Shown here: in pieces, positions 1 through 64,000 of the stretch | Numbering within the stretch: position 1 is the stretch's first letter | Layout: every line of letters starts with the position of its first letter | DNA from: Sulfurospirillaceae bacterium | GTDB lineage: Bacteria > Campylobacterota > Campylobacteria > Campylobacterales > Sulfurospirillaceae | Length of the DNA: 64,000 nt | Direction of reading: 5' to 3' | Assembly: GCA_028684065.1 (NCBI GenBank) | Contig: JAQUGO010000001.1 | Coordinates: 372,001 to 436,000 of the forward strand | Position numbers and translations under genes: made by a program | Notes under the pieces: generated by a model | Databases searched by the model: none | Told to the model about the DNA's origin: nothing | Seen by the model: the letters and a program-made list of their open reading frames with translations, nothing else

Positions 1-1197
1 GGCATCTTTCGTACTTGTAGCAGATGCAAAATAATCGTTGAAGTACTCTTTTTCCAATAAATTCCCACTACCTTTAGCATATTCAACCAAATCTTTGTTT
101 CTCTTATCATTCATAAACCTATAAAGCTCAGAAAAACTTCCTCCGCCTTTTCTTAATAAAATACGAATACAATTTAAAAGTAACTCTTCCATTGCACCAC
201 TAAATGATTCTTCCATTTTAATGCTTTTTAAGACTCGTAAAATTACTTGAACTAATTTAGCTATATTTTTTTCACTTTTATCGGAAATCTCAAATAGATT
301 AATGGTAGGAGAATAGGAGCTGTCTAACACTGGGCAAATATACACCAACCTCTCTGGTTCCTTAATTAATTTTATGATTTTTTTAGCTAAATCACTATGT
401 ATATCAAATAGAATAACACTACAATCATTTCTAAAAATATACCTTAACATTAATGTGAGCATGAGAAAACTTTTCCCTATACGTGTTAAACCTGTTATAA
501 GGGTATGGTAATCTCCTTGTGGAAAGAGAGTTTCATAGTTTTCATTATAAGGATCTAAAATAGGTAAGTTATTGCTGCTTAAATGTGTATTAGTAGTGAC
601 TTCGCTAACTAATTCAAGATATCTTTGATTGTCATTTGTATGTAAATTAATCTGTTCTTTAGGCATAGATGAAATTTCACTTGCATAATAATCTAAAGAT
701 TGTTCAATTTCTTTATATAAAAGTACTAAGTTACTTATACCGAGCTTTGAAAGAAAATCTTCATCTTTATTTATAAAAAGTGTTGTCGTTAATTCCATAA
801 AATTTTTAAAGAATGAATCTGCTTCATCTATTGTAACAATCACTTTGATTTGAGTTGGTATTGTACGTTCATCGGATAAAAATGACCTTTGAATAACAAT
901 TGAAACAAGTAATTGTTTAAGCTTCTCTCGATCATTTTCATCTACTGGAATATGATCAATATGCAAAATCAATTTCCCTTTTACAATGTTTTCAAAACTT
1001 TCTTTTTGCAACATATTATCTGTAAGTGTTGCAATTATGCCTGTATTGAAAAGTTGCTTGATTACCTTATTAATAACAATATCTTTGGATACAGTTTGAT
1101 TGCCAACTAATAATAAAATAGTATTCGCATATGTGTCGACAATATCTTTGATCCATAAAGATATGGAGTCTGAGTTGCATTGCGTAAGATTTGACAT
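1..1197 (-). CDS. HerA/TraG-like P-loop ATPase, partial (runs off left edge)
   Basis: An open frame without stop covers the first 399 codons from an ATG that shares ATGA with the stop of the upstream gene, so it is translationally coupled and 3'-truncated by the window edge. Residues 236-243 read GLTRIGKS, a Walker A loop preceded by HTLIT. About 22 residues later comes VILFDIHSDLAKKI (from residue 261), and then YICP...YSPTINLFE. This order (P-loop, D-x-H-x-D-L-A strand, then an NLFE-like motif) is the layout of HerA/FtsK-type DNA-pumping ATPases and TraG/VirD4-like coupling proteins of conjugative elements. The N-terminal 215 residues include VTIDEADSFF but no fold I recognise. The role in DNA transfer or mobile-element biology is inferred from family and from the AlpA-like neighbour. 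A HerA-type defence ATPase is the alternative. Confidence 0.7.
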   Translation of the reverse strand, partial: MSNLTQCNSDSISLWIKDIVDTYANTILLLVGNQTVSKDIVINKVIKQLFNTGIIATLTDNMLQKESFENIVKGKLILHIDHIPVDENDREKLKQLLVSIVIQRSFLSDERTIPTQIKVIVTIDEADSFFKNFMELTTTLFINKDEDFLSKLGISNLVLLYKEIEQSLDYYASEISSMPKEQINLHTNDNQRYLELVSEVTTNTHLSSNNLPILDPYNENYETLFPQGDYHTLITGLTRIGKSFLMLTLMLRYIFRNDCSVILFDIHSDLAKKIIKLIKEPERLVYICPVLDSSYSPTINLFEISDKSEKNIAKLVQVILRVLKSIKMEESFSGAMEELLLNCIRILLRKGGGSFSELYRFMNDKRNKDLVEYAKGSGNLLEKEYFNDYFASATSTKDA

Positions 1198-1787
1198 CAA
1201 TTTTCTGGTAAAAGATTGGTATTGACTATTAAGTAACAATTTTTTTTTTGATATCGCGTGTCTGCCAATAAATTTCTCTTCCAAACGCCATTATAGTCTT
1301 GAAATAACTCATATTTTGTATTAGGATTAAATAGCTCTTCTTCTATAATAGGTAAACTATTAATTGTTATTGGAAAAGTATTTATCCTATTTTCATTGTT
1401 GTTTTGTAAGACATCATTTATGTCGTTATAAATGCGCACGTTGCATCCATAACGGCTCGAAAGTTCTTTTTGTATTTCGATCTGATTAGCACTGATCAAT
1501 TGTCCATTGTTTGTGCGGTAGTACAATTGTTTTTGATATCTCCACAATCGTATCTCTGGGTCATTGATTCTATGGAGTAGACTATTTTGAGCATTTATTA
1601 ATGAGTTATATTTACTCACTTCATTATTCCAAATATGTTGTCTATTAGCCTCAGCTTGCCAGTATCTTTGATTAGTATTTTCCACTGCCGCCACACTAGT
1701 GGAATATTGTGCTAACTGATGTCCAAATTGAGTATTATCTATTTGTATAGCATTTGAAATTGCCATCCCATCTAAATTTAAATTCAT
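1197..1787 (-). CDS. Hypothetical protein of accessory element, 196 aa
   Basis: I do not recognise this protein. It is rich in Asn, Gln, Ile and Tyr, has no signal peptide or membrane segment, and its first 80 residues (many Gln/Asn, regular hydrophobics) could be helical. Its ATG lies inside the TGA of the upstream AlpA-like gene and its own TGA overlaps the ATG of the downstream ATPase gene, so the three genes form one tightly coupled operon. Such coupling suggests a stoichiometric partner of the ATPase, but nothing in the sequence shows a function. The AT-rich composition matches its element neighbours and differs from the genes beyond the tRNA. Confidence 0.7.
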   Translation of the reverse strand: MNLNLDGMAISNAIQIDNTQFGHQLAQYSTSVAAVENTNQRYWQAEANRQHIWNNEVSKYNSLINAQNSLLHRINDPEIRLWRYQKQLYYRTNNGQLISANQIEIQKELSSRYGCNVRIYNDINDVLQNNNENRINTFPITINSLPIIEEELFNPNTKYELFQDYNGVWKRNLLADTRYQKKNCYLIVNTNLLPEN

Positions 1788-2032
1788 TTTACACCACCTT
1801 TTACCTGGTGTTCTTCAAGCCATTGGTCAATAGCATATCTATCATAACGGATGTATTTACCGTTTATTTTACTAAAAGGTATTGTTGAGCTATTGCTAGC
1901 CATCCTCATTTTTGCTTGTGTTGATTTACTAAAGCCATACTCTTTAGCTAGGTCATCTGGAGACAACCACCTTTTACCTACGTTTGCATATAGCTTTGCA
2001 AACTCGATAGTTTCTAAATTTACTGACATCAT
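1784..2032 (-). CDS. AlpA/excisionase-like helix-turn-helix DNA-binding protein
   Basis: Small protein (82 codons from the first of two adjacent ATGs; the second gives better spacing to the AAGGA upstream). The middle reads WLSPDDLAKEYGFSKSTQAKMR, then IPFSKINGKYIRYDRYAIDQWLEEH. This is the winged-helix MerR/AlpA/Xis arrangement: a helix starting with S/T-x-x-D-L-A, a recognition helix, a short wing with K-Y-x-R-Y/F, and a closing D-x-W-L/I-x-x-H helix. Such proteins act as excisionases or as activators of integrase genes in prophages, satellites and integrative elements. It heads an operon with an orphan protein and a HerA/TraG-like ATPase, joined by ATGA overlaps. The mobile-element role is inferred from family and neighbours. 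Confidence 0.72.
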   Translation of the reverse strand: MMSVNLETIEFAKLYANVGKRWLSPDDLAKEYGFSKSTQAKMRMASNSSTIPFSKINGKYIRYDRYAIDQWLEEHQVKGGVK

Positions 2033-2299
2033 ATGTCCTTATGTTGATTCAGAAATCGATTTCCTTTGAGTATAAGAAACAAGTATTGAAGCTTCTTTTT
2101 GTTTCCTAACAGTGAAAGTATTCCAAGTAGATTTAATATGTCCAATGGGGAATTTATAGCAAATTTTCCCAAAGTTGAATTATTGCAGTATCGAGTACAG
2201 AGCTCAATCTGATATAATTTCAGCAGAAAGATAAGAGTGTGGTTTTTTTGAAATTGAAGTTTTTGATGATGATTTTGAAACTAAAACATTTTAGGTTAG

Positions 2300-4210
2300 T
2301 CAATCAAAAATTTTAACCAAATCTGGTTTATTACTTTTGATAATATAGGAATCTCCTATGATAAGATTTTTATATTTTGAATTAGTATTTTCTTTTTTTT
2401 CAGGATCATATTGTCTCTTAAATTTATGGTTCTCTCCTTCTTTATTTATTCCATGAATAAGCTCTTTCATTGTTGCTAAATAATATTTAACTTGCTCTTC
2501 AGTTAGATTATCATCTACTAGATATAATATTTGAGTTATTAAATTATTCTTTTCATAGGCGTTTAGTTCTTTATCTGCAATGTCTTTTATATCTGCAATT
2601 TTTTCATGATTAATTTTATAAATATTTCTAGTGTCTTGCAGTTCTTGAATTGACAAGCCTCTTGCGTCTATTATGGATTGTCTTTTTTTCTCAAAGAGAG
2701 GAACAAAAAATTTATATAAATCATAAATATAAAATGCATATGCTAGACTTTTTTTAAAATCTTCTCTTTTTTTTGGAAATAACCTTTTATCCTTAGAGTC
2801 TCTTTTTTCATTTGCAGACTTGATATATATAGGCATTTCTGATAAATCACTTTCAAGCGCTAAATCAAAAAAATACTCCATATTGGTTTTAACAATATTT
2901 TTATTCCTATCATAATCATCTTTTATTTGTGAAATATAGAGTAAAAGGTCTTCTTTTGATAAATTTAAATTCATAGGGACATTCGTTAATCTTGCTGCAT
3001 CAAACATTAGCCTTGGTCTGCTAAATATAGGCTCAGTATCAATATAAATATTTTCTAAGTCTTCATAAGTAAGTGTTTCCAAAAATGAATCATCTAGTAA
3101 ACTAAGTGAGATATACTTACTAATCTGCATAAGATAAATATGTTCTTCTTTAATAACTTGAATATACCCTTTATTTCCAACTATAGATTGGATACCATCA
3201 AATTTAAGTTTTATCATAAATTCATTGTTTGATATCAAATTATCTATTTTTTCCCATTGATATACTTCAGGTTGAGCTAATCGATTTACACATGGAATAT
3301 AAAAATTTGATGGATTTTCTAATATTTCATTTTTAGAAGCAGTAGTATGTTGAATTTTTTGGTCATATATGAGATTGTTATTCATATGGAATTCTATTAA
3401 CTTATTTAAACCATTTTTTATATCATTTACATAGTATTTATTCCAAAACTGAGTATTGTAGTATGAAAAATTTGATTTTAATTGTATAAGTAAATCGTTA
3501 TTTAGATTCTCTTTTAATTGCGATAAAAAATCATCATCTAGTTCTTTTAGATACGTAATATCTCTCAGTGCCCTATATTGTATACTACCTTCTATCGTGT
3601 ATGGTATAAATAATATATCAACAAGTTTATTTATCTCTGAAATAAGAATATCATTTATAAATTTTATTTGACTTGTTTCTTGTAGTTTAAAAGATATATA
3701 TTCTTCATTATGTAATATAAACAATGCATTTTTTTGAAGATAAAAGGCAATGAGCATATGAAATATACTGTTAAATCCTAATGTTGGATCTAATTGAAAC
3801 TTATGCAACATCCTAACATTCCAAGGGCTATGAATAATTTCATCGTAATATTCAATTCTTTTAAATACATGATCATTGTCATCATCACAATCAAAACCCA
3901 AAAAACTTGTTTTTTTAAGCCCTAATTCATTCATTCTATTAATTAATTCTCGAAGCTTTGAGAATTCATCATTGGTCATATCATATTTTGATTTGTTTTT
4001 AAGAGGTTCATATTCATTCAAAAGTGCATTATATTCATCTGTTCTAATAAGCATTTCATACGCGATGCAGTAAATATATTCAGCATCTTTGAAGTTTTGA
4101 ATCTCTTTATAAATTTTCATGTCGCGTAAATTATTCGGAAGTTGAATATTATATGCTTTACACAAATCTCTTAAAATATTAACCGCTTCAATATCTTCAA
4201 TTGATTTCAT
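2300..4210 (-). CDS. Large orphan protein of accessory element, about 636 aa
   Basis: I cannot assign a family. I chose the ATG at 4210 (MKSIEDIEAV) because AAAGG sits eight bases upstream; an open frame continues 28 codons further but that extension is a hydrophobic translation of the leader with no ribosome binding site. The protein is Ile/Asn/Lys/Asp-rich, predicted soluble, with charged helical stretches (for example DEFSKLRELINRMNELG) and no visible nuclease, helicase, relaxase or tyrosine-recombinase motif. It is the first gene inside the 3' end of tRNA-Met, the position where integrative elements often carry their integrase, but I see no R...H-x-x-R...Y signature. Base composition is markedly more AT-rich than the core genes to the right, consistent with transfer. 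Confidence 0.65.
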   Translation of the reverse strand: MKSIEDIEAVNILRDLCKAYNIQLPNNLRDMKIYKEIQNFKDAEYIYCIAYEMLIRTDEYNALLNEYEPLKNKSKYDMTNDEFSKLRELINRMNELGLKKTSFLGFDCDDDNDHVFKRIEYYDEIIHSPWNVRMLHKFQLDPTLGFNSIFHMLIAFYLQKNALFILHNEEYISFKLQETSQIKFINDILISEINKLVDILFIPYTIEGSIQYRALRDITYLKELDDDFLSQLKENLNNDLLIQLKSNFSYYNTQFWNKYYVNDIKNGLNKLIEFHMNNNLIYDQKIQHTTASKNEILENPSNFYIPCVNRLAQPEVYQWEKIDNLISNNEFMIKLKFDGIQSIVGNKGYIQVIKEEHIYLMQISKYISLSLLDDSFLETLTYEDLENIYIDTEPIFSRPRLMFDAARLTNVPMNLNLSKEDLLLYISQIKDDYDRNKNIVKTNMEYFFDLALESDLSEMPIYIKSANEKRDSKDKRLFPKKREDFKKSLAYAFYIYDLYKFFVPLFEKKRQSIIDARGLSIQELQDTRNIYKINHEKIADIKDIADKELNAYEKNNLITQILYLVDDNLTEEQVKYYLATMKELIHGINKEGENHKFKRQYDPEKKENTNSKYKNLIIGDSYIIKSNKPDLVKIFD

Positions 4211-4273
4211 AAGTAATACCTTTAACAAAAAATGAATTATATCGAAAAGGTACAAAAGTATGTTAAAAAGAAA

Positions 4274-4297
4274 AAGTGTCACCCAAAGTGTCACCCA
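4274..4297 (-). repeat. Tandem 12-bp direct repeat next to tRNA-Met 3' end
   Basis: Two perfect head-to-tail copies of AAGTGTCACCCA (+ strand) lie about 70 bp inside the 3' end of the tRNA gene. The GTGTCA core also occurs at the tRNA terminus (GGTGTCAAG). Short direct repeats at this distance from a tRNA attachment site resemble integrase arm-type sites. That reading is inference; no integrase gene is visible in the window. Confidence 0.5.
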
Positions 4298-4364
4298 AGC
4301 AAAACTTAAAGATTTTTATTAGTTGATAATTTGATTAAAACATCTTATTTTTGGGGTTTAGTAG

Positions 4365-4441
4365 TGGTGTCAAGAGAGGGACTCGAACCCTCGACCTCCG
4401 GCTTATGAGACCAGCGCTCTAACCAGCTGAGCTACCTTGAC
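4365..4441 (-). tRNA. tRNA-Met (anticodon CAT), CCA encoded
   Basis: The reverse strand folds as a full cloverleaf. The acceptor GTCAAGG pairs with TCTTGAC (last pair G-U), U8-A9 precede the D-arm GCTC...GAGC, the anticodon loop is CTCATAA with anticodon CAT, the T-arm is GAGGG-TTCGAGT-CCCTC, the discriminator is A, and CCA is genome-encoded. First pair G-C and the arm sequences fit elongator Met rather than initiator tRNA; a tRNA-Ile(CAU) with modified C34 cannot be excluded from sequence alone. The 3' end points towards the AT-rich accessory segment, making it the likely integration site. Confidence 0.93.
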
Positions 4442-4592
4442 ACATTTTTTGTAAGGCTGAAATTATATAGCTTACAAACTTATATTTTGGTTAATTATTA
4501 CATATTTTTATATAATAATTAACCAACAACACTTTTGATCATAAAAACAACAAACCTTTAGTATAAATGACTAAACTTTTAGTGCTTTTTTC

Positions 4593-4621
4593 TTGACTTT
4601 TTAGTTACTTTGCTGTAAAAT
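4593..4621 (+). promoter_or_regulatory. groESL sigma-70 promoter
   Basis: TTGACT and TAAAAT are separated by 17 bp, a near-consensus sigma-70 pair. Transcription would begin about 4628, inside the left half of the CIRCE operator, leaving a leader of about 44 nt before groES. Confidence 0.75.
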
Positions 4622-4622
4622 T

Positions 4623-4649
4623 CTGTCACTCATAATAAAAGAGTGCTAA
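4623..4649 (+). promoter_or_regulatory. CIRCE operator (HrcA site) of groESL, left half degenerate
   Basis: The right half GAGTGCTAA is a perfect CIRCE arm. After the canonical 9-bp spacer (ATAATAAAA) the left half reads CTGTCACTC instead of TTAGCACTC, keeping CACTC and losing most of the outer part. HrcA binding to CIRCE represses groESL in many bacteria, and in Campylobacter and Helicobacter it acts together with HspR. The site overlaps the predicted transcription start and lies about 23 bp before the groES start codon. Confidence 0.8.
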
Positions 4650-4671
4650 ATTTTAGTAAAAGGATAGACCA

Positions 4672-4938
4672 ATGACTTTCAAACCACTAGGGAAAAGAGT
4701 TCTTCTTGAGAGAATTGAAGAGCCAACAACGACAGCTACTGGCATTATTATCCCTGACAACGCCAAAGAAAAACCTCTTAGCGGTATTGTCAAAGCGATA
4801 AGCGCAAAAGTTGAAGAAAAAGGACTGGTTTCTGTAGGTGATAAAGTAGTGTTTGCCAAATATGCAGGTACTGAACTTACAATCGAGGGAAAAGCGTATT
4901 TAGTAATGAATACGGATGATATTTTAGGCGTATTATAA
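4672..4938 (+). CDS. groES: Co-chaperonin GroES
   Basis: Encodes the 10-kDa cap of the GroEL folding chamber, 88 residues, normal for the family. It begins with [12 protein letters not shown], the conserved first strand, followed by a mobile-loop region ([21 protein letters not shown]) with the G-I-I/V-I/L-P hydrophobic tripeptide that docks on GroEL. It ends with the DILGVL tail. An AAGGA lies 7 nt before the ATG. It is the first gene of the groES-groEL operon (21-bp gap) under a sigma-70 promoter with an overlapping CIRCE element, so heat-shock control by HrcA is expected. Confidence 0.97.
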
Positions 4939-6600
<1,662 letters not shown>

Positions 6601-6624
6601 TCATCTCTTCCCTTCGCTTTACAT

Positions 6625-6649
6625 GTAGAGCTATTTTATATAGCTCTAC
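6625..6649 (+). terminator. Hairpin after groEL
   Basis: GTAGAGCTA pairs perfectly with TAGCTCTAC across a 7-nt loop just after the groEL stop. No U-tract follows, so it may be an mRNA-stabilising 3' end or a weak terminator. The upstream flank contains the recurrent TTTACATGTA palindrome. Confidence 0.55.
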
Positions 6650-6682
6650 ACCCTTGCTATCATACAGGAATACTCATAATCA

Positions 6683-7213
6683 ATGAAAATATTATTTATC
6701 ATGTTACTTTGCTTATCTTACACATACAGTGCAGATACCTTAATCGATGCATTAATGCAAGGGACTTTTGATAAAAAAATTGCCTTAGAACCAACCGATG
6801 GCGAAGATGCTAGAACAGAACTCAACAAACAAAAAGTAATATTTCATTACCTCTCAGCACCCATTAGAGGGATTCAACTTGAAGTTAAAAATGATGGATT
6901 GGTTGCATATGCTAAAGCAATGTATCGTGGCAAAATCTCAGACTTTGGCTATTCATTTAGCGCTAATGGCTACACTACAAACACCTCATCATACACGATG
7001 GATGTCAATTATAATCTGAAAAGAGAACTCACTATTGGATCACGCTATACATATATGAATGAGCTGACCAATACTATTTCTTATGCAGGTATCTACAGTT
7101 CCTTAATCTTAGATGAGATAAGTAAAGGTTTAAATGTAAGTCTGTATTATGACAAAGCTGAAAAAGCAAAAGAAAACGATAAATTTAGCCTCAAAATCAA
7201 AAATAATTTCTAA
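6683..7213 (+). CDS. Short MOMP/OprD-like outer-membrane protein (internally deleted paralogue)
   Basis: 176 residues with a clear signal peptide (MKILFIMLLCLSYTYSA, cut before DTLIDAL). The mature start resembles the Campylobacterota major porin (compare SDTLADAFKNG of the porin near 40.9 kb). It aligns along its length with the next gene: TLIDxL, P-I-x-x-I/L-x-L-E, Y-A-x-x-x-Y-x-G, LTIGSRY, TISYAGIYSSLIL, but lacks about 75 central residues of that protein. It ends in KNNF, a terminal Phe as in outer-membrane barrels. Alternating polar/hydrophobic strands support a beta structure, yet the length is far below a 16- or 18-strand porin. It may be a small barrel, an assembly subunit or a decaying duplicate. 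Tandem with its paralogue, with a 114-bp gap to that gene's likely start. Confidence 0.62.
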   Translation: MKILFIMLLCLSYTYSADTLIDALMQGTFDKKIALEPTDGEDARTELNKQKVIFHYLSAPIRGIQLEVKNDGLVAYAKAMYRGKISDFGYSFSANGYTTNTSSYTMDVNYNLKRELTIGSRYTYMNELTNTISYAGIYSSLILDEISKGLNVSLYYDKAEKAKENDKFSLKIKNNF

Positions 7214-7305
7214 TAAACTTTTTTTTAGATGCATAAAAGCATCTCATGCTTGACTCTTTTAGCATTTATATTAACGTTTTTAACATGTTATAATGATTTA
7301 AATCT

Positions 7306-7319
7306 CTTTACATGTAAAG
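7306..7319. repeat. Perfect copy of the recurrent CTTTACATGTAAAG palindrome over a ribosome binding site
   Basis: A 14-bp perfect palindrome whose right end (AAAGG with the next base) is the ribosome binding site of the following porin-like gene. The same word recurs at many places in the window (see findings); another perfect 14-bp copy lies inside a coding sequence at 55375-55388. Confidence 0.7.
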
Positions 7320-7327
7320 GTGTAGTT

Positions 7328-8116
7328 GTGCAAAAATATTCTATTTTAGTGATGATAATAATGATGCTGTTGTCATCATCCCTTTTTAGCTCTGTTACAC
7401 TTATTGATAATCTGATTGATGGCGATTTTACCACTGAAATTTCTATTGACCATAGTGAAAATAAAGACTATTTAGGCGCAACTAGAACACAAAATAAATT
7501 AGTGATTTTATATTTTAAAGCCGTACCTATTGAAAATCTCTCTTTAGAATTAGCCCTTCAGTCAAGCTCTACCATTGCTCGTTTTGAAACGCATGACAAT
7601 AGTCTTTATTACGCCGAAGTATTATACGATGGAAGACTTATGGAACTTGATTATAACTTAAGCGCCAATTACTACCTTAAGACCTATGCTACTAGTATCG
7701 AAGTTATCGACATGCAAGCCGATGCTTTTGGCATCAAAGCCAATCTTTCCCTTAATGTCTTGGATGTTTATGTTGCGTATTCACAAGTGGGAGATAATTC
7801 AACTGATGCCAATAGTTACCTCGATATTCGTCAACAACTTCTACCCACAAATGCTTTACTGAACTCAGATAATTACGAACCTAACACCTCTTCTTATGCT
7901 ATTGACCTTAGTTTTGAAGCACTTGAGGATATAACCATAGGTTCTCGTTATGTTTTTATGGAAAATGCTCTCTATACTATTTCTTATACAGGCATCTACA
8001 GTTCATTTATACTCAATGAATTATCACGAGGTCTATCCGTTGATTTCGCCTTTGATAAAGCAGGTTTTGACAAAGAGGACCACAAACTAAAACTCACCGT
8101 AGAAAGAGCTTTTTAA
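7328..8116 (+). CDS. MOMP/OprD-like outer-membrane beta-barrel protein
   Basis: I place the start at a GTG with AAAGG seven bases upstream. This gives MQKYSILVMIIMMLLSSSLFSS, a good signal peptide, before VTLIDNLIDGDF; an ATG 99 nt upstream only adds leader translation. The mature protein (about 240 residues) has alternating strands and a C-terminal ERAF ending in Phe, as in outer-membrane barrels. It shares its N-terminal and C-terminal blocks (TIGSRY, TISYTGIYSSFIL, L-x-x-G-L) with the shorter preceding gene and its extreme N-terminus with the major porin near 40.9 kb, so the family is probably MOMP/OprD-like. The stop overlaps the stop of the convergent YitT gene by 4 bp. Substrate unknown. 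Confidence 0.62.
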   Translation: MQKYSILVMIIMMLLSSSLFSSVTLIDNLIDGDFTTEISIDHSENKDYLGATRTQNKLVILYFKAVPIENLSLELALQSSSTIARFETHDNSLYYAEVLYDGRLMELDYNLSANYYLKTYATSIEVIDMQADAFGIKANLSLNVLDVYVAYSQVGDNSTDANSYLDIRQQLLPTNALLNSDNYEPNTSSYAIDLSFEALEDITIGSRYVFMENALYTISYTGIYSSFILNELSRGLSVDFAFDKAGFDKEDHKLKLTVERAF

Positions 8117-8952
8117 TGCCCCCGTCCTAACAATTCAGAAGCTTCCATAACGACCATAAACGCCTCCTTATCTATACTTTGAATCAACTCTTTTAATCGC
8201 GGTACCTTACTATTTTCAACCACTAAAAAAATCATCCGCTTATTTTCATGTTCAAAAATTCCACTACCCTCAACAATCGTTCCATTTTTACCAAGTTGCG
8301 CGACTATCTGCTCGCACAATGCTTCAATTTTGACAGAAACAATATGCACAACTTTCTTCGATGGCCCTCTGGTTAAGAACATGTCAATACTTTTGGCGCT
8401 AAGATAAATGCTCACCAAACTCCAAAGAGCAAGGTCAATATTGCCAAATAAAAAAGCGATGGAGACAATAATCAGAATATCAATTAAAAGCATCACCGTT
8501 GAAGCTTTAATGCTTGTACGCGCCGCTACAATTTTAGCGATAATGGTTGAACCACCAGCAGAAGCATGCCCACTTAAAATAAATCCAAGCCCTATACCAA
8601 TCGCAATACCGCCAAAGATAGCGGCAAGTATCACATCATGGCTGAGTGCCTTGACATGCAAGGCTTCACCCATCACATCAATACAAACAGCCGTAAAACC
8701 AATAGCTACAATACTGCGAAAAGTAAAATGCTTACCAAAATATCTTGTGCCTAACAACAATAAAGGTGCATTAATAGCCACCATTAAAATACCAACGGGT
8801 AGCTTAAAAATATAATGAAGCAAGATAGCCATACCTGAAGTTCCACCTGTTACCAACGCATTAGGGATAAAGAGAGACACAACACCATAGGCCAAAAAAA
8901 GTGAGCCAATGAAAATAAAACTATAGTTTTTAAATTCAGTCGAAAAATTCAA
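8113..8952 (-). CDS. YitT family membrane protein (DUF161 + DUF2179)
   Basis: 279 residues. About six hydrophobic segments fill the first 190 residues, including the family's glycine-rich GGTSGMAILLHYIFKLPVG and ASAGGSTIIAKI motifs. A soluble C-terminal domain of about 80 residues (KKVVHIVSV...FLVVENSKVPRL...DKEAFMVVMEASELLGRG) matches DUF2179. Members are inner-membrane proteins of unresolved transport function. The start is a TTG with AAGGA five bases upstream; no in-frame ATG lies near. The Shine-Dalgarno is part of a TTACATGTAA palindrome. The gene is convergent with the porin-like gene (stops overlap), and its start lies about 20 bp from the end of the flavoprotein gene, in the same orientation, so read-through is possible. 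Confidence 0.82.
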   Translation of the reverse strand: MNFSTEFKNYSFIFIGSLFLAYGVVSLFIPNALVTGGTSGMAILLHYIFKLPVGILMVAINAPLLLLGTRYFGKHFTFRSIVAIGFTAVCIDVMGEALHVKALSHDVILAAIFGGIAIGIGLGFILSGHASAGGSTIIAKIVAARTSIKASTVMLLIDILIIVSIAFLFGNIDLALWSLVSIYLSAKSIDMFLTRGPSKKVVHIVSVKIEALCEQIVAQLGKNGTIVEGSGIFEHENKRMIFLVVENSKVPRLKELIQSIDKEAFMVVMEASELLGRGH

Positions 8953-8971
8953 AGCAATCCTTACATGTAAG

Positions 8972-10165
8972 CTATTTTTTTAAAATGTAATTCTCAACAA
9001 CCCACTCCGAAAAAGGCATGGAAGAGGTAAATGCAGGGGAAACGGCATTAAGAACATGCACACTTTTTGCATCACCTTCTACGACAAAGTCTTGTACTAA
9101 TTCGAGTGTTTTAGTATTGAGCAGTTGAGCTCTAATACCAGGTGTACTCCAACTATCAAATCCACGATGATCTATTGGGTGTGTCAATCCTTTTGCAAGA
9201 CCTAAAAGATGCTTTTTACAATACTTTTTGACTTCACTAAACGCTAAAGAACGAAAGCCAAACGCATTGGTTAAAAAGAGTTTTGCCTCATAAAATAAGA
9301 TTTGCACCATCTCGCCAAATTTAAAGTTGTCAAATCCCTTATAATTTTCTCTCCAAAAAGCGGGGATGGCAGTTGGTCCAATTTTACTTTCATTTTTAAC
9401 TGTAAATGTATAATGCACCCCTAAAAAAGGGTTGGCAAGATTGGGAACAGGATAGACATTGGTTGTAAGTCCACATTGATTGGTTTTATCTTTAAGGTAA
9501 ATACCCTTAAAAGGAATAATGACAAAATCTTGTGCAAAGCCAAAATCTTGCGCAATTTTATCAGCATAAAGACCTGCACAATTAATCAGTTTCTTACATG
9601 TAATCAAACCTTGTGATGTCAATACGCTTTCTTCATCAACTCGTTTGAGATAGGCAGTATTGGTTAGAACATTCACACCCATTTCGATAATAAACTTTTT
9701 GAACTCTTTCGTCACTTGACTAGGGTCAACCGTTGCCGTTGTTGGTGAAAAAAGAGCTTTTTGATAGGTTTTAATAAGAGGATAATGTTCAGATAATTTC
9801 TCTTCACTTATCCATGAGGTCTCCACACCATTGATGTCACCTCTTCTCTTGAGCTCTTCCAGTCCTTCTAACTCTTTATCATTTTGAGCTACAACGACTT
9901 TGGCACACGGATTGATTTGTAAACCTCTCTCTTTACAAAACGCTTTTAGGCGTGCATTGCCCTCTTTGGTAAACTTCGCTTTTAAAGAGTTAGCCGTATA
10001 ATAAAAACCGGCATGTAAAACGCCACTATTGCGCCCACTACTATGCTGAGCGACGTCAGGTTCTTTTTCAATTAAAGTAATTTTGGATTCAGGCTCTTGT
10101 ATTTTCAAAGCTCTTGCAATGTTTAACCCTATAATCCCGCCACCGATAATAAGATAATCCACCAT
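8972..10165 (-). CDS. lhgO: L-2-hydroxyglutarate oxidase (LhgO-like FAD enzyme)
   Basis: 397 residues of the DAO/glycerol-3-phosphate-dehydrogenase flavoprotein fold. The N-terminal dinucleotide-binding motif is DYLIIGGGIIGLNIARAL (GxGxxG), and EKEPDVAQHSSGRNSGVLHAGFYY is the signature typical of LhgO/YgaF. A C-terminal FAD contact lies in the WSTPGIRAQL and VEGDAKSVHVLNAVSPAFTSS region. The family oxidises L-2-hydroxyglutarate to 2-oxoglutarate, passing electrons to the quinone pool. Its ATG lies one base after the stop of the LUD gene, so the two form an operon. A related 2-hydroxyacid substrate is possible given the LUD partner. Confidence 0.85.
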   Translation of the reverse strand: MVDYLIIGGGIIGLNIARALKIQEPESKITLIEKEPDVAQHSSGRNSGVLHAGFYYTANSLKAKFTKEGNARLKAFCKERGLQINPCAKVVVAQNDKELEGLEELKRRGDINGVETSWISEEKLSEHYPLIKTYQKALFSPTTATVDPSQVTKEFKKFIIEMGVNVLTNTAYLKRVDEESVLTSQGLITCKKLINCAGLYADKIAQDFGFAQDFVIIPFKGIYLKDKTNQCGLTTNVYPVPNLANPFLGVHYTFTVKNESKIGPTAIPAFWRENYKGFDNFKFGEMVQILFYEAKLFLTNAFGFRSLAFSEVKKYCKKHLLGLAKGLTHPIDHRGFDSWSTPGIRAQLLNTKTLELVQDFVVEGDAKSVHVLNAVSPAFTSSMPFSEWVVENYILKK

Positions 10166-10166
10166 C

Positions 10167-10763
10167 TTAAAATCCTAAATCTTCATCCACTACAACAATC
10201 GTTGTACGCCCTTCCACATCCGCATCAATATAGGCAAATTTATTACCAATGTTATTCATATTATGGCGTGGCTCTTTTCCCATTGCAATGGCTGTATTAT
10301 TCATTCGTTCAATATTTTTAGGACTAGCAACATCATGAATACGTTTAAAACCAGCCGCCACGTCATCAACAATTTTATTTTTACCCGTAATAATTAAGAC
10401 TTTTTTAGGGCCAAAAATTTGTGCAGCAACGCGATTACCACTGCCATCGGCATTAACGATTTCACCGTTTTTTGTCAATGCATTTGTACCACAAATATAC
10501 AAATCAGCAAGCATTCCTTGACGTCTTCGATTTGTATTTTCCTCCATACTAATACCTTTTTCGTATTGATTAAAAAGAGTAATATCTTTTAATGACGTTA
10601 CATAATCAAGTAATCCAATTTGTGCAACTGTCGTTGAACCACCCATGCCTATACTCATGCCAGGTTTGATAAAACTCATCGCAACACTCAGTGCTTCTTC
10701 TTTGTTAGAGACAAAAATCAACTCAAAACCATGTTTTTTGAAGGCTTGTTTTAACGCTTCCAT
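10167..10763 (-). CDS. LUD domain protein (LutC/YkgG-like, DUF162)
   Basis: 198-residue soluble protein. Family features are visible: SIGMGGSTTVAQIGLLDYV, EENTNRRRQGMLADLYICGTNAL, and NADGSGNRVAAQIFGPKKVLIITGKNKIV. LUD proteins occur as LutC with L-lactate dehydrogenase complexes, or as stand-alone proteins of unknown chemistry with 2-hydroxyacid metabolism. It is the promoter-proximal gene of the LUD-lhgO operon, with a 203-bp region separating it from the divergent TRAP transporter genes. No iron-sulfur partners (LutA/LutB) are adjacent, so a complete lactate-utilisation complex is not encoded here. Confidence 0.8.
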   Translation of the reverse strand: MEALKQAFKKHGFELIFVSNKEEALSVAMSFIKPGMSIGMGGSTTVAQIGLLDYVTSLKDITLFNQYEKGISMEENTNRRRQGMLADLYICGTNALTKNGEIVNADGSGNRVAAQIFGPKKVLIITGKNKIVDDVAAGFKRIHDVASPKNIERMNNTAIAMGKEPRHNMNNIGNKFAYIDADVEGRTTIVVVDEDLGF

Positions 10764-10966
10764 ACGATACTGTCCTTTAGATTAATGTTAAATTTCAAAG
10801 ATTATAGCAGATTAAAACTCTGATTTTTATAAACATTCTTAAACTAACAAATGGTAAAAAAGTTACACTTTTCTTAAAATAAAATAAAAAGTGTTCATTT
10901 TTATACCAATTTGGCAACAAAAACTTTACAATGAAATATATTTATATATCAAATTAAGGAGTTTTT

Positions 10967-11986
10967 ATGCGTCTTTCTTTCATGTTAAAGACATTTTTAG
11001 CGTCATCCCTTGTTGCAGCAACCCTCATTTCTGGGGCTAATGCTGCCGATAAAGAGCAAAAATATATTATTGCTACTGCCAGTACAGGGGGAACATATTA
11101 CCCAGTCGGTGTTGGTATCGCTACAATTGCTTCACTTAAACTTGCCAAAGATCATAAAATGACCTTTTCAGCTATTTCAAGTGCAGGAAGTGGTGAGAAT
11201 ATCGACATGATGGACAAAAAAGAGGTTAATTTTGCCATTCTTCAAGGACTTTTTGGTTCAATGGCATGGCAAGGTAAAGCAAAATATAAAGATCATCCAA
11301 AAAAGAATATCCGTTCTGTTTCTATGTTGTGGCAAAATGTTGAGCATTTTACTGTTTTAAAAGATATTGCTACCACTGGTAACATTATGGATCTTAAAAA
11401 TCTTTATGGCAAAGGATTTTCCATTAGTGAAAGAAACTCGGGTAGTCGTGTATCAGCAGAAGTTATCTTTGATGCCTTAGGTATTGATTATACAAAAATG
11501 AATCTTGAGTATCTTGGCTATAACCCAAGCGCAGCAGCTCTTCAAGATGGCAAAATCAAAGGTATGAATACTCCTGCGGGTGCTCCTGCATCAGCTGTTA
11601 CTAATGTATTCGCCTCAATGGGCCCATCAAAGATTGCTGTTTTAGATTTTTCAGATGATGATTTAGCAAAAATCGTAGCACAATACCCTGCATGGAGTAA
11701 ATACGTTATCAAAGCCAATACCTACCCTGGTCAAGTCAAAGATATCAATACTATTGCACAACCCAACCTTTTAGTCGCTACTGCTGACACACCTGATGAA
11801 GTTGTCTATCTCCTAACAAAAACGATGTATGAGAATCTTCCTTTCTTAAATTCTGTTAACAAAGCAACAGCCGCTATGTCTCTTGAAAAAGCCATAGAAG
11901 GACTTCCTATGCCATTACATCCTGGTGCTGTAAAATTTTATCAAGAAAAAGGTATCAAAATTCCTGATCGCCTTTTAATGAAATAA
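10967..11986 (+). CDS. TAXI-family TRAP transporter solute-binding protein (first copy)
   Basis: 339-residue periplasmic receptor with signal peptide ending GANA before ADKEQ. The mature part opens with YIIATASTGGTYYPVGVGIA, the TAXI signature, and shows STGNMxDLKN-like, GFSISERNSGSR and LPMPLHPGAVKFYQEKG motifs. It captures a solute (family substrates include glutamate and dicarboxylates; the specific one is not visible) and delivers it to the fused permease that follows. AAGGAG lies close upstream of the ATG. A 7-bp hairpin sits in the gap to the permease gene. A second receptor/permease pair follows at once, with similar domain order but diverged sequence. Confidence 0.92.
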   Translation: MRLSFMLKTFLASSLVAATLISGANAADKEQKYIIATASTGGTYYPVGVGIATIASLKLAKDHKMTFSAISSAGSGENIDMMDKKEVNFAILQGLFGSMAWQGKAKYKDHPKKNIRSVSMLWQNVEHFTVLKDIATTGNIMDLKNLYGKGFSISERNSGSRVSAEVIFDALGIDYTKMNLEYLGYNPSAAALQDGKIKGMNTPAGAPASAVTNVFASMGPSKIAVLDFSDDDLAKIVAQYPAWSKYVIKANTYPGQVKDINTIAQPNLLVATADTPDEVVYLLTKTMYENLPFLNSVNKATAAMSLEKAIEGLPMPLHPGAVKFYQEKGIKIPDRLLMK

Positions 11987-12002
11987 CGCTTTCAAACATT
12001 AA

Positions 12003-12022
12003 GGCGGAGTTCAATCTCCGCC
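12003..12022 (+). other. Intercistronic hairpin between TAXI receptor and permease genes
   Basis: GGCGGAG pairs perfectly with CTCCGCC across a 6-nt loop and no U-tract follows, so it is unlikely to be a full terminator. Such hairpins commonly raise receptor mRNA over permease mRNA by protecting the upstream 3' end; that function is inferred. Confidence 0.6.
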
Positions 12023-12040
12023 ATACTATAAGGTAGACAC

Positions 12041-14008
12041 ATGACAATTTCTAAACAAGCTCTTAAACCCGTTCTTTTTTGGTATGCCGTATTCATTTCT
12101 CTGTTTCATGTTTGGATCAATGTTATCGGAGGAATGAGTAATTTATGGTTCAATGCTTCACATTTTTCACTTTTAGGCTCTCTTGGTTTCCTTACCTATA
12201 AAGCGTCTTCTGCATCTAAAAATGATGATGTCCATCTTCTTGATATTATCCTTTCTTTAGTAACGCTCAGTATCGCTGGATATATGATAGGTTACGAAGA
12301 GAGTTTATATGCCGTTGCTAATGGTAATATGCGTCAGTCTGATATTATATATGCCACATTGGCCATTTTATTGGCTGTTGAAATGCTCCGCCGAACAACA
12401 GGATGGATTATCCCCATATTAATTATGGTTTCTGTTAGTTATGTGACATGGATGGGTAATTATATTAGTGGTGTTTTAGCCTTTGGTGGTATGTCCTATG
12501 AGCGCTTTTCGTATCGTATGTTTTATACCGACGAAGGATTATTTGGCTCTATCGCGACTATCTCATCAACGTATGTTTTTATGTTTATTTTATTTGCTGC
12601 GTTCTTACTTAAAAGTGGAGCTGGTGATTTTATCGTTGATCTTTCTCGAGCCTTTACCAATCGCTTTCGGGGTGGTGCTGCCCAAGTGGCAGTTTTCTCT
12701 TCAGCCCTTATGGGAACGATATCTGGCTCTGCTGTTGCCAATGTTGTTTCCACGGGTTCCATTACTATTCCGATGATGAAACGCAATGGCTTTAGTGGTA
12801 TTTTTGCAGCAGCCGTTGAAACTGCGGCATCTACTGGTGGGCAAATTGTTCCCCCTATTATGGGAGCTGGAGCCTTTGTTATGGCCCAAATCACCAATAT
12901 ACCTTACACCACGATTGTTTTAGTCTCTATTTTGCCAGCGATTTTATATTATGTTTCGATTTCAGTCTATGTCCATATTTATGCTAAAGAGCATAATATC
13001 GGCTCAGATGGTGAAATTATTGCTATCTGGCCTATCATCCGCGAAGGTATGCATTTTTTCATTCCGATAGGTGTTTTAGTTGGCTTAATGGTTTATGGAT
13101 ACACCCCAACCTATGCCGCGGGATATTCTATCTTAGCCATTATTGCCGCTTCATATCTTACTAAAACTAAACGTATGAGTTTTCAACAAATTGTTGAAGC
13201 CTTTGCTATGGGGGCTCAAAATATGATAACAACCGGTGTTATGATGATTGCTGTAGGGATTATCGTTGGTGTTATCAATATCTCAGGTATAGGCGTTACT
13301 TTTTCACAACTCATTATGGAATGGTCAGCCAATCAACTCATCATTGCCATGATTCTCGTAGCCCTTGCTTCTTTGGTATTAGGTATGGGTCTTCCCGTAA
13401 CAGCTTCATATGTTGTTCTAGCCGTTCTTTCAGCCCCAGCATTAGTAGGTTTAATGGTCAGCCCAGAGATGGCTGCGCTCTTAAATGCAGGTGTGCAAAT
13501 TCCCGAAGTGACTATGTATTTTTTAGCAGCACACTTAATTATCTTTTGGCTCTCACAAGATTCTAACCTAACACCTCCTGTCTGTCTTGCCGCTTTTGCC
13601 GCAGCTGGAATTGCTGAATCTTCTCCTATGAAAACGGGCTTTATGTCATGGAAATTGGGAAAAGGGCTTTATATTATGCCATTTTTATTTGCCTATTCAC
13701 CCCTTATAACTGGTAGCTGGTACGATAGATTTGAAGTTTTTGGCTTTGCTCTTATAGGACTCATCGCTTTTGCAGCTACTGTTGAAGGATACTGGGATAG
13801 GAAACTACCTTTACTTGAGCGTGCTCTTTTTGGCATTTCATGTTACCTTTTACTCTCACGCGATAAAATGCTAGGGCTTGGAGATGATATCTTTAAAGGA
13901 GAAACACAATTAGTGCATCTTCTGGGACTTACCCTCTTTATTATTATGATGTTTTATCATAAACAAAGCACCAAAAAACATTTGCGATTAGCACAAGTAT
14001 CTTCCTAA
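12041..14008 (+). CDS. TRAP transporter fused permease, 4TM + 12TM (first copy)
   Basis: 655-residue inner-membrane protein in which the small DctQ-like part (first about 190 residues) is fused to the large DctM-like part. Conserved features include LMGTISGSAVANVVSTGSITIPMMK and ETAASTGGQIVPPIMGAGAFVMAQ in the first transport repeat and GMGLPVTASYVV plus DSNLTPPVCLAAFAAAGIA in the second. These Gly/Ser/Pro-rich hairpins form the elevator transport site, powered by Na+ or H+. Partner receptor is the TAXI protein upstream. C-terminal helices lie beyond the DctM core. A hairpin follows the stop. Confidence 0.93.
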   Translation: MTISKQALKPVLFWYAVFISLFHVWINVIGGMSNLWFNASHFSLLGSLGFLTYKASSASKNDDVHLLDIILSLVTLSIAGYMIGYEESLYAVANGNMRQSDIIYATLAILLAVEMLRRTTGWIIPILIMVSVSYVTWMGNYISGVLAFGGMSYERFSYRMFYTDEGLFGSIATISSTYVFMFILFAAFLLKSGAGDFIVDLSRAFTNRFRGGAAQVAVFSSALMGTISGSAVANVVSTGSITIPMMKRNGFSGIFAAAVETAASTGGQIVPPIMGAGAFVMAQITNIPYTTIVLVSILPAILYYVSISVYVHIYAKEHNIGSDGEIIAIWPIIREGMHFFIPIGVLVGLMVYGYTPTYAAGYSILAIIAASYLTKTKRMSFQQIVEAFAMGAQNMITTGVMMIAVGIIVGVINISGIGVTFSQLIMEWSANQLIIAMILVALASLVLGMGLPVTASYVVLAVLSAPALVGLMVSPEMAALLNAGVQIPEVTMYFLAAHLIIFWLSQDSNLTPPVCLAAFAAAGIAESSPMKTGFMSWKLGKGLYIMPFLFAYSPLITGSWYDRFEVFGFALIGLIAFAATVEGYWDRKLPLLERALFGISCYLLLSRDKMLGLGDDIFKGETQLVHLLGLTLFIIMMFYHKQSTKKHLRLAQVSS

Positions 14009-14035
14009 AGAGTGGGTTTGTATAAGCCCACTCTT
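14008..14035 (+). terminator. Terminator-like hairpin after first TRAP permease
   Basis: AAGAGTGGG pairs with CCCACTCTT over a 10-nt loop, beginning on the last base of the stop codon. The tail (CTAAAACTT) is not a clear U-run, so termination may be partial. Confidence 0.5.
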
Positions 14036-14106
14036 CTAAAACTTAACACTTCTATTGATTCTTTCTCTATTTCATAACCTTACAGCTAATTTTTAGCAAA
14101 ACATTC

Positions 14107-14112
14107 TATAAT
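14107..14112 (+). promoter_or_regulatory. Probable -10 box of second TAXI-TRAP operon
   Basis: TATAAT lies 36 bp before the start codon of the second receptor gene, with TTTAGGAG as ribosome binding site between them. No convincing -35 box is seen, which is usual for Campylobacterota promoters. Confidence 0.5.
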
Positions 14113-14147
14113 ACTAACGCCTTTTAAAATACTATTTAGGAGAAAAA

Positions 14148-15101
14148 ATGAAATCCTTACTACGCAAAACTCTCGCAACGAGTGCTGTGGCAATTTGCCT
14201 TGCTGTTCCTATGAATGCAGCTGAATTTATCAATATTTTAACCGGTGGTACCAGTGGTATCTATTACCCACTTGGCGTATCTTTATCACAAATTTATGGT
14301 AAAGCTTTACCTGATACAAAATCAACAGTTCAAGCTACCAAAGCTAGCATTGAAAACTTAAATCTTCTTCAAGCAGGACGTGGTGAAGTGGGCATTTCAT
14401 TAGGCGACTCTTTTTCTGATGCATATAAAGGTGATGTAGAGGCTGGCTTTAAAGCGCCTTTAAATAAGCTAAGAACTATTACGGCACTTTATCCAAACTA
14501 TATTCACTTTGTTGCGGCGGCAGATTCAGGCATTAAATCTTTTGCTGACATCAAAGGTAAACGTATCTCTGTGGGCGCTCCAAAATCTGGCACACAACTC
14601 AATTCTAGTAAAATTCTTGCCGCTGCAGGCATTAAATATGAAGATTTTTCAAAAGTTGAATACCTCTCTTATGCAGAATCTGTTGAGCTTATGAAAAATA
14701 GACAACTTGACGTTACACTACTTTCTTCAGGTGCAGGCGTTGCAGCACTTCGTGACTTAGCAACATCTCAAAAAGTAGTTTTTTTAGACATCCCAGCTGA
14801 AATTGTTCAAAAAATTAATGACCCAGCGTACCAAGAAGGCGTTATTGCGGCTAATACTTATGAAGGTCAAACAACCGATGTTCATACTATTGCTGTTCAA
14901 AACTTCTTAGTGACTCGTGCAGGCGTACCAAAAGAGACCGTTTATAAAATGACTAAATCAATGTTTGAAAACCTTGACCAAATGGTCGCTGCACATGCTG
15001 CTGCTAAAAAAATCTCTTTACAAAATGCTATCAAAAGCTTACCTGCCCCACTTCATCCTGGTGCAGAACAATACTATAAAGAAGTCGGACTTATCAAATA
15101 A
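14148..15101 (+). CDS. TAXI-family TRAP transporter solute-binding protein (second copy)
   Basis: 317 residues with signal peptide ending MNAA before EFINILTGGTSGIYYPLGVSLSQIY, the TAXI signature. GKRISVGAPKSGTQLNSSKIL and LPAPLHPGAEQYYKEVG correspond to conserved family positions. It is clearly related to the receptor encoded 3 kb upstream but diverged along its length, so a different substrate is likely. It has its own -10 box and Shine-Dalgarno and is followed by its own fused permease and a DUF1850 gene, making a complete TAXI-TRAP operon. Confidence 0.92.
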   Translation: MKSLLRKTLATSAVAICLAVPMNAAEFINILTGGTSGIYYPLGVSLSQIYGKALPDTKSTVQATKASIENLNLLQAGRGEVGISLGDSFSDAYKGDVEAGFKAPLNKLRTITALYPNYIHFVAAADSGIKSFADIKGKRISVGAPKSGTQLNSSKILAAAGIKYEDFSKVEYLSYAESVELMKNRQLDVTLLSSGAGVAALRDLATSQKVVFLDIPAEIVQKINDPAYQEGVIAANTYEGQTTDVHTIAVQNFLVTRAGVPKETVYKMTKSMFENLDQMVAAHAAAKKISLQNAIKSLPAPLHPGAEQYYKEVGLIK

Positions 15102-15108
15102 AAACTTT

Positions 15109-15143
15109 AAGGTATCTATAGCAGTAAAATGCATAGGTACCTT
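15109..15143 (+). other. Intercistronic hairpin between second TAXI receptor and permease genes
   Basis: AAGGTA...TACCTT forms the outer stem, with CTA/TAG and GCA/TGC pairs inside and a short loop. It parallels the hairpin at the same place in the first TRAP operon, though the sequence is unrelated, suggesting a shared mRNA-processing role. Confidence 0.55.
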
Positions 15144-15174
15144 TGTGCATCTTATATTAGCAAAGGAATAACAT

Positions 15175-17235
15175 ATGGCTGATATCGCCATTGATGAATC
15201 TCTCGAAGTATCTGAATTCGAAGAACATGGACACCAACGTCTTTTAATGGGATGGGCTGCACGTCTTGCAATGTTTTCAGCTCTCTCATTTTCCGCTTAC
15301 CAACTTTATGTAGCAGCATTTCAACCCTTTTCAAGCCTTACAATGCGTGCTTTACATGTAAGCTTTTTACTTTTACTGATTTTTATGTTTTATCCAGCAA
15401 CCAAAAAAGGTCACACGAGTACCATTCCTTGGTATGATCTTCTTTTATCTTTTGGTGGCTTTGCCCTTGGCTTTTACCATATGATTTTTGAAGCTGACTT
15501 AATTGAACGATCGGGTGATCCAACAACAGCCGATCTTGTCGTAGCGACGTTAGTGACTATCCTTGTTTTTGAAGCAGCTCGTCGTGTCGTGGGATGGGCT
15601 TTGACACTTGTGTGTCTTACATTCCTCGCTTATGGTTTTTTTGGGCAATATCTCCCCGGTGACCTAGCACACCGTGGCTTTGGCTTTGATCAGATTGTTG
15701 ATCAACTTTATCTTGGAAGTGATGGTATCCTAGGAACTCCTATTCTAGTTTCCGCGACGTATATCTTTTTGTTTATTTTATTTGGAACATTTTTAGAACA
15801 TGCGGGTATGATTCGCCTTTTTAATGCGCTTGCTCTTGGCTTAGTCGGTCGAGCACAAGGTGGCCCTGCCAAAGTTGCTGTTATCTCCTCAGGTCTAATG
15901 GGAACGATTTCAGGTTCAGGTGTTGCCAATGTTCTCACCGTTGGGCAATTTACCATTCCTTTGATGAAAAAATTTGGCTACACTTCTGTTTTTGCAGGGG
16001 CTGTTGAAGCAACATCTTCTATGGGTGGTCAAATTATGCCCCCTGTTATGGGCGCCGTTGCCTTTATCATGGCGGAAACACTTAATGTGCCCTATGCAGA
16101 CATCGTTAAAGCAGCTGTTATCCCTGCAACACTTTATTATGCTACAGCTTTTTGGATGGTTCATCTTGAAGCAGGACGTCTTAAACTGATGGGAGTCCCC
16201 GAAGATGAATGCCCCAATGTATGGCTTTCACTTAAAGAAAACTGGTATCTTGCTTTACCCTTAGTTGTTCTTGTGTATATGCTTTTTCACGGCTTTACTC
16301 CAATGTTTGCGGGAATGATGGGTCTAACTCTTACATCGATGCTTATCTTAGGAACTGCTATTGCTGCACGCATCTCAGCAACGGCTTTTCGTTATACGTT
16401 TTGGTTTGCATTGGGTCTCTCCGCAGCTTCTTTTTCGGAGTGGGGTATCAAGCCCGTCATTGCAGTCATTGCGCTACTTGTATTTGCAAATTTCTTTGTT
16501 AAAGGCGGAGATGTTACACTGAGCACTATGAAAACGGCTATGATCAATGGGGCAAAACAAGCCTTAGGTGTTGGTATTGCTTGTGCGATTGTCGGTGTTA
16601 TTGTCGGTGTTTTAACGCTGACTGGTGCGGCATCAAGTTTTGCAGGATTTATCCTTGAAATTGGGCAAACAAGCCTTTTCTTATCGCTCTTTTTAACCAT
16701 GATAGCATGCCTTCTTTTAGGCATGGGAATTCCAACGATTCCTAATTATATCATTACAAGTTCTATTGCAGCTCCTGCACTTCTTAAACTTGGTGTACCC
16801 TTGATTGTCAGCCATATGTTTGTCTTTTATTTTGGTATTATGGCAGACCTTACACCACCTGTTGCCCTCGCTGCTTTTGCGGCTGCATCTATTGCAAAAG
16901 CACCTGCAATGAAAATAGGATTTAAAGCAACACAAATTGCGATTGCTGGTTTTATTGTTCCGTTTATGGCGGTTTATGACCCTGCGCTTATGCTTCAAGG
17001 CGACCCAACATTTTTAGCCGTGGTTTACATTGTTTTTAAAGCGTTACTTGCTATTTTCCTTTGGGGCGGAGCTGCTATAGGGTATTTATGGGCACCTCTT
17101 TCTACACTTCAAAGAGGACTTGGTATTATCTCTGCTATTGCTCTTGTTGCGGCTTTACCAATCAGTGATGAGATAGGATTTACACTTTCTTTGACTTTCA
17201 TTATTTGGGTATGGTTGACTAGTCGTAAAAAATGA
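15175..17235 (+). CDS. TRAP transporter fused permease, 4TM + 12TM (second copy)
   Basis: 686-residue inner-membrane protein. The transport repeats show GLMGTISGSGVANVLTVGQFTIPLMKK-type and ATSSMGGQIMPPVMGAVAFIMAE-type hairpins, then GMGIPTIPNYIIT and DLTPPVALAAFAAASIA in the second half. The N-terminal 180 residues hold the DctQ-like part and a hydrophilic leader rich in acidic residues. It overlaps the DUF1850 gene by ATGA, so the two are co-translated. The AAAGGA ribosome binding site is 6 nt upstream. The pairing of TAXI receptor, fused permease and DUF1850 is the standard TAXI-TRAP arrangement. Confidence 0.93.
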   Translation: MADIAIDESLEVSEFEEHGHQRLLMGWAARLAMFSALSFSAYQLYVAAFQPFSSLTMRALHVSFLLLLIFMFYPATKKGHTSTIPWYDLLLSFGGFALGFYHMIFEADLIERSGDPTTADLVVATLVTILVFEAARRVVGWALTLVCLTFLAYGFFGQYLPGDLAHRGFGFDQIVDQLYLGSDGILGTPILVSATYIFLFILFGTFLEHAGMIRLFNALALGLVGRAQGGPAKVAVISSGLMGTISGSGVANVLTVGQFTIPLMKKFGYTSVFAGAVEATSSMGGQIMPPVMGAVAFIMAETLNVPYADIVKAAVIPATLYYATAFWMVHLEAGRLKLMGVPEDECPNVWLSLKENWYLALPLVVLVYMLFHGFTPMFAGMMGLTLTSMLILGTAIAARISATAFRYTFWFALGLSAASFSEWGIKPVIAVIALLVFANFFVKGGDVTLSTMKTAMINGAKQALGVGIACAIVGVIVGVLTLTGAASSFAGFILEIGQTSLFLSLFLTMIACLLLGMGIPTIPNYIITSSIAAPALLKLGVPLIVSHMFVFYFGIMADLTPPVALAAFAAASIAKAPAMKIGFKATQIAIAGFIVPFMAVYDPALMLQGDPTFLAVVYIVFKALLAIFLWGGAAIGYLWAPLSTLQRGLGIISAIALVAALPISDEIGFTLSLTFIIWVWLTSRKK

Positions 17236-17609
17236 TAAGCTTATGTCTTACAGCTGGCGCGCTTAGCGCCACTCTTCATATCCAAGCCTTTACTCTGGCT
17301 TGGATGCATTCTGTTGAAAAAATTCGTTGGGAAGAAGACTGGCGAATTGAAGGTAAAAATTTACATATCGTAGAAGCAAGAGTTAAAGGTAGCGGAGCGG
17401 GTATGGAACCCCCTTTAGGGTCTGTTTTATACGATGGTTATTGGCACTATACACCTAGTATTAAACCGCTCTCTAGTGTCTCATTGATGCATTCACCTTA
17501 TACCAAAGGCTATGAAATCTGCTTTGATGCTACATGTAAACCTCTTGCTGATTTTTTGCCGGGTATAGCATCAACCGATAGCATTGTTCTTCACGCATGT
17601 GAGCGCTAA
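17232..17609 (+). CDS. DUF1850 protein of TAXI-TRAP operon
   Basis: 125 residues. The first about 20 are hydrophobic (signal or anchor). The body carries the DUF1850 pattern: W-M-HSVEKIRWEEDWRIEGKNL, then a VKGSGAGMEPP core and a late stretch with two Cys (CFDATCKPL). Function is unknown. The gene sits at the end of TAXI-TRAP operons in many bacteria and is here coupled to the permease by an ATGA overlap, so an accessory role in transport or assembly is the natural inference. Confidence 0.8.
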   Translation: MISLCLTAGALSATLHIQAFTLAWMHSVEKIRWEEDWRIEGKNLHIVEARVKGSGAGMEPPLGSVLYDGYWHYTPSIKPLSSVSLMHSPYTKGYEICFDATCKPLADFLPGIASTDSIVLHACER

Positions 17610-17632
17610 GACAAACTAAACCTGAAAAACGC

Positions 17633-17638
17633 TATAAT
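17633..17638 (+). promoter_or_regulatory. -10 box of yebC
   Basis: TATAAT in GCTATAATAC lies 39 bp before the yebC ATG, with AGAAGGA as ribosome binding site. No clear -35 box. Confidence 0.55.
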
Positions 17639-17676
17639 ACACCAATTTTAGAAAACATACAGAAGGAAAAATCCCT

Positions 17677-18387
17677 ATGGGAAGAGCGTTTGAATATCGT
17701 AAAGCATCTAAACTAAAAAGATGGGGAAATATGTCTCGCGTATTTCCAAGACTTGGGCGCGTCATTATGATGGCGGCCAAAGAAGGTGGCCCAGATCCTG
17801 AATCCAATCCAAAACTAAGAGCAGCAATTCTTAATGCTAAAGCTGAAAATATGCCTAAAGACAATATTGATGCGGCCATTAAACGTGCGGCTGGTAAAGA
17901 CGCTCAAAGCCTTGCGGAAACAACCTATGAAGGCAAAGGCCCTTTTGGCTCACTCTTTTTTGTTGAATGTGCAACAGACAATAACACACGTACTGTAGCT
18001 AACATCAAAAGTGCCTTTAAGAAATCGGGTGGCGAAGTTCTCAATAACGGTTCACTCGAATTTATGTTCTCACGTAAAGCAGTCTTTGAATTTGCCAAAA
18101 CAGCTGATATGGATTTAGAAGAGTTAGAACTTGAACTTATCGATGCAGGTCTTGAAGAGATTGAAGAAGAAGATGGGATAATTCTAGTCTATGCAGACTA
18201 TACCAACTTTGGAAGCCTCTCATCAGCATTTGATAAACTTGGCATTGCACTCATTAAAGCCTCTTTGGAACGAATCGCCAATACGCCTGTTACATTCACA
18301 CCAGAACAAATGGTTGAGATTGAAAGAATCATCGAAAAAGTCGAAGACGATGAGGATGTACAAGCTGTTTATACCAATATAGGCTAA
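17677..18387 (+). CDS. yebC: YebC/PmpR/TACO1 family regulator
   Basis: 236 residues, the normal length. Starts [15 protein letters not shown] with the basic N-terminal region, continues with [40 protein letters not shown] and the YEGKGPFG motif, and ends in the acidic domain with [15 protein letters not shown]. Family members are described as DNA-binding regulators and, more recently, as factors that relieve ribosome stalling at proline stretches. The gene stands alone with its own -10 box and a strong palindromic terminator. Nothing unusual. Confidence 0.93.
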
Positions 18388-18392
18388 TCTTT

Positions 18393-18418
18393 AGGGCTTT
18401 ACATGTAAAGCCCTTTTA
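18393..18418 (+). terminator. Terminator of yebC built on the recurrent palindrome
   Basis: A perfect palindrome with arms AGGGCTTTACA/TGTAAAGCCCT is followed by TTTT (T18414 is shared). The CTTTACATGTAAAG core here doubles as a rho-independent terminator stem. Confidence 0.8.
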
Positions 18419-18469
18419 CTCTAGTTTCATCATACCCATAGGTATTTTTCTTTCTTTACGTGTACAACA

Positions 18470-19786
18470 TTAAAGCTTACACATTTGCCTAAATACTTTA
18501 AAAATTTCTTCCGCATTCACTTCGATACCTTTTTCATCACATAACTTTTGTACTTCGATAGCAACTTCAATCTGCATGGCTTTGGTCGTCTCAATACCGT
18601 AAAATTCTTTAAGTACATACGCCACACCACTTTTACCAGATTGTGAATTGATACGCACAACATCGCGGTAATCACGCTTGATATCCTTTGGATCTATAAT
18701 GAGATACGGGACGTGCCAATAGCCATCTAACACCACCTTTTGATGCTCTATACCCTTCTTTATTGCGTCTTGATGCGTCCCAGAAAAAGCCGTGTAGATC
18801 ATAGAACCAACATAGGGATGACGGGGAGGAATGGTACTATGCGTCAATGTAATAATCTCCTGCAAAATTGTGTCAATATTGTAAATATCCAACATCGGGT
18901 CGATTCCTTGAGAGTAAAGATTAAATGCTAATGTAACTAAGTCAACATTGCCTGCTCTCTCTCCATTGCCCATTAATGTACCTTCCACTCTTTGTGCACC
19001 TGCTAATATGGCCATCTCAGCACTCGCAACGGCCGTACCTCGGTCGTTATGAGGATGAACGCTTAAGATAATGGCATCACGCTCTAACATTTGTTTACTC
19101 ATCCACTCGATTCTATCGGCATAGATATTAGGCGTGCATGCTTCTAAAGTGTTAGGCAAATTAATCACCATCGGTGCATTTTTTGTTGGCATCCACTCAC
19201 TGATAACGGCATTAACAATATCGCGTGCAAACGACAACTCGGTTTGAGAGAAACTCTCAGGTGAATACTGAAACATCACGTCACCCTTAAATTTTGCCGC
19301 CTCTTCTTTAATAATACGTGTGCCCTCAACCGCTAAAGTAATAATCTCTACTTTACTTTTATCAAATACCACTTTGCGCTGATTGTCCGCGGTGGGGTTG
19401 TAAAGGTGCATCGTTACTTTTTTAGCTCCTTTCATTGCCTCGTAAGTCCTTCTAATGTGTTTTTCGATGGATGGCATCAAAACCGCAACCCTAACATCCT
19501 CAGGGATTAAATTCTGCTCGATTAACATGCGACAAAAGTCAAAATCGGTTTGCGAAGCACTAGGATATGCTATTTCTATTTCTTTAAATCCCATCTCCAC
19601 CAATTTTTGAAAATACGCCAATTTTTTGGTCACATTCATCGGCTCTACAAGGGCTTGATTGCCATCTCTTAAGTCGGTACTAACCCAAATGGGCGCTTGC
19701 GTGATGATATTACTTGCCCACTCTCTGTGAGCTAAAGGTACCAATGGGTACGGTTTGTATTTTTTAAATGTTTGTGTGTTTTGCAT
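18470..19786 (-). CDS. leuA: 2-isopropylmalate synthase without the C-terminal regulatory domain
   Basis: Catalyses acetyl-CoA plus 2-oxoisovalerate to 2-isopropylmalate, the committed step of leucine synthesis. TIM-barrel motifs are intact: STDLRDGNQAL with the metal/catalytic D-R, VHPHNDRGTAVA with the two metal-binding His, and EGTLMGNGERAGNVDLVTLA. The opening KYKPYPLVPLAHREWASNIITQAPIW and the 2-oxoacid specificity region resemble the longer LeuA class. The protein (438 residues) stops after the linker subdomain RINSQSGKSGVAYVLKEFYG and lacks the about 110-residue LeuA dimer/allosteric domain, so classical leucine feedback inhibition should be absent. Start chosen at the ATG with AAGGA seven bases upstream. 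A Leu/Val-rich leader peptide and structured repeats precede it. Confidence 0.93.
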   Translation of the reverse strand: MQNTQTFKKYKPYPLVPLAHREWASNIITQAPIWVSTDLRDGNQALVEPMNVTKKLAYFQKLVEMGFKEIEIAYPSASQTDFDFCRMLIEQNLIPEDVRVAVLMPSIEKHIRRTYEAMKGAKKVTMHLYNPTADNQRKVVFDKSKVEIITLAVEGTRIIKEEAAKFKGDVMFQYSPESFSQTELSFARDIVNAVISEWMPTKNAPMVINLPNTLEACTPNIYADRIEWMSKQMLERDAIILSVHPHNDRGTAVASAEMAILAGAQRVEGTLMGNGERAGNVDLVTLAFNLYSQGIDPMLDIYNIDTILQEIITLTHSTIPPRHPYVGSMIYTAFSGTHQDAIKKGIEHQKVVLDGYWHVPYLIIDPKDIKRDYRDVVRINSQSGKSGVAYVLKEFYGIETTKAMQIEVAIEVQKLCDEKGIEVNAEEIFKVFRQMCKL

Positions 19787-19805
19787 AGTATTATCCTTCA
19801 ATCAT

Positions 19806-19917
19806 TTTATAACGCAACTTTGGCAAAGTTAAAGTTGCTACGCTAACGCTAAGTTTTCCTCGACGGAAAACCCACGCGCACTTTGCGCTTTAAATTAAAA
19901 TCTTGCGCCATGGCAAG
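19806..19917 (-). repeat. Multi-hairpin intergenic repeat, copy 1 (leuA leader)
   Basis: Read on the - strand it contains, in order: stem CTTGC/GCAAG; stem GCGCA/TGCGC with loop AAG; stem GTTTTCC/GGAAAAC with loop GTCGA; the conserved linker AGCGTTAGCGTA; stem GCAACTTT/AAAGTTGC; then GCGTTAT. The second copy, head-to-head at 19939-20077, and a third at 43151-43250 share the linkers and loops, while the stem sequences differ but remain complementary. This copy is in the sense orientation of leuA and ends about 20 nt before its start codon. Confidence 0.75.
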
Positions 19918-19938
19918 AAAAACAACAATAAAAATAGA

Positions 19939-20077
19939 CTTCTTGTAAAACAAGTTTTGCAAGAAGTAAGAGCACCAAAGGTGCGTGGGCACTCTGCCGA
20001 AGAGAACCCAGTGTTAATGTAGTCTTGGAAGCTTTGCTTCAAAGACGTGTCAGAAGTTCTTGCTATTTTGCAAGAAC
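19939..20077 (+). repeat. Multi-hairpin intergenic repeat, copy 2
   Basis: + strand order: stem CTTCTTG/CAAGAAG; stem GCACC/GGTGC with loop AAA; stem TGGGCACTCT/AGAGAACCCA (imperfect in the middle) with loop GCCGA; linker GTGTTAATGTAG; stem GTCTT-GAAGC/GCTTC-AAGAC; linker CGTGTCAGA; stem GTTCTTGC/GCAAGAAC. It is inverted relative to copy 1 and lies in the leuA leader, so in leuA mRNA its complement folds. There the CTTCTTG/CAAGAAG stem is followed by TCTATTTTTATTG and could act as an attenuator. Confidence 0.75.
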
Positions 20078-20176
20078 GCAAATAATAAAAATTGAGCTAA
20101 ATAGGTAGAGGTATCCTCAGGGCTAAAAAGCCAATCTAAAAATCAACAATGAAAAAAAAGGGGTGAGTGTGAAGGT

Positions 20177-20278
20177 TTAACGGAGCTTCAGGAGGAGGAC
20201 GACGAGGACAGAGGCGTTAGAAAATTGCGCTATGTTCTGAGGTTGGTATATGGTTTGATGGGATATAAAAGTTGCCAT
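20177..20278 (-). CDS. leuL: leuA leader peptide (33 aa, Leu/Val-rich)
   Basis: An ATG with AAAGGAGA at ideal spacing opens a 33-codon frame whose end reads SVLVVLLLKLR and stop, with five Leu codons (four CTC, one CTG) and three GTC Val codons within ten codons. Such a run just before a stop, in the 5' leader of leuA, is the hallmark of ribosome-mediated transcription attenuation, as with LeuL of enterobacteria. Low charged tRNA-Leu would stall the ribosome and change the fold of the leader, about 390 nt long down to leuA. An A8 tract on the + strand (U8 in the RNA) lies shortly after the stop, but I see no perfect terminator hairpin before it. Confidence 0.8.
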   Translation of the reverse strand: MATFISHQTIYQPQNIAQFSNASVLVVLLLKLR

Positions 20279-20306
20279 CGGGTCTCCTTTAAGAAAATTT
20301 GCCAAA

Positions 20307-20334
20307 AGTATAGCACAGAAATTTAAAATAACAA
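20307..20334 (-). promoter_or_regulatory. Promoter of the leuA leader
   Basis: On the - strand TTGTTA and TATACT are spaced by 16 bp, with an extended -10 (TGC before TATACT). Transcription would start about 20300, shortly before the leader-peptide ribosome binding site. Confidence 0.65.
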
Positions 20335-20454
20335 AACACCTTAAAAATCATTTACATTAACGCATCTGACCTCTGTGGTATTTTTGAATATGCTATTTTC
20401 TTGCTATAATATTACTATAAAATTCTTAATATAAAACATTAAGGTATAAAAGTT

Positions 20455-20514
20455 ATGTTTGAATTTGAACTGGCTAAAAAAACCTTAAAGTGTTATTTCG
20501 TTACTCATTCCTAA
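20455..20514 (+). CDS. Possible 19-aa upstream ORF of the chemotaxis receptor gene
   Basis: An ATG ten bases after AAGG opens MFEFELAKKTLKCYFVTHS and stop, 29 bp before the receptor start codon. TATAAT-like boxes lie 35-50 bp upstream (around 20405 and 20416). No amino-acid bias suggests attenuation. It may be a translated leader or chance. Confidence 0.3.
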   Translation: MFEFELAKKTLKCYFVTHS

Positions 20515-20543
20515 GACTATATAATTTTTTATAAAGGTAGTAC

Positions 20544-22145
20544 ATGTTATTAACTATAAAATCTAAAATGCTCTTTTTATTATTGCTTTTCCTCCTAAGT
20601 ACAGGTAGCCTCACCTATCTTTTGATTTCAAATACAACCAATGCGCGCTATACAGCACAAACTATAGAAACTATTGGTTCATTGCGGGCATTAAGTGCCA
20701 CTCTTGGAACCTATGCCAGAGGTTATCAATTAAACTATGATACAAAAAGTTATGAAGGTTATGTTCAAACGTATAAAGAAATTATTGAAAGTATTAATAC
20801 ATTAGAACTTGAAGTTAAAAATCCATTGTATACAAAGAACCTAGATATTATCAAAGAAAAGACAAATGCCTATTACGCAGGCAATGAAATACGCTTTAAA
20901 ATCATCAAAGAACATACTTATGAAATTCACTTACCAGATTTTCTCACTACAAAAGATGGGCAACTTCTTAAAAAACTTAGTGAAGAAGGAGCAGAACACT
21001 ATTTTCAACTTCAAACTATGATTCAAGAATTAAGCAACACTATTCAAACATATGAATTTAAAGCACTTGAAACATCTAAACTTATCGGTATCGCTACTTC
21101 AGTTATTTTAACGCTTGTGGTTACATTACTCTTTTTATTTATTATCAGTAAGATTCGTATTTCCATTCAAAAAGCATCCGATGGTTGTACGTATATCGCT
21201 CAACACAAAGATTTATATTATAAAATACAAACAGGTCAAAATGATGAAATTTCTCACATGATGAACATATTCAATGCCCTTTTAGTCCAACTTTCAAAAG
21301 CTATCGATGAAGCAAAACAAAGTGCCCAAGAAAATGCAGCGGTAGCAGAAGAACTTTCAAGTACGTCACTCCATATTGGACGAAGCACAGAAAAAGCAGC
21401 ACTTGAAATCGAAGAAACCACGCAAGAAACTGAATCTGTTGTTTCCATTTTAGAAGTTAGTGCCACAAGCTCTGACCAATCAGGTCAAGTCATAGCCAGT
21501 GTTTCAAATGAATTGAAAAATGCTTCCGAAGAAGTGCTCGCCGTTTCAGAGGACCTTAAAAGCGTGGTTATCAATCAAACAGACCTCTCTTTAAGACTTG
21601 AAAATTTAGATCAAGATGTTGAGCAAGTCAAGCAAGTGCTTTCAGTGATTGCCGATATTGCCGAACAAACTAATCTTTTAGCCCTCAATGCTGCTATTGA
21701 AGCTGCTCGTGCAGGTGAACATGGTCGTGGTTTTGCTGTCGTTGCAGATGAAGTAAGAAAATTGGCTGAACGCACTCAAAAAAGCCTTGTTGAGAGTAAT
21801 GCAACGGTTGCTGTCATTGTTCAGTCCGTCAATGCAGCCTCAGAAATGATGCGTAAAAGTGCCAAAGAAATTGAACACCTTGGAAATCGTGCAGAAACAA
21901 CACAAACACTTATGCGAACAACGGTTACCAATATGGATAAGGCCAAAACTGTAGCCATTCAAACAGCAAACGATGCCAATTTAGGTCGTGAACAAGCTAT
22001 GAATATTATTGATCGAATCCGCAATATTTCAACTATTTCTAACTCTAATGCCAGAAGTATTGAAGAAATAGCCTCAGCAGCGGAACACCTTGCTAAGCTC
22101 TCAGAGGGACTTAATTTGTCACTCTCTCAATTTAAAACAGCTTAA
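20544..22145 (+). CDS. Methyl-accepting chemotaxis protein
   Basis: 533 residues. TM1 lies near residues 8-30 and TM2 near 181-203, and they enclose a helical periplasmic domain of about 150 residues without Cache-type motifs (a four-helix-bundle sensor is likely). A HAMP-like stretch follows, then the signalling coiled coil with the invariant tip [40 protein letters not shown]. It relays ligand binding to CheA/CheW at the cell pole. No C-terminal CheR/CheB pentapeptide is seen (it ends SLSQFKTA). Monocistronic, with a terminator after the stop. Ligand unknown. Confidence 0.94.
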
Positions 22146-22160
22146 ATATTTTCACACGAG

Positions 22161-22196
22161 GAAGAGTTGTAACACTAAAGCTCTTCTTCTTTTTTG
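22161..22196 (+). terminator. Rho-independent terminator of the chemotaxis receptor gene
   Basis: GAAGAG pairs with CTCTTC over a loop of about 14 nt, followed by TTCTTTTTT. Confidence 0.7.
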
Positions 22197-22474
22197 CGCT
22201 ATTGTTAATTTCATACTAAACCGCATAAAAATAGTAGAACATGTAGATAGAGTAATCAACAACTTTACAGCATTACCTATCATTAAGATAGTCGCTTTTG
22301 TAAAATGCTCAATTTTTGCTGAACAAATATCATAAGTATAGCCATGGTATAGGTTCATCGCCAAGTTCATTAACAATGACCTAAAACCATGTAGGATTTA
22401 GTATTATTTCTTCTTACGTAGATTCTAAAGCAAAAATATTGCTATGGATTCAGAAAGAACGCCTATTTTCATCG
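22197..22474. other. Intergenic stretch without a recognised gene
   Basis: Lies between the receptor terminator and the end of dbpA. Both strands carry short open frames of about 75-80 codons that include the terminator region. The - strand frame has a hydrophobic run (KATILMIGNAVKLLITLSTCSTIF) but no good ribosome binding site and no family I know. A decayed gene remnant is possible. I see no RNA gene. Confidence 0.4.
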
Positions 22475-23851
22475 TTAGTCTAACTTCCAAACCCTAAATG
22501 CGCGACCTTTAATCGTTTTATAACCTAAAGCCTCAAAAGCCTTATCGGCATATTTTCGCTCGATGGCTACGTAGGCGTATTTGTCGGTGATATCTATTTT
22601 GCCGATAGAAGAAGCGTGTAGTCCTACGTCTTTGGTGAGTGTGCCCAAGATGTCGCCAGCTCTTACTTTTTGTTTTTTGCCACCATCAATACACAAGGTG
22701 ACCCATTCAGAGCGATAGGCTGAGATATCTTTGGGGGTGAGGCTCTCGTAAGGCTGACATGTAAAGCTTATATTGGCGGCGTTAAGTTCTTCTAAAAACT
22801 CTTTTTGAAAAGGCTCATAAAAGCTAATAGCCAAGCCTTCTTTGCCCATTCTTGCGGTTCTTCCAATGCGATGAGTGTAGATTTCTGGGGTGTTTGGGAG
22901 GTCATAATTAATGACGCATTGCACATCTTTGATGTCAAGCCCACGTGATGCCAAATCAGTAGCGACAAGGATGCTCATACTGCCATTGGCAAATTGTATT
23001 AAACTCTCATCTCTATCGATTTGTTCTAAATCCCCATGAAGGCTGAGCACATCAAAACCGTCTTGATAGAGTTCATCTTGAAGTTCGCTGACGCCTATTT
23101 TGGTTTTACAAAAAATAATGGCCGATTTGGGTTGGTGTGTTAAGAGTATGGCTTTCAGAGCTGTATATTTATCGTCTCTGTTGACTTCGTAAAAAATCTG
23201 TTCGATTTTATTTTCAACTTCTTCGGCTGTCACACTGATAGTGACAGCATCGCATTGTACTTTTGCACATATGGATTCGATTTCTTTGGGAAATGTGGCG
23301 GAGAAAAGCAGTGTTTGCCTTTGAGCAGGAGTCTTTGCGATAATCTTCTCGATATCTTCAAAAAAGCCCATATCGAGCATTCTATCAGCCTCATCTAGCA
23401 CGAGTGTTTCCACACTGTCTAAAAAGAGTGCGCCCTCTTCTAAATGTTGCAAAATACGCCCCGGTGTACCCACAATGATGTGCGCGCCATGTTCTAAGGA
23501 AAAGCGTTGTTGACGACATGGCACACCGCCACAAAGGAGTAAAATCTTAATGTTATGTTTGGAACGTGCAAATTTGCGAAGCTCTCCGGCGACTTGCTCA
23601 GCAAGCTCTCTAGTAGGACATAGTACCATAGATTGGATGCTCATTTTTCTGACATGTAAGCGTAAAAGTAAAGGTAGTCCAAAAGCGGCGGTTTTGCCAC
23701 TGCCTGTTTTGGCTTGCGCCGTAACATCTTTGCCTTCCAAGACAAGAGGTAAGCATACTTCTTGAATTGAAGTCATTTGAGCATAGCCCAAATCTTTGAG
23801 GTTTTGAAGCATCGCCTCATCGCTTATAAAGCGAGAAAAATCATTTTTCAT
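22475..23851 (-). CDS. dbpA: ATP-dependent RNA helicase DbpA
   Basis: 458-residue DEAD-box helicase. Motifs appear in order: Q-motif (TSIQEVCLPLVL), AQAKTGSGKTAAF, PTRELAEQ, GTPGRIL, LDEADRML, FSAT, ATDLASRGLDI and HRIGRTARMG. The last about 75 residues (WVTLCIDGGKKQKVRAGDILGTLTKDVGL...IGKIDI...YAYVAI) form the DbpA-type RNA-recognition domain that binds hairpin 92 of 23S rRNA, so a role in 50S subunit maturation is expected. Start ATG is 2 bp from the stop of the diguanylate cyclase gene upstream, so the two are co-transcribed. Confidence 0.93.
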   Translation of the reverse strand: MKNDFSRFISDEAMLQNLKDLGYAQMTSIQEVCLPLVLEGKDVTAQAKTGSGKTAAFGLPLLLRLHVRKMSIQSMVLCPTRELAEQVAGELRKFARSKHNIKILLLCGGVPCRQQRFSLEHGAHIIVGTPGRILQHLEEGALFLDSVETLVLDEADRMLDMGFFEDIEKIIAKTPAQRQTLLFSATFPKEIESICAKVQCDAVTISVTAEEVENKIEQIFYEVNRDDKYTALKAILLTHQPKSAIIFCKTKIGVSELQDELYQDGFDVLSLHGDLEQIDRDESLIQFANGSMSILVATDLASRGLDIKDVQCVINYDLPNTPEIYTHRIGRTARMGKEGLAISFYEPFQKEFLEELNAANISFTCQPYESLTPKDISAYRSEWVTLCIDGGKKQKVRAGDILGTLTKDVGLHASSIGKIDITDKYAYVAIERKYADKAFEALGYKTIKGRAFRVWKLD

Positions 23852-23853
23852 TC

Positions 23854-25749
23854 TTAAAAATTTGCCTTTTGATCCCAGAGATCATTACTAAATTGAACAC
23901 AGCGATTACGTCCATTTTCTTTGGCTTTATACAATGCCACATCGGCAAATTTTATCACCTGCCAAAAACCATCCGCATCATTTGGAAAATCACTAATACC
24001 CATACTAATGGTTTTTTTCAATACGCCCTCATTGGTTTTAAAGTTATACTCTTCAACAGCCAATCTAATTTTTTCAGCCACAGCCATACCATTGCCTACT
24101 TCAGAATCAATCAATAAAATCAAGAACTCTTCGCCACCAAAACGAATAACGATATCGGCATCGCGGACACATTTTTTTAAAATATGAGAGGTGTCTTTAA
24201 GAACACTATCACCGACATCATGACCAAATTTATCATTAACTTGCTTAAAATAATCCATATCGCACATTAATAAGCTAATTTGTTTTTTACGCCTAAGTGT
24301 ACTAGCAATAATTTGATTCGAATGGTCTTGTAAAAAGCGACGGTTATAAAGCCCCGTCAATCCATCAACAAGTGAAGATTCTCTGAGCGTATTCATCAAA
24401 CGCTTGGTTTCAATAACAGAGAGAGAATTTTTAATATAACTCTCTGCTTTAAAAATTTGCTCATTTACGCGCTCTATTTCTTCAGCATTATGTGTTTTAT
24501 TGAAAACAAATTGTACGACAGCGCCTGCATGCCCAGCAACAATAAGAGGGATACACACATGTTTTTTACCCGCATCATTCATAAACTCTTTACACACTCC
24601 ATCAAATTCAAATGAGGAGACTTTATGCCCTGTTTTTTGGGCCCGACATAGTGTGCAATCGTGTAAAATTTCCTCATTACATGCCATAAACTCTTTCTCA
24701 TCAAAAACATGAGGGTACACAACATTCATGGTGCTTTTAGCAGCATTAACATCAAAAATACGATAATTTGAAATGCCTGCTTCTCGCTCAAAAACTTCCC
24801 CAAGCCTTGTATAAACAACTTCTAAAGAATTGTCTTCTTCTATCACTTTCTTAAAGACAGTGACGCCATAAACTGTATCCACCAGTTTATTGAACTCTTT
24901 AGAAAGTGTTCCTATCTCATCTTTGGATTTGATTTTCAATTTTTTGCTCAAATCAACTTCTCCCGTTCCAATGGAATGGATTTGATGAATCATTGATTCA
25001 ATTGGTTTGGAAAAAGCCTCGCGAAGCCATCGTGTAAAAAACATCAAGAGCGTCAGAGCCATTACGATAATAATAGCAAGACTATTAATAGAAAGGCGAA
25101 TAGTATCACCTACTTGTATACTATAGCTTTGATACTGCAACTCCACACGTTTACTTAATGACTGAGCCATCTCTTGTGTATGGCTTACATGTACACCTAA
25201 CTGTTGCCACAAAAGAGCTTGTTCACTTGCGGATGCGTTAAGAACTGCTTTTTTTTGTGCCTCTAATACCATGCCATCCATCAGATTTATCTCTTTTAAA
25301 ATTTCTTGAAAAAGGTTAAAACTTTCACTGTCATCTTTAGATAAAGATTGGATTACGGTTTCAAAAATATTGCCATGTGTAGGATTGTTTTGAATTTTTA
25401 CTAATACATCCGAAATGGTACTTTTGATACCATCCAAGGAAACTTTTGTCATATAAAGAGTTTTAGCATCATTGTGATGTTCTTTGGCATCTATAATGCT
25501 ATGCTCTAAAGAAGAGAGTTCAGGAGAGAGTGTGTAAGTAAATTTCATATATGGTAGTGTTGATTGTTCAATTTGAGAATAGCGATAATGAATAAAACTA
25601 AGCGAAGCTACAGAGAGTAAACCGACCATTAAAAACCAGAAGAATGTTCCCATTTCAAATAATAAAAATTTTTTACGAATCGGTAAATTAATGAATGTAA
25701 TAAATTCGATAAATTTTTGCCATGATGAGTTCATTTTCTCCATAATCAT
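23854..25749 (-). CDS. Membrane diguanylate cyclase (periplasmic sensor, HAMP, GAF-like, GGDEF)
   Basis: 631 residues. TM1 is near residues 35-55, then a periplasmic domain of about 170 residues, TM2 near 222-242, HAMP (SKPIESMIHQIHSIGTGEVDLSKKL), a GAF-like module of about 150 residues with several Cys (HDCTLCRAQ, DGVCKEF, HVCIPL), and a C-terminal GGDEF domain. The active site is RFGGEEF and an inhibitory I-site RDAD lies five residues before it, so it should make cyclic di-GMP with product inhibition. The clustered Cys may bind a metal or haem or sense redox (inference). AAGGG precedes the first ATG; an in-frame ATG two codons later is an alternative. Confidence 0.9.
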   Translation of the reverse strand: MIMEKMNSSWQKFIEFITFINLPIRKKFLLFEMGTFFWFLMVGLLSVASLSFIHYRYSQIEQSTLPYMKFTYTLSPELSSLEHSIIDAKEHHNDAKTLYMTKVSLDGIKSTISDVLVKIQNNPTHGNIFETVIQSLSKDDSESFNLFQEILKEINLMDGMVLEAQKKAVLNASASEQALLWQQLGVHVSHTQEMAQSLSKRVELQYQSYSIQVGDTIRLSINSLAIIIVMALTLLMFFTRWLREAFSKPIESMIHQIHSIGTGEVDLSKKLKIKSKDEIGTLSKEFNKLVDTVYGVTVFKKVIEEDNSLEVVYTRLGEVFEREAGISNYRIFDVNAAKSTMNVVYPHVFDEKEFMACNEEILHDCTLCRAQKTGHKVSSFEFDGVCKEFMNDAGKKHVCIPLIVAGHAGAVVQFVFNKTHNAEEIERVNEQIFKAESYIKNSLSVIETKRLMNTLRESSLVDGLTGLYNRRFLQDHSNQIIASTLRRKKQISLLMCDMDYFKQVNDKFGHDVGDSVLKDTSHILKKCVRDADIVIRFGGEEFLILLIDSEVGNGMAVAEKIRLAVEEYNFKTNEGVLKKTISMGISDFPNDADGFWQVIKFADVALYKAKENGRNRCVQFSNDLWDQKANF

Positions 25750-25833
25750 TTTCCCTTATTTGAAAGTTTTCTAAAAATTTAAAGATAAAATAATATCATA
25801 ATTTACATCTATATATCAAAAAATACAATGATT

Positions 25834-25842
25834 TGGTATAAT
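25834..25842 (+). promoter_or_regulatory. Extended -10 promoter of the psd operon
   Basis: TGGTATAAT is a perfect extended -10 (TGN plus TATAAT), 29 bp before the psd start codon; AAAAGG serves as ribosome binding site. Confidence 0.7.
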
Positions 25843-25871
25843 CAAGTTTACTAAAAAAAGAAAAGGTACTA

Positions 25872-26696
25872 ATGAAAAGATTTCCTTTATTTAAAACGTC
25901 ACTCATTTCTCGAATTTTTGGTTCTTTTGCCACAAAAGTATTTCCACCACTTTATCAATCAGTTATCAACCGACTTTATGTTTCTATCGTACATGCTGAT
26001 TTAAGTGAATTTGAGCCCGCACAAAGCTATACAACACTCAATAAACTATTTACACGGCAACTCAAAGTTCCCAGAAGTATATCCAATGAGAATGACATTA
26101 TTATTTCGCCATGTGATAGCCTCATTAGTGCCGCTGGTACCATTCATAATAATCTAGCCATGCAAATTAAAGGCTTTTCGTATGATATTAATGCCCTACT
26201 AAGCGATTATATGTCAAAAAAGTTCAAAGCGCGACTCGAAGATGGTTTTTTTCTCAATTTCTACCTCTCACCTAAAGATTATCATCGCTATCATGCACCG
26301 TGTGATATGCGTATCACCAAGGCGGTACATATTCCAGGAAAGCTCTACCCTGTAAACTTGACGTGGCTCAAAAAAGTAGATGCTCTTTTTGTTGAGAATG
26401 AACGCGTTATTCTTGAATGTTTTACCACAGAAAACACCCTATTTTATATGGTCTTTGTAGGTGCCTTAAATGTTGGTAAAATGGCTTTTACCTTTGATGA
26501 CACCATCCAAACCAATGCTAAAAATGCACTTCAACAATACTACTTATATGATAATATCTCTCTCAAAAAAGGTGAAGAATTAGGCCACTTTTGCATGGGT
26601 TCAACCATTGTAATGCTCTTTGAGAAAGAGAGTTTCACCCCATTAATCCAAGAAGGCTCAACCATCCAATTTGGACAAGGTATAGGTACAAAATAA
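25872..26696 (+). CDS. psd: Phosphatidylserine decarboxylase proenzyme
   Basis: 274 residues of the class I family. Makes phosphatidylethanolamine at the inner membrane. The self-cleavage site that yields the pyruvoyl group is GHFCMGSTIVMLF (Gly-Ser in MGST; LGST is the commoner form). Upstream conserved parts are TLNKLFTRQLK, SPCDSLISAAG and SPKDYHRYHAPCD with the catalytic His. Expressed from an extended -10 promoter and followed after 3 bp by a signalling protein gene, probably in the same transcript. No oddity beyond Met in the cleavage motif. Confidence 0.94.
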   Translation: MKRFPLFKTSLISRIFGSFATKVFPPLYQSVINRLYVSIVHADLSEFEPAQSYTTLNKLFTRQLKVPRSISNENDIIISPCDSLISAAGTIHNNLAMQIKGFSYDINALLSDYMSKKFKARLEDGFFLNFYLSPKDYHRYHAPCDMRITKAVHIPGKLYPVNLTWLKKVDALFVENERVILECFTTENTLFYMVFVGALNVGKMAFTFDDTIQTNAKNALQQYYLYDNISLKKGEELGHFCMGSTIVMLFEKESFTPLIQEGSTIQFGQGIGTK

Positions 26697-26699
26697 ACG

Positions 26700-28685
26700 A
26701 TGAAAGCGCTCTCCTTTGAAACCTTAATGCATACATGTCATGATATTAAATTATTGTATGTTGAGGCTGATAGTACTGTGCAAAACCATACTGTTTCAAT
26801 TTTAAAAGATTTTTTTAGCGATATTACAATCGCTAAAAATGGACAAGAAGGATTGGAGCTCTACACACAAAGTAGTACACCTTATGGCCTTATTATCACC
26901 GCCATCACAATGCCTCTTTTAAACGGTATTGAGATGATACAACGTATCAAAGCAGTGGATAACAATATCGCTATTATTGTTATCGCAGACCAACATGAAT
27001 CAGACTATTTTGCACAGTCCATTGAAGTAGGAGTAGATGGGTATTTATTTAAACCTTTGAGTATTGAACAACTCAAATCAACGCTTTCAAAAATAACACA
27101 TGTTATAAACCTTAAAAAAGAAAATCATCAGAACTACTTGCTTTTAGAACAGTACAAAATGATTACCAATAAAAGTTCAATTATTTCAAAAACCAATCCA
27201 GCGGGAATTATCACGTTTGTCAATGAAAAATTTTGTCAAATTTCGGGTTACTCTGCTGAAGAACTTTTAGGAAAACCACACAATATCATTCGACATCCAG
27301 ACATGCCAAGATCGGCCTTTGAAGGTTTTTGGGATACGATTAAAAACAAGAAAGAGACATGGCAAGGTGTGGTTAAAAATAGAGCCAAAAATGGTGATGC
27401 TTACTATGTTAAAACCACCGTTCAACCCATTTTAAATGCTCAAGGAGAAATTGAAGAATATATTGCCTTACGCCATGACATTACGGCAGTTATGAGCGAT
27501 AAGAAACAGCTCTTTGATTATCTTGAAGCTAATAAACTTTCTGTGCTCATTTTAGTACAGATTGAAGACTATAATACCCTAGAAAAATTTTATGACTCAG
27601 CCAGTGTCGAAAAAATTGAAAATACATTTGGGAAAACGCTTCTTTATTTGATGCCTAACATGTGGGGCTTTCAAAGAGTTTATCATCTTGAAAGTGGTTT
27701 GTATGCCTTTGCCATTGATAGACGTAGATGTCAAGCTAGTGAAAAAGAGATTTATGCTGTACTTGAAAAATTCTTAGTTAATGTCAAAAATTTTATCATC
27801 AAAACAGATACCATCGAATATGATATTTCAGCTATTTGTAGTTTCACCTATGGCGTATTTCACATTTTTGAAGATGCTAAAATTGGGATTGAAAATGCCA
27901 TCAAAAATCGCCAACCTATTGTCTATGCCGATGGTCTTTCTGGGGCAGAATATGAAACCGCTCTCAAAAATATTGAAACTATTCAAACCATCAAAATTGC
28001 ACTTGATAATCAAAAGATTGTCTCTTATTTCCAACCTATCGTCAATAATCAAACACTTAATATTGAAAAATATGAATCACTTGTAAGACTTGTGAATGAA
28101 AAAGGTGAACTTATTTCACCCTACCATTTTTTAGAAGTCGCCAAAAAAGGAAGGTATTACTCTAAAATCACAAAGATTGTTTTGGATAACTCCTTTAATG
28201 CACTGTCTAAAACGACAAAAGAGATTTCAATCAATCTCTCAGCCTTTGATATTGAAGATGAAAATATTAAAAAGCATATCTTTTCCTTGCTAGAAAAGCA
28301 TCCTAAAGATGCTTATCGCATTGTCTTTGAACTACTAGAGAGTGAAAATGTTAGTGATTTTAAAGCAACATATCACTTTATCCAAAAAGCAAAAGGGTAT
28401 GGCGTGAAAATAGCCATTGATGATTTTGGAACGGGCTACTCCAATTTTGAGAGACTTCTTAACTATCAACCCGATATCTTAAAAATTGATGGCAGCCTCA
28501 TACGCAATCTTTTAACCAATCAATACAATCGCAATATTGTCGAAACCATTGTCGTATTTGCCCAAAAACAAAAGATGAAAACAGTCGCTGAATTTGTCGA
28601 AAATGAAGCTATCTTTTTAACCGTTAAAGAAATGGGTATAGACTATTCGCAAGGCTATGCCTTTGGAAAACCTGAAATATTTTAA
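26700..28685 (+). CDS. Pseudo-receiver / PAS / degenerate GGDEF / EAL signalling protein
   Basis: 661 residues. Residues about 15-130 have a CheY-like fold, but the phospho-acceptor position reads IITAITMP (Ala for Asp) and the acidic pair reads YVEAD; the late Lys (FKPLS) is kept, so phosphorylation is unlikely. Residues about 155-265 form a PAS domain of Aer/CetB type (PHNIIRHPDMPRSAF). Residues about 275-410 look like a GGDEF fold without GGDEF. Residues about 420-655 form an EAL domain: YESLVRL for ExLxR, EISINLSAFD, IAIDDFGTGYSNFERLL and QGYAFGKP. It may hydrolyse cyclic di-GMP under control of the PAS redox or ligand signal. Co-transcribed with psd. Confidence 0.88.
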   Translation: MKALSFETLMHTCHDIKLLYVEADSTVQNHTVSILKDFFSDITIAKNGQEGLELYTQSSTPYGLIITAITMPLLNGIEMIQRIKAVDNNIAIIVIADQHESDYFAQSIEVGVDGYLFKPLSIEQLKSTLSKITHVINLKKENHQNYLLLEQYKMITNKSSIISKTNPAGIITFVNEKFCQISGYSAEELLGKPHNIIRHPDMPRSAFEGFWDTIKNKKETWQGVVKNRAKNGDAYYVKTTVQPILNAQGEIEEYIALRHDITAVMSDKKQLFDYLEANKLSVLILVQIEDYNTLEKFYDSASVEKIENTFGKTLLYLMPNMWGFQRVYHLESGLYAFAIDRRRCQASEKEIYAVLEKFLVNVKNFIIKTDTIEYDISAICSFTYGVFHIFEDAKIGIENAIKNRQPIVYADGLSGAEYETALKNIETIQTIKIALDNQKIVSYFQPIVNNQTLNIEKYESLVRLVNEKGELISPYHFLEVAKKGRYYSKITKIVLDNSFNALSKTTKEISINLSAFDIEDENIKKHIFSLLEKHPKDAYRIVFELLESENVSDFKATYHFIQKAKGYGVKIAIDDFGTGYSNFERLLNYQPDILKIDGSLIRNLLTNQYNRNIVETIVVFAQKQKMKTVAEFVENEAIFLTVKEMGIDYSQGYAFGKPEIF

Positions 28686-28730
28686 TCTTTCAGGTGAAGC
28701 TATATTTACTTTTTTTTAATACAATTTTTC

Positions 28731-28736
28731 TATAAT
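28731..28736 (+). promoter_or_regulatory. -10 box of the FTR-rhodanese gene
   Basis: TATAAT in TCTATAATAG, 24 bp before the TTG start; AAAGGA between the two is the ribosome binding site. Confidence 0.55.
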
Positions 28737-28759
28737 AGTGAACCAAATAAAGGAATACC

Positions 28760-29503
28760 TTGATAACAAAAATAGACATGAACTCACCAGAATTCTTAGT
28801 AGAGTTGGAAAAAACGGAAGTCTTTACCGATAAAGTATGTGAACAATTTGGATTTGCCTACACACCACTAGAGGAAGTCAAAGAGTCTATTCAACAAGGC
28901 TTAACACGTAATAAACTCATCTACGGAAAACGTTACTGTCCTTGTTTTATGGTAATAGGGAATACCCCCGAAGAGCAAGAAAAAGCTGACAACCGTTTGT
29001 GCCCATGTACACCTGCACTGACTCTCGAAATCCCTCAAAAAGGAAAATGCCATTGCACCATTTTTTGCACTCCAGAGCATGCACGTGAACTCGCCCAAGA
29101 AGAGAGTACGGAAGAGGTAGCCCATACGCATGCACGAGGGCTTAGCAAAGAAGAGTGTAACGTTTTGATGAGAAAAGAGCAAATTGATGGCAATGAACTT
29201 GAAGCACTCTTGGAAGCCAGAGAGCACGGTTCAGTAACTTTCACTCTTGTAGATACCCGTGAGTGGATGGAGTGGATGGGGAATCGTATTAAAGGTACAG
29301 ACTTTTTAGTCCCCACTACCAGTTTTCATAATGCCTTAACACAGCTCAATGGCAAAGAGAGTACGCCTGTCATTTTATACTGTTACAGTGGAAGCCGAAG
29401 TGCCTATTGTCAACGTATTTTGTTACATATGGGCTATAAAACCGTCATTAATCTCGAATACGGCATTATGGCCTATGCTGGAGAATGTGAAAGCGGAGAG
29501 TAA
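28760..29503 (+). CDS. Ferredoxin:thioredoxin reductase catalytic domain fused to rhodanese
   Basis: 247 residues. The N-terminal about 110 carry the cysteine pattern of the FTR catalytic subunit: Cys27, then CPC (60/62), CPC (81/83), CHC (97/99), plus Cys103. In the plant/cyanobacterial enzyme these bind a [4Fe-4S] cluster beside a redox disulfide that reduces thioredoxin. The C-terminal about 90 residues are a rhodanese domain with active loop CYSGSRS, typical of sulfur-transfer proteins. The fusion suggests redox-coupled handling of persulfide or disulfide sulfur, which is inference. Start is a TTG because AAAGGA lies just upstream; the next ATG (six codons later) has no such site. A perfect 11-bp hairpin follows. 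Confidence 0.85.
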   Translation: MITKIDMNSPEFLVELEKTEVFTDKVCEQFGFAYTPLEEVKESIQQGLTRNKLIYGKRYCPCFMVIGNTPEEQEKADNRLCPCTPALTLEIPQKGKCHCTIFCTPEHARELAQEESTEEVAHTHARGLSKEECNVLMRKEQIDGNELEALLEAREHGSVTFTLVDTREWMEWMGNRIKGTDFLVPTTSFHNALTQLNGKESTPVILYCYSGSRSAYCQRILLHMGYKTVINLEYGIMAYAGECESGE

Positions 29504-29509
29504 TTCCAA

Positions 29510-29534
29510 GTAGAAGCTACTTTGTAGCTTCTAC
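29510..29534. terminator. Perfect hairpin between convergent genes, overlapping ywqK-like 3' end
   Basis: GTAGAAGCTAC and GTAGCTTCTAC pair perfectly over a TTT loop. It covers the last codons and stop of the - strand gene and follows the FTR-rhodanese stop. Neither side has a U-run, so it is a bidirectional 3'-end structure more than a classical terminator. Confidence 0.6.
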
Positions 29535-30083
29535 AAGCTCCTCACGACGTAACTCAGTCTTATTGCCTTTTGCATCATAATCAAAACCTTTAACAACATC
29601 GCCCTCTTTAAATTCAATGGTGCGAATTAACTGGCCTACTGGGCTGTAAAGTTTTGTAATACCATCGGCTTTATTGTTTTTAAATAAACTTTCACCTTGC
29701 AGTTTTCCGCTTGGGTAGTAAAACTTTGTTATACCTTCGGCTATATCATTGACAAAAGTAACTTCCGTTTGCACGATGCCTGATTCATAGTACTCTTTTT
29801 TCAGCCCTTCGGTTTTGTCGTTTCTAAAAGGTGTTTCACTTCTGATTTTGCCAGATTCGTAATAACTTTTTCCAAGACCATCCCGAAGGCCATTTTTAAA
29901 CGGTGTTTCACTTTTAAGTTTACCCGATTCATAAAAAATCTCACCTATACCATTGGCTGGTTTTTGTGTTTTTGTTTCTATTAAAACACCATCATCTCGA
30001 ACTGATAATTCGCCATTTGTGTAATGAGCTTCTGCCGCACAAAGTATCACTATTGAAAACATTAAAGTCATCCATAACTTCAT
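29517..30083 (-). CDS. Secreted YwqK/MORN-repeat protein
   Basis: 188 residues with signal peptide (MKLWMTLMFSIVILCAAEA). The rest is made of about five copies of a 23-residue repeat with the pattern YYESGKLxxETxFKNGxxxGxxK, the YwqK/MORN-like hairpin repeat. Such repeat proteins are found as antitoxin-like or cell-envelope proteins; no enzyme motif is visible. It is monocistronic between the FTR-rhodanese gene (convergent) and ychF (same strand, separated by a terminator). Its ATG has AAGGAG about 10 nt upstream. Confidence 0.8.
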   Translation of the reverse strand: MKLWMTLMFSIVILCAAEAHYTNGELSVRDDGVLIETKTQKPANGIGEIFYESGKLKSETPFKNGLRDGLGKSYYESGKIRSETPFRNDKTEGLKKEYYESGIVQTEVTFVNDIAEGITKFYYPSGKLQGESLFKNNKADGITKLYSPVGQLIRTIEFKEGDVVKGFDYDAKGNKTELRREELVEATK

Positions 30084-30123
30084 GAAAAACTCCTTGAAAT
30101 TTTTTGAAATAGAAAGGAAGAAC

Positions 30124-30151
30124 GGTTACATGTAAAGCGTTACATGTAACC
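30124..30151 (-). terminator. Terminator of ychF made from two copies of the ACATGT palindrome
   Basis: GGTTACATGTAA pairs with TTACATGTAACC over the loop AGCG. Each arm is itself a palindrome. On the - strand the tail is GTTCTTCCTTTCT. Confidence 0.65.
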
Positions 30152-30161
30152 ATGAAGAAAA

Positions 30162-31262
30162 TTAAACGTTAAATCTAAAGTGCATTACATCGCCATCTTG
30201 GACAACATAATCTTTACCTTCAAGGCGCATTTTGCCAGCTTCTTTGGCCCCTTGCTCACCCTTGCAAGCGATATAATCATCATACCCAATTACCTCAGCA
30301 CGAATAAAGCCTTTTTCAAAATCATTATGAATGACCGATGCTGCCTTAGGTGCCTTCCAACCTTTTTCAATCGTCCACGCACGAACTTCTTTAACACCTG
30401 CAGTGAAATATGAAGCAAGATGAAGTTTATCAAAAGAGAGTCTAATAATTGTTTTTAAACCTGATTCTTCTATGCCAAGCTCTTTTAAAAATTCTTCCGC
30501 CTCATCCTCATCAAGGGCTACCATCTCTTCTTCTACTTTGGCACAAAGCACAACGATATCAGCGCCAACTTCCTTGGCATGAGCTTTAACAGCTTTGACA
30601 TAGTCATTATCGCTTGCGAGCCCTGCTTCATCAACATTGGCACCGTAAATAATAGTTTTATTGGAAAGAAAGCGAAGCTCTTTATCAAGTATTTTAAAGT
30701 TTTCGTCTTCTTTTCGGGAAAAGGTACTAACGGGTTTAATATCATCAAGGTGAGCACGAAGTTCTGTGGCAATTTCTGCCATTGCTTGGGCACCCTTTTC
30801 TAACTTAGCTTGACGTTTAAGACGGTCTAATTTTTTATCAAGTTGTTGCACATCGGCAAAAATAAGTTCACTTTCGATAATTTCAATATCACGTAAAGGA
30901 TTAATCCCTGCTTCTACGTGTGTAATATTTTCATCATCAAAACAGCGCACCATATGTAATATTACTTCTACTTCACGAATATTGGATAAAAACTGATTAC
31001 CAAGTCCTTCACCCGAACTTGCCCCTTTAACCAATCCTGCAATATCCACAAAATCTACCGTAGAATGCTGAATACGCTCTGGCTTAACAATTTGTGCTAG
31101 CGCTTCTAAACGATCGTCTGGAACAGGAACGATGGCTTTATTAGGCTCAATCGTACAAAATGGATAGTTTGCTGATTCTGCATTTTGCGCTTTAGTTAAC
31201 GCGTTAAACGTGGTTGATTTTCCGACATTGGGAAGCCCAACGATACCTACACCTAAACCCAT
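30162..31262 (-). CDS. ychF: Redox-regulated ATPase YchF (Obg-like, OLA1 family)
   Basis: 366 residues, normal length. G1 motif GLPNVGKSTTFNAL, G3 region DFVDIAGLVKGASSGEGLGNQFL, and the family-specific C-terminal TGS domain ending DYVVQDGDVMHFRFNV. YchF binds ATP in preference to GTP because its G4 motif is non-canonical (NVDE here, in IIYGANVDEAGL), and it associates with ribosomes in stress responses. Lies downstream of the nap operon's PAS gene with a weak hairpin between, so partial read-through is possible. Confidence 0.95.
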   Translation of the reverse strand: MGLGVGIVGLPNVGKSTTFNALTKAQNAESANYPFCTIEPNKAIVPVPDDRLEALAQIVKPERIQHSTVDFVDIAGLVKGASSGEGLGNQFLSNIREVEVILHMVRCFDDENITHVEAGINPLRDIEIIESELIFADVQQLDKKLDRLKRQAKLEKGAQAMAEIATELRAHLDDIKPVSTFSRKEDENFKILDKELRFLSNKTIIYGANVDEAGLASDNDYVKAVKAHAKEVGADIVVLCAKVEEEMVALDEDEAEEFLKELGIEESGLKTIIRLSFDKLHLASYFTAGVKEVRAWTIEKGWKAPKAASVIHNDFEKGFIRAEVIGYDDYIACKGEQGAKEAGKMRLEGKDYVVQDGDVMHFRFNV

Positions 31263-31289
31263 AAAATTACCTTTATAATTAACTTTTTA

Positions 31290-31315
31290 AAGATGATTTT
31301 ACCGTAAATCGTCTT
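31290..31315 (-). terminator. Weak hairpin between nap operon and ychF
   Basis: On the - strand AAGACGATTT pairs with AAATCATCTT (one mismatch) over a 6-nt loop; the tail TAAAAAG is not a U-run. Possible partial terminator of the nap transcript. Confidence 0.4.
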
Positions 31316-31325
31316 AAGAGCTACT

Positions 31326-31862
31326 CTAAAAAAGGGCATCCTCCAAAAAGTCATCAATGATACTATCTTCACTGCGCCCCTCTTCACGAGAGAGTTTTTG
31401 AATTTTACGGATATGTTCATTTTTCAGATAAAGCACCACTCGACTCTGACCTTCCTCGTTTGTACGTAGTTCATCGTAACGTTTCTGCATCGCTATTTTG
31501 ATCTCATTGTCGATAGGTGAACGCATCGATTTGTATTCTATGAGTTGATTACCTTTATAGACACCAGAAATTTCGGCATACACCCAATAGTATCCACCAT
31601 CTTTGCGTAAATTTTTGACATAACCTTGCCATTTTTGCTCTTGTGTCACGCTCTCCCAAATCTCTTTGAAAATAGACTTTGGCATATCGGGATGCCTGAC
31701 AATATTGTGTGGTTGTCCTATCAACTCTTCCACTTTATAGCCCGAAATTTCAGCAAAAGTATCATTGGCATAGGTAATGATGCCATGTAAATCGGTACGT
31801 GACACAATCAGTTGATTATTTGGGACTATTGTTTCGATAAACATTTGATACGTTGTTGTCAT
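31326..31862 (-). CDS. PAS protein of Aer/CetB type with ribbon-helix-helix tail, end of nap operon
   Basis: 178 residues. Residues 15-118 form a PAS domain with the Aer/CetB hallmark NIVRHPDMPKSIFKEIW (FAD- or redox-sensing in that group) and KDGGYYWVYAEI. Residues about 139-178 read SRVVLYLKNEHIRKIQKL and continue with REEGRSEDSIIDDFLEDAL. This strand-helix-helix pattern is that of CopG/Arc-type ribbon-helix-helix DNA-binding domains. The start codon shares TAATG with the napD stop, so it is translationally coupled to the nap operon. I infer a one-component redox or nitrate-respiration regulator; a CetB-like energy-taxis adaptor with a helical tail is the alternative. Confidence 0.72.
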   Translation of the reverse strand: MTTTYQMFIETIVPNNQLIVSRTDLHGIITYANDTFAEISGYKVEELIGQPHNIVRHPDMPKSIFKEIWESVTQEQKWQGYVKNLRKDGGYYWVYAEISGVYKGNQLIEYKSMRSPIDNEIKIAMQKRYDELRTNEEGQSRVVLYLKNEHIRKIQKLSREEGRSEDSIIDDFLEDALF

Positions 31863-32230
31863 TACATACCCTTTTTCTTTTTTAAATCTCCATTGTATTG
31901 GATATCTTTCAAAGAAACACTCTCATCATTTAAGATAGGAGGAACATTACTTGCAGCTTCAAGTTTTGAACGCTCAGCATCCAATTCATCTTCACTGTAA
32001 GCCATCATCATATCAGCACAAATGACATGAGGAATGCGTTCTACGCGCTTCATTTTTTGCATTTCTTCATCAATATTTTCGCCTTCAATGGTTACGACAA
32101 TCTTACCTTTTTCAATATCGTGAAAATGGTAATCACAAAAATCACTCTGTTTACACGCTTCTACGATTTCTTCAATGTGAATTGACTTTGCCTGTATTAC
32201 TATGCTTGATATATTCAAGGTAACCTCCAT
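31862..32230 (-). CDS. napD: NapD, chaperone for NapA maturation
   Basis: 122 residues. The NapD fold begins with NISSIVIQAKSIHIEEIVEACKQSDFCDYHFHDIEKGKIVVTIE and includes PHVICADMMMAY. NapD binds the Tat signal of NapA and controls export until the molybdenum cofactor is inserted. The C-terminal 35 residues (LDAERSKLEAASNVPP and beyond) are an extension compared with enterobacterial NapD. The start overlaps the end of napL by 16 bp and the stop overlaps the PAS gene start, so it is tightly coupled within the operon. Confidence 0.87.
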   Translation of the reverse strand: MEVTLNISSIVIQAKSIHIEEIVEACKQSDFCDYHFHDIEKGKIVVTIEGENIDEEMQKMKRVERIPHVICADMMMAYSEDELDAERSKLEAASNVPPILNDESVSLKDIQYNGDLKKKKGM

Positions 32231-33168
32231 ATCATGATAAATTTATCATCACTGCCACTCACAATATCTTTTTCTGTGGCAAAAACAATAGTGTTAAGGG
32301 TACTTTTTTGTCCCCGTAATGTATGCATTTGTGTTTGTGTGGTCGTATCAAAAAGAGCTATATCATTTTCTTCATTTATGGCAAAAGCTGCATTGTGTGC
32401 CGTTGGGCTAAGGGCCCCTGCATAAATCAAAAAAGATGCATCATACCGTTGATATGCTCCCGTTTGTATGTGATAGATAATACCTCGCCTATCTTGCCCT
32501 GCACCTAAAACAAGCTCCTTTTTAAAATCAACCTTATAAACATTGTCCACGTTGCCACCACTGAGCACTTTGAGTGTTTTTCCACTCAACGTATCGGTTA
32601 TCGTAATTTCGCCTGACTCACAAGAACTTGCTACTTGTGTCTTCGTTTCATTCAAAGCAAAGTCACTAAAATGTGAAGAATTGATCTGCTTTTGGTAGAG
32701 AAATTTTTTCGTTTTACGATCAAAACGTATTAGTTCATTACTCATCAGTGCTATTAAAATCGTATTGGCATCAAGAAATTTTGCTTTAGTGATAAACATA
32801 TTAGCGGAAGCATTGATAAGTTCTGTTTTATGATTTCCTTCGATTAATACCAAACTGCGCGCACCACTACTGGCCTGCAAAACGGCAAGATAGATTTCGG
32901 CGCCGTCTACTTTATCAATTGAAAAAACTTTCGGAGCAATGGTATCACCCATAAAATCTTTAATTGCATCAAAAGAAAATTTGAATGTAGCACTGCCATC
33001 TTTTAGTGTATAACCTTCCAATGTTCCCACAGATGTTCCCACAAAAATTGTATTATTATCGATAATCATCGACTGAACATTGCCGCCCGCCTCAATACTC
33101 ATGCGAGGAGAAAGTACCGCGGCAAACAATGAAATAATGGGAATAAGTAGGATGAAAACTAGTTTCAT
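32215..33168 (-). CDS. napL: NapL, periplasmic WD40-like protein
   Basis: 317 residues with signal peptide (MKLVFILLIPIISLFAAV). The rest shows repeating four-stranded blades (LEGYTLKDGSATFKF, ITITDTLSGKTLKVLSGG, ALFDTTTQTQMHTLRGQ, IVSGSDDKFIMIWRLP), a beta-propeller. NapL is specific to Campylobacterota nap operons; its exact role is not settled. napF ends on the base where napL begins, and napL overlaps napD by 16 bp. Confidence 0.85.
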   Translation of the reverse strand: MKLVFILLIPIISLFAAVLSPRMSIEAGGNVQSMIIDNNTIFVGTSVGTLEGYTLKDGSATFKFSFDAIKDFMGDTIAPKVFSIDKVDGAEIYLAVLQASSGARSLVLIEGNHKTELINASANMFITKAKFLDANTILIALMSNELIRFDRKTKKFLYQKQINSSHFSDFALNETKTQVASSCESGEITITDTLSGKTLKVLSGGNVDNVYKVDFKKELVLGAGQDRRGIIYHIQTGAYQRYDASFLIYAGALSPTAHNAAFAINEENDIALFDTTTQTQMHTLRGQKSTLNTIVFATEKDIVSGSDDKFIMIWRLP

Positions 33169-33698
33169 TATTTTTCCTTTACAGTGTGTTGAGCACTAAA
33201 TACAATAGCATTGGTAGGACATGGAGAATAACACATCCCACATCCTGTGCATTTTTTCATCTCTATCAAGGGTCGTAACATTCCAAAAAAAGTAATAGCC
33301 TTAGCATCACATGCATCCGCACAACTTTGACAAATTGTCTGATTCCATGCCATACATTGTACGGTATCTATCTTAAAATTCGCGCTTATTTTGGCTTGGG
33401 ATGTAAAACTCAACGCTAATACATCATGAGGGCAAGCCTTTGCACACTCTTCACAAAACGTACAGCCACTTTGTGTGAAGACTATGTAAGGGATTTTACC
33501 ATCATCTAATGCAATAATCTCTTCAGGACATGACGCAAGACATGGCGCATCACTGCATGTAGGGCATATTTGCATGAGCAAACGCTCATCACTATGATAA
33601 GGAGGCCGTACCAACGTCTTTAGTGCTTTCTGTGTTTTTGGGCCAAAAAAAGAAGAAAGAGAGGCAAAAGCCTCTCTCCTGGTATTTGACGCCATCAC
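33168..33698 (-). CDS. napF: NapF ferredoxin-type protein
   Basis: 176 residues, no signal peptide. Four cysteine clusters: CPTCSDAPCLASCPEEI, GCTFCEECAKACPHDV, a third CMAWNQTICQSCADACDAKA (irregular spacing), and KCTGCGMCYSPCPTNAI, each suited to a [4Fe-4S] cluster. NapF is a cytoplasmic protein thought to aid NapA cofactor assembly or electron supply. Its start shares the base at the napB stop, and napL begins at its stop. Confidence 0.87.
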   Translation of the reverse strand: MMASNTRREAFASLSSFFGPKTQKALKTLVRPPYHSDERLLMQICPTCSDAPCLASCPEEIIALDDGKIPYIVFTQSGCTFCEECAKACPHDVLALSFTSQAKISANFKIDTVQCMAWNQTICQSCADACDAKAITFFGMLRPLIEMKKCTGCGMCYSPCPTNAIVFSAQHTVKEK

Positions 33699-34222
33699 TA
33701 CTTCACACCCTCATTTAAAGTGTCAATTAAATTTGAACGTGATGCACCATTTTCTTTACGGTAATCTGGTTTAAACTCATTTACCACTAAAGGCTCATTC
33801 GCTGATTGTGGCGCGTGACATGCTGAACAGTTATAACGTGCCTCACTCATATGTGTCAACGCTTTTTGAGTTCGCATATCGAAAAAGTGTGACTTTGGCA
33901 TTGGTGTTGCTTTCACCGCTTCAGCAACTTCAGGCATATGACATCCTGTACAAGAGTTATTTTCTCTCGTAATTGGAAGCATTCCCTCCACATCATGTGG
34001 AATCATCGGAGGGGCATTCTCAAAAGCTCTTTGAATCACTTTAGATTCTCCAGCTGCCACAGTTGAATAGGATGTTGTCTCACCTACCGTTGTTTTTTCT
34101 GTGTATAAATCTGTCTTTCTTAGCCCCAATTCTTCTTCTGTGTAGGTGCTTGAGACGGCACAACCCGTGGCTATAAAAGCACCCAATAAAGAAGCTGCAA
34201 TTAACGTTTTTGTACTAACCAT
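33698..34222 (-). CDS. napB: NapB, dihaem cytochrome subunit of nitrate reductase
   Basis: 174 residues with signal peptide and two haem-binding motifs, CTGCH and CSACH, with downstream Met/His candidates as distal ligands (HMPEV, PKSHFFDMRTQ, HMSEARYN). NapB passes electrons from the NapGH quinol-oxidising module to NapA in the periplasm. The signal region ends IATGCAVSS, which resembles a lipobox with weak agreement at -3, so lipid anchoring is possible but unproven. Fourth gene of napAGHBFLD, 43 bp after napH. Confidence 0.92.
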   Translation of the reverse strand: MVSTKTLIAASLLGAFIATGCAVSSTYTEEELGLRKTDLYTEKTTVGETTSYSTVAAGESKVIQRAFENAPPMIPHDVEGMLPITRENNSCTGCHMPEVAEAVKATPMPKSHFFDMRTQKALTHMSEARYNCSACHAPQSANEPLVVNEFKPDYRKENGASRSNLIDTLNEGVK

Positions 34223-34265
34223 TTCTCTCTCCTATCCATTTTTTTATTTTAATATAATGCAAAAC

Positions 34266-35090
34266 TTACTTTTCAGAGGCAGAGCTAATATAATTTCTGA
34301 CTCCAAAAGCCAAAGCATCGTCTTCGCACACTTCAATGCATCGCCCGCAGTTGGTACACTCTCCAGATACAATCGCACCACTCTCTTTACCAATAATAGA
34401 AAGTACTTGTTTCTCTGGACAAATATCCTTACACTTCATACAAAGTGTACACGATGCTTGGTTATGTTTGACACGTATCATACTCATCCGTCCAAGAAGT
34501 GCATAAAAGCCACCTAAGGGACAGATATGTCCACACCAACCATTTTTAACCGCAAAAAGGTCAAACAAAAAGATACACAGTACCGCGGCAAAGCCCATGC
34601 CCATTCCAAAGATAATCCCACGATGCAACATCGAAATAGGACTTACCATTTCAAAGGCAGCAACACCGCTTAGAGCAGAGAGAATAAGACTGAGTCCTAA
34701 AACCCAATACCTTACGTTTCTGCCTAACCATACTTTTCGCTCTATTTTTTCCAAATAAAGCACTTTTCGCGTCCAATTTGCCATATCTGTTACCATATTC
34801 ATCGGGCAAACCCAAGAACAAAATGCACGGCCACCTACAATGAGATAAAATATTACTACGATAATAGCCCCTATCAGAACATCTAAGCCTAAAATTGTCC
34901 CTGCTGCAAATATTTGAAGCACGGCAAAAGGGTCGGCCAAAGGGATATGTTTCATCACTAAAGATGAGCTTAAATTGCCCATTAACAGATGAAAACCATA
35001 ACTATTACCCGCAATATAGAGTGCCAGAATACCAAGCTGTGTCATTCTTCGCATGAGTAAGAAGCGATGTTTCAATATCCAATATTTCAT
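34266..35090 (-). CDS. napH: NapH, membrane iron-sulfur quinol dehydrogenase subunit
   Basis: 274 residues. About four transmembrane helices, the conserved cytoplasmic motifs CSWVCPMNMV and CGHICPLGGFY, then two [4Fe-4S] binding sites (CTLCMKCKDICPEKQ, CTNCGRCIEVCEDDA). With NapG it oxidises menaquinol and feeds NapB/NapA. Campylobacterota lack NapC in this operon and rely on NapGH, as here. The start overlaps the end of napG (ATGA-type). Confidence 0.93.
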   Translation of the reverse strand: MKYWILKHRFLLMRRMTQLGILALYIAGNSYGFHLLMGNLSSSLVMKHIPLADPFAVLQIFAAGTILGLDVLIGAIIVVIFYLIVGGRAFCSWVCPMNMVTDMANWTRKVLYLEKIERKVWLGRNVRYWVLGLSLILSALSGVAAFEMVSPISMLHRGIIFGMGMGFAAVLCIFLFDLFAVKNGWCGHICPLGGFYALLGRMSMIRVKHNQASCTLCMKCKDICPEKQVLSIIGKESGAIVSGECTNCGRCIEVCEDDALAFGVRNYISSASEK

Positions 35091-35908
35091 TTGAACATCT
35101 CCTCCCCTGAATTAAGATAGTCCGTTGCACTCTTCTCACTTCGTTTTGTATGCGTTGTCACATCGGTTGAGATACCTTCTAGTCTTTTTTCATCAGCCTT
35201 ATCCCAACCCCTGATATAGTGTCCTCCTATGCTTCCTTTAGCTAACTCTAAAGGTAACACATGAATGGCGGCTTTTTCAGTCACACATGCTCGCTCACAA
35301 AGACCACATCCCGTACATGTTTCACTATTGACAATAGGAATTAAAAAAGCGTGTTTACCCGTTCGTGGATTTCTTCGATATTCCAGTTTTATGGCACTAT
35401 CCATCACAGGACATGCACGGTAACACGCATCACATTGAATACCCCAAAAAGCGATACAAGACTCTGTGTCAACCACAGCAAGTCCCATTTTTGCCTTCGT
35501 AATATCCAAGGTTTCAACGCCTTCAATCTGCGAAGAAACACTCTTTTTATCTAAAGCTCCCGTGGGGCATACTGGCACACATGGTATGTCAGTACACATA
35601 TAACACGGCATTTGCCTTGGAATATAAAAAGGCGTTCCCATAGGCTTATGGTCTCCTGGTTTTGCCAAGCTCAAGGTATTGTAAGGACATGCACTCACGC
35701 ATTGTCCACACTTAATACACATGCGTATAAACTCACTTTCCGCCCTTGCTCCAGGGGGTCTGAGTATCAAAGGAGCCGATTTAGCTTCCTGTAAATATCC
35801 CGTCCAGACCATACCCCCAAGCGCGCTGAGTCCAACACTTTGAGCCATTAATGAGAGAAACTTTCGCCTCTCACTGATAACGATTTTTTTTGATTCTAGA
35901 TTGCTCAA
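35087..35908 (-). CDS. napG: NapG, periplasmic ferredoxin-type quinol dehydrogenase subunit
   Basis: 273 residues. A Tat-type signal is present (SERRKFLSLMAQSVGLSALGGMVW), then four [4Fe-4S] sites: CIKCGQCVSACPYNT, CYMCTDIPCVPVCPTGA, CIAFWGIQCDACYRACPVMD and CTGCGLCERACVTEK. Works with membrane-bound NapH to move electrons from menaquinol to NapB. Lies 40 bp after napA and overlaps napH by 4 bp. Confidence 0.93.
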   Translation of the reverse strand: MSNLESKKIVISERRKFLSLMAQSVGLSALGGMVWTGYLQEAKSAPLILRPPGARAESEFIRMCIKCGQCVSACPYNTLSLAKPGDHKPMGTPFYIPRQMPCYMCTDIPCVPVCPTGALDKKSVSSQIEGVETLDITKAKMGLAVVDTESCIAFWGIQCDACYRACPVMDSAIKLEYRRNPRTGKHAFLIPIVNSETCTGCGLCERACVTEKAAIHVLPLELAKGSIGGHYIRGWDKADEKRLEGISTDVTTHTKRSEKSATDYLNSGEEMFK

Positions 35909-35948
35909 AACAATCCTTTACCTAAGTTATTTTATAACGATAAAAGCA

Positions 35949-38738
35949 TTACGCTTTATACAACTTGACCGCACATTTTTTATAGTCCGTCTGTTTTGAG
36001 ATAGGACATGTGGCATCAAGACACACTTTATTGATAAATACTTTTTCATCAAACCATGGAACAAAAACAAGTCCACGAGGGGTTCTATTTCGTCCTCTGG
36101 TTTCAACATGCGCTTTACATGAACCACGACGACTCTCTATCCAAATCAAATCGCCTTGCTTAAAGCCTTTAGCTTTAGCGTCTTCTGGATGCATATAACA
36201 CAATGCCTCAGGAACGGCGCGATAGAGTTCAGGAACCCTCATCGTCATCGTACCACTATGCCAATGCTCTAACACACGACCCGTACATAACCATGTATCG
36301 TAGTCTTTGTCTGGCATTTCACAAGGGTCCATATACGGTCTAAAGAAAATTTTCGCTTTATTAGGAAGTGGGAACGTCTCTGTACTGGTAGGTTTAGTTA
36401 AATCACCACGCTTAAGTGCTTTGCCTGCCAATCCATAAAATGCAAACTCACCCGTATTGGCTTTTGCCGCATACGGATCATACTTTGCATTAAATCGCCA
36501 TTGTGTTTCTTTGCCATCCACAACAGGCCATTTCAAACCTCTTACTTTATGGTAGGTATCAAAATCTGCCAAGTCATGCCCATGACCTAAGCCAAATTTG
36601 CGGTACTCTTCCCATAGAGCTTTTTGGATGAAGAAGCCATAACCTTTCCACTCTTTACCATCACTTCCGATAACGGCGCGCTTATCACCAAAGACTTCAG
36701 AGTTATCAAAACCTTTACCCACAGCATCATCTGTTTTAAAGGATTTAAAATAATCATTGGCAAATAAAACATCATACAATGTATCGGTTGGCTTATAGCC
36801 CATCGCTTTTGCACCTTCAATAACATTCGGTAGTTTGCCACCTTTAACGCTCTGCTCACCCCATACATCTGCGATGGTAAAGCGTTTTGAAAGCTCAACC
36901 CACTGCCATGTATCGCTCATCGCTTCGCCGACTGGTAAGACTTGCTGTCTCCAGTGTTGTGTACGACGCTCTGCATTACCATAAGCACCCCATTTTTCAT
37001 AAATCATCGCCGTTGGTAAAATAAGATCAGATACTTTGGCTGAAATACCAGGATAAGCATCAGAACAAACAATAAAATTATCATCTTTACGTGCCGCTTT
37101 GATCCAATGTTCCGCATTAGCAGAATCTTGATAAGGATTACAAACATTAATCCATGCAAACTTGATTTTTCCGCTTTCGATTTGTCTATGAATGTTCATA
37201 ATGTGTTGATAACCAACTCCGTTAAGGGTACCCGCAGGCAACTTCCATACTTTCTCACACACATCTCTGTGTTTTGGATTGTCAACCACCATATCGGCAG
37301 GAAGTCTATGCGTAAACGTTCCTACTTCACGTGCTGTTCCACACGCACTTGGCTGACCTGTTAATGAAAATGCTCCAGAACCTGGTTTGGCTTGCTTACC
37401 GAGTAAAAAATGCACCATGTACGATTGTTCATTGACCCATGTTCCTCTTTGGTGTTGGTTCATACCCATCGTCCAAAAACTCACAATTTTTCTGTTTTTA
37501 TCAACATAGAGTTTAGCAAGTTCTTGCAATTTTGCTTTAAAGCTTTCCAAAGATTCGTCTGGATTTCCTTTAGCAATTTTGGCGACATAATCAAGCGTAT
37601 AAGGTGCTAATGCTTTTTTGAAATCTTCAAAAGAAATTTCCCAATGCGCACCAGCCGCTCCTGCTTTATCCATTTTCATGGTATCGCCTGCTTTGACACC
37701 TAAGTGTGCAAGACCTGGAGCTTCTTTTTCACTGATGACCTTAGCATCTTCTTTGCGGTTAATTTCTAACTCTTTTTCCGAATAACCATTTTTCTTAGCA
37801 TCTGCTTCTGTACGCATTCCATAACCAATATTGGCAAAACCTGTTGCAAATACAGTGTGCTTTTTAACAAAATCCCAATCAATAGACTCAGGGTAGTTAT
37901 ACACAATCTCATGAGCGATGTAATTCCACAATGCTAAGTCAGTACTTGGCGAGAAGATGATTTCGATGTCTGCAAGATCAGAACAACGGTGCGTGTAGGT
38001 AGAGATATTGACGACTTTAACCTTATCGGGTGAGGTTAATTTTCGATCACTTACACGGGACCAAAGGATTGGATGCATCTCCGCCATATTGGCACCCCAT
38101 GTAACAACGGTGTCAGTTAGTTCAATATCATCGTAACAACCTGCTGGCTCATCAATACCAAAAGTTTGGATAAACCCAGCAACGGCAGAAGCCATACAGT
38201 GACGAGCATTTGGGTCAATGCCATTGGCACGAAAACCCGCTTTCATCAATTTTGCAGCAGCATAACCTTCTTGAATGGTGTATTGACCTGAGCCGAAAAC
38301 ACCAATCGCTTCTGGACCACCCACTTTGAAAGCAGCTTTGATGTGTTTTTCCATCTCATCAAAAGCTCTCTTCCAACTAACGGGTTTAAATTGACCGTGT
38401 TTGTCAAATTCACCCTTATTGTTCATACGCAAAAGTGGTTCTTTCAGACGATCCGCCCCATACATAATTTTTGCGTTAAAATAACCTTTAATACAATTAA
38501 GCCCACGATTAACAGGACATGCTGGATCACCTTTCACGGCAACAACTTTACCCTCTTTGGTCGCCATCATAATACCACAACCGGTACCACAAAAACGACA
38601 AACAGCTTTGTCCCAACGCCAATCTTTTTCGGCGTGCTCAGCAGCAGCTTTTAATTCACTAGGTACACTGATACCCACGGCAGCTGCAGCACTCGCTGCT
38701 GCGGTTGTTTTTAGAAAGTCCCTTCTGGAAAGCGACAT
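35949..38738 (-). CDS. napA: NapA, periplasmic nitrate reductase catalytic subunit
   Basis: 929 residues. I start at [16 protein letters not shown] because AGGAGG lies six bases upstream; it is a Tat signal (RRDFLK). The [4Fe-4S] site is [14 protein letters not shown], completed by [10 protein letters not shown]. The molybdenum ligand Cys is in [13 protein letters not shown]. Several insertions relative to enterobacterial NapA (about 830 residues) are typical of Campylobacterota. It reduces nitrate to nitrite with a bis-MGD molybdenum cofactor, fed by NapB. First gene of napAGHBFLD. Expression is probably activated through the FNR-type box, and the leader begins with a 13-bp stem. Confidence 0.97.
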
Positions 38739-38763
38739 TTTATACCTCCTGATTTGAGTCTTA

Positions 38764-38805
38764 ACTGACCTTGAAGTCCATTCATTGATAGTCTTCAAGG
38801 TCAGT
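38764..38805 (-). other. Stem-loop at the 5' end of nap mRNA
   Basis: ACTGACCTTGAAG and CTTCAAGGTCAGT form a perfect 13-bp inverted repeat around a 16-nt loop. The predicted transcription start (about 38808) is only a few bases before it, so the nap mRNA would begin with this stem. A 5'-terminal stem usually protects mRNA; an operator for a dimeric regulator is the alternative. Confidence 0.7.
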
Positions 38806-38814
38806 CTTAAGAGT

Positions 38815-38823
38815 ATTCTAGCA
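38815..38823 (-). promoter_or_regulatory. Extended -10 promoter of the nap operon
   Basis: TGCTAGAAT on the - strand: TGC extension plus TAGAAT. Start expected at an A near 38807-38808. The same nine-base box precedes the solute-binding protein gene near 50.8 kb. Confidence 0.65.
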
Positions 38824-38842
38824 GTATGAAAAAATGCAATCT

Positions 38843-38856
38843 ATGACCTAAGTCAA
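38843..38856 (-). promoter_or_regulatory. FNR/Crp-type box of the nap operon
   Basis: TTGAC-TTAG-GTCAT on the - strand (TTGAC-N4-GTCAT), close to the FNR consensus TTGAT-N4-ATCAA. Its centre is 41-42 bp upstream of the predicted napA start, the class II activator position. A Crp/Fnr protein with recognition helix ETLSR is encoded at 60.1-60.7 kb. The box is also about 45 bp upstream of the likely start of the divergent gene. Confidence 0.6.
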
Positions 38857-38920
38857 TAATTAAATATTTTAAAAACTTTGTGTAAAATAGCTGGAAATAT
38901 TGAAACATGTAAGGAAAAAA

Positions 38921-39373
38921 ATGAATAATGACCTTATTGCTGATAAAGCAGTAGCGTATTTTAATGACGGTTTTTTATGTTCAGAATCTGTTTTAATGGC
39001 TTTAGCAGAAGCTTATGGAATTGACTCACCACACGTTCCTTCCATCGCAACAGCCTTTGGAAGTGGGCTTTCACAAACCAATGGCCCATGCGGTGCTTTA
39101 AGTGGAGGTATCTTGGCTCTGTCTCTCCTTCACGGGCGTAATAAAGAAAAACAAGATTATGCACAACTGTATAAAAATGTCGCTCTGCTGCAAAAGATCT
39201 TTAACGAAAAGTTTGCCTCAACCGCTTGTACCCAACTCCTAGGTTTTTCAATGGCTGATAGCGATGCAAGCGAAAAATTTACCAAAAATGAATGCAAAAA
39301 AAATACATGCAACCATTGTGTACGTTATGTTGTGGAAGAAGTACAGCACATACTTTCTTCTCAAAAAGCTTAG
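38921..39373 (+). CDS. C_GCAxxG_C_C family redox-type protein
   Basis: 150 residues from the ATG that follows AAGGA. Features match the C_GCAxxG_C_C family: FLCSESVLMALAEAYG, ATAFGSGLSQTNGPCGALSGGILAL, a Cys in ACTQLLGF, and the C-terminal ECKKNTCNHCVRYVVE cluster. The usual GCA reads CGA here. These small proteins are thought to bind metal or take part in redox chemistry; no role is established. It is divergent from napA and shares its control region, with TAAAAT as a candidate -10, so co-regulation with nitrate respiration is possible. Confidence 0.78.
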   Translation: MNNDLIADKAVAYFNDGFLCSESVLMALAEAYGIDSPHVPSIATAFGSGLSQTNGPCGALSGGILALSLLHGRNKEKQDYAQLYKNVALLQKIFNEKFASTACTQLLGFSMADSDASEKFTKNECKKNTCNHCVRYVVEEVQHILSSQKA

Positions 39374-39461
39374 ACTCATAGTAAATTTTATAGGTTTCAT
39401 TTGACATAAGTTCATGCATCACCTCTTATGTCATAGCATAAGAGATGGTAGTATAGAGTTG

Positions 39462-39495
39462 AAAGAAGAAACAGTGGCATTACTGCCACTGTTTT
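39462..39495. terminator. Bidirectional terminator
   Basis: CAGTGGCA and TGCCACTG pair across a 4-nt loop. The + strand tail is TTTT, and the - strand tail after the porin gene is TTTCTTCTTT. Serves the convergent C_GCAxxG gene and the porin gene. Confidence 0.8.
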
Positions 39496-39519
39496 AGGAA
39501 AGCTTCGAACGTGTATTTA

Positions 39520-40881
39520 TTAAAATTTATAGTTAGCTCTAAATCTCAAGTCGTTTGAGTTAACCGTTGTAGCTGCCTCTTTTTGACCATCTTCATATTG
39601 TAAAGAGAGTGTTAAACCTTTAATTGATGGAAGATCATAAGAAATTTGTCCGTCCCAGAATGTAGATTCTGTATCAACAGATGCACCATTGAAGACAACA
39701 CCTGATGTACCACCAGCCATATCTTGATTGATTTTTGTATATTGACCTAAGACTTTAAGACCAGTAACACCAACTTTTGCAAAATCATAACTAACTTCAA
39801 ATTTGTAGGCATCGGTATTTGCGCCAGCAGTTGCTTCAGCACCTTTGATGAGTGGAGCGGTATAGGTTGTTGGTCCATTGCCTGCACCTAAAAGAACAGA
39901 TTGGTCACTGGATACGGTACTGTAAGCTAAAGAGGCATTAAAACCTGATAGCCCTGTAACGCCAACACGTCCTTGATACATATCTCCTTCAAGGTGTAAA
40001 CTATCAAAGATAGCATTTGATGTTCTTGAACCACGGTACGTTGCATCCAAAAGCACTTTGGCATTGCTTAAAGGCACTACATAGTTACCCTCGGCATAGA
40101 AAACTTGTGCATCACCACCACTTGTGCCTGCAACAGCATTCACAAATAAGTATTGACCTGTTAATGTCAAGTTTGTAATAGAGCTGTTGATAACCGCCGC
40201 AGTGTACGCTCCATCAAACCCAAAAACATTTGAGCTACGTGTTGCTCCTCTTGCTGTAGAAGTTCCAGCACCATAGAAGACTGCTTCTTTTTTAAAGCTA
40301 GAGATTTCTGAATCAGCACCCGCTACACTTTTGTCATAATCGGATGTTCTACCTTGGAATTTATCAGAGTAACCAGCCACCAATGTTGTATTAGGAAGGT
40401 CCGTGTTGATAAGCACAGCTGCTTGAAATGCCTCTTTAATCATACGTGAACCAGAGCTGTTTACCAGTGGACTCGCAATAAATTGGCGACCCACTTTTGC
40501 GGTTGTTTTACCAAGTGTATACGTTAAATAGGCTTCTGAAAGTACGGCGCCTGAACCATACATATCTGTAGCATAAAGGTTTTTCGCATCTCTGTCCGCA
40601 AAGGGAGCATAGCTTGACTGAAATGTTGTACCCAAACTAAGACCATTCAATGAATCCGTTACATAACCAAGCATAACACCTGTAGAAAAAAGGTCAGCAT
40701 TACCTTTAGCGATGGCGCCTGTATTTTGATCACCTGTATCTCTGTCAAAATACCAAGCTCTTAATTCACCATTTACTTTTCCATTTTTGAATGCGTCAGC
40801 AAGAGTATCGCTTGCCGCAAAAGAACTCGATGCAAGACCTGCAACAACAATAGCCACCAAGCTAAGTTTAGCTAATTTCAT
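39520..40881 (-). CDS. Major outer-membrane porin (MOMP/OprD-like)
   Basis: 453 residues from the ATG after AAAGGGG. Signal peptide MKLAKLSLVAIVVAGLASSSFA, then ASDTLADAFKNGKVNGELRAWYFDRD, the standard start of Campylobacterota major porins. The rest is a series of about 18 amphipathic strands (LTLTGQYLF, VLLDATYRG, LTLSLQYEDG), ending RANYKF with terminal Phe. Provides general diffusion across the outer membrane. A 16-bp stem-loop in the leader and a strong terminator suggest a stable, abundant mRNA. Two shorter relatives lie at 6.7-8.1 kb. Confidence 0.88.
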   Translation of the reverse strand: MKLAKLSLVAIVVAGLASSSFAASDTLADAFKNGKVNGELRAWYFDRDTGDQNTGAIAKGNADLFSTGVMLGYVTDSLNGLSLGTTFQSSYAPFADRDAKNLYATDMYGSGAVLSEAYLTYTLGKTTAKVGRQFIASPLVNSSGSRMIKEAFQAAVLINTDLPNTTLVAGYSDKFQGRTSDYDKSVAGADSEISSFKKEAVFYGAGTSTARGATRSSNVFGFDGAYTAAVINSSITNLTLTGQYLFVNAVAGTSGGDAQVFYAEGNYVVPLSNAKVLLDATYRGSRTSNAIFDSLHLEGDMYQGRVGVTGLSGFNASLAYSTVSSDQSVLLGAGNGPTTYTAPLIKGAEATAGANTDAYKFEVSYDFAKVGVTGLKVLGQYTKINQDMAGGTSGVVFNGASVDTESTFWDGQISYDLPSIKGLTLSLQYEDGQKEAATTVNSNDLRFRANYKF

Positions 40882-40902
40882 ATTTTCCCCTTTAAATAAA
40901 TT

Positions 40903-40956
40903 AGACTTCTTTTCTAACCTAAAATGATGAAGCATGCAAAGTTAGGAAAGAAGTCT
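40903..40956 (-). other. 5' leader stem-loop of the major porin mRNA
   Basis: GTTAGGAAAGAAGTCT and AGACTTCTTTTCTAAC form a 16-bp stem with one mismatch around a 22-nt loop, ending about 22 nt before the start codon. TAAAAT and TATACT -10 candidates lie just upstream of its outer end. Comparable in place to the stabilising 5' stem of enterobacterial ompA. Confidence 0.7.
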
Positions 40957-41102
40957 GGTCGAATTTTACATAAAGTATATAGCACAGAAATAGCATTAAA
41001 ATTTAAGAATAATTTAAAATCAAACAGGGGTTACCGTTTAATCCTCTAAAATTTTATCTTGACATGTAAAGACTAAAATCGCCTCTTCACTTTATCCTTT
41101 GA

Positions 41103-41108
41103 TATAAT
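41103..41108 (+). promoter_or_regulatory. -10 box of the alanyl-tRNA editing gene
   Basis: TATAAT in TTTGATATAATAC, 28 bp before the ATG. CGGAG provides the ribosome binding site. Confidence 0.55.
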
Positions 41109-41136
41109 ACTCATGCATTAAACCACGGAGAACATT

Positions 41137-41778
41137 ATGTTAGAAAAACTTTTTTGGAACGACCCTTATGCGAGCGAAATTCAAGCAAAAATTGCATCGG
41201 TTGAGGGTGATAGTATTTACTTGGATCAAACTATTTTTTATGCCTTTTCAGGCGGACAAGAGAGTGATTTTGGAACCATTGGAGGCGTTGAAGTCTTAGA
41301 AGCGACCAAAGAAGGTACCAACATACGCTACACCTTAGCGAGCGGATATATGCTTCACGTGGGTCAAGAAGTAACGGTCAAGATTGACTGGCAAAGACGG
41401 TATAGCCTGATGCAACACCATTTTGCAGCGGAATTAATCTTAGAATTGCTCTATCAGGAATTAGGTTCTGTGGAAAAAATTGGCGCACATATTGCCCAAG
41501 ACAAAGCACGAATTGATTTTTTTTGGCATGAAAATATTAGCACCATGTTTCCAACACTCCTTCTCAAAGCAACGGAATTAATCGATAAAGACCTACCCAT
41601 CAAAAGTGACTACAGCGACCTTGCCAACCAAAGACGTTACTGGGAAATCGACGGTTTTGCACAAGTTCCATGTGGCGGTACACACCTAAAACGCACAGGT
41701 GAAGTGGGGCAACTTTCCTTAAAACGAAAAAATATTGGCAAAGGCAAAGAGCGCATTGAAATTTATTTGCACACGTAA
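41137..41778 (+). CDS. Alanyl-tRNA editing protein (AlaX-like)
   Basis: 213-residue stand-alone editing domain that would hydrolyse Ser- or Gly-tRNA-Ala. It opens with FYAFSGGQESDFGTIGG, the AlaRS editing-domain hallmark F-x-P/A-x-GGQ. The zinc site is altered: the usual H-x-x-x-H is HFAAE in RRYSLMQHHFAAELI, so the second His is Glu, while the second half CGGTHLKRTGEVG is intact. Glu can still bind metal, so activity is not excluded. Single gene with its own promoter. Confidence 0.85.
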   Translation: MLEKLFWNDPYASEIQAKIASVEGDSIYLDQTIFYAFSGGQESDFGTIGGVEVLEATKEGTNIRYTLASGYMLHVGQEVTVKIDWQRRYSLMQHHFAAELILELLYQELGSVEKIGAHIAQDKARIDFFWHENISTMFPTLLLKATELIDKDLPIKSDYSDLANQRRYWEIDGFAQVPCGGTHLKRTGEVGQLSLKRKNIGKGKERIEIYLHT

Positions 41779-41811
41779 CTAAACGTCAAAAAAATGCTTA
41801 CATGTAAAGCT

Positions 41812-41839
41812 AAAAGGAGATTACAAAGATAACATCTCC
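41812..41839 (-). terminator. Terminator of the methyltransferase gene
   Basis: On the - strand GGAGAT pairs with ATCTCC over a 12-nt loop, followed by TTTTAGC. Confidence 0.6.
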
Positions 41840-41847
41840 CCAAGCTT

Positions 41848-42936
41848 TTATGATACCGCTTGCTTTTGTGTCAAAACCCACAATTCGACTTTTTCATTTT
41901 CTCGTGCATCGGTACGTTTTGTTTTTTTCGACGAAGCAATCACATCACGTCTTAGATGTAACTCTTTTCTAAAACGGTCATTAGTGCGTAGTTCTTCGAT
42001 AATGGGATGAGCGCTTTTTTCATCGATGACTTGCGCTAGGTTGGAAAAGAGTAGCACTAATTTACCTTCAGGTGCGAGGTGCTTTTGGGCTTGCTCAAAA
42101 AACCGTGGGAAGAGCTCTTTTTCATAATAAATCGCCTTATCAAACCCCTCTTCCAGGGCATGTTTTGCCAGTAACCAAGGTGGATTAAATACAATCACAT
42201 CCGCTTTAACATTACAATTTTCAAATAAATCGCCATGATTAAGGGTTATCTTCTCATCATAGCCCAATCGCTTACATTCGTGTGCCACACCGATAATCGC
42301 ATTTTTATTCGTATCGGTGGCAAAGATAGTTTCAAAACCATTTTGGATGAGTTGAAACGATAAAATGCCACTTCCAATCCCAATCTCTATCGCCCTTTCT
42401 TTGGAGCCAACATATTTTTTCAACCATTTATCAAAAAGCGTTAAATGGTCAAACCGTGTAGGAAAATACGTTCCATAAAAAGGGTGAAGTGTGATGCCTA
42501 ATGTTTTGACTTCAATGCCTTTTTTGTACCACTGCCATGCGCTATTCATGCCCTGAATTTCGGGAAAAGAGATATAAAATTCTGAAATTTCAGGGTATAA
42601 CAACTTTAACCAACCAATTTGCGGAGCTTTTTCAACAAGCAGCTTATGCTCTTGCACTTCCACTAATAAAAGGTGTGATGCTTTTCTAAACGCACTACGA
42701 TAATCACGTTGTCCTTGAAATTTTTTATCGCTGTAATAATTTAGAAGCGTTCGTTTGAGTTCAGCCAAAATCTCTAAACCATTGCTATAAAACTCTTCAA
42801 CCAAAATATATGTCCCTGCTATCATTTGCTGGGCAGCGGCTTTCACGTCCGTGTCATGGTAGAAACGTATCACTTCAATCTCTGAGGTGATAATAGGCGG
42901 TCTGTCGGGTTGGAGAGATAAAAAATCGTGATTCAT
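41848..42936 (-). CDS. SAM-dependent methyltransferase, HemK-like NPPW motif
   Basis: 362 residues. The C-terminal two thirds is a class I Rossmann methyltransferase: AIEIGIGSGILSFQLIQNGFETIFATDTN is the SAM-binding motif and VIVFNPPWLLA is the NPPW/Y catalytic motif of enzymes that methylate amide or exocyclic nitrogen (protein Gln, rRNA or tRNA bases). The N-terminal 150 residues are unrecognised and may bind substrate. It is alone, with its own terminator. Target not visible. Confidence 0.82.
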   Translation of the reverse strand: MNHDFLSLQPDRPPIITSEIEVIRFYHDTDVKAAAQQMIAGTYILVEEFYSNGLEILAELKRTLLNYYSDKKFQGQRDYRSAFRKASHLLLVEVQEHKLLVEKAPQIGWLKLLYPEISEFYISFPEIQGMNSAWQWYKKGIEVKTLGITLHPFYGTYFPTRFDHLTLFDKWLKKYVGSKERAIEIGIGSGILSFQLIQNGFETIFATDTNKNAIIGVAHECKRLGYDEKITLNHGDLFENCNVKADVIVFNPPWLLAKHALEEGFDKAIYYEKELFPRFFEQAQKHLAPEGKLVLLFSNLAQVIDEKSAHPIIEELRTNDRFRKELHLRRDVIASSKKTKRTDARENEKVELWVLTQKQAVS

Positions 42937-43150
42937 GAATTTTGCCTTTGTAGTGTGGTGCAGTTTAGTATATTAAGGCTTTGGTATGGGTTGGGTTTAG
43001 ACTCAAAAAGAGAAGCAAGGACTCCATATTATCTTTTTACATGTAAAGATTAAGAAAGGGACTCTCCCTATTTATGTTTTAAAGCTATTTTCATGCTACG
43101 AACTTAGTGTACTATTTTTTTCATCAAACGTTTTGAGACAAGATATCGTA

Positions 43151-43250
43151 ACCCAAAAAGGTGCGCTGGCTTTTGCCGAGAAAATCCAGCGTTAACGTAG
43201 CATTTAAAATAAAACCTTAAATGCGTGTCAAGAGTTCGGCAAGAACTCTT
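43151..43250 (+). repeat. Multi-hairpin intergenic repeat, copy 3 (ferredoxin leader)
   Basis: Order: weak stem ACC/GGT; stem GCTGG-TTTT/AAAA-CCAGC with loop GCCGAG; linker GTTAACGTAG; stem GCATTTAA/TTAAATGC; linker CGTGTC; perfect stem AAGAGTTC/GAACTCTT with loop GGCAA. Linkers and the CCGA loop match the copies at 19.8-20.1 kb, while paired bases differ but stay complementary. It ends 30 nt before the ferredoxin ATG in the sense orientation, as copy 1 does before leuA. The rest of this 344-bp gap holds only the recurrent TTTACATGTAAAG palindrome near 43037. Confidence 0.75.
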
Positions 43251-43280
43251 ATCAATAAAAACATCAATGAAGGAAAAGTT

Positions 43281-43493
43281 ATGGCAGTAAAAATTACAGA
43301 TATTTGTATTGCATGTGGAGCTTGTATCGATGAGTGCCCTGTGGGGGCTATTGTGGATGATAGTGAGAACCCAACAGGTGCTGAGTCTTATTATGTCTTT
43401 GAAAATAAATGTGTTGAATGTGTAGGTCATCATGACTCACCTGCATGCATGGAAGCCTGTCCTACAGAAGGCTGTATTGTTTATGCTTCATAG
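43281..43493 (+). CDS. 2[4Fe-4S] ferredoxin
   Basis: 70 residues from the ATG after GAAGGA. Two cluster motifs: CIACGACIDECPVGAI and CVECVGHHDSPACMEACPTEGCI, the second with the longer inter-cysteine loop of the YfhL/Allochromatium type. Small cytoplasmic electron carrier; in Campylobacterota such ferredoxins serve pyruvate or 2-oxoglutarate oxidoreductases. Its leader contains copy 3 of the multi-hairpin repeat. Confidence 0.9.
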   Translation: MAVKITDICIACGACIDECPVGAIVDDSENPTGAESYYVFENKCVECVGHHDSPACMEACPTEGCIVYAS

Positions 43494-43586
43494 AAAATAA
43501 GGATTACCTTTAATCTTTATAGGTCAAGATAAAAGGGAAACAGCCTTTTCCCTTTTATCCTAATCATTCCACTTAAACAAAAAATT

Positions 43587-44723
43587 TCAACGGCTTTTCT
43601 TAAGTAAGAACTCTCGTCCTACCTTGACCATTGGTGTGCCACCATAAGCAATGATGTCAGCAGTGGCATTGGTTTCGCTCCATTTTTCAGGCAGAAATGA
43701 GCCTGTTCCGATGACGTCAATCGGTGCTTTTGCATACGCCATAGAACAGCATTTTTGCGGTGTAAACCCAGAAGAGGCGATAATGCGCACTTTTGGGAAT
43801 CCTGCATGATCAAGCGTTTCTCGCATATGCCATATCGCCGCAGCCGAAACACCTGTGCCGATAAGGTCGTGTAGTTCCGCTTCGGTACGATAATCACGCA
43901 GTGCTTCGGGAGCATGTCGTCCTAAGACATTGTAACTCTCTTGCGTATCAAGCCCTTCTAAAAAACGTCCTCCGTGGGTGTCAAGACGTACCCCGATTTT
44001 TCCATCGTGCGCTAAATCAGAATAGGCATTACAGACTTCTAATGTATCAGTGATTTCACGACCGAAATAATCCGCCAAAATGGGGATATTTTCATCAGGG
44101 AAACATGTATGGAACATCTCAGCGGCCTTAAGCGTTGAGCCTGCATAGCCAATAAGTGCGTGCGGAACCGTGCCCAATCCCTTTTCACGACCAAAGAAAT
44201 GCGCCGTTGCATCGGTGGCATTGCCGATAAATCCCACCGCTCCAAGTGTACGTTGCGCCACTTTAGAACCAACCGATGCCCCATACGCCATCATCTCAGC
44301 CATTTGTGTGCCTGCACAATGGCGCGCATCCATCGCTAAAAAAGCAACACTAGGAAGCGTTTGGCACATCTCATAAGCGTTGTAAGCCGCCACACACGCT
44401 GAGCCTAACTTTTGTAAAATAAGCGTTTCAAGTTCCACCAAAAGCGCAAAAGAACCACTAAGATAAAACAAAGGCTCACCCGCGCCAACCCAGTCACCCT
44501 CATTATGCGTCGTTTCAATGGTAACGCTAAAACCACGACTGGCCGCTTGCGCTTGAATCCACTCAGTAGCTAAACGTGTCGCGCAAAGCACGGGGCGGCG
44601 TAAGAAAAAAGCATACGTAACTTTTGTATCACCAAAATGCTCAATAAGTGTGCGAGTATTGGAAAAATATTTATCGGTCCATGCGCTCACATTAATAGCG
44701 CTTAGTTCGTTACTGTTTTGCAT
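43587..44723 (-). CDS. Nicotinate phosphoribosyltransferase-like protein
   Basis: 378 residues of the NAPRT/quinolinate phosphoribosyltransferase fold: DKYFSNTRTLIEHFGDTKVTYAFF at the start, a lid region (EGDWVGAGEPLFYL), LAMDARHCAGTQMAEMMAYGASVGSK, GVRLDTHGGRFLEGLD with the PRPP-binding Asp, and IIASSGFTP, VIGTGSFLPEK. Would make nicotinate mononucleotide for NAD salvage. Shorter than E. coli PncB and closer to the archaeal-type subgroup. Separated from the next operon gene by about 110 bp. Confidence 0.82.
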   Translation of the reverse strand: MQNSNELSAINVSAWTDKYFSNTRTLIEHFGDTKVTYAFFLRRPVLCATRLATEWIQAQAASRGFSVTIETTHNEGDWVGAGEPLFYLSGSFALLVELETLILQKLGSACVAAYNAYEMCQTLPSVAFLAMDARHCAGTQMAEMMAYGASVGSKVAQRTLGAVGFIGNATDATAHFFGREKGLGTVPHALIGYAGSTLKAAEMFHTCFPDENIPILADYFGREITDTLEVCNAYSDLAHDGKIGVRLDTHGGRFLEGLDTQESYNVLGRHAPEALRDYRTEAELHDLIGTGVSAAAIWHMRETLDHAGFPKVRIIASSGFTPQKCCSMAYAKAPIDVIGTGSFLPEKWSETNATADIIAYGGTPMVKVGREFLLKKSR

Positions 44724-44833
44724 ACAGCTCCTTGTCTTTTCATCTTCACGTTATAGTCTCATTTTGCTATACAATTGCTTAGAAAATGTGAAAAAACTCT
44801 TAAAAGTTTTTGAAACGTTAAGCCCTTAGAAGT

Positions 44834-47815
44834 TTAAAATATCGGACACTCTTTGCCGTAGCAATACTGGTTAAACTTCTTCTGGTCACATGTGACATCA
44901 ACTTCGGCTAAAAGCTTGACATGTAAGAACTTTTCAGAGAGTTTTGAAGCGATTTTTAACGCTGTCCAGACTTCACGGTGACAACAACGAGCTGCTTCGT
45001 ATTCGACGATTTTGCCAAGGACGGCATGTGTTACTTTTTGCGCGGTTGTACGTGCGTGGGAAGCGACAGGTGAGGATTCTAACAAAATAGCAAAGCCGAT
45101 ACCCACACCCGATGCCGCACCGCAAATACCTAAAAAACCACATGAGCCACCTATCACACTTGAACCTCGGGAAAGTGCTGTTTTAAGAGCACTTTTAGGA
45201 AGTTTTCCACCGCTATTACGATACGCTGTCACGATAATGGCAGGCACCATAGCATGATGTTCAGGTCCATGTTTTGGGATACTTGGATGCTCTCTTATCT
45301 GCCTAAAAAGCTTGAGCATATCTTTTTCATATGAATTTTCGCACAAATGCTCAATCACACTTAACGCTTCTTTACTATGGCATGCATCGCACACATAATG
45401 TCCCGATTCGCATGTCACACTCGTAGAGCTTGTAATCCCGCAATAATAGCACTCTGCTCTCTCTTCGTTAGTCTTATAGACTAACGCACTTTGGCACACC
45501 ATACAATTATGCATCTTTTTGGGAGAAAGATAAAAGGTCACTTTGGGCGTCGTTTTGAGTTCGGGTGGCAGAGCACATGCACATGTTTGTTCTTCTTGAT
45601 TGGTGACATTTCCCTTATCATCCACAATAAAGAACTCATCGCTGTAATGTTCTGCTATATTTTGAGGTAAATAACCTTTTTCACCTTGCATAATAATTGT
45701 ATCTTCGAGTATAAAGGCATCATGATTTCCTCTATATATCACGGCAACAGGCATGTCGTTTTTAGGTTTGTACGCCATAAAACTTAAAGAATAAAAGGGA
45801 TGTCCCTCAATAATACGATACACAAAACGTTTTAACAAACGGATGTCACGAAAACCGCTCTCTCGCAACAAGCCAACCAAATGAGTTTGGCTCAGAGCTC
45901 CTGCGATACATTCTCCGCTTAGCTTGGCATCATTACGTATTTTGGCGCTGGGTTCATCTTCACATACCACATCCGAAACCACCAATCGGCCACCTGGTTT
46001 GAGCACTCTAAATATCTCTGCAAAAAGATTTCGTTTATGATTGGAAAGATTAAGCACACAATTAGACGTAACGACATCATACGCATTTGCTTTTTCAGGC
46101 AAAGCTTCGATATACCCTTTGACAAAAGAGAGATTGGCATATCCTAAATTTTGTGCGATAGGTTCAATTCCTTCATGCGCTAGTGTTAGCATTGAATCCA
46201 ACATATCAACACCGCGAACATGCCCACTACGACCTACTAATTTTGAAGCGATAAAACACTCAATGCCTCGTCCTGACCCCAAATCCAACATCGCCTCGCC
46301 CTCTTTAAGATTGGCTTCTAAGATGGGACTGCCACAGCCATATCCACGAAAACGTAAGTGAGGAGGAATGTGTTGCAGGTACGATTCTTCATAGCATACG
46401 GGATTTAAAATATCCTCTTTAGTATCTAAAGCGGCTTCGTTGTAAAAGGATTTGACCAAACGAAGCGATGCGTTTTCCCCTGTTGCAATTAAGCAATTGG
46501 CATGCGTATGCGCCACACCTTCATGAGCGCCACAGCGGTACAGTACGTCTCCCATTTCTAATTTCACATGTGCCTCGTGGGCATGTAAAGCATACTTTTT
46601 AGCTTCGGACGTGATAAGCCAAAGAGCCAATTGTTCCAAAACAATTTCATAAGGGTCATTGCCCATAAATGTTTTAGCATGCATATAACTATGATCCAAA
46701 TCTCCACCGCCTAAGATAAAGCGAAGCGGATGTGTAAGAGAAAGAACACTTTGCGATTGAATCTTCTGAGCGATACGGCAATGCAATGCTTCTTCAATAC
46801 TACGCCCATGCATACACACCTCATCGATACCAACGAGTGCCGCACTTGGGTAAAACTTCCCATCAAATCCTAATGCAAGAGAGTTTCTACCCGAACTTGA
46901 ACCATCATGTACCGTACCTTTAGGAGCATAGATTTGTGTTTTAAGGGCTTCAATATTGTCAATCACAATACCTAGCTTTTCAGCTTTTTCATGAGCTTCA
47001 ATAAGGATTTTGACAAGTTTTTTAGGTTCAATATAATCCTCTTTACCACCTCTACCACGAATAAAGTACCAAAGCAGATGTAAGTGCTTCGCGCCTAAAG
47101 ATTCGACTAACGTCACTAATTCATCCATAGTTTGAATATTTGTCGGATGCAAACATACAGAGAGTGAAAAAAGATAACCATTAGCGGTAAGCCATACTAA
47201 ATTATGTTTAAGTTTATCAAAGCTACCATTTCCGCGTAAGCTATCGTGCTGTTTTGGCAACCCATCTAAGCTGATTTGAAAATGCAACCGCTCTTTTGGA
47301 AAATCCTTACGTGTCAAGATTTTTTCCAGCAAAAGTCCATTGGTCAAAATCACAACTTCCGTTCCCTTCATTGCCAAAATCGTCTCTATGACTGCAAGAA
47401 TTTCAGGATGAACCAAAGGTTCGCCCCCACTGAGGATAAAAAGTCTACATCCTAATGCGTAGGCTTCTTGAAGATATTTTTGTATCGTTTCAAGGCATAA
47501 AGTATCTTTTTCTTTGGGTGATGAGGAAAAAAGGCAATGGCTACATGTAAGGTTACAACGGTTAGTAAGATGTATCCAAAACTCGTCTAAATGAGGTGTA
47601 TGAGGGGCATGCACATACGCTGGAGGTTTGGGTAAGCGTGCGCGTAATTTGCGATAGGCTATACTTTGAGTATCACCCCTTTGTAAAAGGCCATCGGCTT
47701 TAGTATCAGGTACGAACCAATCCGCTCCTTTTTGGTACACATAGACACTTCTACCTTCATAACTCAGCCTTGCCCAATCCTTTATACTTTCATTACTTTT
47801 TTGAATGCTCTTCAT
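44834..47815 (-). CDS. Triple fusion: radical SAM + ArsM-like methyltransferase + Cys/His-rich DUF5714-like module
   Basis: About 993 residues from the ATG; a GTG eight codons upstream is possible, and residue numbers count from it. (1) Residues about 85-380: radical SAM domain, cluster motif CNLTCSHC (Cys95/99/102), FILSGGEPLVHPE, QISLDG. (2) Residues about 497-690: methyltransferase with LDLGSGRGIE. It keeps the arsenite-methyltransferase context YGCGSP (Cys502), SNCVLNL (Cys594), FRVLKPGGRLVVSDVV and GECIAGAL (Cys644), matching the three As-binding Cys of ArsM. (3) Residues about 778-1001: CMVC, CYYC, GHYVCDAC and HGPEHHAMVPAIIV, resembling DUF5714. Last gene of a rhodanese-TVP38-CCG-TVP38 operon, overlapping the previous gene. 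I infer radical-SAM-based organoarsenic or related sugar chemistry. Confidence 0.8.
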   Translation of the reverse strand: MKSIQKSNESIKDWARLSYEGRSVYVYQKGADWFVPDTKADGLLQRGDTQSIAYRKLRARLPKPPAYVHAPHTPHLDEFWIHLTNRCNLTCSHCLFSSSPKEKDTLCLETIQKYLQEAYALGCRLFILSGGEPLVHPEILAVIETILAMKGTEVVILTNGLLLEKILTRKDFPKERLHFQISLDGLPKQHDSLRGNGSFDKLKHNLVWLTANGYLFSLSVCLHPTNIQTMDELVTLVESLGAKHLHLLWYFIRGRGGKEDYIEPKKLVKILIEAHEKAEKLGIVIDNIEALKTQIYAPKGTVHDGSSSGRNSLALGFDGKFYPSAALVGIDEVCMHGRSIEEALHCRIAQKIQSQSVLSLTHPLRFILGGGDLDHSYMHAKTFMGNDPYEIVLEQLALWLITSEAKKYALHAHEAHVKLEMGDVLYRCGAHEGVAHTHANCLIATGENASLRLVKSFYNEAALDTKEDILNPVCYEESYLQHIPPHLRFRGYGCGSPILEANLKEGEAMLDLGSGRGIECFIASKLVGRSGHVRGVDMLDSMLTLAHEGIEPIAQNLGYANLSFVKGYIEALPEKANAYDVVTSNCVLNLSNHKRNLFAEIFRVLKPGGRLVVSDVVCEDEPSAKIRNDAKLSGECIAGALSQTHLVGLLRESGFRDIRLLKRFVYRIIEGHPFYSLSFMAYKPKNDMPVAVIYRGNHDAFILEDTIIMQGEKGYLPQNIAEHYSDEFFIVDDKGNVTNQEEQTCACALPPELKTTPKVTFYLSPKKMHNCMVCQSALVYKTNEERAECYYCGITSSTSVTCESGHYVCDACHSKEALSVIEHLCENSYEKDMLKLFRQIREHPSIPKHGPEHHAMVPAIIVTAYRNSGGKLPKSALKTALSRGSSVIGGSCGFLGICGAASGVGIGFAILLESSPVASHARTTAQKVTHAVLGKIVEYEAARCCHREVWTALKIASKLSEKFLHVKLLAEVDVTCDQKKFNQYCYGKECPIF

Positions 47816-48440
47816 ACCTATCCAATCGTTTTTTAACACTATTTTTTAACACCATTGAGAACACCACTAAAAACAGTAACAACGCTACGGCCATATAGAA
47901 CTCTTTGGTTCCAAAAGCCAGAGACTTCGCACCAATATTAGCATAGACTAAAACTCCTGGACTCATACCTAAAAGGGTCGCAAAGAAAAAATCACGATAG
48001 CGTATCGTTGAAAATCCAGCAGAGTAACTGATGATATTAAAAGGGACTAAAGGGACCAAACGTAATAAAAAAATCATAATAAATCCGTGGTTTTTAACAC
48101 TTTTTTGAAAATGAATCCATTTTTCATGGGCTAGTTTATCTCGCAACCATGTGCCATACGTTCGAGCGAGGTAAAAAGACAAACTTCCCCCACATAAAGC
48201 GCCGATAATGATATAAACACTTCCTGCATAAAAGCCAAAGATAAGCCCACCTGCAAGTGCCAAAATACCATCAGGAAAAAAAATAAGTGGTGCGAGAGTA
48301 AACAGTAAGATAAAAACCAAGGGAGCCAATAAGCCAAAGCTAAGCACAAAGGTTTTAATTGTTTCAACTTGTTGAAACGATAAAACACCCATCTTATAAA
48401 AAACAATCATCAACGCACTAAAAAGGGCAAACATTATCAA
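47793..48440 (-). CDS. TVP38/TMEM64 family membrane protein (second in operon)
   Basis: 215 residues with about six hydrophobic segments. The VTT/DedA-type core includes FFPDGILALAGGLIFGFYAGSVY, GALCGGSLSFYLARTYG, and RLVPLVPFNIISYSAGFSTIRYRDFFFATLLGMSPGVLVYANIGA. These are the family's re-entrant loops with conserved Gly, Arg and Pro. Family roles involve lipid or small-molecule movement across membranes. Start shares ATGA with the CCG oxidoreductase stop, and its end overlaps the radical SAM gene. It resembles the TVP38 protein encoded two genes upstream. Confidence 0.85.
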   Translation of the reverse strand: MIMFALFSALMIVFYKMGVLSFQQVETIKTFVLSFGLLAPLVFILLFTLAPLIFFPDGILALAGGLIFGFYAGSVYIIIGALCGGSLSFYLARTYGTWLRDKLAHEKWIHFQKSVKNHGFIMIFLLRLVPLVPFNIISYSAGFSTIRYRDFFFATLLGMSPGVLVYANIGAKSLAFGTKEFYMAVALLLFLVVFSMVLKNSVKKRLDRYEEHSKK

Positions 48441-49549
48441 TTTTTTAATGATGTATCCTTCAACATTGTTATCATCCGACGAGATTGGTAACGGTTATAC
48501 CATTTTTTGAAACTGCCTTGCTCCACTTGTTGACTTGGCATAGTAGGCGCAAAGATAAAATCCAAAAGGTGTAACCCATTTTTGCCCCCTTTACTCATAG
48601 ACTCAGTACAACTTTGACAATAGCTCACAATACTCTCACACTGGGTTTGGTTGGCGCGTGTGTGCATTTGTTCATAAGCTAAAACTGGATTTGTCAGTTC
48701 TAACATGCCGCCACTACCACAACATAGGGTTTTTTCACGATTCGCTTTAAATTCTTCGAAAGGCAAACCAATAGTATGCATAAGAGCTCGTACATCTTTA
48801 TGAATTTTACTCTCAAAACGGGTTGGACACGGGTCGTGCAATGCCACTTTGGGTAGATTAGTGTAACGTCCAACCATTTCTTTGGGTACACCAATCTCAT
48901 TGAGCACCGAGTAAAGCGAAACAATGTTGATATGCGGGGCATTGTTTTTGATGCTCATATAGCAGTTTTCACAAGCCGTCACCACGGTTGTCGCTCCCAT
49001 AGCAGCGAGGTCAGTCTCAAGCTGTGTATGATACTTTTGAAACTGCTCTATGTCCCCCATCATACGTGTTGGCGTTCCACAACATTGCTGAATGATACCA
49101 ATTCCTGAAAGCTTAGACCGCAAATAATCAAAAATCGTATAAACCAATTTTGGCGAATACGAAGCAAGAGCACACCCTGGCATAAATGCCATATGCGTGT
49201 ACTCACCTTGGGTAAATTTTTTGGTCGTCGAAAAAAGTTTTGAAAAACTACTTTTTTGGTGAAAGACCACGGCACCGTATCCGTATTTTTTCAAAACATT
49301 TTTTTGCGTTGCGTACTCATTTTTCGACTGGGTAAACACTTCACCAAAGTCAATATCTTTAGGACATACTTGGGCGCAAAGACCACATGTTGCGCATGAA
49401 AAAGCCATTGATGCTATTGGCTTTTGGGTCGTAAAATGATGCAAAAGTATTTTGGGAGAGACTGTAAAACTATAAAGCATAGGACATCCCTTCATACAGC
49501 TTTTACAATCAATACACTCTTCGTGAAATTTAGTAATTTTAACGTCCAC
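48437..49549 (-). CDS. (Fe-S)-binding oxidoreductase with two CCG domains (GlpC/HdrB-like)
   Basis: 370 residues. N-terminal two [4Fe-4S] sites: CIDCKSCMKGCPML and CATCGLCAQVCPKDI. Then two cysteine-rich CCG domains, seen as PGCALASYSPKL...QQCCGTPTRMMG...CENCYMSI and HDPCPTRFESK...LCCGSGGMLELTNP...SYCQSCTESM. This layout occurs in heterodisulfide reductase HdrD, GlpC and LutA. Substrate unknown; thiol/disulfide or quinone-linked oxidoreduction is expected. It overlaps the upstream TVP38 gene by 11 bp and the downstream one by 4 bp. Confidence 0.87.
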   Translation of the reverse strand: MDVKITKFHEECIDCKSCMKGCPMLYSFTVSPKILLHHFTTQKPIASMAFSCATCGLCAQVCPKDIDFGEVFTQSKNEYATQKNVLKKYGYGAVVFHQKSSFSKLFSTTKKFTQGEYTHMAFMPGCALASYSPKLVYTIFDYLRSKLSGIGIIQQCCGTPTRMMGDIEQFQKYHTQLETDLAAMGATTVVTACENCYMSIKNNAPHINIVSLYSVLNEIGVPKEMVGRYTNLPKVALHDPCPTRFESKIHKDVRALMHTIGLPFEEFKANREKTLCCGSGGMLELTNPVLAYEQMHTRANQTQCESIVSYCQSCTESMSKGGKNGLHLLDFIFAPTMPSQQVEQGSFKKWYNRYQSRRMITMLKDTSLKN

Positions 49550-50204
49550 GATAGGTCCTCTTAATCAAATAAACAAAAATTGTAACTGCAAACAAAATAA
49601 GCATGCCATATACTGCGGTTTGAAGGCCACCACTAAGCATCTCTCCTGCATACGAATAAACAAGGGTTGCGGGTAGTTGCCCAATACCCGTTGCTACGAT
49701 AAATGCACCTAAACGCATACTCGTAAGCCCAGCGGCATAACTGACCACATCAAAAGAGATAAAGGGTAGAAGTCTGGCAATTAAAATCGCATATACTCCA
49801 TGTTTTTCGAAAAAAGCGTCCACACTCTCTAGTGCCATTTTACTGGTCAGTTTTTGAACCGTTTCACGACCCAAAAATTTAGCAATGTAAAAACACAATA
49901 CCGCTCCGACCATCGCACTTGCCCATGAAAGCATCGCGCCATAAACCCAGCCAAACAGTGCCGCATTGGCAAAGGTAATCAAAAAAGCAGGTAATGGTGC
50001 CATAACCGATTGAAATACCATCAAACCAAAAGACACGAAGGGTGCTAAAAGGCCAAACGAGAGAATATACACCTTGATTTTTTCAATATCAAGCGTTTGA
50101 AATAAATCAATAAGCATCAAAAAATAATTTCGACTCGTTGGTAAAAGCATGAGAAGAAGGATACCGCCTAAAAGCAGTATCCATAGCGTCATTTTTTTTG
50201 ACAT
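49539..50204 (-). CDS. TVP38/TMEM64 family membrane protein (first in operon)
   Basis: 221 residues, about six hydrophobic segments. Core motifs: SVMAPLPAFLITFANAALFGWVYG, ASAMVGAVLCFYIAKFLGRE, and IARLLPFISFDVVSYAAGLTSMRLGAFIVATGIGQLPATLVYSYAGE. Related to, but clearly diverged from, the second TVP38 protein of the operon. Its start codon shares TAATG with the stop of the rhodanese lipoprotein gene, so it is translationally coupled to it. A pair of TVP38 proteins flanking an Fe-S oxidoreductase suggests a membrane-linked complex (inference). Confidence 0.85.
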   Translation of the reverse strand: MSKKMTLWILLLGGILLLMLLPTSRNYFLMLIDLFQTLDIEKIKVYILSFGLLAPFVSFGLMVFQSVMAPLPAFLITFANAALFGWVYGAMLSWASAMVGAVLCFYIAKFLGRETVQKLTSKMALESVDAFFEKHGVYAILIARLLPFISFDVVSYAAGLTSMRLGAFIVATGIGQLPATLVYSYAGEMLSGGLQTAVYGMLILFAVTIFVYLIKRTYRGR

Positions 50205-50644
50205 TATTGGGCTAAAACATCTTTAATTTTATCACGTGGCCAGCCATATTGACCATCTTTGAGCGTTAAAAGATTCTCTTTTTTAACACCATGGGATAAG
50301 TAAAAATCATATGCTCTATCTGCACCCCCACCACCTCTTGGACAAACGATAATAACCTTTTGATCAGGCTTAATCTCCGGTAAAAGCGCTGCTAACCGTT
50401 CTTTTTCCTCATCTGTTTTAACAGGATACGCATACGTAGAGATAGCACCTTTTAAATGTTCCTCACCAAAGTCTGGTTTTTCTTGGATATCAATCAAAAC
50501 TAATTTTGAAGCATCTTCACGTATCAACTTAGCTGTTTCATCCGCCGTAATGTAGTTGTATTTTGGATTTTCTTTGACTTTACCGCCACAACCTATAAGC
50601 AATAAAAGTGCAAAGGGCAATACCAACCATTGTGCAATTTTCAT
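50204..50644 (-). CDS. Rhodanese-domain lipoprotein
   Basis: 146 residues. N-terminal MKIAQWLVLPFALLLLIGC is a lipoprotein signal with lipobox LIGC, so the protein is anchored at the periplasmic side. The body is a rhodanese fold (KLVLIDIQEKPDFGEEHLKGAI, KVIIVCPRGGGGADRAYDFY) with Cys in the active loop CPRGGGGA and the late GQYGW. Would bind or transfer sulfur (or a chalcogen analogue). First gene of the radical SAM/TVP38 operon with AAGGAGA before the ATG, divergent from the solute-binding protein gene across a 209-bp region. Confidence 0.87.
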   Translation of the reverse strand: MKIAQWLVLPFALLLLIGCGGKVKENPKYNYITADETAKLIREDASKLVLIDIQEKPDFGEEHLKGAISTYAYPVKTDEEKERLAALLPEIKPDQKVIIVCPRGGGGADRAYDFYLSHGVKKENLLTLKDGQYGWPRDKIKDVLAQ

Positions 50645-50813
50645 GGATTTTCTCCTTGGGATAGTACTACATGTAAAGGATGGGGAGTTATCAAAGTGGG
50701 AGTTTCATGCACTCTTTTGATGTATGCTTAAACCTTAAGCCATTACATGAGTTGAATAGAATCATAATGTTTTCTTACTTATAAAAACATTAGGTATTTA
50801 TTATTAAAAATTA

Positions 50814-50822
50814 TGCTAGAAT
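50814..50822 (+). promoter_or_regulatory. Extended -10 promoter of the solute-binding protein / kinase / glycosyltransferase operon
   Basis: TGCTAGAAT, identical to the napA extended -10, 31 bp before the start codon; GGAGG follows as ribosome binding site. Confidence 0.6.
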
Positions 50823-50853
50823 TTATAAGAATATCACATGTGGAGGATAAATC

Positions 50854-51636
50854 ATGCGGCAATTAATAATTGTTTTCCTTCTACTTATGGGAATTCATAC
50901 GACTATAATGGCCGATGTCCTTGCTTCAATCCTTCAACAAAAAATATTAAAAGTATGCATTTGGCCTGAATATTACGGTATTTCATATGTTGACCCACGA
51001 ACACAAGAACTCAAAGGAATTGATGTAGATTTGGCCTATGCATTGGGTCAAGACTTGGGCGTGAAAATCTCATTTATTGAGAGTTCTTTTGCAACACTCA
51101 TCAGCGATATTGAAACAAAACGATGTGATATCGCGATGTTTGCCATCGGTCGCACACCAAAACGCATGGAAAAACTCAGCCTTACAACACCCCATCTCGC
51201 GAGTGATATTTATGCAATAGCGGCCAAAAGCAATCATCGTATACAACAATGGGAAGATATCGACAAACCTAATGTCGTTGTTGCTGTTGCCAAAGGCACG
51301 TATCATGTCGATGTTATGAAACAGAAACTTAAATATGCCAAACTTCTTATCGTAGATTCATTCCATGCTAGAGAGCAAGAGGTCGAATCAGGCCGAGCGG
51401 ATGTGTTTATGACAGATTATCCTTTTGGGGTACGAATGATTACAGAAAAAGAGTGGGCAAAACTTATAAAACCATCTAAACCCTTTCACACAACATTCTA
51501 TGGATGGGCGGTGTCACAAAACGAAGAGTCTTTTTTAGCCCGCATAGAATCATTTATCACAACAATCAAACATGATGGAAGGCTTCTTAAAGCCGCTCAG
51601 AAGAACCACCTTGAAGCAATCGTATTAAGCGAATAA
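50854..51636 (+). CDS. Periplasmic solute-binding protein, SBP_bac_3 family
   Basis: 260 residues with signal peptide (MRQLIIVFLLLMGIHTTIMA). The mature protein has the family pattern: KVCIWPEYYGISYVD, LKGIDVDLAYALGQDLGV (usually GfdvdLa), RCDIAMFAIGRTPKRMEKLSLTTPH and GRADVFMTDYP. Family ligands are amino acids and similar small molecules. No ABC permease lies nearby; four bases after the stop begins a membrane diguanylate cyclase with a periplasmic domain, so this receptor probably reports ligand to it instead of feeding transport (inference). Confidence 0.87.
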   Translation: MRQLIIVFLLLMGIHTTIMADVLASILQQKILKVCIWPEYYGISYVDPRTQELKGIDVDLAYALGQDLGVKISFIESSFATLISDIETKRCDIAMFAIGRTPKRMEKLSLTTPHLASDIYAIAAKSNHRIQQWEDIDKPNVVVAVAKGTYHVDVMKQKLKYAKLLIVDSFHAREQEVESGRADVFMTDYPFGVRMITEKEWAKLIKPSKPFHTTFYGWAVSQNEESFLARIESFITTIKHDGRLLKAAQKNHLEAIVLSE

Positions 51637-51639
51637 ACA

Positions 51640-53880
51640 ATGCATGCAATGATTCTTCATTCACATCGCTGGCGATGGCGATATATTTTACCAGCACTCC
51701 TTATGATAGGACTTACGATTGCAAGTATTATTATCACCCTTTCAACGCTTCGTAAAGAAGCTATTTCCACCCATCGCAATATTGCGAAGCTTCATTCCTA
51801 TGCCTTTGAAGATATTTTCACACAAACAATCCAAAGTATTGACCATACGATGGATCGTATTCCTCATTTAAGTGATGACAAAACAACACCTCCAATCCTT
51901 GGTGATATTTTTAAAGATGTACTTCAAAATAGTCCGTATCTGCGCTCCTTTTCACTCGTTAATCAAGAAGGTGTTATTGAATTTAGTTCACATCAAGGCA
52001 ATCAAGGTAAACATATTATTTTAGATCATTTTTTGCCTATTCCTTCATTTAACAACATCCCTTTCCTCCGTATTGGCGCCCCATGGATAGGACGTGATTT
52101 TGATACGGCACAGCCTTCTTCCGACCAATCCATCACGCCCTTAGAAAGTACCTATTTTATTCCTATCATCAAAAAAGTTTTTTTTGACAAGCAACCCTAT
52201 TATCTCCTTGCGGCGCTTAATCCAGACTATTTTACCAACCGCTATACGCAAGTACTACCTAGTCCTAATGGTCTCGTCTCATTGTGGCGACTTGATGGAA
52301 TTTTATTGCTCTCTACAGACCTGACTCTTCCAATTGGTTTTTCCCATTTTGCTACTATCCATGAACAAGAAGATATGGTAAGGCATCTTGAACGCTCTTC
52401 ACATAACGCTATTAGCGCTTATCGATTGGCTAAATTAATGCCTTATATCGTCGAAGTTAAGATGGATCAAAACATTGCTTTAGGATATTGGGATCAAGAA
52501 CGCAATAAGATGCTCCTAGTTAGCATCCTTTTTATCTCTCTGTCAGGAATTTTAGGATTACTTCTGATTTTACGTACCGATAAAGAAGCGCAACGTCAAA
52601 AACAACAAAATTCGTATGAACACCAATTTCGTGTTGCCATGGAAGCAACACAAACAGGACTATGGACCTGGAATAGACAAAATGGTGTCATTACATGGGA
52701 TGAACAGTGTTATCATCTTTTAGGTTATAAGCCTTATTCCTTTGCAGCTTCTTTAGAAATGATTCAGTCCCTTACCCATCCTGAAGATGCTCAGCCTATG
52801 TTTTCCTCTAGGCTAATGCAAATTGATCTTCAAGGATGGTTTCTTGTTGAAAGACGGATGAAACATGCCAATGGTGCATGGGTTTGGGTACAAGTTCGTG
52901 GACGAGTTATCGAATATGACAAAGACAATATACCACTTTTTTTAACGGGTGTTTATATCAACATTGATACGCAAAAACAAGCTGAACAACTACGCTTAAA
53001 CTCGGTTGCTTTTGAAACAGAAGATGCTGTTTTAATAACCGATGCAACAGAAAAAATTATCAAAGTCAATCAAGCCTTTACACGAATTACAGGCTACACT
53101 TCTGAAGAAGTCATAGGAAAAACCCCTCGTATTCTCAAATCAGGTGAACACAATAGTGCCTTTTATAAAATGCTGTGGGAGTCCCTTTTAGAAAGAGGTT
53201 ATTGGCAGGGAGAACTGTGGAATAAACGTAAAAATGGTGAAGTTTATCCTGAACATATTACGATTACCGCTGTGAAAAATGCAGAAGGTATCGTGACTCA
53301 TTTTCTGGCTAATTTTAATGATATCACTTTGCGTAAAGCGGCGCAAAGACAAATCCATGAAATGGCATATCGAGACTCTCTCACGCGTCTTGCCAATCGC
53401 CATTTACTCCAAGAAAACATTCTCAAAGCCATTGAAAGAAACCAACAACAGCAAATTTATGGAGCTCTTATTTTTATCGACTTAGACCAATTCAAGCAAC
53501 TCAATGACACTCATGGTCATGATGCTGGCGATATGTTACTGATTCAAGTCTCAAGACGACTGCAAGATTGTACACGACAACACGATACCGTTGCGCGATT
53601 AGGAGGAGATGAATTTGTCATCTTACTTGAAGACCTTGGTTCTAACATTATGCAAGCTACCGAACAAACACACTCTGTGGCGCATAAAATTCTCACTTAT
53701 CTCAATAAACCTTTTGATTTAGCACAAGGAAACTATCATGTGGGGGCAAGCCTTGGAATCACACTCTTTGGTAAAACAATGCAAGATGCCGAGACCCTTA
53801 TCAAACAAGCCGATATAGCGATGTATACTTCCAAAGACAAAGGCCGCAATCAAATCTCTTTTTTCACGCCAGAAAGTTAA
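51640..53880 (+). CDS. Membrane diguanylate cyclase with periplasmic sensor and two PAS domains
   Basis: 746 residues. TM1 is near 10-32, then a periplasmic region of about 250 residues (Cache-like: LRSFSLVNQEGVIEFSS), TM2 near 290-310, PAS 1 (GLWTWNRQNGVITWDEQCYHLLGY), PAS 2 (AVLITDATEKIIKVNQAFTRITGYTSEEVIGK), then GGDEF. The active motif RLGGDEF is intact, with an I-site RQHD five residues before it. It ends after the GGDEF domain without EAL. Makes cyclic di-GMP, with input from the periplasm and probably from the solute-binding protein encoded just upstream. Operon continues 2 bp later into the kinase gene. Confidence 0.9.
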   Translation: MHAMILHSHRWRWRYILPALLMIGLTIASIIITLSTLRKEAISTHRNIAKLHSYAFEDIFTQTIQSIDHTMDRIPHLSDDKTTPPILGDIFKDVLQNSPYLRSFSLVNQEGVIEFSSHQGNQGKHIILDHFLPIPSFNNIPFLRIGAPWIGRDFDTAQPSSDQSITPLESTYFIPIIKKVFFDKQPYYLLAALNPDYFTNRYTQVLPSPNGLVSLWRLDGILLLSTDLTLPIGFSHFATIHEQEDMVRHLERSSHNAISAYRLAKLMPYIVEVKMDQNIALGYWDQERNKMLLVSILFISLSGILGLLLILRTDKEAQRQKQQNSYEHQFRVAMEATQTGLWTWNRQNGVITWDEQCYHLLGYKPYSFAASLEMIQSLTHPEDAQPMFSSRLMQIDLQGWFLVERRMKHANGAWVWVQVRGRVIEYDKDNIPLFLTGVYINIDTQKQAEQLRLNSVAFETEDAVLITDATEKIIKVNQAFTRITGYTSEEVIGKTPRILKSGEHNSAFYKMLWESLLERGYWQGELWNKRKNGEVYPEHITITAVKNAEGIVTHFLANFNDITLRKAAQRQIHEMAYRDSLTRLANRHLLQENILKAIERNQQQQIYGALIFIDLDQFKQLNDTHGHDAGDMLLIQVSRRLQDCTRQHDTVARLGGDEFVILLEDLGSNIMQATEQTHSVAHKILTYLNKPFDLAQGNYHVGASLGITLFGKTMQDAETLIKQADIAMYTSKDKGRNQISFFTPES

Positions 53881-53882
53881 AC

Positions 53883-54938
53883 ATGCCTTTATTCGATGTT
53901 TTAGAGTATATCCATTCCACGCCTATTTTAAAAGCATATTTTGGTATGGAGCCTTTACAGATTAAGGAAATAGGTGATGGTAATCTCAATTTTATTTTTA
54001 GAGTAGGCACACCATACAAAAGTCTTATCATCAAATATGCCCCTCCCTATCTTCGGTTGCTAGGTAAAAATTTTAAACTCCCACAAGAGAGAGTTTGTGT
54101 TGAAATGCACACCATGTCTTACTTTAAATCCATAGCCCCAGAGTATCTCCCCACTATTTATCACCTCGATGAGAAAGCATTTTTATTCGCGATGGAGGAT
54201 TTAGAAGGATTTGAGACTTTACAAAAAATGCGACTAGATAAAAATATTTCTACTGAAGTCTATGAAAAACTAGGCGATTTTTTAAAAAAAGTCTATACAC
54301 ATACACCGCCTTTACATGCACGTGACTATTATGAAAATGCTACCCTGAAACAAATCAGTGAAAACTATATATTTCGTTTTCCTCATATAGCCAACCATGA
54401 AGCGCTTTGCGTACCAGAATTTTTTAAACCACTTCCAAAAGATGAAGCCTTTTTGGAAGGGATAAAAGCCTTAACCCATCTTTTTTTATATGCCAATGAA
54501 ACTCTTATCCATGGGGATTTGCATACTGGCTCTGTGATGATAAAAGAAAATACCATCGCTATTATTGATGCAGAATTTTCTTTTTTTGGACCAGTAGGTT
54601 TTGATATGGGAAATCTCTTTGCACACATTCTTTTTGGTGAAATTTATGCTTTGTTAGAAGGTAAAATTGTTGACTGGGAAGAAGCTATTCGTACACTATG
54701 GCAAGGTTTTGGTGGCAATGAAAAAATCCTACAAAGTAGTGTGGGTTTTTGTGGCGCTGAACTTTTCCGCCGTTTACTTGTACCTTCTAAAGCTAAACCT
54801 TTAGAAGCTATAACCCAGCAAAAGCATAAAGAAAAAGCGTATCATTTGGTTGATGCCCTTTGTATTGATTTGGTTTCAAACTATACCCATATCACGCATA
54901 TCGAAGATTTCCTTACACGTCTCAAAAGGTATCTATGA
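53883..54938 (+). CDS. S-methyl-5-thioribose kinase-like sugar kinase (MtnK family)
   Basis: 351 residues of the aminoglycoside-phosphotransferase/MtnK fold. IKEIGDGNLNFIFRV is the MtnK nucleotide-binding loop, followed by SLIIKYAPPYLR, the Brenner-type catalytic motif LIHGDLHTGSVMI and metal motif IIDAEFSFFGPVGFDMGNLFAHI (DAEF where MtnK usually has DPEF). MtnK phosphorylates methylthioribose at C1. No other methionine-salvage gene is adjacent; the next gene (overlapping by 4 bp) is a double glycosyltransferase tied to arsenosugar loci. A 5-substituted ribose other than methylthioribose, such as an arsenical one, is therefore a plausible substrate (inference). Confidence 0.82.
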   Translation: MPLFDVLEYIHSTPILKAYFGMEPLQIKEIGDGNLNFIFRVGTPYKSLIIKYAPPYLRLLGKNFKLPQERVCVEMHTMSYFKSIAPEYLPTIYHLDEKAFLFAMEDLEGFETLQKMRLDKNISTEVYEKLGDFLKKVYTHTPPLHARDYYENATLKQISENYIFRFPHIANHEALCVPEFFKPLPKDEAFLEGIKALTHLFLYANETLIHGDLHTGSVMIKENTIAIIDAEFSFFGPVGFDMGNLFAHILFGEIYALLEGKIVDWEEAIRTLWQGFGGNEKILQSSVGFCGAELFRRLLVPSKAKPLEAITQQKHKEKAYHLVDALCIDLVSNYTHITHIEDFLTRLKRYL

Positions 54939-56227
54939 ATCAAAATGCCCTCATCTATTTTATCAAAGCACCCCTTTTAGGTAAAGTTAAAACGCGTCTT
55001 GCTAAAAGCATTGGCGACGAAATGGCGCGTATGTTTTACGAATCCTTTGTAAAACGACTTTTGAGTCGTCAACCTCAAAACTGTGATATTTTGATTGCAT
55101 ATGATGATGGTGGGCTACCATGCAAACTCCCTACCTATTTGGAAAATCGCACGCTTTTTTTACAAGCCAAAGGCGATTTAGGGTATAAAATGAGTGACTC
55201 TTTTAAGCACGTTTTCAACCTTGGATACACCCAAGCTATACTAGTAGGTTCCGATATTCCTGACGTGGATGAAGTGGTTTTAGAAGAGGCTTTAAGCCTG
55301 TTAAATGATAGTGATGCGGTGCTCTGCCCTACTTTTGATGGCGGCTATTATCTGATTGGGTTTCATGCAAAGACCTTTACATGTAAAGCTTTCGAAGGCA
55401 TTATGTATAGTCAAAATGATGTTTTTGCCAAAACGCTACAACAACTCTACCCTTTGCATGTAAAGCACGGGAAGATGCTTAGAGACATTGATACGCTTGA
55501 TGATATCAAAGCCTACGCACCACAGATTTTGCCACAACTTCCACACATCAGCGTTATCATTCCGGTCTATTATGAAGATGAAACATTGCTTCAAACGATT
55601 AAAACAATACACCAAAATGCAGAGCAAAATAACTTCGAAGTCATCGTCATTGACACACTTGAAAATACCACACTCAATCGTTTACAAGTCAAGGATAAGG
55701 ATAGTCGAATAGGATTTGCACCTAAAGGTAGAGCCTCGCAGATGAATGAAGGAGCACTCATGGCACAAGGTGACATTCTTATTTTTGTGCACGCCGACAC
55801 GCACCTTCCAAAAGCATGGGATACCTTGATTGAAAAAGCCTTACATGCAAACAAAGCAGGCGCATTTTCACTCGGCATTGACGACACGCATTACGCCCTT
55901 CGCGTTATCGAAACCATGGCAAATATTCGCACAAGAATGACGAAAATCCCCTACGGCGACCAAGTCCATTTTTTGACCGCATCGTTTTTTAAAGAACTAG
56001 GTTACTACGCAAAAATCCCTTTGATGGAAGATGTAGAGCTAATGAAACGCATCAAAAAACAAGGTGAGCCAATCGCCCTTTTGAAGGAAAAAGTCTTAAC
56101 ATCATCACGAAGATGGCATAAAGAAGGCATTTTTTACACTACACTTCGAAACCGAGTTATCAGCTTTTTATATTGGGTAGGCATTCATCCAAAGCACTTC
56201 ATAAAGCGTTATAAATCGCACCGTTAA
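54935..56227 (+). CDS. Fusion of TIGR04282 and TIGR04283 glycosyltransferases
   Basis: 430 residues. The N-terminal about 195 match the TIGR04282 (CofC-like nucleotidyl/glycosyltransferase) family: FIKAPLLGKVKTRLAKSIG, ILVGSDIPDV, CPTFDGGYYLIGFH, RDIDTLDDI. The C-terminal about 230 match TIGR04283 (GT2): ISVIIPVYYEDETL, PKGRASQMNEGALMAQGDILIFVHADTHLP, PYGDQVHFLTASFFKELGY, MEDVELMKRIKKQG. Both families were named as rSAM/selenodomain-associated transferases and are now annotated with arsenosugar biosynthesis. The start overlaps the kinase stop (ATGA). Last gene of its operon. Expected to attach or process a sugar made by the neighbouring enzymes. Confidence 0.87.
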   Translation: MNQNALIYFIKAPLLGKVKTRLAKSIGDEMARMFYESFVKRLLSRQPQNCDILIAYDDGGLPCKLPTYLENRTLFLQAKGDLGYKMSDSFKHVFNLGYTQAILVGSDIPDVDEVVLEEALSLLNDSDAVLCPTFDGGYYLIGFHAKTFTCKAFEGIMYSQNDVFAKTLQQLYPLHVKHGKMLRDIDTLDDIKAYAPQILPQLPHISVIIPVYYEDETLLQTIKTIHQNAEQNNFEVIVIDTLENTTLNRLQVKDKDSRIGFAPKGRASQMNEGALMAQGDILIFVHADTHLPKAWDTLIEKALHANKAGAFSLGIDDTHYALRVIETMANIRTRMTKIPYGDQVHFLTASFFKELGYYAKIPLMEDVELMKRIKKQGEPIALLKEKVLTSSRRWHKEGIFYTTLRNRVISFLYWVGIHPKHFIKRYKSHR

Positions 56228-56370
56228 GTTTCTCTAACAAATCTCTTTTTCTAAATTGCTACACAAAACTATTTAAAGAAGTTTAAAACGATATTTCCAT
56301 CTATTTGAGCGTTTTACGGATGATAAATGGCTCTCATTTTGACTTCTCATCTAAGGCATTGATAAGTCAA

Positions 56371-57654
56371 TTAAATGCTTGAAACTAGATTTTTAGAGAT
56401 GAGATACAGCACGAGCACACATGCCAGATAGCTTTTGATAAGAAAGGTCACATTGAGCTTTAAAACTTCACGTGTACTGACATCATATCTTGCTTGTAAC
56501 GTGAGATTGACCCCTGAAAAAGGAGATGTTGAAACAGTCGTTGCCCATGCCATCAAAAAAGTTACGGCAACAAGTGTATGGTCAAAGCCTTGCAACATGT
56601 GTCCAAAAATGGAGATGGAGATAATGGCATGCACACCTAACATGGATAAGATGATAAAAACAAACAACACTAAAGCCGCCACTTTATAATCATAATAATC
56701 AAAGGGAAAGCCAAATCCCAAGCCTTGAAAAATTGTACTGGCGCTCACACCAAAAACCCCCGCAATGAGAAATAAAGAGATTTCTGTTTTCATACGAGGA
56801 AGCTCGGCATGAAGATGGTGTGAAAAACTTTCTATGGCGCTTTGTATCCCCTCTTTGATAGGCAAAACAATACATGCTAAAGCAATGCAAAAAAGCGCAA
56901 CAAGAACAATGATTTTAATATTGGGGAAAAAATGATTCGTGAGAAGCACACAAAACGCTAACGAAAAAGGCAAAATCAGATTTTGATAATGCAGAGGATA
57001 CCCCTCAAAGTGAAGCAGATTTTTATCCCTTCGTACTTCTACGTAGGTGAGCAAAAAAGCTACTAATGCCATAAAAAGACCACTGCTTATCACATAGATA
57101 AGATTGACTTTGGGTGTAAACGTAACGGCCGCACCAAAAGCAACAAAAAAAGGAGACCAATACGCATCTGAACTAAATGCTCTTGTCAATAAAATAATCT
57201 GCAAATGACTAAGCTTCTTGGTTTTTTGGTAAAACTTATCCGCAATGAGTAAAAGCGCTGAAAGGTTAATCACTGAGGCAAAAAGATGTAAACTAATATA
57301 TGTCTTGATAAAAGCATTTTTGCCTTTAGGGGGATTGGTAATTTTCTCATTTTTGGGCGTTGTGATCAGTCGTAAAAAGCCCACACCAATTAACAGCACA
57401 ATTAAGTACTGATTAATCGAAGCAAGCGCCTTAATATTGATAGGATACGCATTGATTTTAGCGACAAGGAGGAGTACAACAGAAAACGCTATCAATATTA
57501 AAAGGATATTTTTATTGCGCAACGATGAAAAGAGTAAGACAACACTCAACCACAAAGGAAGGGCACTTATGACAACCCACTCTTGATTGAAAAAGTAGCT
57601 ATAAAATGTCGCTATAAAAGAGAGAAAGATAAGATAACCTGAGATTTTTTGCAT
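56371..57654 (-). CDS. Polytopic membrane transport protein, family uncertain
   Basis: 427 residues with about 11-12 hydrophobic helices. The TM pattern (two related halves, a helix break at SDAYWSPFFVAFGAA, and a second at WATTVSTSPFSGVNLTLQARY) resembles ion-transporter (IT) superfamily permeases such as ArsB, NhaD and DASS proteins. I cannot name the substrate. It is convergent with the glycosyltransferase gene and lies about 80 bp from the EamA transporter gene in the same orientation. Membership in the ArsB-like superfamily would fit the arsenic theme next door but is not shown. Confidence 0.6.
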   Translation of the reverse strand: MQKISGYLIFLSFIATFYSYFFNQEWVVISALPLWLSVVLLFSSLRNKNILLILIAFSVVLLLVAKINAYPINIKALASINQYLIVLLIGVGFLRLITTPKNEKITNPPKGKNAFIKTYISLHLFASVINLSALLLIADKFYQKTKKLSHLQIILLTRAFSSDAYWSPFFVAFGAAVTFTPKVNLIYVISSGLFMALVAFLLTYVEVRRDKNLLHFEGYPLHYQNLILPFSLAFCVLLTNHFFPNIKIIVLVALFCIALACIVLPIKEGIQSAIESFSHHLHAELPRMKTEISLFLIAGVFGVSASTIFQGLGFGFPFDYYDYKVAALVLFVFIILSMLGVHAIISISIFGHMLQGFDHTLVAVTFLMAWATTVSTSPFSGVNLTLQARYDVSTREVLKLNVTFLIKSYLACVLVLYLISKNLVSSI

Positions 57655-57731
57655 GGAAGATTATACCTTTTTTAGTTTACACTAGCTCTAAAAAATATTA
57701 TTAAATTTTCACCTTGAGGTGACTTTATTCT

Positions 57732-58607
57732 TCATTTTTTCATCTTGTCTAACAGCATTTTTCCATAAAGTCCAACGATAAGCCCTGAAACAATAAGAAT
57801 AGCCGCACCAACTTTCCACATCGGTACACTCTCTTTTAGAATAATAGCTGAGGAGCTAAAACCAAAGATAGGCACAAGGAGAGTAAAAGGTGCAACACTA
57901 GAAGAAGGATGACGACTAAGAAGCCAACTCCACACGGCAAAACCAAATAAGGTTACAGGATAAACCAGATACGCAACAACCCCTATCGTTTGCCATGAAA
58001 GACTTAGGAGTGTTTGGACATTCCAAAGATTGCCTTCAAGCACTAAAGATAACAACAGCAGTGGTGGCCATGCTACAAAGCTTCCCCAAATAACCAATGG
58101 TAGCATCTCTACTTGTCCTATTCGTTTGGAAACCAAATTGCCAGCGGCCCATGATAGTGCGGCAAGTTCGACTAAAAAAAGGCCATAAAAATTGACATCG
58201 CCTCCCGTATTTGCCCCAACTAATCCAATGCCTGAAAAGGCCAAAATACCACCAAAAATTTGCCAACGGGTAATGCTTTCTTTTAAAAAATAAACGGCTA
58301 AAAAGGCTGTAAAAAAAACCTGTGTTTGCAAGCTCAGTGATGCAATACCAGAACTCACACCAACATACATACCCGTGAAAAGAAATACAAAATCTAAAGT
58401 GAACATAAATAGTCCGTATAAAAAAAGCATCTTCCACGAAACATTGGGGCGTTTTACAAAAAAAATCGCGGGAAATGAAGCAAAGAAAAAGCGTAAAAAA
58501 GTGAGTAAAATAGGTGGTACTTCTTGAAGGCCTATCTGAATGACAACAAAATTGACACCCCAAAAAGCGATAACAAGAAGAGCAAGAAGGCTATGGGAAA
58601 AAGGCAT
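57732..58607 (-). CDS. EamA/DMT-family metabolite exporter
   Basis: 291 residues, ten hydrophobic helices as two EamA repeats: the first (WGVNFVVIQIGLQEVPPILLTFLRFFFA) and the second (LSWAAGNLVSKRIG, TLLVPIFGFSSSAIILKE). The C-terminus is positively charged. Family members export amino acids and other metabolites; this one is closest in pattern to the YdeD/EamA O-acetylserine-cysteine exporters. Stands between a transporter of uncertain family and the sensor gene; no operon link is evident. Confidence 0.87.
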   Translation of the reverse strand: MPFSHSLLALLVIAFWGVNFVVIQIGLQEVPPILLTFLRFFFASFPAIFFVKRPNVSWKMLFLYGLFMFTLDFVFLFTGMYVGVSSGIASLSLQTQVFFTAFLAVYFLKESITRWQIFGGILAFSGIGLVGANTGGDVNFYGLFLVELAALSWAAGNLVSKRIGQVEMLPLVIWGSFVAWPPLLLLSLVLEGNLWNVQTLLSLSWQTIGVVAYLVYPVTLFGFAVWSWLLSRHPSSSVAPFTLLVPIFGFSSSAIILKESVPMWKVGAAILIVSGLIVGLYGKMLLDKMKK

Positions 58608-58674
58608 GAAACTTCCTTAGGATAGTACAAAGGGAACATCATGGCATCCCACTTTTAAGCAATATTATAGTCCT

Positions 58675-60051
58675 TCATTGCTTTATCTCTTCATACTGAT
58701 CTGATGAATTTTCAACCATGACATTCAAATTTTTCTTAAGTTTTTGAAGCATTTTAGTGACATGCATAAGATTTTCTGTTGATTGAATAGCAATATCTTC
58801 TGTTGCATTAACATTTTTGCCAAATTGTTTTTTTTCATTTTCGTCAATACCCATATCCTCTATCGCATCTTCAACTTCTTCAGCGATTTGTTGTAATTGG
58901 GCAATAGCATTTTCCGCTTTTTTAAGAGCATCTTCGGAGTCTTTCATAGCACCATTAACTTTATGAACAAACTGTGAAATATGGGAAGAGGCTTCTTTAA
59001 GCTCATCTTCACTGCTATCGGCTAAAATAACAGGTTGGCTCGTCATAGCACTAATGTCACCGTGGGCCAACTCTTTGGCTTTTTGCACAAAATTTTCCAA
59101 GTGTTCAATAATCTCCTTGGTCATTACAAACGCGTATAAAATGATGACTAGGCCAATGATAAGGGCTATGTATTGGAATTTTAAAAACATGTCATTTTTA
59201 TGCTCACTATGATCGGTATAGAGCCAAACAGCATCATCCATAGCATTCAGAAGCTGAACATTTTTTTCATAGATATAGGCTAAATGCTTATTAATCTCGC
59301 CTTCCATAGAAACAAGGCGGTCAAGGTAAAGTGTGTAATCTTCCCAATAAGTATAGGTCTCTTTAACAATGTCGTAAACTTCAGGTGCATTTTTAACGGC
59401 AGGGTCCTCTAAAAAATTTTTGAGTGTTTTATCATACAGTGCTTTCGCATCGTTATATACAAGCAAATCTTGGCCACTTGCCGTACGTAAATATCGACTA
59501 ATGTAAAGCCCCATGCGTTGGGAAAGCATACGTTGGCGACCGGAAAGGTCAATGTGTACATTGCTTAAATTGGCTTTCACCATGTGTTGGACTATACTAT
59601 CAGATAAAATCAGTAATTTCTCAATGCGCCCTGTTAAAACTTCTGTATCGGGACGAACTTTTTCGATACCATTTTTGAGTTGCGTTATCTCTTCTTTAAA
59701 AGGATTCCAATACCCCATAACTTCTTCTAGTTTAGTTTTAATTTTTTCATTTTGCGGAGCGTAAATACCCTTTGTATCATTGCCATAGAGCAAATCATTA
59801 AGACTATTTTCAAACAAACTGACCGCACTGTTAAGTTCGCGAAAATCATTGCTGTGACGATGGACAATAAAAATAACCTCTTTGCTCATTTTTTGTGAAA
59901 GCATACGCTGTTTACCTGCAATGTTAATAATATACGAATCTTTTTTACTCATCTGATTCATCATTACGGTTAAACCAATAATAAAAACAATAACAAAGGA
60001 GAGAAGTCCTCCAGCTAATTTCATCTTAGCGCTAATAGCAGTTGGTTTCAT
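58675..60051 (-). CDS. PilJ/NarX-type membrane sensor without recognised output domain
   Basis: 458 residues. TM1 is near 14-32 and TM2 near 292-312, with a periplasmic helical domain between. This domain carries two PilJ-N motifs: NIAGKQRMLSQKMSK (residues about 41-55) and DLSGRQRMLSQRMGLY, akin to the NarX/NarQ nitrate-binding P-box. After TM2 there is a HAMP-like stretch and about 100 residues of coiled coil (EDALKKAENAIAQLQQIAEEVEDAIEDMG), but no kinase, MCP tip or GGDEF. Nine bases downstream of a Crp/Fnr gene, behind nrfA, ccsBA and nrfJ. A nitrate/nitrite sensor acting through a partner is inferred. Confidence 0.78.
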   Translation of the reverse strand: MKPTAISAKMKLAGGLLSFVIVFIIGLTVMMNQMSKKDSYIINIAGKQRMLSQKMSKEVIFIVHRHSNDFRELNSAVSLFENSLNDLLYGNDTKGIYAPQNEKIKTKLEEVMGYWNPFKEEITQLKNGIEKVRPDTEVLTGRIEKLLILSDSIVQHMVKANLSNVHIDLSGRQRMLSQRMGLYISRYLRTASGQDLLVYNDAKALYDKTLKNFLEDPAVKNAPEVYDIVKETYTYWEDYTLYLDRLVSMEGEINKHLAYIYEKNVQLLNAMDDAVWLYTDHSEHKNDMFLKFQYIALIIGLVIILYAFVMTKEIIEHLENFVQKAKELAHGDISAMTSQPVILADSSEDELKEASSHISQFVHKVNGAMKDSEDALKKAENAIAQLQQIAEEVEDAIEDMGIDENEKKQFGKNVNATEDIAIQSTENLMHVTKMLQKLKKNLNVMVENSSDQYEEIKQ

Positions 60052-60060
60052 AAAATGCCT

Positions 60061-60726
60061 CTATTCATAAATATCTTTTAGTTCTTGAATGTTTAAAATG
60101 ACAACACTATTTTTTTCAATTTCAATAGTGCCATTACGCGTCAATTTATTTAAAATGCGCGAAAGTGTCTCAGGCTGAATGTGCAACATGTAAGCAATTT
60201 CATGTTTTTTAAGCTTGTTAAAGGTTTGCAACTCATTGACCAACATGTGAGCCACTTTAGCCGTACCATCGAATACCACATCACGACTGATAATACACTG
60301 CATCTGCTGTATCATCGAAAAAGATTCTTCTAAAATTTTGCCCATGAGTTGATGATTGGAATAAATCATGTCACGAAAGGGGGCGCTTTGGATGATAAGA
60401 ATTTGACTCTCTTCCAAAAATTCAGCATTAGCGTAACAACTCACAAAAAATTTATCAGTTAATTTGGAAACATTGTAAATCAATGAATGGGAGTAGAGTT
60501 TATATAAAAATATTTCGTTATCGAAACGGTCTACTTTGTAAAATTTGATAGAACCATGGATAATATAATAGATAGAATCTTTATTATCTTTTTCATAAAA
60601 AAGTACATCGCCTTCTTGATATGTTTTGACACTAGAGAAGGAGGCGATTTTATCAATATCACTCAATGATAGAGATTCAAAGAGAGGCAAGTTAGCAAGA
60701 ATCTCTTGACTTTCAATACTTTGCAT
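60061..60726 (-). CDS. Crp/Fnr family transcription regulator
   Basis: 221 residues. Cyclic-nucleotide-fold sensor domain (residues 10-130), dimerisation helix, and C-terminal winged helix with recognition helix IQPETLSRILNKL. The E-x-x-S-R triad is that of FNR and Crp, which read TTGAT or TGTGA half-sites. FNR-type N-terminal cysteines are missing, so it is not an FNR-type iron-sulfur sensor; haem- or ligand-based sensing (as in NssR-like or DNR-like proteins) is possible. Lies between nrfJ and the PilJ sensor. Its predicted site matches the box found at napA, so it is a candidate activator of both nap and nrf. Confidence 0.88.
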   Translation of the reverse strand: MQSIESQEILANLPLFESLSLSDIDKIASFSSVKTYQEGDVLFYEKDNKDSIYYIIHGSIKFYKVDRFDNEIFLYKLYSHSLIYNVSKLTDKFFVSCYANAEFLEESQILIIQSAPFRDMIYSNHQLMGKILEESFSMIQQMQCIISRDVVFDGTAKVAHMLVNELQTFNKLKKHEIAYMLHIQPETLSRILNKLTRNGTIEIEKNSVVILNIQELKDIYE

Positions 60727-60778
60727 TATATTCCTCTTTTAGGCGCTAAGCTATTGAAGTGATTATAATACATTTTTC

Positions 60779-61432
60779 TTATTTTTGGAAGCTTGCATTT
60801 TCAGCGATAATCTTATAAACATAGCCTGAGCCAAAATTTTTATCAACACTGACAACACCTGTTGCAGTGACAATATCTCCGACTTTAACATGTGACTCTG
60901 TGGATGTAAATACAATTCTGCCTACTTCATTGTCAATACCTGTTCCATCTTGAATATGAATCCAATTACGACCGATGATATTTTCTGAAAATTTCACCAC
61001 TTTACCACGAATTTTAATCGTTGTACCGTTAAGCTTCACTCTGTCATTATAAGCTTCAGCGACGCTTAATGTGTCTTTTTGTTTGTAAGGAGATACTTTG
61101 ACCATCTCTGTAATTAACGCTAAATGAGCTGTTTGTGGTGTTTTGGTACGATACTGTAAATTAGATGCAAAAACGATTTCATCAAAGGTGCGGTTCAAAC
61201 TTTTACTCTCAAAATTTTTAACACGCATTTCCTCGGTAAAACGAACTTCCATACCCTTGTCTATTTGGACTCCTTCAACGGCTACCCAGTATTTTTTCTT
61301 GGCATCTTCAATATACAGATAGGTATAGCCACCACCATTAAGTGTATCCACGACTACGCCCTCATAAATATCACCTGCACTGAGCCTGCTTAGACAAGCA
61401 AGAGCTACTAAAAGCAACTTAAACATTTTCAT
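60779..61432 (-). CDS. nrfJ: NrfJ-like periplasmic protein with OB fold
   Basis: 217 residues with signal peptide (MKMFKLLLVALACLSRLSAG). The N-terminal half (GDIYEGVVVDTLNGGGYTYLYIED) resembles the NrfJ domain; the C-terminal half (IKIRGKVVKFSENIIGRNWIHIQDGTG...GDIVTATGVVSVDKNFGSGY) is an OB-fold like that of NrfJ and DNA-binding-like periplasmic proteins. In Wolinella the nrfHAIJ cluster has this gene after nrfI; its role in cytochrome c nitrite reductase formation is unsettled. It lies 39 bp after ccsBA and precedes the Crp/Fnr gene. Confidence 0.78.
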   Translation of the reverse strand: MKMFKLLLVALACLSRLSAGDIYEGVVVDTLNGGGYTYLYIEDAKKKYWVAVEGVQIDKGMEVRFTEEMRVKNFESKSLNRTFDEIVFASNLQYRTKTPQTAHLALITEMVKVSPYKQKDTLSVAEAYNDRVKLNGTTIKIRGKVVKFSENIIGRNWIHIQDGTGIDNEVGRIVFTSTESHVKVGDIVTATGVVSVDKNFGSGYVYKIIAENASFQK

Positions 61433-61471
61433 TTTTTTCCTTTATAATTTTATTTTTATACCGTTTGGTAC

Positions 61472-63898
61472 TTAAGTTTCAGAAGACTTCTGAAGCCGTC
61501 TATTTTTAAATGATACAGCTATCAAAATGGCCATTGCACTACAACAGCCATAAACCCATGTGGGGATAGGCACAGGGTCACCCGTAGCATACGAATGCAT
61601 CCCTGCTAAGTAAAAATTAACTCCAAAATAGGTCATCAAAATTGAAGCAAACCCTAAAACAGATAAAACCGCGAAAAGATAGCGTGAATAAAACTTAGGA
61701 ATAAGCCTTACATGTAAGATAATGGTGTAAATCAAAATAGAGATATACGCCCATGTCTCTTTAGGGTCCCAACCCCAATACCTTCCCCACGATTCATTCG
61801 CCCAAATACCCCCTAGAAAATTACCGATGACGAGCAGAACAAGTCCTATAAGAAGTGTCAGTTCATTGATGTCGGTTATATGTTTGATTGTCGCATCAAT
61901 ACGTTGGTTAGTGTTCCGTAACGAAAAGAGCACCAAACTCATGACACCCATAGCACAGCCCAGCCCTAAAAAGCCATAACTTGCCGTAATAATAGAAACA
62001 TGAATACTGAGCCAAAAGGATTTGAGTACAGGAACGAGATTCGTGATTTCAGGATCAATGTGACCTAGGTGTGCGACAAACATAAAAATACCCGCCATCA
62101 AAACCGAACCTGAGAGTGCAAAAAGTGATTGGCGCATAAAAAGCACACTAAAAAGTAAACACGACCATGCAATATACACGATAGATTCGTAGGTGTCACT
62201 AAAAGGAGCATGCCCACTCACAACCCAACGAGCGCCAAGCCCAAAAGTATGAACTAAAAACAACAGAAGAACTATTCCAAGAAGAGGTTTATCCCATTGA
62301 CGGCTAAAGGTTGTAGGACTAAAAATACGCCCAAAAGAAACGATTAAAAGAATCAATCCAGTCAGCATGTAGACTAGTGTCAAACGTTCAAAAATCATGA
62401 CTTTATTAAAAAGTATCTCACGCTTTATCTGCACTTTCGTAGGCATAATATCACTACCATAACGTGTTTGATACACTGAAAAGTCCTTCACATAAACGAG
62501 GGCTTTTGTATAATTCCGAGCAAAAACCTCATCCAAAAAAGTGCGAGAACTTTTACGTAAAGCATTACCTTCTTCACCCTCTACACTCTCCCACATTTGT
62601 TGAAAATCAAGCCATGCATGATTAGAACTCTGTGGTGATGGGAAAAACTTAAAAAGGGCCCCTCGATAAACCAAAAAAGCAATGTTAAGTTTTTCATCTA
62701 CTTTGATAATATCATTTTCAAAGGTACCACGTTGTGAGGGTTTTAAAGCCAATGCTTTTTGCACTTCACGTTCAAGTTTATAGGTTTTACCATCTTCAAA
62801 AAAATCGGCAAAGGAGGCTAAAGAAGCACTTTTATCAAGTCTAATAAACTCTTTAAGTTTGGGTGTCTTGACTTTAATTAAAGGAATTTTTTTCCAAATC
62901 GTTGGACGTGTAAACATCCCTAAAAGTATCTGCGTTGCATCCATATCGTAAAGGCTATTTTTACCACTTAGTTTATACATCACTTCTTGGCTGAGAGTTG
63001 CCAAAGGTTTCATTCTTCCCATGCGTGATTGCACAACCAATTCACCTAAAGCAGTAGTTAGTTCTTTAGAATTTTCACGATGCTCCCGCATATAGGTATC
63101 ACTATACTCACTGCTGGCATGTAAAGGTATTTGGCCCATAAAAAGTGCTAGGAAAAGCAAAGGTAGCGTTGTGGCTTTGACACGCGTTATGAGTTTTCTA
63201 AAACGAGATTTGGTATCAAAGAAATTTAAAATAAGCCCTAAAAAAAGAAAAAAATACCCTGCATACGTCACTTCAACACCAGGATCCTTATTAACCGTCA
63301 AAATGGTACCTTTTTCATCAGGATCATAAAAAGTTTGAAAAAATTTATAGCCTTTATAGATAAGTGTATGGTTCATTGAAATGGTATAGGTAAAATTTTG
63401 TGAATTATTCGTATCTATCAAGGTTACTTTGCTGGAATATTCCGAAGGTGATCGGCTTCCAGCATACCTTGTCAATTCAAAGTTATCCAGTTTTAATTCA
63501 AAAGGAAGGCGTATCTCTTTGCTCTTGTCATTTGAAAAATAGACCTTGCTAGAAGAACCTTCTCGTATTTTCATAACACCATCATCTCCTAAAAAATGAG
63601 TTAGTCCTGCACCGATTAAAATCAGTATAAATGAAAGGTGAAAAATAAACTTGGGTAGATGTTTGTAAAGCTTTGTTTTGTGAAGAATAAAGAGGAGATT
63701 GAGTGCGCTTAAAAAAAATAATGCTTGATACCAGAGCGCGTGATAAACATTTTTACGTGCCACAGTGGAACCAAAATCATTTTCAATAAAAGTAGCTACT
63801 GCTGCCCCTAAAGCAAGGGCTAAGAGCAATACCATCATGACTTTATAAGAGCTAAACACTTTATACAAAAATTCCACCTTAGTCACAATATAATACAC
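61472..63898 (-). CDS. nrfI: Fused cytochrome c synthase CcsBA (NrfI-like)
   Basis: 808 residues, the Campylobacterota fusion of CcsB (ResB) and CcsA. The N-terminal part (VMMVLLLALALGAAVATFIEND, residues about 17-250) holds four helices and a periplasmic domain. The C-terminal part carries the WWD haem-handling motif WGRYWGWDPKETWAYIS and conserved His residues (HTFGLGARWVVSGHAPFSD, HVSIITASYG). It exports haem and joins it to apocytochrome CxxCH. A member next to nrfA is classically NrfI, which handles the special CxxCK haem site of NrfA. A perfect palindrome separates it from the nrfA end. Confidence 0.92.
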   Translation of the reverse strand: MYYIVTKVEFLYKVFSSYKVMMVLLLALALGAAVATFIENDFGSTVARKNVYHALWYQALFFLSALNLLFILHKTKLYKHLPKFIFHLSFILILIGAGLTHFLGDDGVMKIREGSSSKVYFSNDKSKEIRLPFELKLDNFELTRYAGSRSPSEYSSKVTLIDTNNSQNFTYTISMNHTLIYKGYKFFQTFYDPDEKGTILTVNKDPGVEVTYAGYFFLFLGLILNFFDTKSRFRKLITRVKATTLPLLFLALFMGQIPLHASSEYSDTYMREHRENSKELTTALGELVVQSRMGRMKPLATLSQEVMYKLSGKNSLYDMDATQILLGMFTRPTIWKKIPLIKVKTPKLKEFIRLDKSASLASFADFFEDGKTYKLEREVQKALALKPSQRGTFENDIIKVDEKLNIAFLVYRGALFKFFPSPQSSNHAWLDFQQMWESVEGEEGNALRKSSRTFLDEVFARNYTKALVYVKDFSVYQTRYGSDIMPTKVQIKREILFNKVMIFERLTLVYMLTGLILLIVSFGRIFSPTTFSRQWDKPLLGIVLLLFLVHTFGLGARWVVSGHAPFSDTYESIVYIAWSCLLFSVLFMRQSLFALSGSVLMAGIFMFVAHLGHIDPEITNLVPVLKSFWLSIHVSIITASYGFLGLGCAMGVMSLVLFSLRNTNQRIDATIKHITDINELTLLIGLVLLVIGNFLGGIWANESWGRYWGWDPKETWAYISILIYTIILHVRLIPKFYSRYLFAVLSVLGFASILMTYFGVNFYLAGMHSYATGDPVPIPTWVYGCCSAMAILIAVSFKNRRLQKSSET

Positions 63899-63932
63899 TA
63901 AAAATGCCCATTGGAATTTTTAGTATAGCATA

Positions 63933-63960
63933 AGAGAAGAGAGAAATTTCTCTCTTCTCT
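63933..63960. terminator. Perfect 14-bp-arm palindrome between nrfA and ccsBA
   Basis: Arms AGAGAAGAGAGAAA and TTTCTCTCTTCTCT are exactly complementary with no spacer, so the RNA forms a long stem with a tiny loop. No long U-run follows on the - strand (TATGCTATAC), so it is likely an intercistronic stabiliser or partial terminator that lowers ccsBA relative to nrfA. Confidence 0.65.
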
Positions 63961-63969
63961 AGTGAAAAC

Positions 63970-64000
63970 TTACTTCTTATTCCAAGAAGATTTTCCATCG
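63970..64000 (-). CDS. nrfA: C-terminus of probable NrfA (cytochrome c nitrite reductase), partial
   Basis: Only the last nine complete codons and the stop are in the window, reading DGKSSWNKK. The identification rests on position: the next genes are ccsBA/nrfI and nrfJ, as in Campylobacterota nrfHAIJ clusters. The sequence alone is too short to prove it; another cytochrome c gene would also fit. Confidence 0.5.
   Translation of the reverse strand, partial: DGKSSWNKK

Follow-up and report, generated by a model that had tools for sequence, protein, structure and literature searches.

A conserved Sulfurospirillaceae locus in which a radical SAM-ArsM-DUF5714 protein looks like a stand-in for ArsS and ArsM

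A protein that combines a radical SAM domain, an ArsM-type methyltransferase and DUF5714 in one chain (FUS) is encoded across Sulfurospirillaceae together with an MTRK-like sugar kinase and a TIGR04282-TIGR04283 protein (the product of the GT gene). This conserved association is not due to chance, and within it FUS looks like a stand-in for ArsS plus ArsM. The locus probably specifies an arsenosugar-type pathway, with one fused protein doing the work of ArsM and ArsS, a kinase forming a 1-phosphate, and activation and transfer following; the genes are what suggest an arsenosugar as the product. The window, the whole 64,000-nucleotide stretch that was analysed, belongs to a Sulfurospirillum genome. 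The sequence-only reading had described two divergent operons with overlapping genes, and their content, coordinates, strands and overlaps all hold when checked by gene calls (open reading frames) and Pfam/NCBIfam matches:

44834..47839, minus strand: FUS, radical SAM, ArsM-type methyltransferase, Cys-rich linker and DUF5714 (Pfam/NCBIfam, 12-sequence alignment)
47108..47572, minus strand: radical SAM core of FUS, residues 90-244, CxxxCxxC (PF04055)
45812..46426, minus strand: ArsM domain of FUS, residues 472-676 (NF008823, 208 bits)
44840..45355, minus strand: DUF5714 domain of FUS, residues 829-1000, after a Cys-rich ribbon (PF18978, 189 bits)
47793..48440, minus strand: TVP38/VTT membrane protein 1 (PF09335)
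48437..49549, minus strand: Fer4-dicluster/CCG oxidoreductase (PF02754, PF13534; NF045663, 253 bits)
49539..50204, minus strand: TVP38/VTT membrane protein 2 (PF09335)
50204..50644, minus strand: rhodanese-like lipoprotein (PF00581; lipobox LIGC and CPRGGGGADR loop in the translation)
50726..50740, no strand: palindrome GCTTAAACCTTAAGC, putative operator between the divergent halves (single site in its own genome)
50854..51636, plus strand: SBP_bac_3 solute-binding protein, window-specific insert (PF00497)
51640..53880, plus strand: PAS-PAS-GGDEF diguanylate cyclase, window-specific insert (PF00990, PF08447)
53883..54938, plus strand: MTRK-like sugar kinase (TIGR01767, 230 bits; own clade, motifs, predicted fold)
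54935..56227, plus strand: GT gene, TIGR04282+TIGR04283 (154 and 220 bits, both above cut-off)
54950..55507, plus strand: TIGR04282/DUF2064 domain, CofC-like, probable sugar-1-phosphate nucleotidyltransferase (TIGR04282, 154 bits; F420_cofC, 27 bits; 3cgx match)
55547..56212, plus strand: TIGR04283 GT2-type glycosyltransferase domain (TIGR04283, 220 bits; weak matches to solved structures)

Conservation and extent of the unit

Presence and absence were scored genome-wide by family searches, with ArsS counted at TIGR04167 E<=1e-40. The GT gene occurs in 17 of the 249 genomes of the order, exactly 13 with FUS and 4 with ArsS; FUS and ArsS are found together in none of the 249, and no FUS genome has a TIGR04167 match at that threshold. 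Co-occurrence of FUS with TIGR04282/04283 and an MtnK-like gene, which the sequence-only reading had named as a check, holds in 13 of 13 FUS genomes (the window's included), with kinase and GT genes within about 10 kb of FUS. Nor are the two halves regularly apart: they lie together in all 13, and the sole kinase genome with separated halves, G128, carries ArsS-ArsM. The palindrome GCTTAANNNTTAAGC occupies the same place between the divergent halves in the mapped same-genus loci; in L108 and L109 a search for it found nothing.

That these genes sit side by side through chance or a common regional ancestry, with no joint function, is very improbable. The point in favour of such an explanation is that a single genus supplies most members, which makes the observations non-independent. 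Against it, the genes are also absent jointly: three genus members that lack FUS lack the kinase and GT genes as well, and in G214 the unit is wholly deleted, leaving a scar in which the 3' ends of GT and FUS are joined. L109 has a minimal GT-kinase|FUS triplet in different flanks, and ArsS-linked counterparts exist in another family.

Several neighbouring or similar genes fall outside the unit. The solute-binding protein and diguanylate cyclase, initially read as parts of the plus-strand operon, turn out to be a window-only insertion: none of the relatives examined, the closest (L132) among them, has these genes at the site. A nicotinate phosphoribosyltransferase-like gene at 43587-44723 was rejected because it stays in G214, where the unit is deleted, and because its distance varies. 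A second TIGR04282/04283 copy (G116:C23) was left out as a probable contaminant contig, since the assembly is a metagenome bin and the neighbouring genes look as if they came from an organism that is unrelated and rich in G+C.

The fusion protein and its ArsS-ArsM counterpart

The first in-frame ATG of FUS, at 47815, is closer to the starts of its relatives than is the GTG at 47839. In a 12-sequence alignment the radical SAM cysteines C95/C99/C102 and the ArsM-domain cysteines C502/C594/C644 are invariant. The ArsM domain scores 208 bits with NF008823, under the curated cut-off of 263; it aligns to the solved ArsM structures 4kw7, 4fr0 and 5evj (E 4e-34 to 4kw7/4fr0) with all three arsenic-binding cysteines kept (Cys72/174/224 in ArsM; PMC12608789), and this homology together with the cysteines places it in the ArsM family. 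ArsS membership was defined by TIGR04167 above 300 bits with conserved C-terminal cysteines. For FUS, TIGR04167 is absent among the 25 best families (the top one being the Rv1681 family, at 91 bits), profile comparison with ArsS matches across the radical SAM core alone, and the invariant ArsS C-terminal cysteines were sought and are missing, the second one's position being Ser. As judged from its sequence, the radical SAM half is not ArsS, and the claim that a methyltransferase and a non-ArsS radical SAM enzyme share one protein is borne out. The C-terminal 232 residues match NF045648 (MbdU) at 127 bits. An AlphaFold model of the whole protein had a mean pLDDT of 57, too low to interpret. Homology between DUF5714 and the C_GCAxxG_C_C protein was not supported when their profiles were compared (probability 3.8 over 15 columns); that protein follows ArsS in Campylobacteraceae-like clusters, a loose analogy to DUF5714 only.

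The suggestion that FUS substitutes for ArsS and ArsM comes from G128, also of Sulfurospirillaceae, which shares the rhodanese-VTT-CCG-VTT operon, the palindrome upstream of that operon, and the kinase and GT genes, and in which ArsS-ArsM (TIGR04167, 360 bits) replaces FUS in this otherwise shared gene set. ArsS adenosylates arsenic (Cheng et al. 2021, as cited in PMC12159101). Because FUS lacks the ArsS cysteines and its alignment to ArsS is limited to the common core, the case for adenosyl transfer by FUS comes entirely from this replacement. The same features of the radical SAM half would suit another arsenic reaction, such as 3-amino-3-carboxypropyl addition (arsinothricin-like) or radical methylation, with the GT protein using an ordinary sugar; the radical SAM enzyme of arsinothricin biosynthesis does form a different As-C bond (PMC12159101). 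We consider this unlikely, since it leaves a ribose-type kinase without a role and since ArsS-ArsM takes the place of FUS in G128 with operon, operator, kinase and GT unchanged.

The ArsM label itself might mislead, the pathway serving selenium, tellurium, antimony or a non-arsenical substrate. The match of the C-terminal part to the selenoprotein family MbdU could be read that way, as could two ArsS genomes, G072 and G177, which have the same partner genes with no ArsM at E<=1e-25, so that the partner set is not always tied to in-genome arsenic methylation. The ArsM homology with its full set of arsenic-binding cysteines, and an ArsR/SmtB-family gene within 9 kb of a cyanobacterial TVP38-pair/ArsM/ArsS cluster, make a different element improbable.

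The kinase, the GT protein and the proposed pathway

The kinase keeps the MTRK catalytic motifs (EIGDGNLN, HGDLHTGS, D-x-E-F, RR) and is predicted to have the MTRK fold (TMq 0.84 to 2pyw, pLDDT 90), and its TIGR01767 score of 230 bits falls short of the family cut-off of 275. Its 14 members form one branch with 100/100 support against the 16 MTRKs of the order, and mtnA, the mark of a methionine salvage context, is found in 0 of 14 kinase genomes versus 8 of 8 true-MTRK genomes checked, adjoining the MTRK gene in seven and lying about 5 kb off in the eighth. The kinase is thus not grouped with true MtnK, in keeping with the sequence-only reading. MtnN is present in 23 of 23 genomes and MtnP absent from 23 of 23. 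MTRK-like kinases on plasmids were dismissed: the listed matches are 27-30% identical, and the annotated ones are called mtnK.

In the GT protein both TIGR04282 (154 bits; cut-off 134) and TIGR04283 (220 bits; cut-off 182) are matched above the cut-offs, as in arsenosugar clusters. The TIGR04282 domain matches 3cgx, a "nucleotide-diphospho-sugar transferase" (E 5e-33); the TIGR04283 domain has weak matches to solved GT2 enzymes and DPM synthase. Of the "double glycosyltransferase" proposed earlier, the fusion of the two families stands, while its TIGR04282 half, CofC-like, looks more like a nucleotidyltransferase than a second glycosyltransferase.

Methionine salvage processes MTA in two known ways, by MtnN plus MTR kinase or by MtnP alone (PMC8102628). 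MTR kinases also act on 5-deoxyribose, which MtnN releases from 5'-deoxyadenosine (PMC8102628), and the adjacent radical SAM enzyme generates 5'-deoxyadenosine as a by-product; the kinase might accordingly be a helper that salvages 5-deoxyribose (or methylthioribose) and takes no part in product assembly. Known salvage continues through an isomerase, yet all 14 kinase genomes are without mtnA. The kinase is found only with GT and either FUS or ArsS-ArsM, its gene and the GT gene share 4 bp (by open reading frame coordinates), and in other ArsS clusters a kinase is joined to TIGR04282 directly, in one protein. A helper role is therefore doubtful, though a shade less so than a different arsenic reaction.

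In the arsenosugar-type pathway that we favour, the ArsM domain would convert As(III) to dimethylarsenite, and the radical SAM domain would receive the bound arsenical and couple a 5'-deoxyadenosyl group to it. A housekeeping MTA/SAH nucleosidase would strip the adenine to leave 5-deoxy-5-dimethylarsinoyl-ribose. From gene logic and family function, the kinase would phosphorylate this at C1 and the TIGR04282 domain would turn the 1-phosphate into a nucleotide sugar, from which the TIGR04283 domain would pass the arsenoribosyl moiety on to an acceptor of glycerol or lipid type. Electrons or sulfur may come from the CCG protein, the rhodanese lipoprotein and the two TVP38 proteins, which may also serve the membrane side. 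The chemistry of each step is our reading of the genes.

The ArsS clusters of B. glumae, Acinetobacter and Cupriavidus have MtnP near TIGR04282/04283, which would yield the same 1-phosphate as the kinase route. Campylobacterota with a dedicated sugar kinase and Proteobacteria with MtnP thus show two gene solutions that lead on paper to a ribose-1-phosphate for the CofC-like nucleotidyltransferase. In two Campylobacteraceae-like ArsS clusters an APH-type kinase is fused to TIGR04282; this fusion was sought on plasmids and not found. Neither MtnP nor an MTRK/APH-type kinase lies within 9 kb of arsS in the Hymenobacter, Thiodictyon and Pseudanabaena clusters. Hymenobacter does have an FGGY carbohydrate kinase, next to xylA.

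A broader proposal, which falls a little short of an even bet, is that the radical SAM domain of FUS is a non-ArsS maker of the As-5'-deoxyadenosyl bond that dispenses with the extra cysteines, and that arsenosugars are finished via 5-dimethylarsinoyl-ribose-1-phosphate and a nucleotide-activated arsenosugar, with nucleosidase and kinase leading there in this locus and MtnP doing so in Proteobacteria. On this view there should be a second radical SAM route to the As-C5' bond, independent of the first, and Sulfurospirillum species should make organoarsenicals; the dedicated kinase points to how bacteria complete arsenic-carrying ribose sugars. Among open-licence papers none was found that treats DUF5714, TIGR04282 and TIGR04283 together, or that takes up kinase or phosphorylase steps for arsenosugars; the papers found describe arsenosugar biosynthesis up to ArsS and give no genes for the fate of the ribose after ArsS adenosylation.

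Comparison with known systems

FUS shares a Cys-rich ribbon and DUF5714 with the double selenoprotein MbdU (NF045648), but scores 127 bits against a cut-off of 600, and the window's open reading frame has no in-frame stop for selenocysteine. The kinase has its fold and catalytic motifs in common with MtnK (TIGR01767) and differs in score, in being about 50 residues shorter, in its separate clade and in its genomes, which lack mtnA. FUS has the radical SAM core of ArsS (TIGR04167; Cheng et al. 2021) and is likewise tied to ArsM and to this set of partner genes, yet it shows neither the family match nor the invariant C-terminal cysteines. The ArsS-ArsM fusions of G128 and G232, from the same bacterial family, likewise join a radical SAM enzyme to ArsM in a single chain among the same neighbours; unlike FUS, they have a true ArsS half (360 bits in G128) and no DUF5714.

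The closest systems are the arsenosugar clusters (ArsM, ArsS, TIGR04282, TIGR04283, TVP38 and an FAD or CCG oxidoreductase). TIGR04282, TIGR04283, the TVP38 pair, the CCG protein, the rhodanese lipoprotein and the ArsM domain are alike, the last by its three cysteines despite the low NF008823 score. The differences are that in every FUS genome ArsS gives way to a radical SAM domain from a different subfamily, joined in one chain with ArsM and DUF5714, and that an MTRK-like kinase is added.

The fusion protein and its gene unit

Translation and Pfam/NCBIfam profiles recover, in the 2.67 Mb Sulfurospirillum genome that is the source of the window, the genes described by the sequence-only reading, in their places and with their domains. 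The minus-strand fusion of 1001 residues (window 44834-47839) is built as follows:

Residues 90-244: radical SAM core
C436, H444, H446, C449: conserved Cys/His motif (alignment), within the long segment from radical SAM to ArsM
Residues 472-676: arsenite methyltransferase domain
Next: Cys-rich stretch, then DUF5714 at residues 829-1000

One genome (G020) carries the fusion broken into ORFs of 726 and 269 residues, so that DUF5714 stands separately. The ArsM half matches solved arsenite methyltransferases (E 4e-34), keeps all three arsenic-binding cysteines (Cys72, Cys174 and Cys224 of CmArsM; PMC12608789), and is the sole ArsM at E<=1e-25 in fusion genomes. The radical SAM half, as judged by alignment and profile, is not ArsS, because its best family (Rv1681) scores 91 bits, far below the cut-off of 380, its profile match to ArsS spans 141 columns of common core only, and the invariant ArsS cysteines past the core (C242, C257, C293, C296 and C304 in A7) have no counterpart in the aligned fusion; the position of C257 is Ser, within 'DGxFYPSAA'. 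The fusion occurs in 13 of 249 genomes of the order, all 13 from one family, and the 15 loci found among 84,980 species genomes are all labelled Sulfurospirillum, Sulfurospirillaceae, or campylobacterial/proteobacterial metagenome bins.

Neighbourhood maps show one divergent layout in all fusion-bearing genus members, with TIGR04282-TIGR04283 and an MTRK-like kinase on one strand and rhodanese, VTT, CCG, VTT and the fusion on the other. TIGR04282 and TIGR04283 are fused in a single glycosyltransferase gene, each domain exceeding its curated cut-off, and this gene overlaps that of the kinase by 4 bp. One locus (L106) is without one VTT, another (L109) is left with only glycosyltransferase-kinase and fusion, which is the minimal core of the unit, and in L108 the order is reshuffled with the genes still together. 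TVP38/VTT proteins are known as lipid scramblases, an activity that would fit a lipid-linked product; the roles of the TVP38 pair, CCG protein, rhodanese lipoprotein and DUF5714 are guesses. Directly 3' of the fusion in two loci (L102:13287-15202, L110:12445-14360) the sequence reads as MIP/aquaglyceroporin-like and CobW-like GTPase genes; the former product could be an arsenite channel.

Between the divergent halves lies a palindrome, GCTTAANNNTTAAGC (window 50726-50740), present once in the whole genome, its position kept in the mapped genus members and the motif absent from the sister-genus loci L108 and L109. The unit contains no regulator gene. Two neighbouring features were considered for membership:

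Window 50854-53880, between palindrome and kinase: solute-binding protein (SBP_bac_3) and PAS-GGDEF pair, this strain only
Window 43587-44723: nicotinate phosphoribosyltransferase-like gene, well under family cut-offs

The sequence-only reading had counted the first pair in the operon; it is missing from this place in every relative mapped, including the closest (L132, with 81% fusion identity over the available stretch), in which the kinase directly adjoins the palindrome. The pair appears to have been inserted into this strain's operon. Gaps of 2-3 bp separate the solute-binding gene from the PAS-GGDEF gene and the latter from the kinase. Although it frequently lies 3' of the unit, the nicotinate phosphoribosyltransferase-like gene is ruled out as a member, since it remains in a genome (G214) from which the unit has gone.

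Co-occurrence and apparent exchange with ArsS-ArsM

With the window protein as query and E below 1e-20, the glycosyltransferase turns up in 17 of the 249 genomes, the 13 with the fusion and four with ArsS (TIGR04167); ArsS occurs in exactly those four GT-bearing non-fusion genomes (G128, G232, G072, G177), and no genome among the 249 holds both fusion and ArsS. The kinase (E below 1e-60) is present in the 13 fusion genomes and G128. Three genus members lack fusion, kinase and glycosyltransferase, all missing together, and in G214 a scar (L115:8856-9245) joins the 3' ends of glycosyltransferase and fusion, everything between having been deleted. Because these genomes are related, the counts are not independent events, and the joint losses and the ArsS-ArsM replacement outweigh them.

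The ArsS-ArsM protein is found in two genomes. G128 has the rhodanese-VTT-CCG-VTT operon preceded by the same palindrome (L112:4927); after it, on the opposite strand, come genes for an FAD oxidoreductase and for an ArsS-ArsM fusion of 663 residues (TIGR04167, 360 bits), with the kinase and glycosyltransferase pair on a separate contig (L113). In G232, an ArsS-ArsM fusion of this kind adjoins a TIGR04283 gene, TIGR04282 lies elsewhere, and a true MTRK with mtnA is present without the special kinase. From these gene contents, the radical SAM-ArsM-DUF5714 and ArsS-ArsM proteins appear to replace one another; it is from this replacement, and not from homology to ArsS, that we infer a radical SAM step joining the arsenical to 5'-deoxyadenosyl.

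The kinase and a proposed sugar 1-phosphate

The kinase scores 230 bits to TIGR01767, under the cut-off of 275, and retains the MTRK motifs; the 15 best structural matches of its predicted structure (pLDDT 90) are all MTRK chains (TMq 0.81-0.87). It does not fall within true MtnK, in keeping with the sequence-only proposal that it acts on a 5-substituted ribose: a tree that includes 16 MTRKs of the order sets it apart on its own branch (100/100). mtnA is found in none of 14 kinase genomes and in 8/8 MTRK genomes checked, adjoining MTRK in seven. MTA/SAH nucleosidase is present in all 23 genomes tested and MtnP (S-methyl-5'-thioadenosine phosphorylase) in none of them. Branch, missing mtnA, nucleosidase and missing MtnP together make a salvage role unlikely; a 5'-substituted adenosine would be expected to yield free 5-substituted ribose in the cell.

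Other ArsS clusters carry comparable genes:

L117:8940-10451 (G177): fusion of TIGR04282 with a kinase domain of APH type, PF01636 exceeding its cut-off
L118:7848-9296 (G072): the same fusion, PF01636 just under cut-off
L145:2093-2974, L146:12515-13378, L142:13382-14356: MtnP near TIGR04282/04283, proteobacterial plasmid ArsS clusters

The neighbours of the APH fusions are TIGR04283, CCG, ArsS and a C_GCAxxG_C_C protein; these clusters are Campylobacteraceae-like, and their fused kinase domains suggest that a kinase step also exists outside Sulfurospirillum. MtnP lies within ArsS/TIGR04282/04283 clusters of Burkholderia glumae, Acinetobacter and Cupriavidus. TIGR04282 resembles CofC (PF01983, TIGR03552), a guanylyltransferase, and the solved 'nucleotide-diphospho-sugar transferase' 3cgx. 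Methionine salvage has two routes for processing MTA, one using MtnN and then MTR kinase, the other MtnP on its own (PMC8102628). The kinase and MtnP neighbours, these two routes and the likeness to CofC point to an order in which a kinase or phosphorylase would make the sugar 1-phosphate, TIGR04282 would activate it and TIGR04283 would transfer the activated sugar. The pattern is not universal among ArsS clusters: in the Hymenobacter, Thiodictyon and Pseudanabaena stretches, MtnP and kinases of MTRK/APH type are both missing out to 9 kb from arsS. G072 and G177, with complete ArsS/TIGR04282/04283 clusters, have no genomic ArsM at E<=1e-25, and their ArsS may use imported methylarsenic or another substrate. 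TIGR04282 and TIGR04283 genes also lie on a contig (L116, G116:C23) that reads as a different, high-G+C organism; the contig is probably a contaminant of its metagenome bin, which also contains a unit of Sulfurospirillum type.

The locus first noticed from sequence is real, and as far as pathway logic goes there is good support for interpreting it as an arsenosugar-type cluster with its core enzyme replaced and fused and a kinase step added. The proposed kinase step helps to explain the whole class of arsenosugar clusters.

Follow-up and report, generated by a model that had tools for sequence, protein, structure and literature searches.

A three-part fusion at the end of a conserved operon

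The window analysed here (64,000 nucleotides of a Sulfurospirillaceae genome) carries on its reverse strand a single open reading frame, starting with GTG and encoding 1001 amino acids, in which a radical SAM domain, an ArsM-type methyltransferase and a DUF5714 domain are joined (hereafter referred to as the fusion; Table 1). The chain runs from an N-terminal stretch through the radical SAM core, the ArsM part and a Cys/His-rich stretch to DUF5714. The start used in the earlier note (position 47815) is an internal ATG, corresponding to M9 of the fusion, and homologues begin still further in. The fusion was confirmed to be real and conserved: it is kept at 62–70% identity in Sulfurospirillum and other Campylobacterota, which places it far beyond chance. 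An AlphaFold model of the full-length chain had a mean pLDDT of 53, too poor for domain contacts. At one locus (G005, L020), a frame change rather than a lone TGA interrupts the coding sequence between residues ~737 and 748, just upstream of DUF5714, reflecting either a sequencing error or a gene split. Two other possibilities were discarded: a selenoprotein, the fusion gene of the window having no Sec codon, and a defence function, the PADLOC matches being only to a generic methyltransferase and a viperin-like radical SAM protein.

The fusion closes an operon with the order rhodanese-VTT-dicluster-VTT-fusion. A fused TIGR04282/TIGR04283 gene is its neighbour in the window and in relatives. 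In most relatives, the operon and the kinase/transferase pair are directly divergent; in the window, they are separated by two inserted genes, one for a binding protein and one for a GGDEF protein. At five loci (L002, L010, L011, L133 and L134), a NitT/TauT-type ABC transporter is encoded directly downstream of the fusion. It resembles SaoX/SaoP/SaoA of the SAO organometallic system, at a score under the cutoff in the copy tested (L010), and is possibly an organoarsenical importer.

Table 1. Positions of the fusion, its sequence features and its neighbours within the window.
Feature	Position	Strand	Evidence or remark
rSAM-ArsM-DUF5714 fusion, 1001 aa	44834..47839	(-)	GTG start 47839; alternative ATG 47815
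Radical SAM core, residues 90-244	47108..47572	(-)	PF04055 5.6e-18; not TIGR04167/ArsS
C95xxxC99xxC102, 4Fe-4S/SAM motif CNLTCSHC	47534..47557	(-)	Invariant in fusions
HDGSSSGR..LGFDGKFYPSAALVG, residues 311-338	46826..46909	(-)	SPASM/twitch-like, Ser for Cys (sequence inference)
Full ArsM part with C-terminal CxC, residues ~461-756	45572..46459	(-)	Profile, phmmer, Foldseek, alignment
C482, ~ first conserved ArsM Cys	46394..46396	(-)	Alignment approximate
C502 = CmArsM C72	46334..46336	(-)	phmmer alignment; invariant
C594 = CmArsM C174	46058..46060	(-)	phmmer alignment; invariant
C644 = CmArsM C224	45908..45910	(-)	phmmer alignment; invariant
Cys/His-rich, zinc-ribbon-like stretch, residues 779-821	45377..45505	(-)	Invariant Cys in fusions and Firmicutes DUF5714 proteins
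DUF5714, residues 829-1000; HGPEHH, CGFxGxCGA, RCC	44840..45355	(-)	PF18978 5.9e-56
VTT/DedA-type membrane protein, same operon	47793..48440	(-)	PF09335; conserved order
Fe-S dicluster/CCG protein, NF045663-like, same operon	48437..49549	(-)	Profiles; conserved order
Second VTT/DedA-type membrane protein	49539..50204	(-)	Profile; conserved order
Rhodanese lipoprotein, first operon gene	50204..50644	(-)	Profile; conserved order
MTR-kinase-like (APH fold) sugar kinase, divergent partner	53883..54938	(+)	TIGR01767 229.9 bits (cutoff 275), PF01636
TIGR04282 + TIGR04283 fused "arsenosugar biosynthesis" transferase	54935..56227	(+)	Both above curated cutoff

The methyltransferase and radical SAM parts

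The earlier note had taken three cysteines of the middle domain for the As(III)-binding triad of ArsM proteins, a claim that was to stand or fall with an alignment to ArsM proteins already studied. It survived: YGCGSP (C502), SNCVLNL (C594) and GECIAGAL (C644) aligned column for column with C72, C174 and C224 of CmArsM (phmmer against PDB sequences, E 4e-34), and these residues, together with C482, were invariant in all 31 fusions covering these positions. According to their PDB titles, 5eg5, 5jx7 and 4fsd represent C72A, C224A and the As(III) complex, respectively, of this same algal ArsM. The ArsM part also contains a class I SAM-binding motif (DLGSGRG, GVDM) and a Pfam match to Methyltransf_31 (residues 512–660, 4.2e-28), and the best Foldseek matches of the chain, with the low-confidence full model as the query, were ArsM/AS3MT structures. 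It thus shares with CmArsM (4fs8) and human AS3MT (8xt7) the three arsenic-binding cysteines, the SAM motif, the C-terminal domain and the CxC, but differs from them in being embedded in 1001 residues and in scoring under the NCBIfam whole-protein cutoff: 208 bits against PRK11873 (curated cutoff 263), the aligned stretch being residues 472–676 only, and 160 bits against the arsinothricin ArsM model NF040538 (cutoff 500).

The radical SAM core contains CxxxCxxC, in the form CNLTCSHC, and GGEP. The earlier view that this part is unlike ArsS was borne out by three features, on each of which membership of canonical ArsS failed. The score against TIGR04167 was 51.5 bits, for a cutoff of 300, with only the N-terminal half matched; no DUF3641 was found in the fusion by Pfam, whereas this domain was present in the ArsS-ArsM protein of G213 described below; and the motif region CNLTCSHCLFSSSP (CNLTCSHCLF, continuing as CLFSSSP) occupies the position at which ArsS has CNxxCxHCHVEAxP or CHIGASP. 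DUF5714 is a further addition with respect to ArsS. In the radical SAM tree, the fusion clade lay apart from the ArsS clade, the deep branches being weak. TrsS was rejected as an identity for the fusion, which scored 40 bits, the true TrsS being encoded elsewhere in the genome (669 bits, C3:72947).

The closest radical SAM models were those of Rv1681, MftC, NirJ and other SPASM-type families, all well under cutoff. These matches would fit a radical SAM domain of SPASM-type maturase ancestry that modifies a protein or peptide, the ArsM part alone providing plain arsenic detoxification. We consider such an arrangement very unlikely, as the cluster, its small ORFs inspected only unsystematically, yielded no recognisable precursor peptide, the fusion appears to replace ArsS (see below), and the SPASM cysteines have apparently been lost. 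On inspection of the sequence, HDGSSSGR..LGFDGKFYPSAALVG has the appearance of a SPASM/twitch segment in which serine has taken the place of cysteine.

Distribution of ArsS and the fusion in Campylobacterota

Each of the models PF18978, TIGR04283 and TIGR04167 was run against 397 Campylobacterota genomes, sampled alike. TIGR04283 was found in 32 genomes, with ArsS present in 17 and the full-length fusion in 15, every one of them TIGR04283-positive; none of the 32 contained both ArsS and the fusion, and none lacked both. Of the ten genera with TIGR04283, six contained only ArsS, two contained only the fusion, and two (g3 and g4) were mixed, each with one ArsS species and one fusion species. Fisher tests on this distribution gave extreme values, but the genomes are related and the genes linked, and co-occurrence is due in part to this physical linkage. 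We therefore place weight on the swaps within genera rather than on the Fisher values.

The genus itself was surveyed with 24 genomes, less complete MAGs included. Canonical ArsS scored above the cutoff in one of them, and no ArsM match below 1e-20 was obtained in the 24 genomes other than the fusion and its second or partial copies, making the fusion the only strong ArsM domain in the genus. Two assemblies were exceptions to the pattern: an 86% complete, fragmented MAG (G019) contained two fusions and a canonical ArsS, with TIGR04283 absent, and TIGR04283 was also absent from a fragmented assembly with the fusion (G023). In line with the pattern, all that G001 retained of the fusion was a remnant of 49 residues, TIGR04283 having also been lost. 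A second TIGR04283 gene (L136, G018:C23) lies on a contig with genes unlike those of Sulfurospirillum, which is likely to be a contamination of the assembly.

One of the genomes with ArsS, G213, belongs to the same genus as the fusion-bearing G387. Its rhodanese-VTT-dicluster-VTT operon is 55–84% identical to that of the window and is adjoined by genes for a pyridine-nucleotide-disulfide reductase and a 663-residue ArsS-ArsM protein; it has no rSAM-ArsM-DUF5714 fusion. Further ArsS-ArsM fusions were found in G358, G314 and G340, and all four of these proteins retain the three ArsM cysteines. The two-domain genes of the four Campylobacterota genomes are located at L118:7500-9491 (-), L120:9485-11506, L121:9087-11204 and L122:7080-9083 (-). 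No report of two-domain ArsS-ArsM fusions was found in the literature searched, which also contained nothing joining arsenosugar, radical SAM, methyltransferase and fusion in one paper.

The fusion resembles the ArsS-ArsM proteins of related Campylobacterota in that the radical SAM part precedes ArsM on the chain, and resembles both ArsS and ArsS-ArsM in its gene neighbourhood with TIGR04282/TIGR04283; its distribution is complementary to that of ArsS. It appears to occupy the place of canonical ArsS or ArsS-ArsM in related clusters. Derivation of its ArsM part from ArsS-ArsM fusions was supported neither by identity (32–34% to the ArsM part of ArsS-ArsM, and 36–44% to free ArsM) nor by the ArsM tree, in which the two types of domain formed separate groups, some on long branches. 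An origin separate from that of ArsS-ArsM is probable for the rSAM-ArsM-DUF5714 fusion, and the simplest reading of these sequences would be that two independent radical SAM and ArsM fusions serve one pathway.

DUF5714 and the proposed function

The fusion scored 189 bits against PF18978 (gathering score 26.2). The cysteine pairs and HGPEHH reported previously were found to be real: C779/782, C797/800 and C817/820 with C810, and further conserved cysteines, are retained in stand-alone Firmicutes proteins. The latter share with the fusion the Cys-rich N-terminal stretch, HGPEHH, CGFxGxCGA and RCC, but are ~230 residues long in Firmicutes records and not fused. The description of the chain as combining three chemistries was nevertheless too strong, because no chemistry is known for DUF5714, of which no mention was found in the literature searched. 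Modelled alone, the domain is mostly helical (AlphaFold pLDDT 76, pTM 0.80); no PDB fold matched this model above Z 5, an absence that does not amount to a new fold. A helper function, in arsenic handling or redox, is probable for DUF5714. A stand-alone DUF5714 gene was also observed on a viral contig (L144:4989-5690), flanked by apparent phage genes for terminase and portal proteins.

On Paraclostridium plasmids, the DUF5714 gene and arsM point in divergent directions, with acr3, a phosphoesterase gene and arsR coming after arsM in DSM 14991. In E. eligens, the DUF5714 gene lies between arsR (before) and a low-molecular-weight phosphatase gene (after). The arsM-acr3-MPPE-arsR1 operon of P. 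bifermentans strain EML shows this gene order too, and the strain actively methylates arsenic (PMC11653729). In another Paraclostridium plasmid (L040:5772-6530 (-)), the arsM beside the DUF5714 gene has an in-frame TGA at the third arsenic-binding cysteine (CG*VTGA) and is likely to encode a selenocysteine ArsM of a known kind. The arsR, acr3 and arsM neighbours, together with the retention of all three ArsM As(III) ligands in the fusion, argue against a methyl acceptor other than arsenic, be it selenium, tellurium or a thiol. A cluster of "rSAM/selenodomain" type devoted to chalcogen handling would be consistent with the rhodanese of the operon and with the matches to models found near selenoproteins (NF045663 for an operon partner, and MbdU, NF045648, for the DUF5714 part), but we judge it unlikely.

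We instead consider it fairly probable that the fusion is a lineage-specific enzyme combining the roles of ArsM and ArsS in a single polypeptide. By homology, the middle domain would bind As(III) via C502, C594 and C644 and methylate it with SAM; the radical SAM domain, with a second SAM, would then form a carbon-arsenic bond on the methylated As(III), as the replacement of ArsS suggests. The group added would most likely be 5'-deoxyadenosyl, as with ArsS. DUF5714 may bind arsenic or thiols, supplying As(III) or keeping it reduced, and the divergent kinase and the TIGR04282/TIGR04283 transferases may convert the product to a glycoside, with putative membrane, electron or sulfur steps contributed by the VTT, dicluster and rhodanese proteins. 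The toxic trivalent methylarsenical would be held on the protein, and putative channelling between the domains, as proposed in the earlier note, is plausible.

The reaction of ArsS in arsenosugar biosynthesis is the adenosylation of arsenic, and that of ArsL the transfer of an aminocarboxypropyl group (cited in PMC12159101; PMC8552651). Given that the fusion takes the place of ArsS, we favour adenosyl transfer, with aminocarboxypropyl transfer to arsenic by the radical SAM part as its main rival. ArsL and ArsM are a known two-step pair giving a methylated organoarsenical (PMC8552651), in which, likewise, a radical SAM enzyme and ArsM form a non-methyl carbon-arsenic bond; ArsL, too, contains one CX3CX2C motif, and the ArsM part of the fusion does match the arsinothricin ArsM model, under its cutoff. 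However, the arsinothricin pair is encoded by separate genes with an ArsQ permease, TIGR04282/TIGR04283 not being reported there, whereas the neighbours of the fusion are the kinase, TIGR04282 and TIGR04283, with no arsQ permease-like gene recognised beside it. No ArsL model was present among the best 25 NCBIfam radical SAM matches of the fusion, and the fusion trades places with ArsS. We therefore regard an ArsL-type reaction as improbable.

The fusion would be a variant within known organoarsenical biosynthesis and is a candidate for a further radical SAM enzyme forming carbon-arsenic bonds, a claim that can be tested. More tentatively, it might constitute a second radical SAM route, of independent evolutionary origin, to the carbon-arsenic bond of arsenosugar type; by this route, anaerobic Campylobacterota would convert arsenite to an arsenical bearing an adenosyl or other alkyl group, in a process in which a non-ArsS radical SAM domain, ArsM and a DUF5714 arsenic carrier are combined and toxic trivalent methylarsenicals are not released. 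The bacterial SAM-dependent enzymes making carbon-arsenic bonds named in PMC12159101 are ArsM, ArsS and ArsL; if our reading is true, the replacement of ArsS by another radical SAM subfamily, already fused to ArsM, would add a further such enzyme. The fusion would also provide a single-gene test of organoarsenical synthesis in anaerobes living with arsenic, and a functional lead for DUF5714.

"Arsenosugar" is the name of the NCBI models, not a product known from these organisms. In 13 genomes, ArsS is present without being joined to ArsM, and of these only G231 has a convincing ArsM, with a weak match (2e-14) in G311; the shared cluster can therefore run without an ArsM of its own, and the shared pathway need not begin from an ArsM product. 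The scarcity of ArsM and the origin of the label reduce our confidence in the exact product, the replacement of ArsS being less affected.

In seven clusters (L125, L126, L127, L128, L129, L130 and L131), a stand-alone canonical ArsS has a C_GCAxxG_C_C gene after or near it; these genomes have no convincing ArsM, which calls into question the arsenosugar label of the clusters. In each of the seven, which were all of the stand-alone-ArsS clusters inspected, the C_GCAxxG_C_C gene lies near ArsS or near its dicluster partner. DUF5714 shares the CGA motif with this family (PF09719), but its N-terminal cysteine is replaced, and the hhalign match (E 1e-4, probability 58%) is suggestive only. If this homology is real, DUF5714 might, hypothetically, be a fused form of the C_GCAxxG_C_C partner of ArsS. 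The window contains one C_GCAxxG_C_C gene (38900-39373 (+), 89 bits), ~5.5 kb from the fusion, and a second copy of this gene lies in the TrsS/TrsM cluster of the genome (C3).
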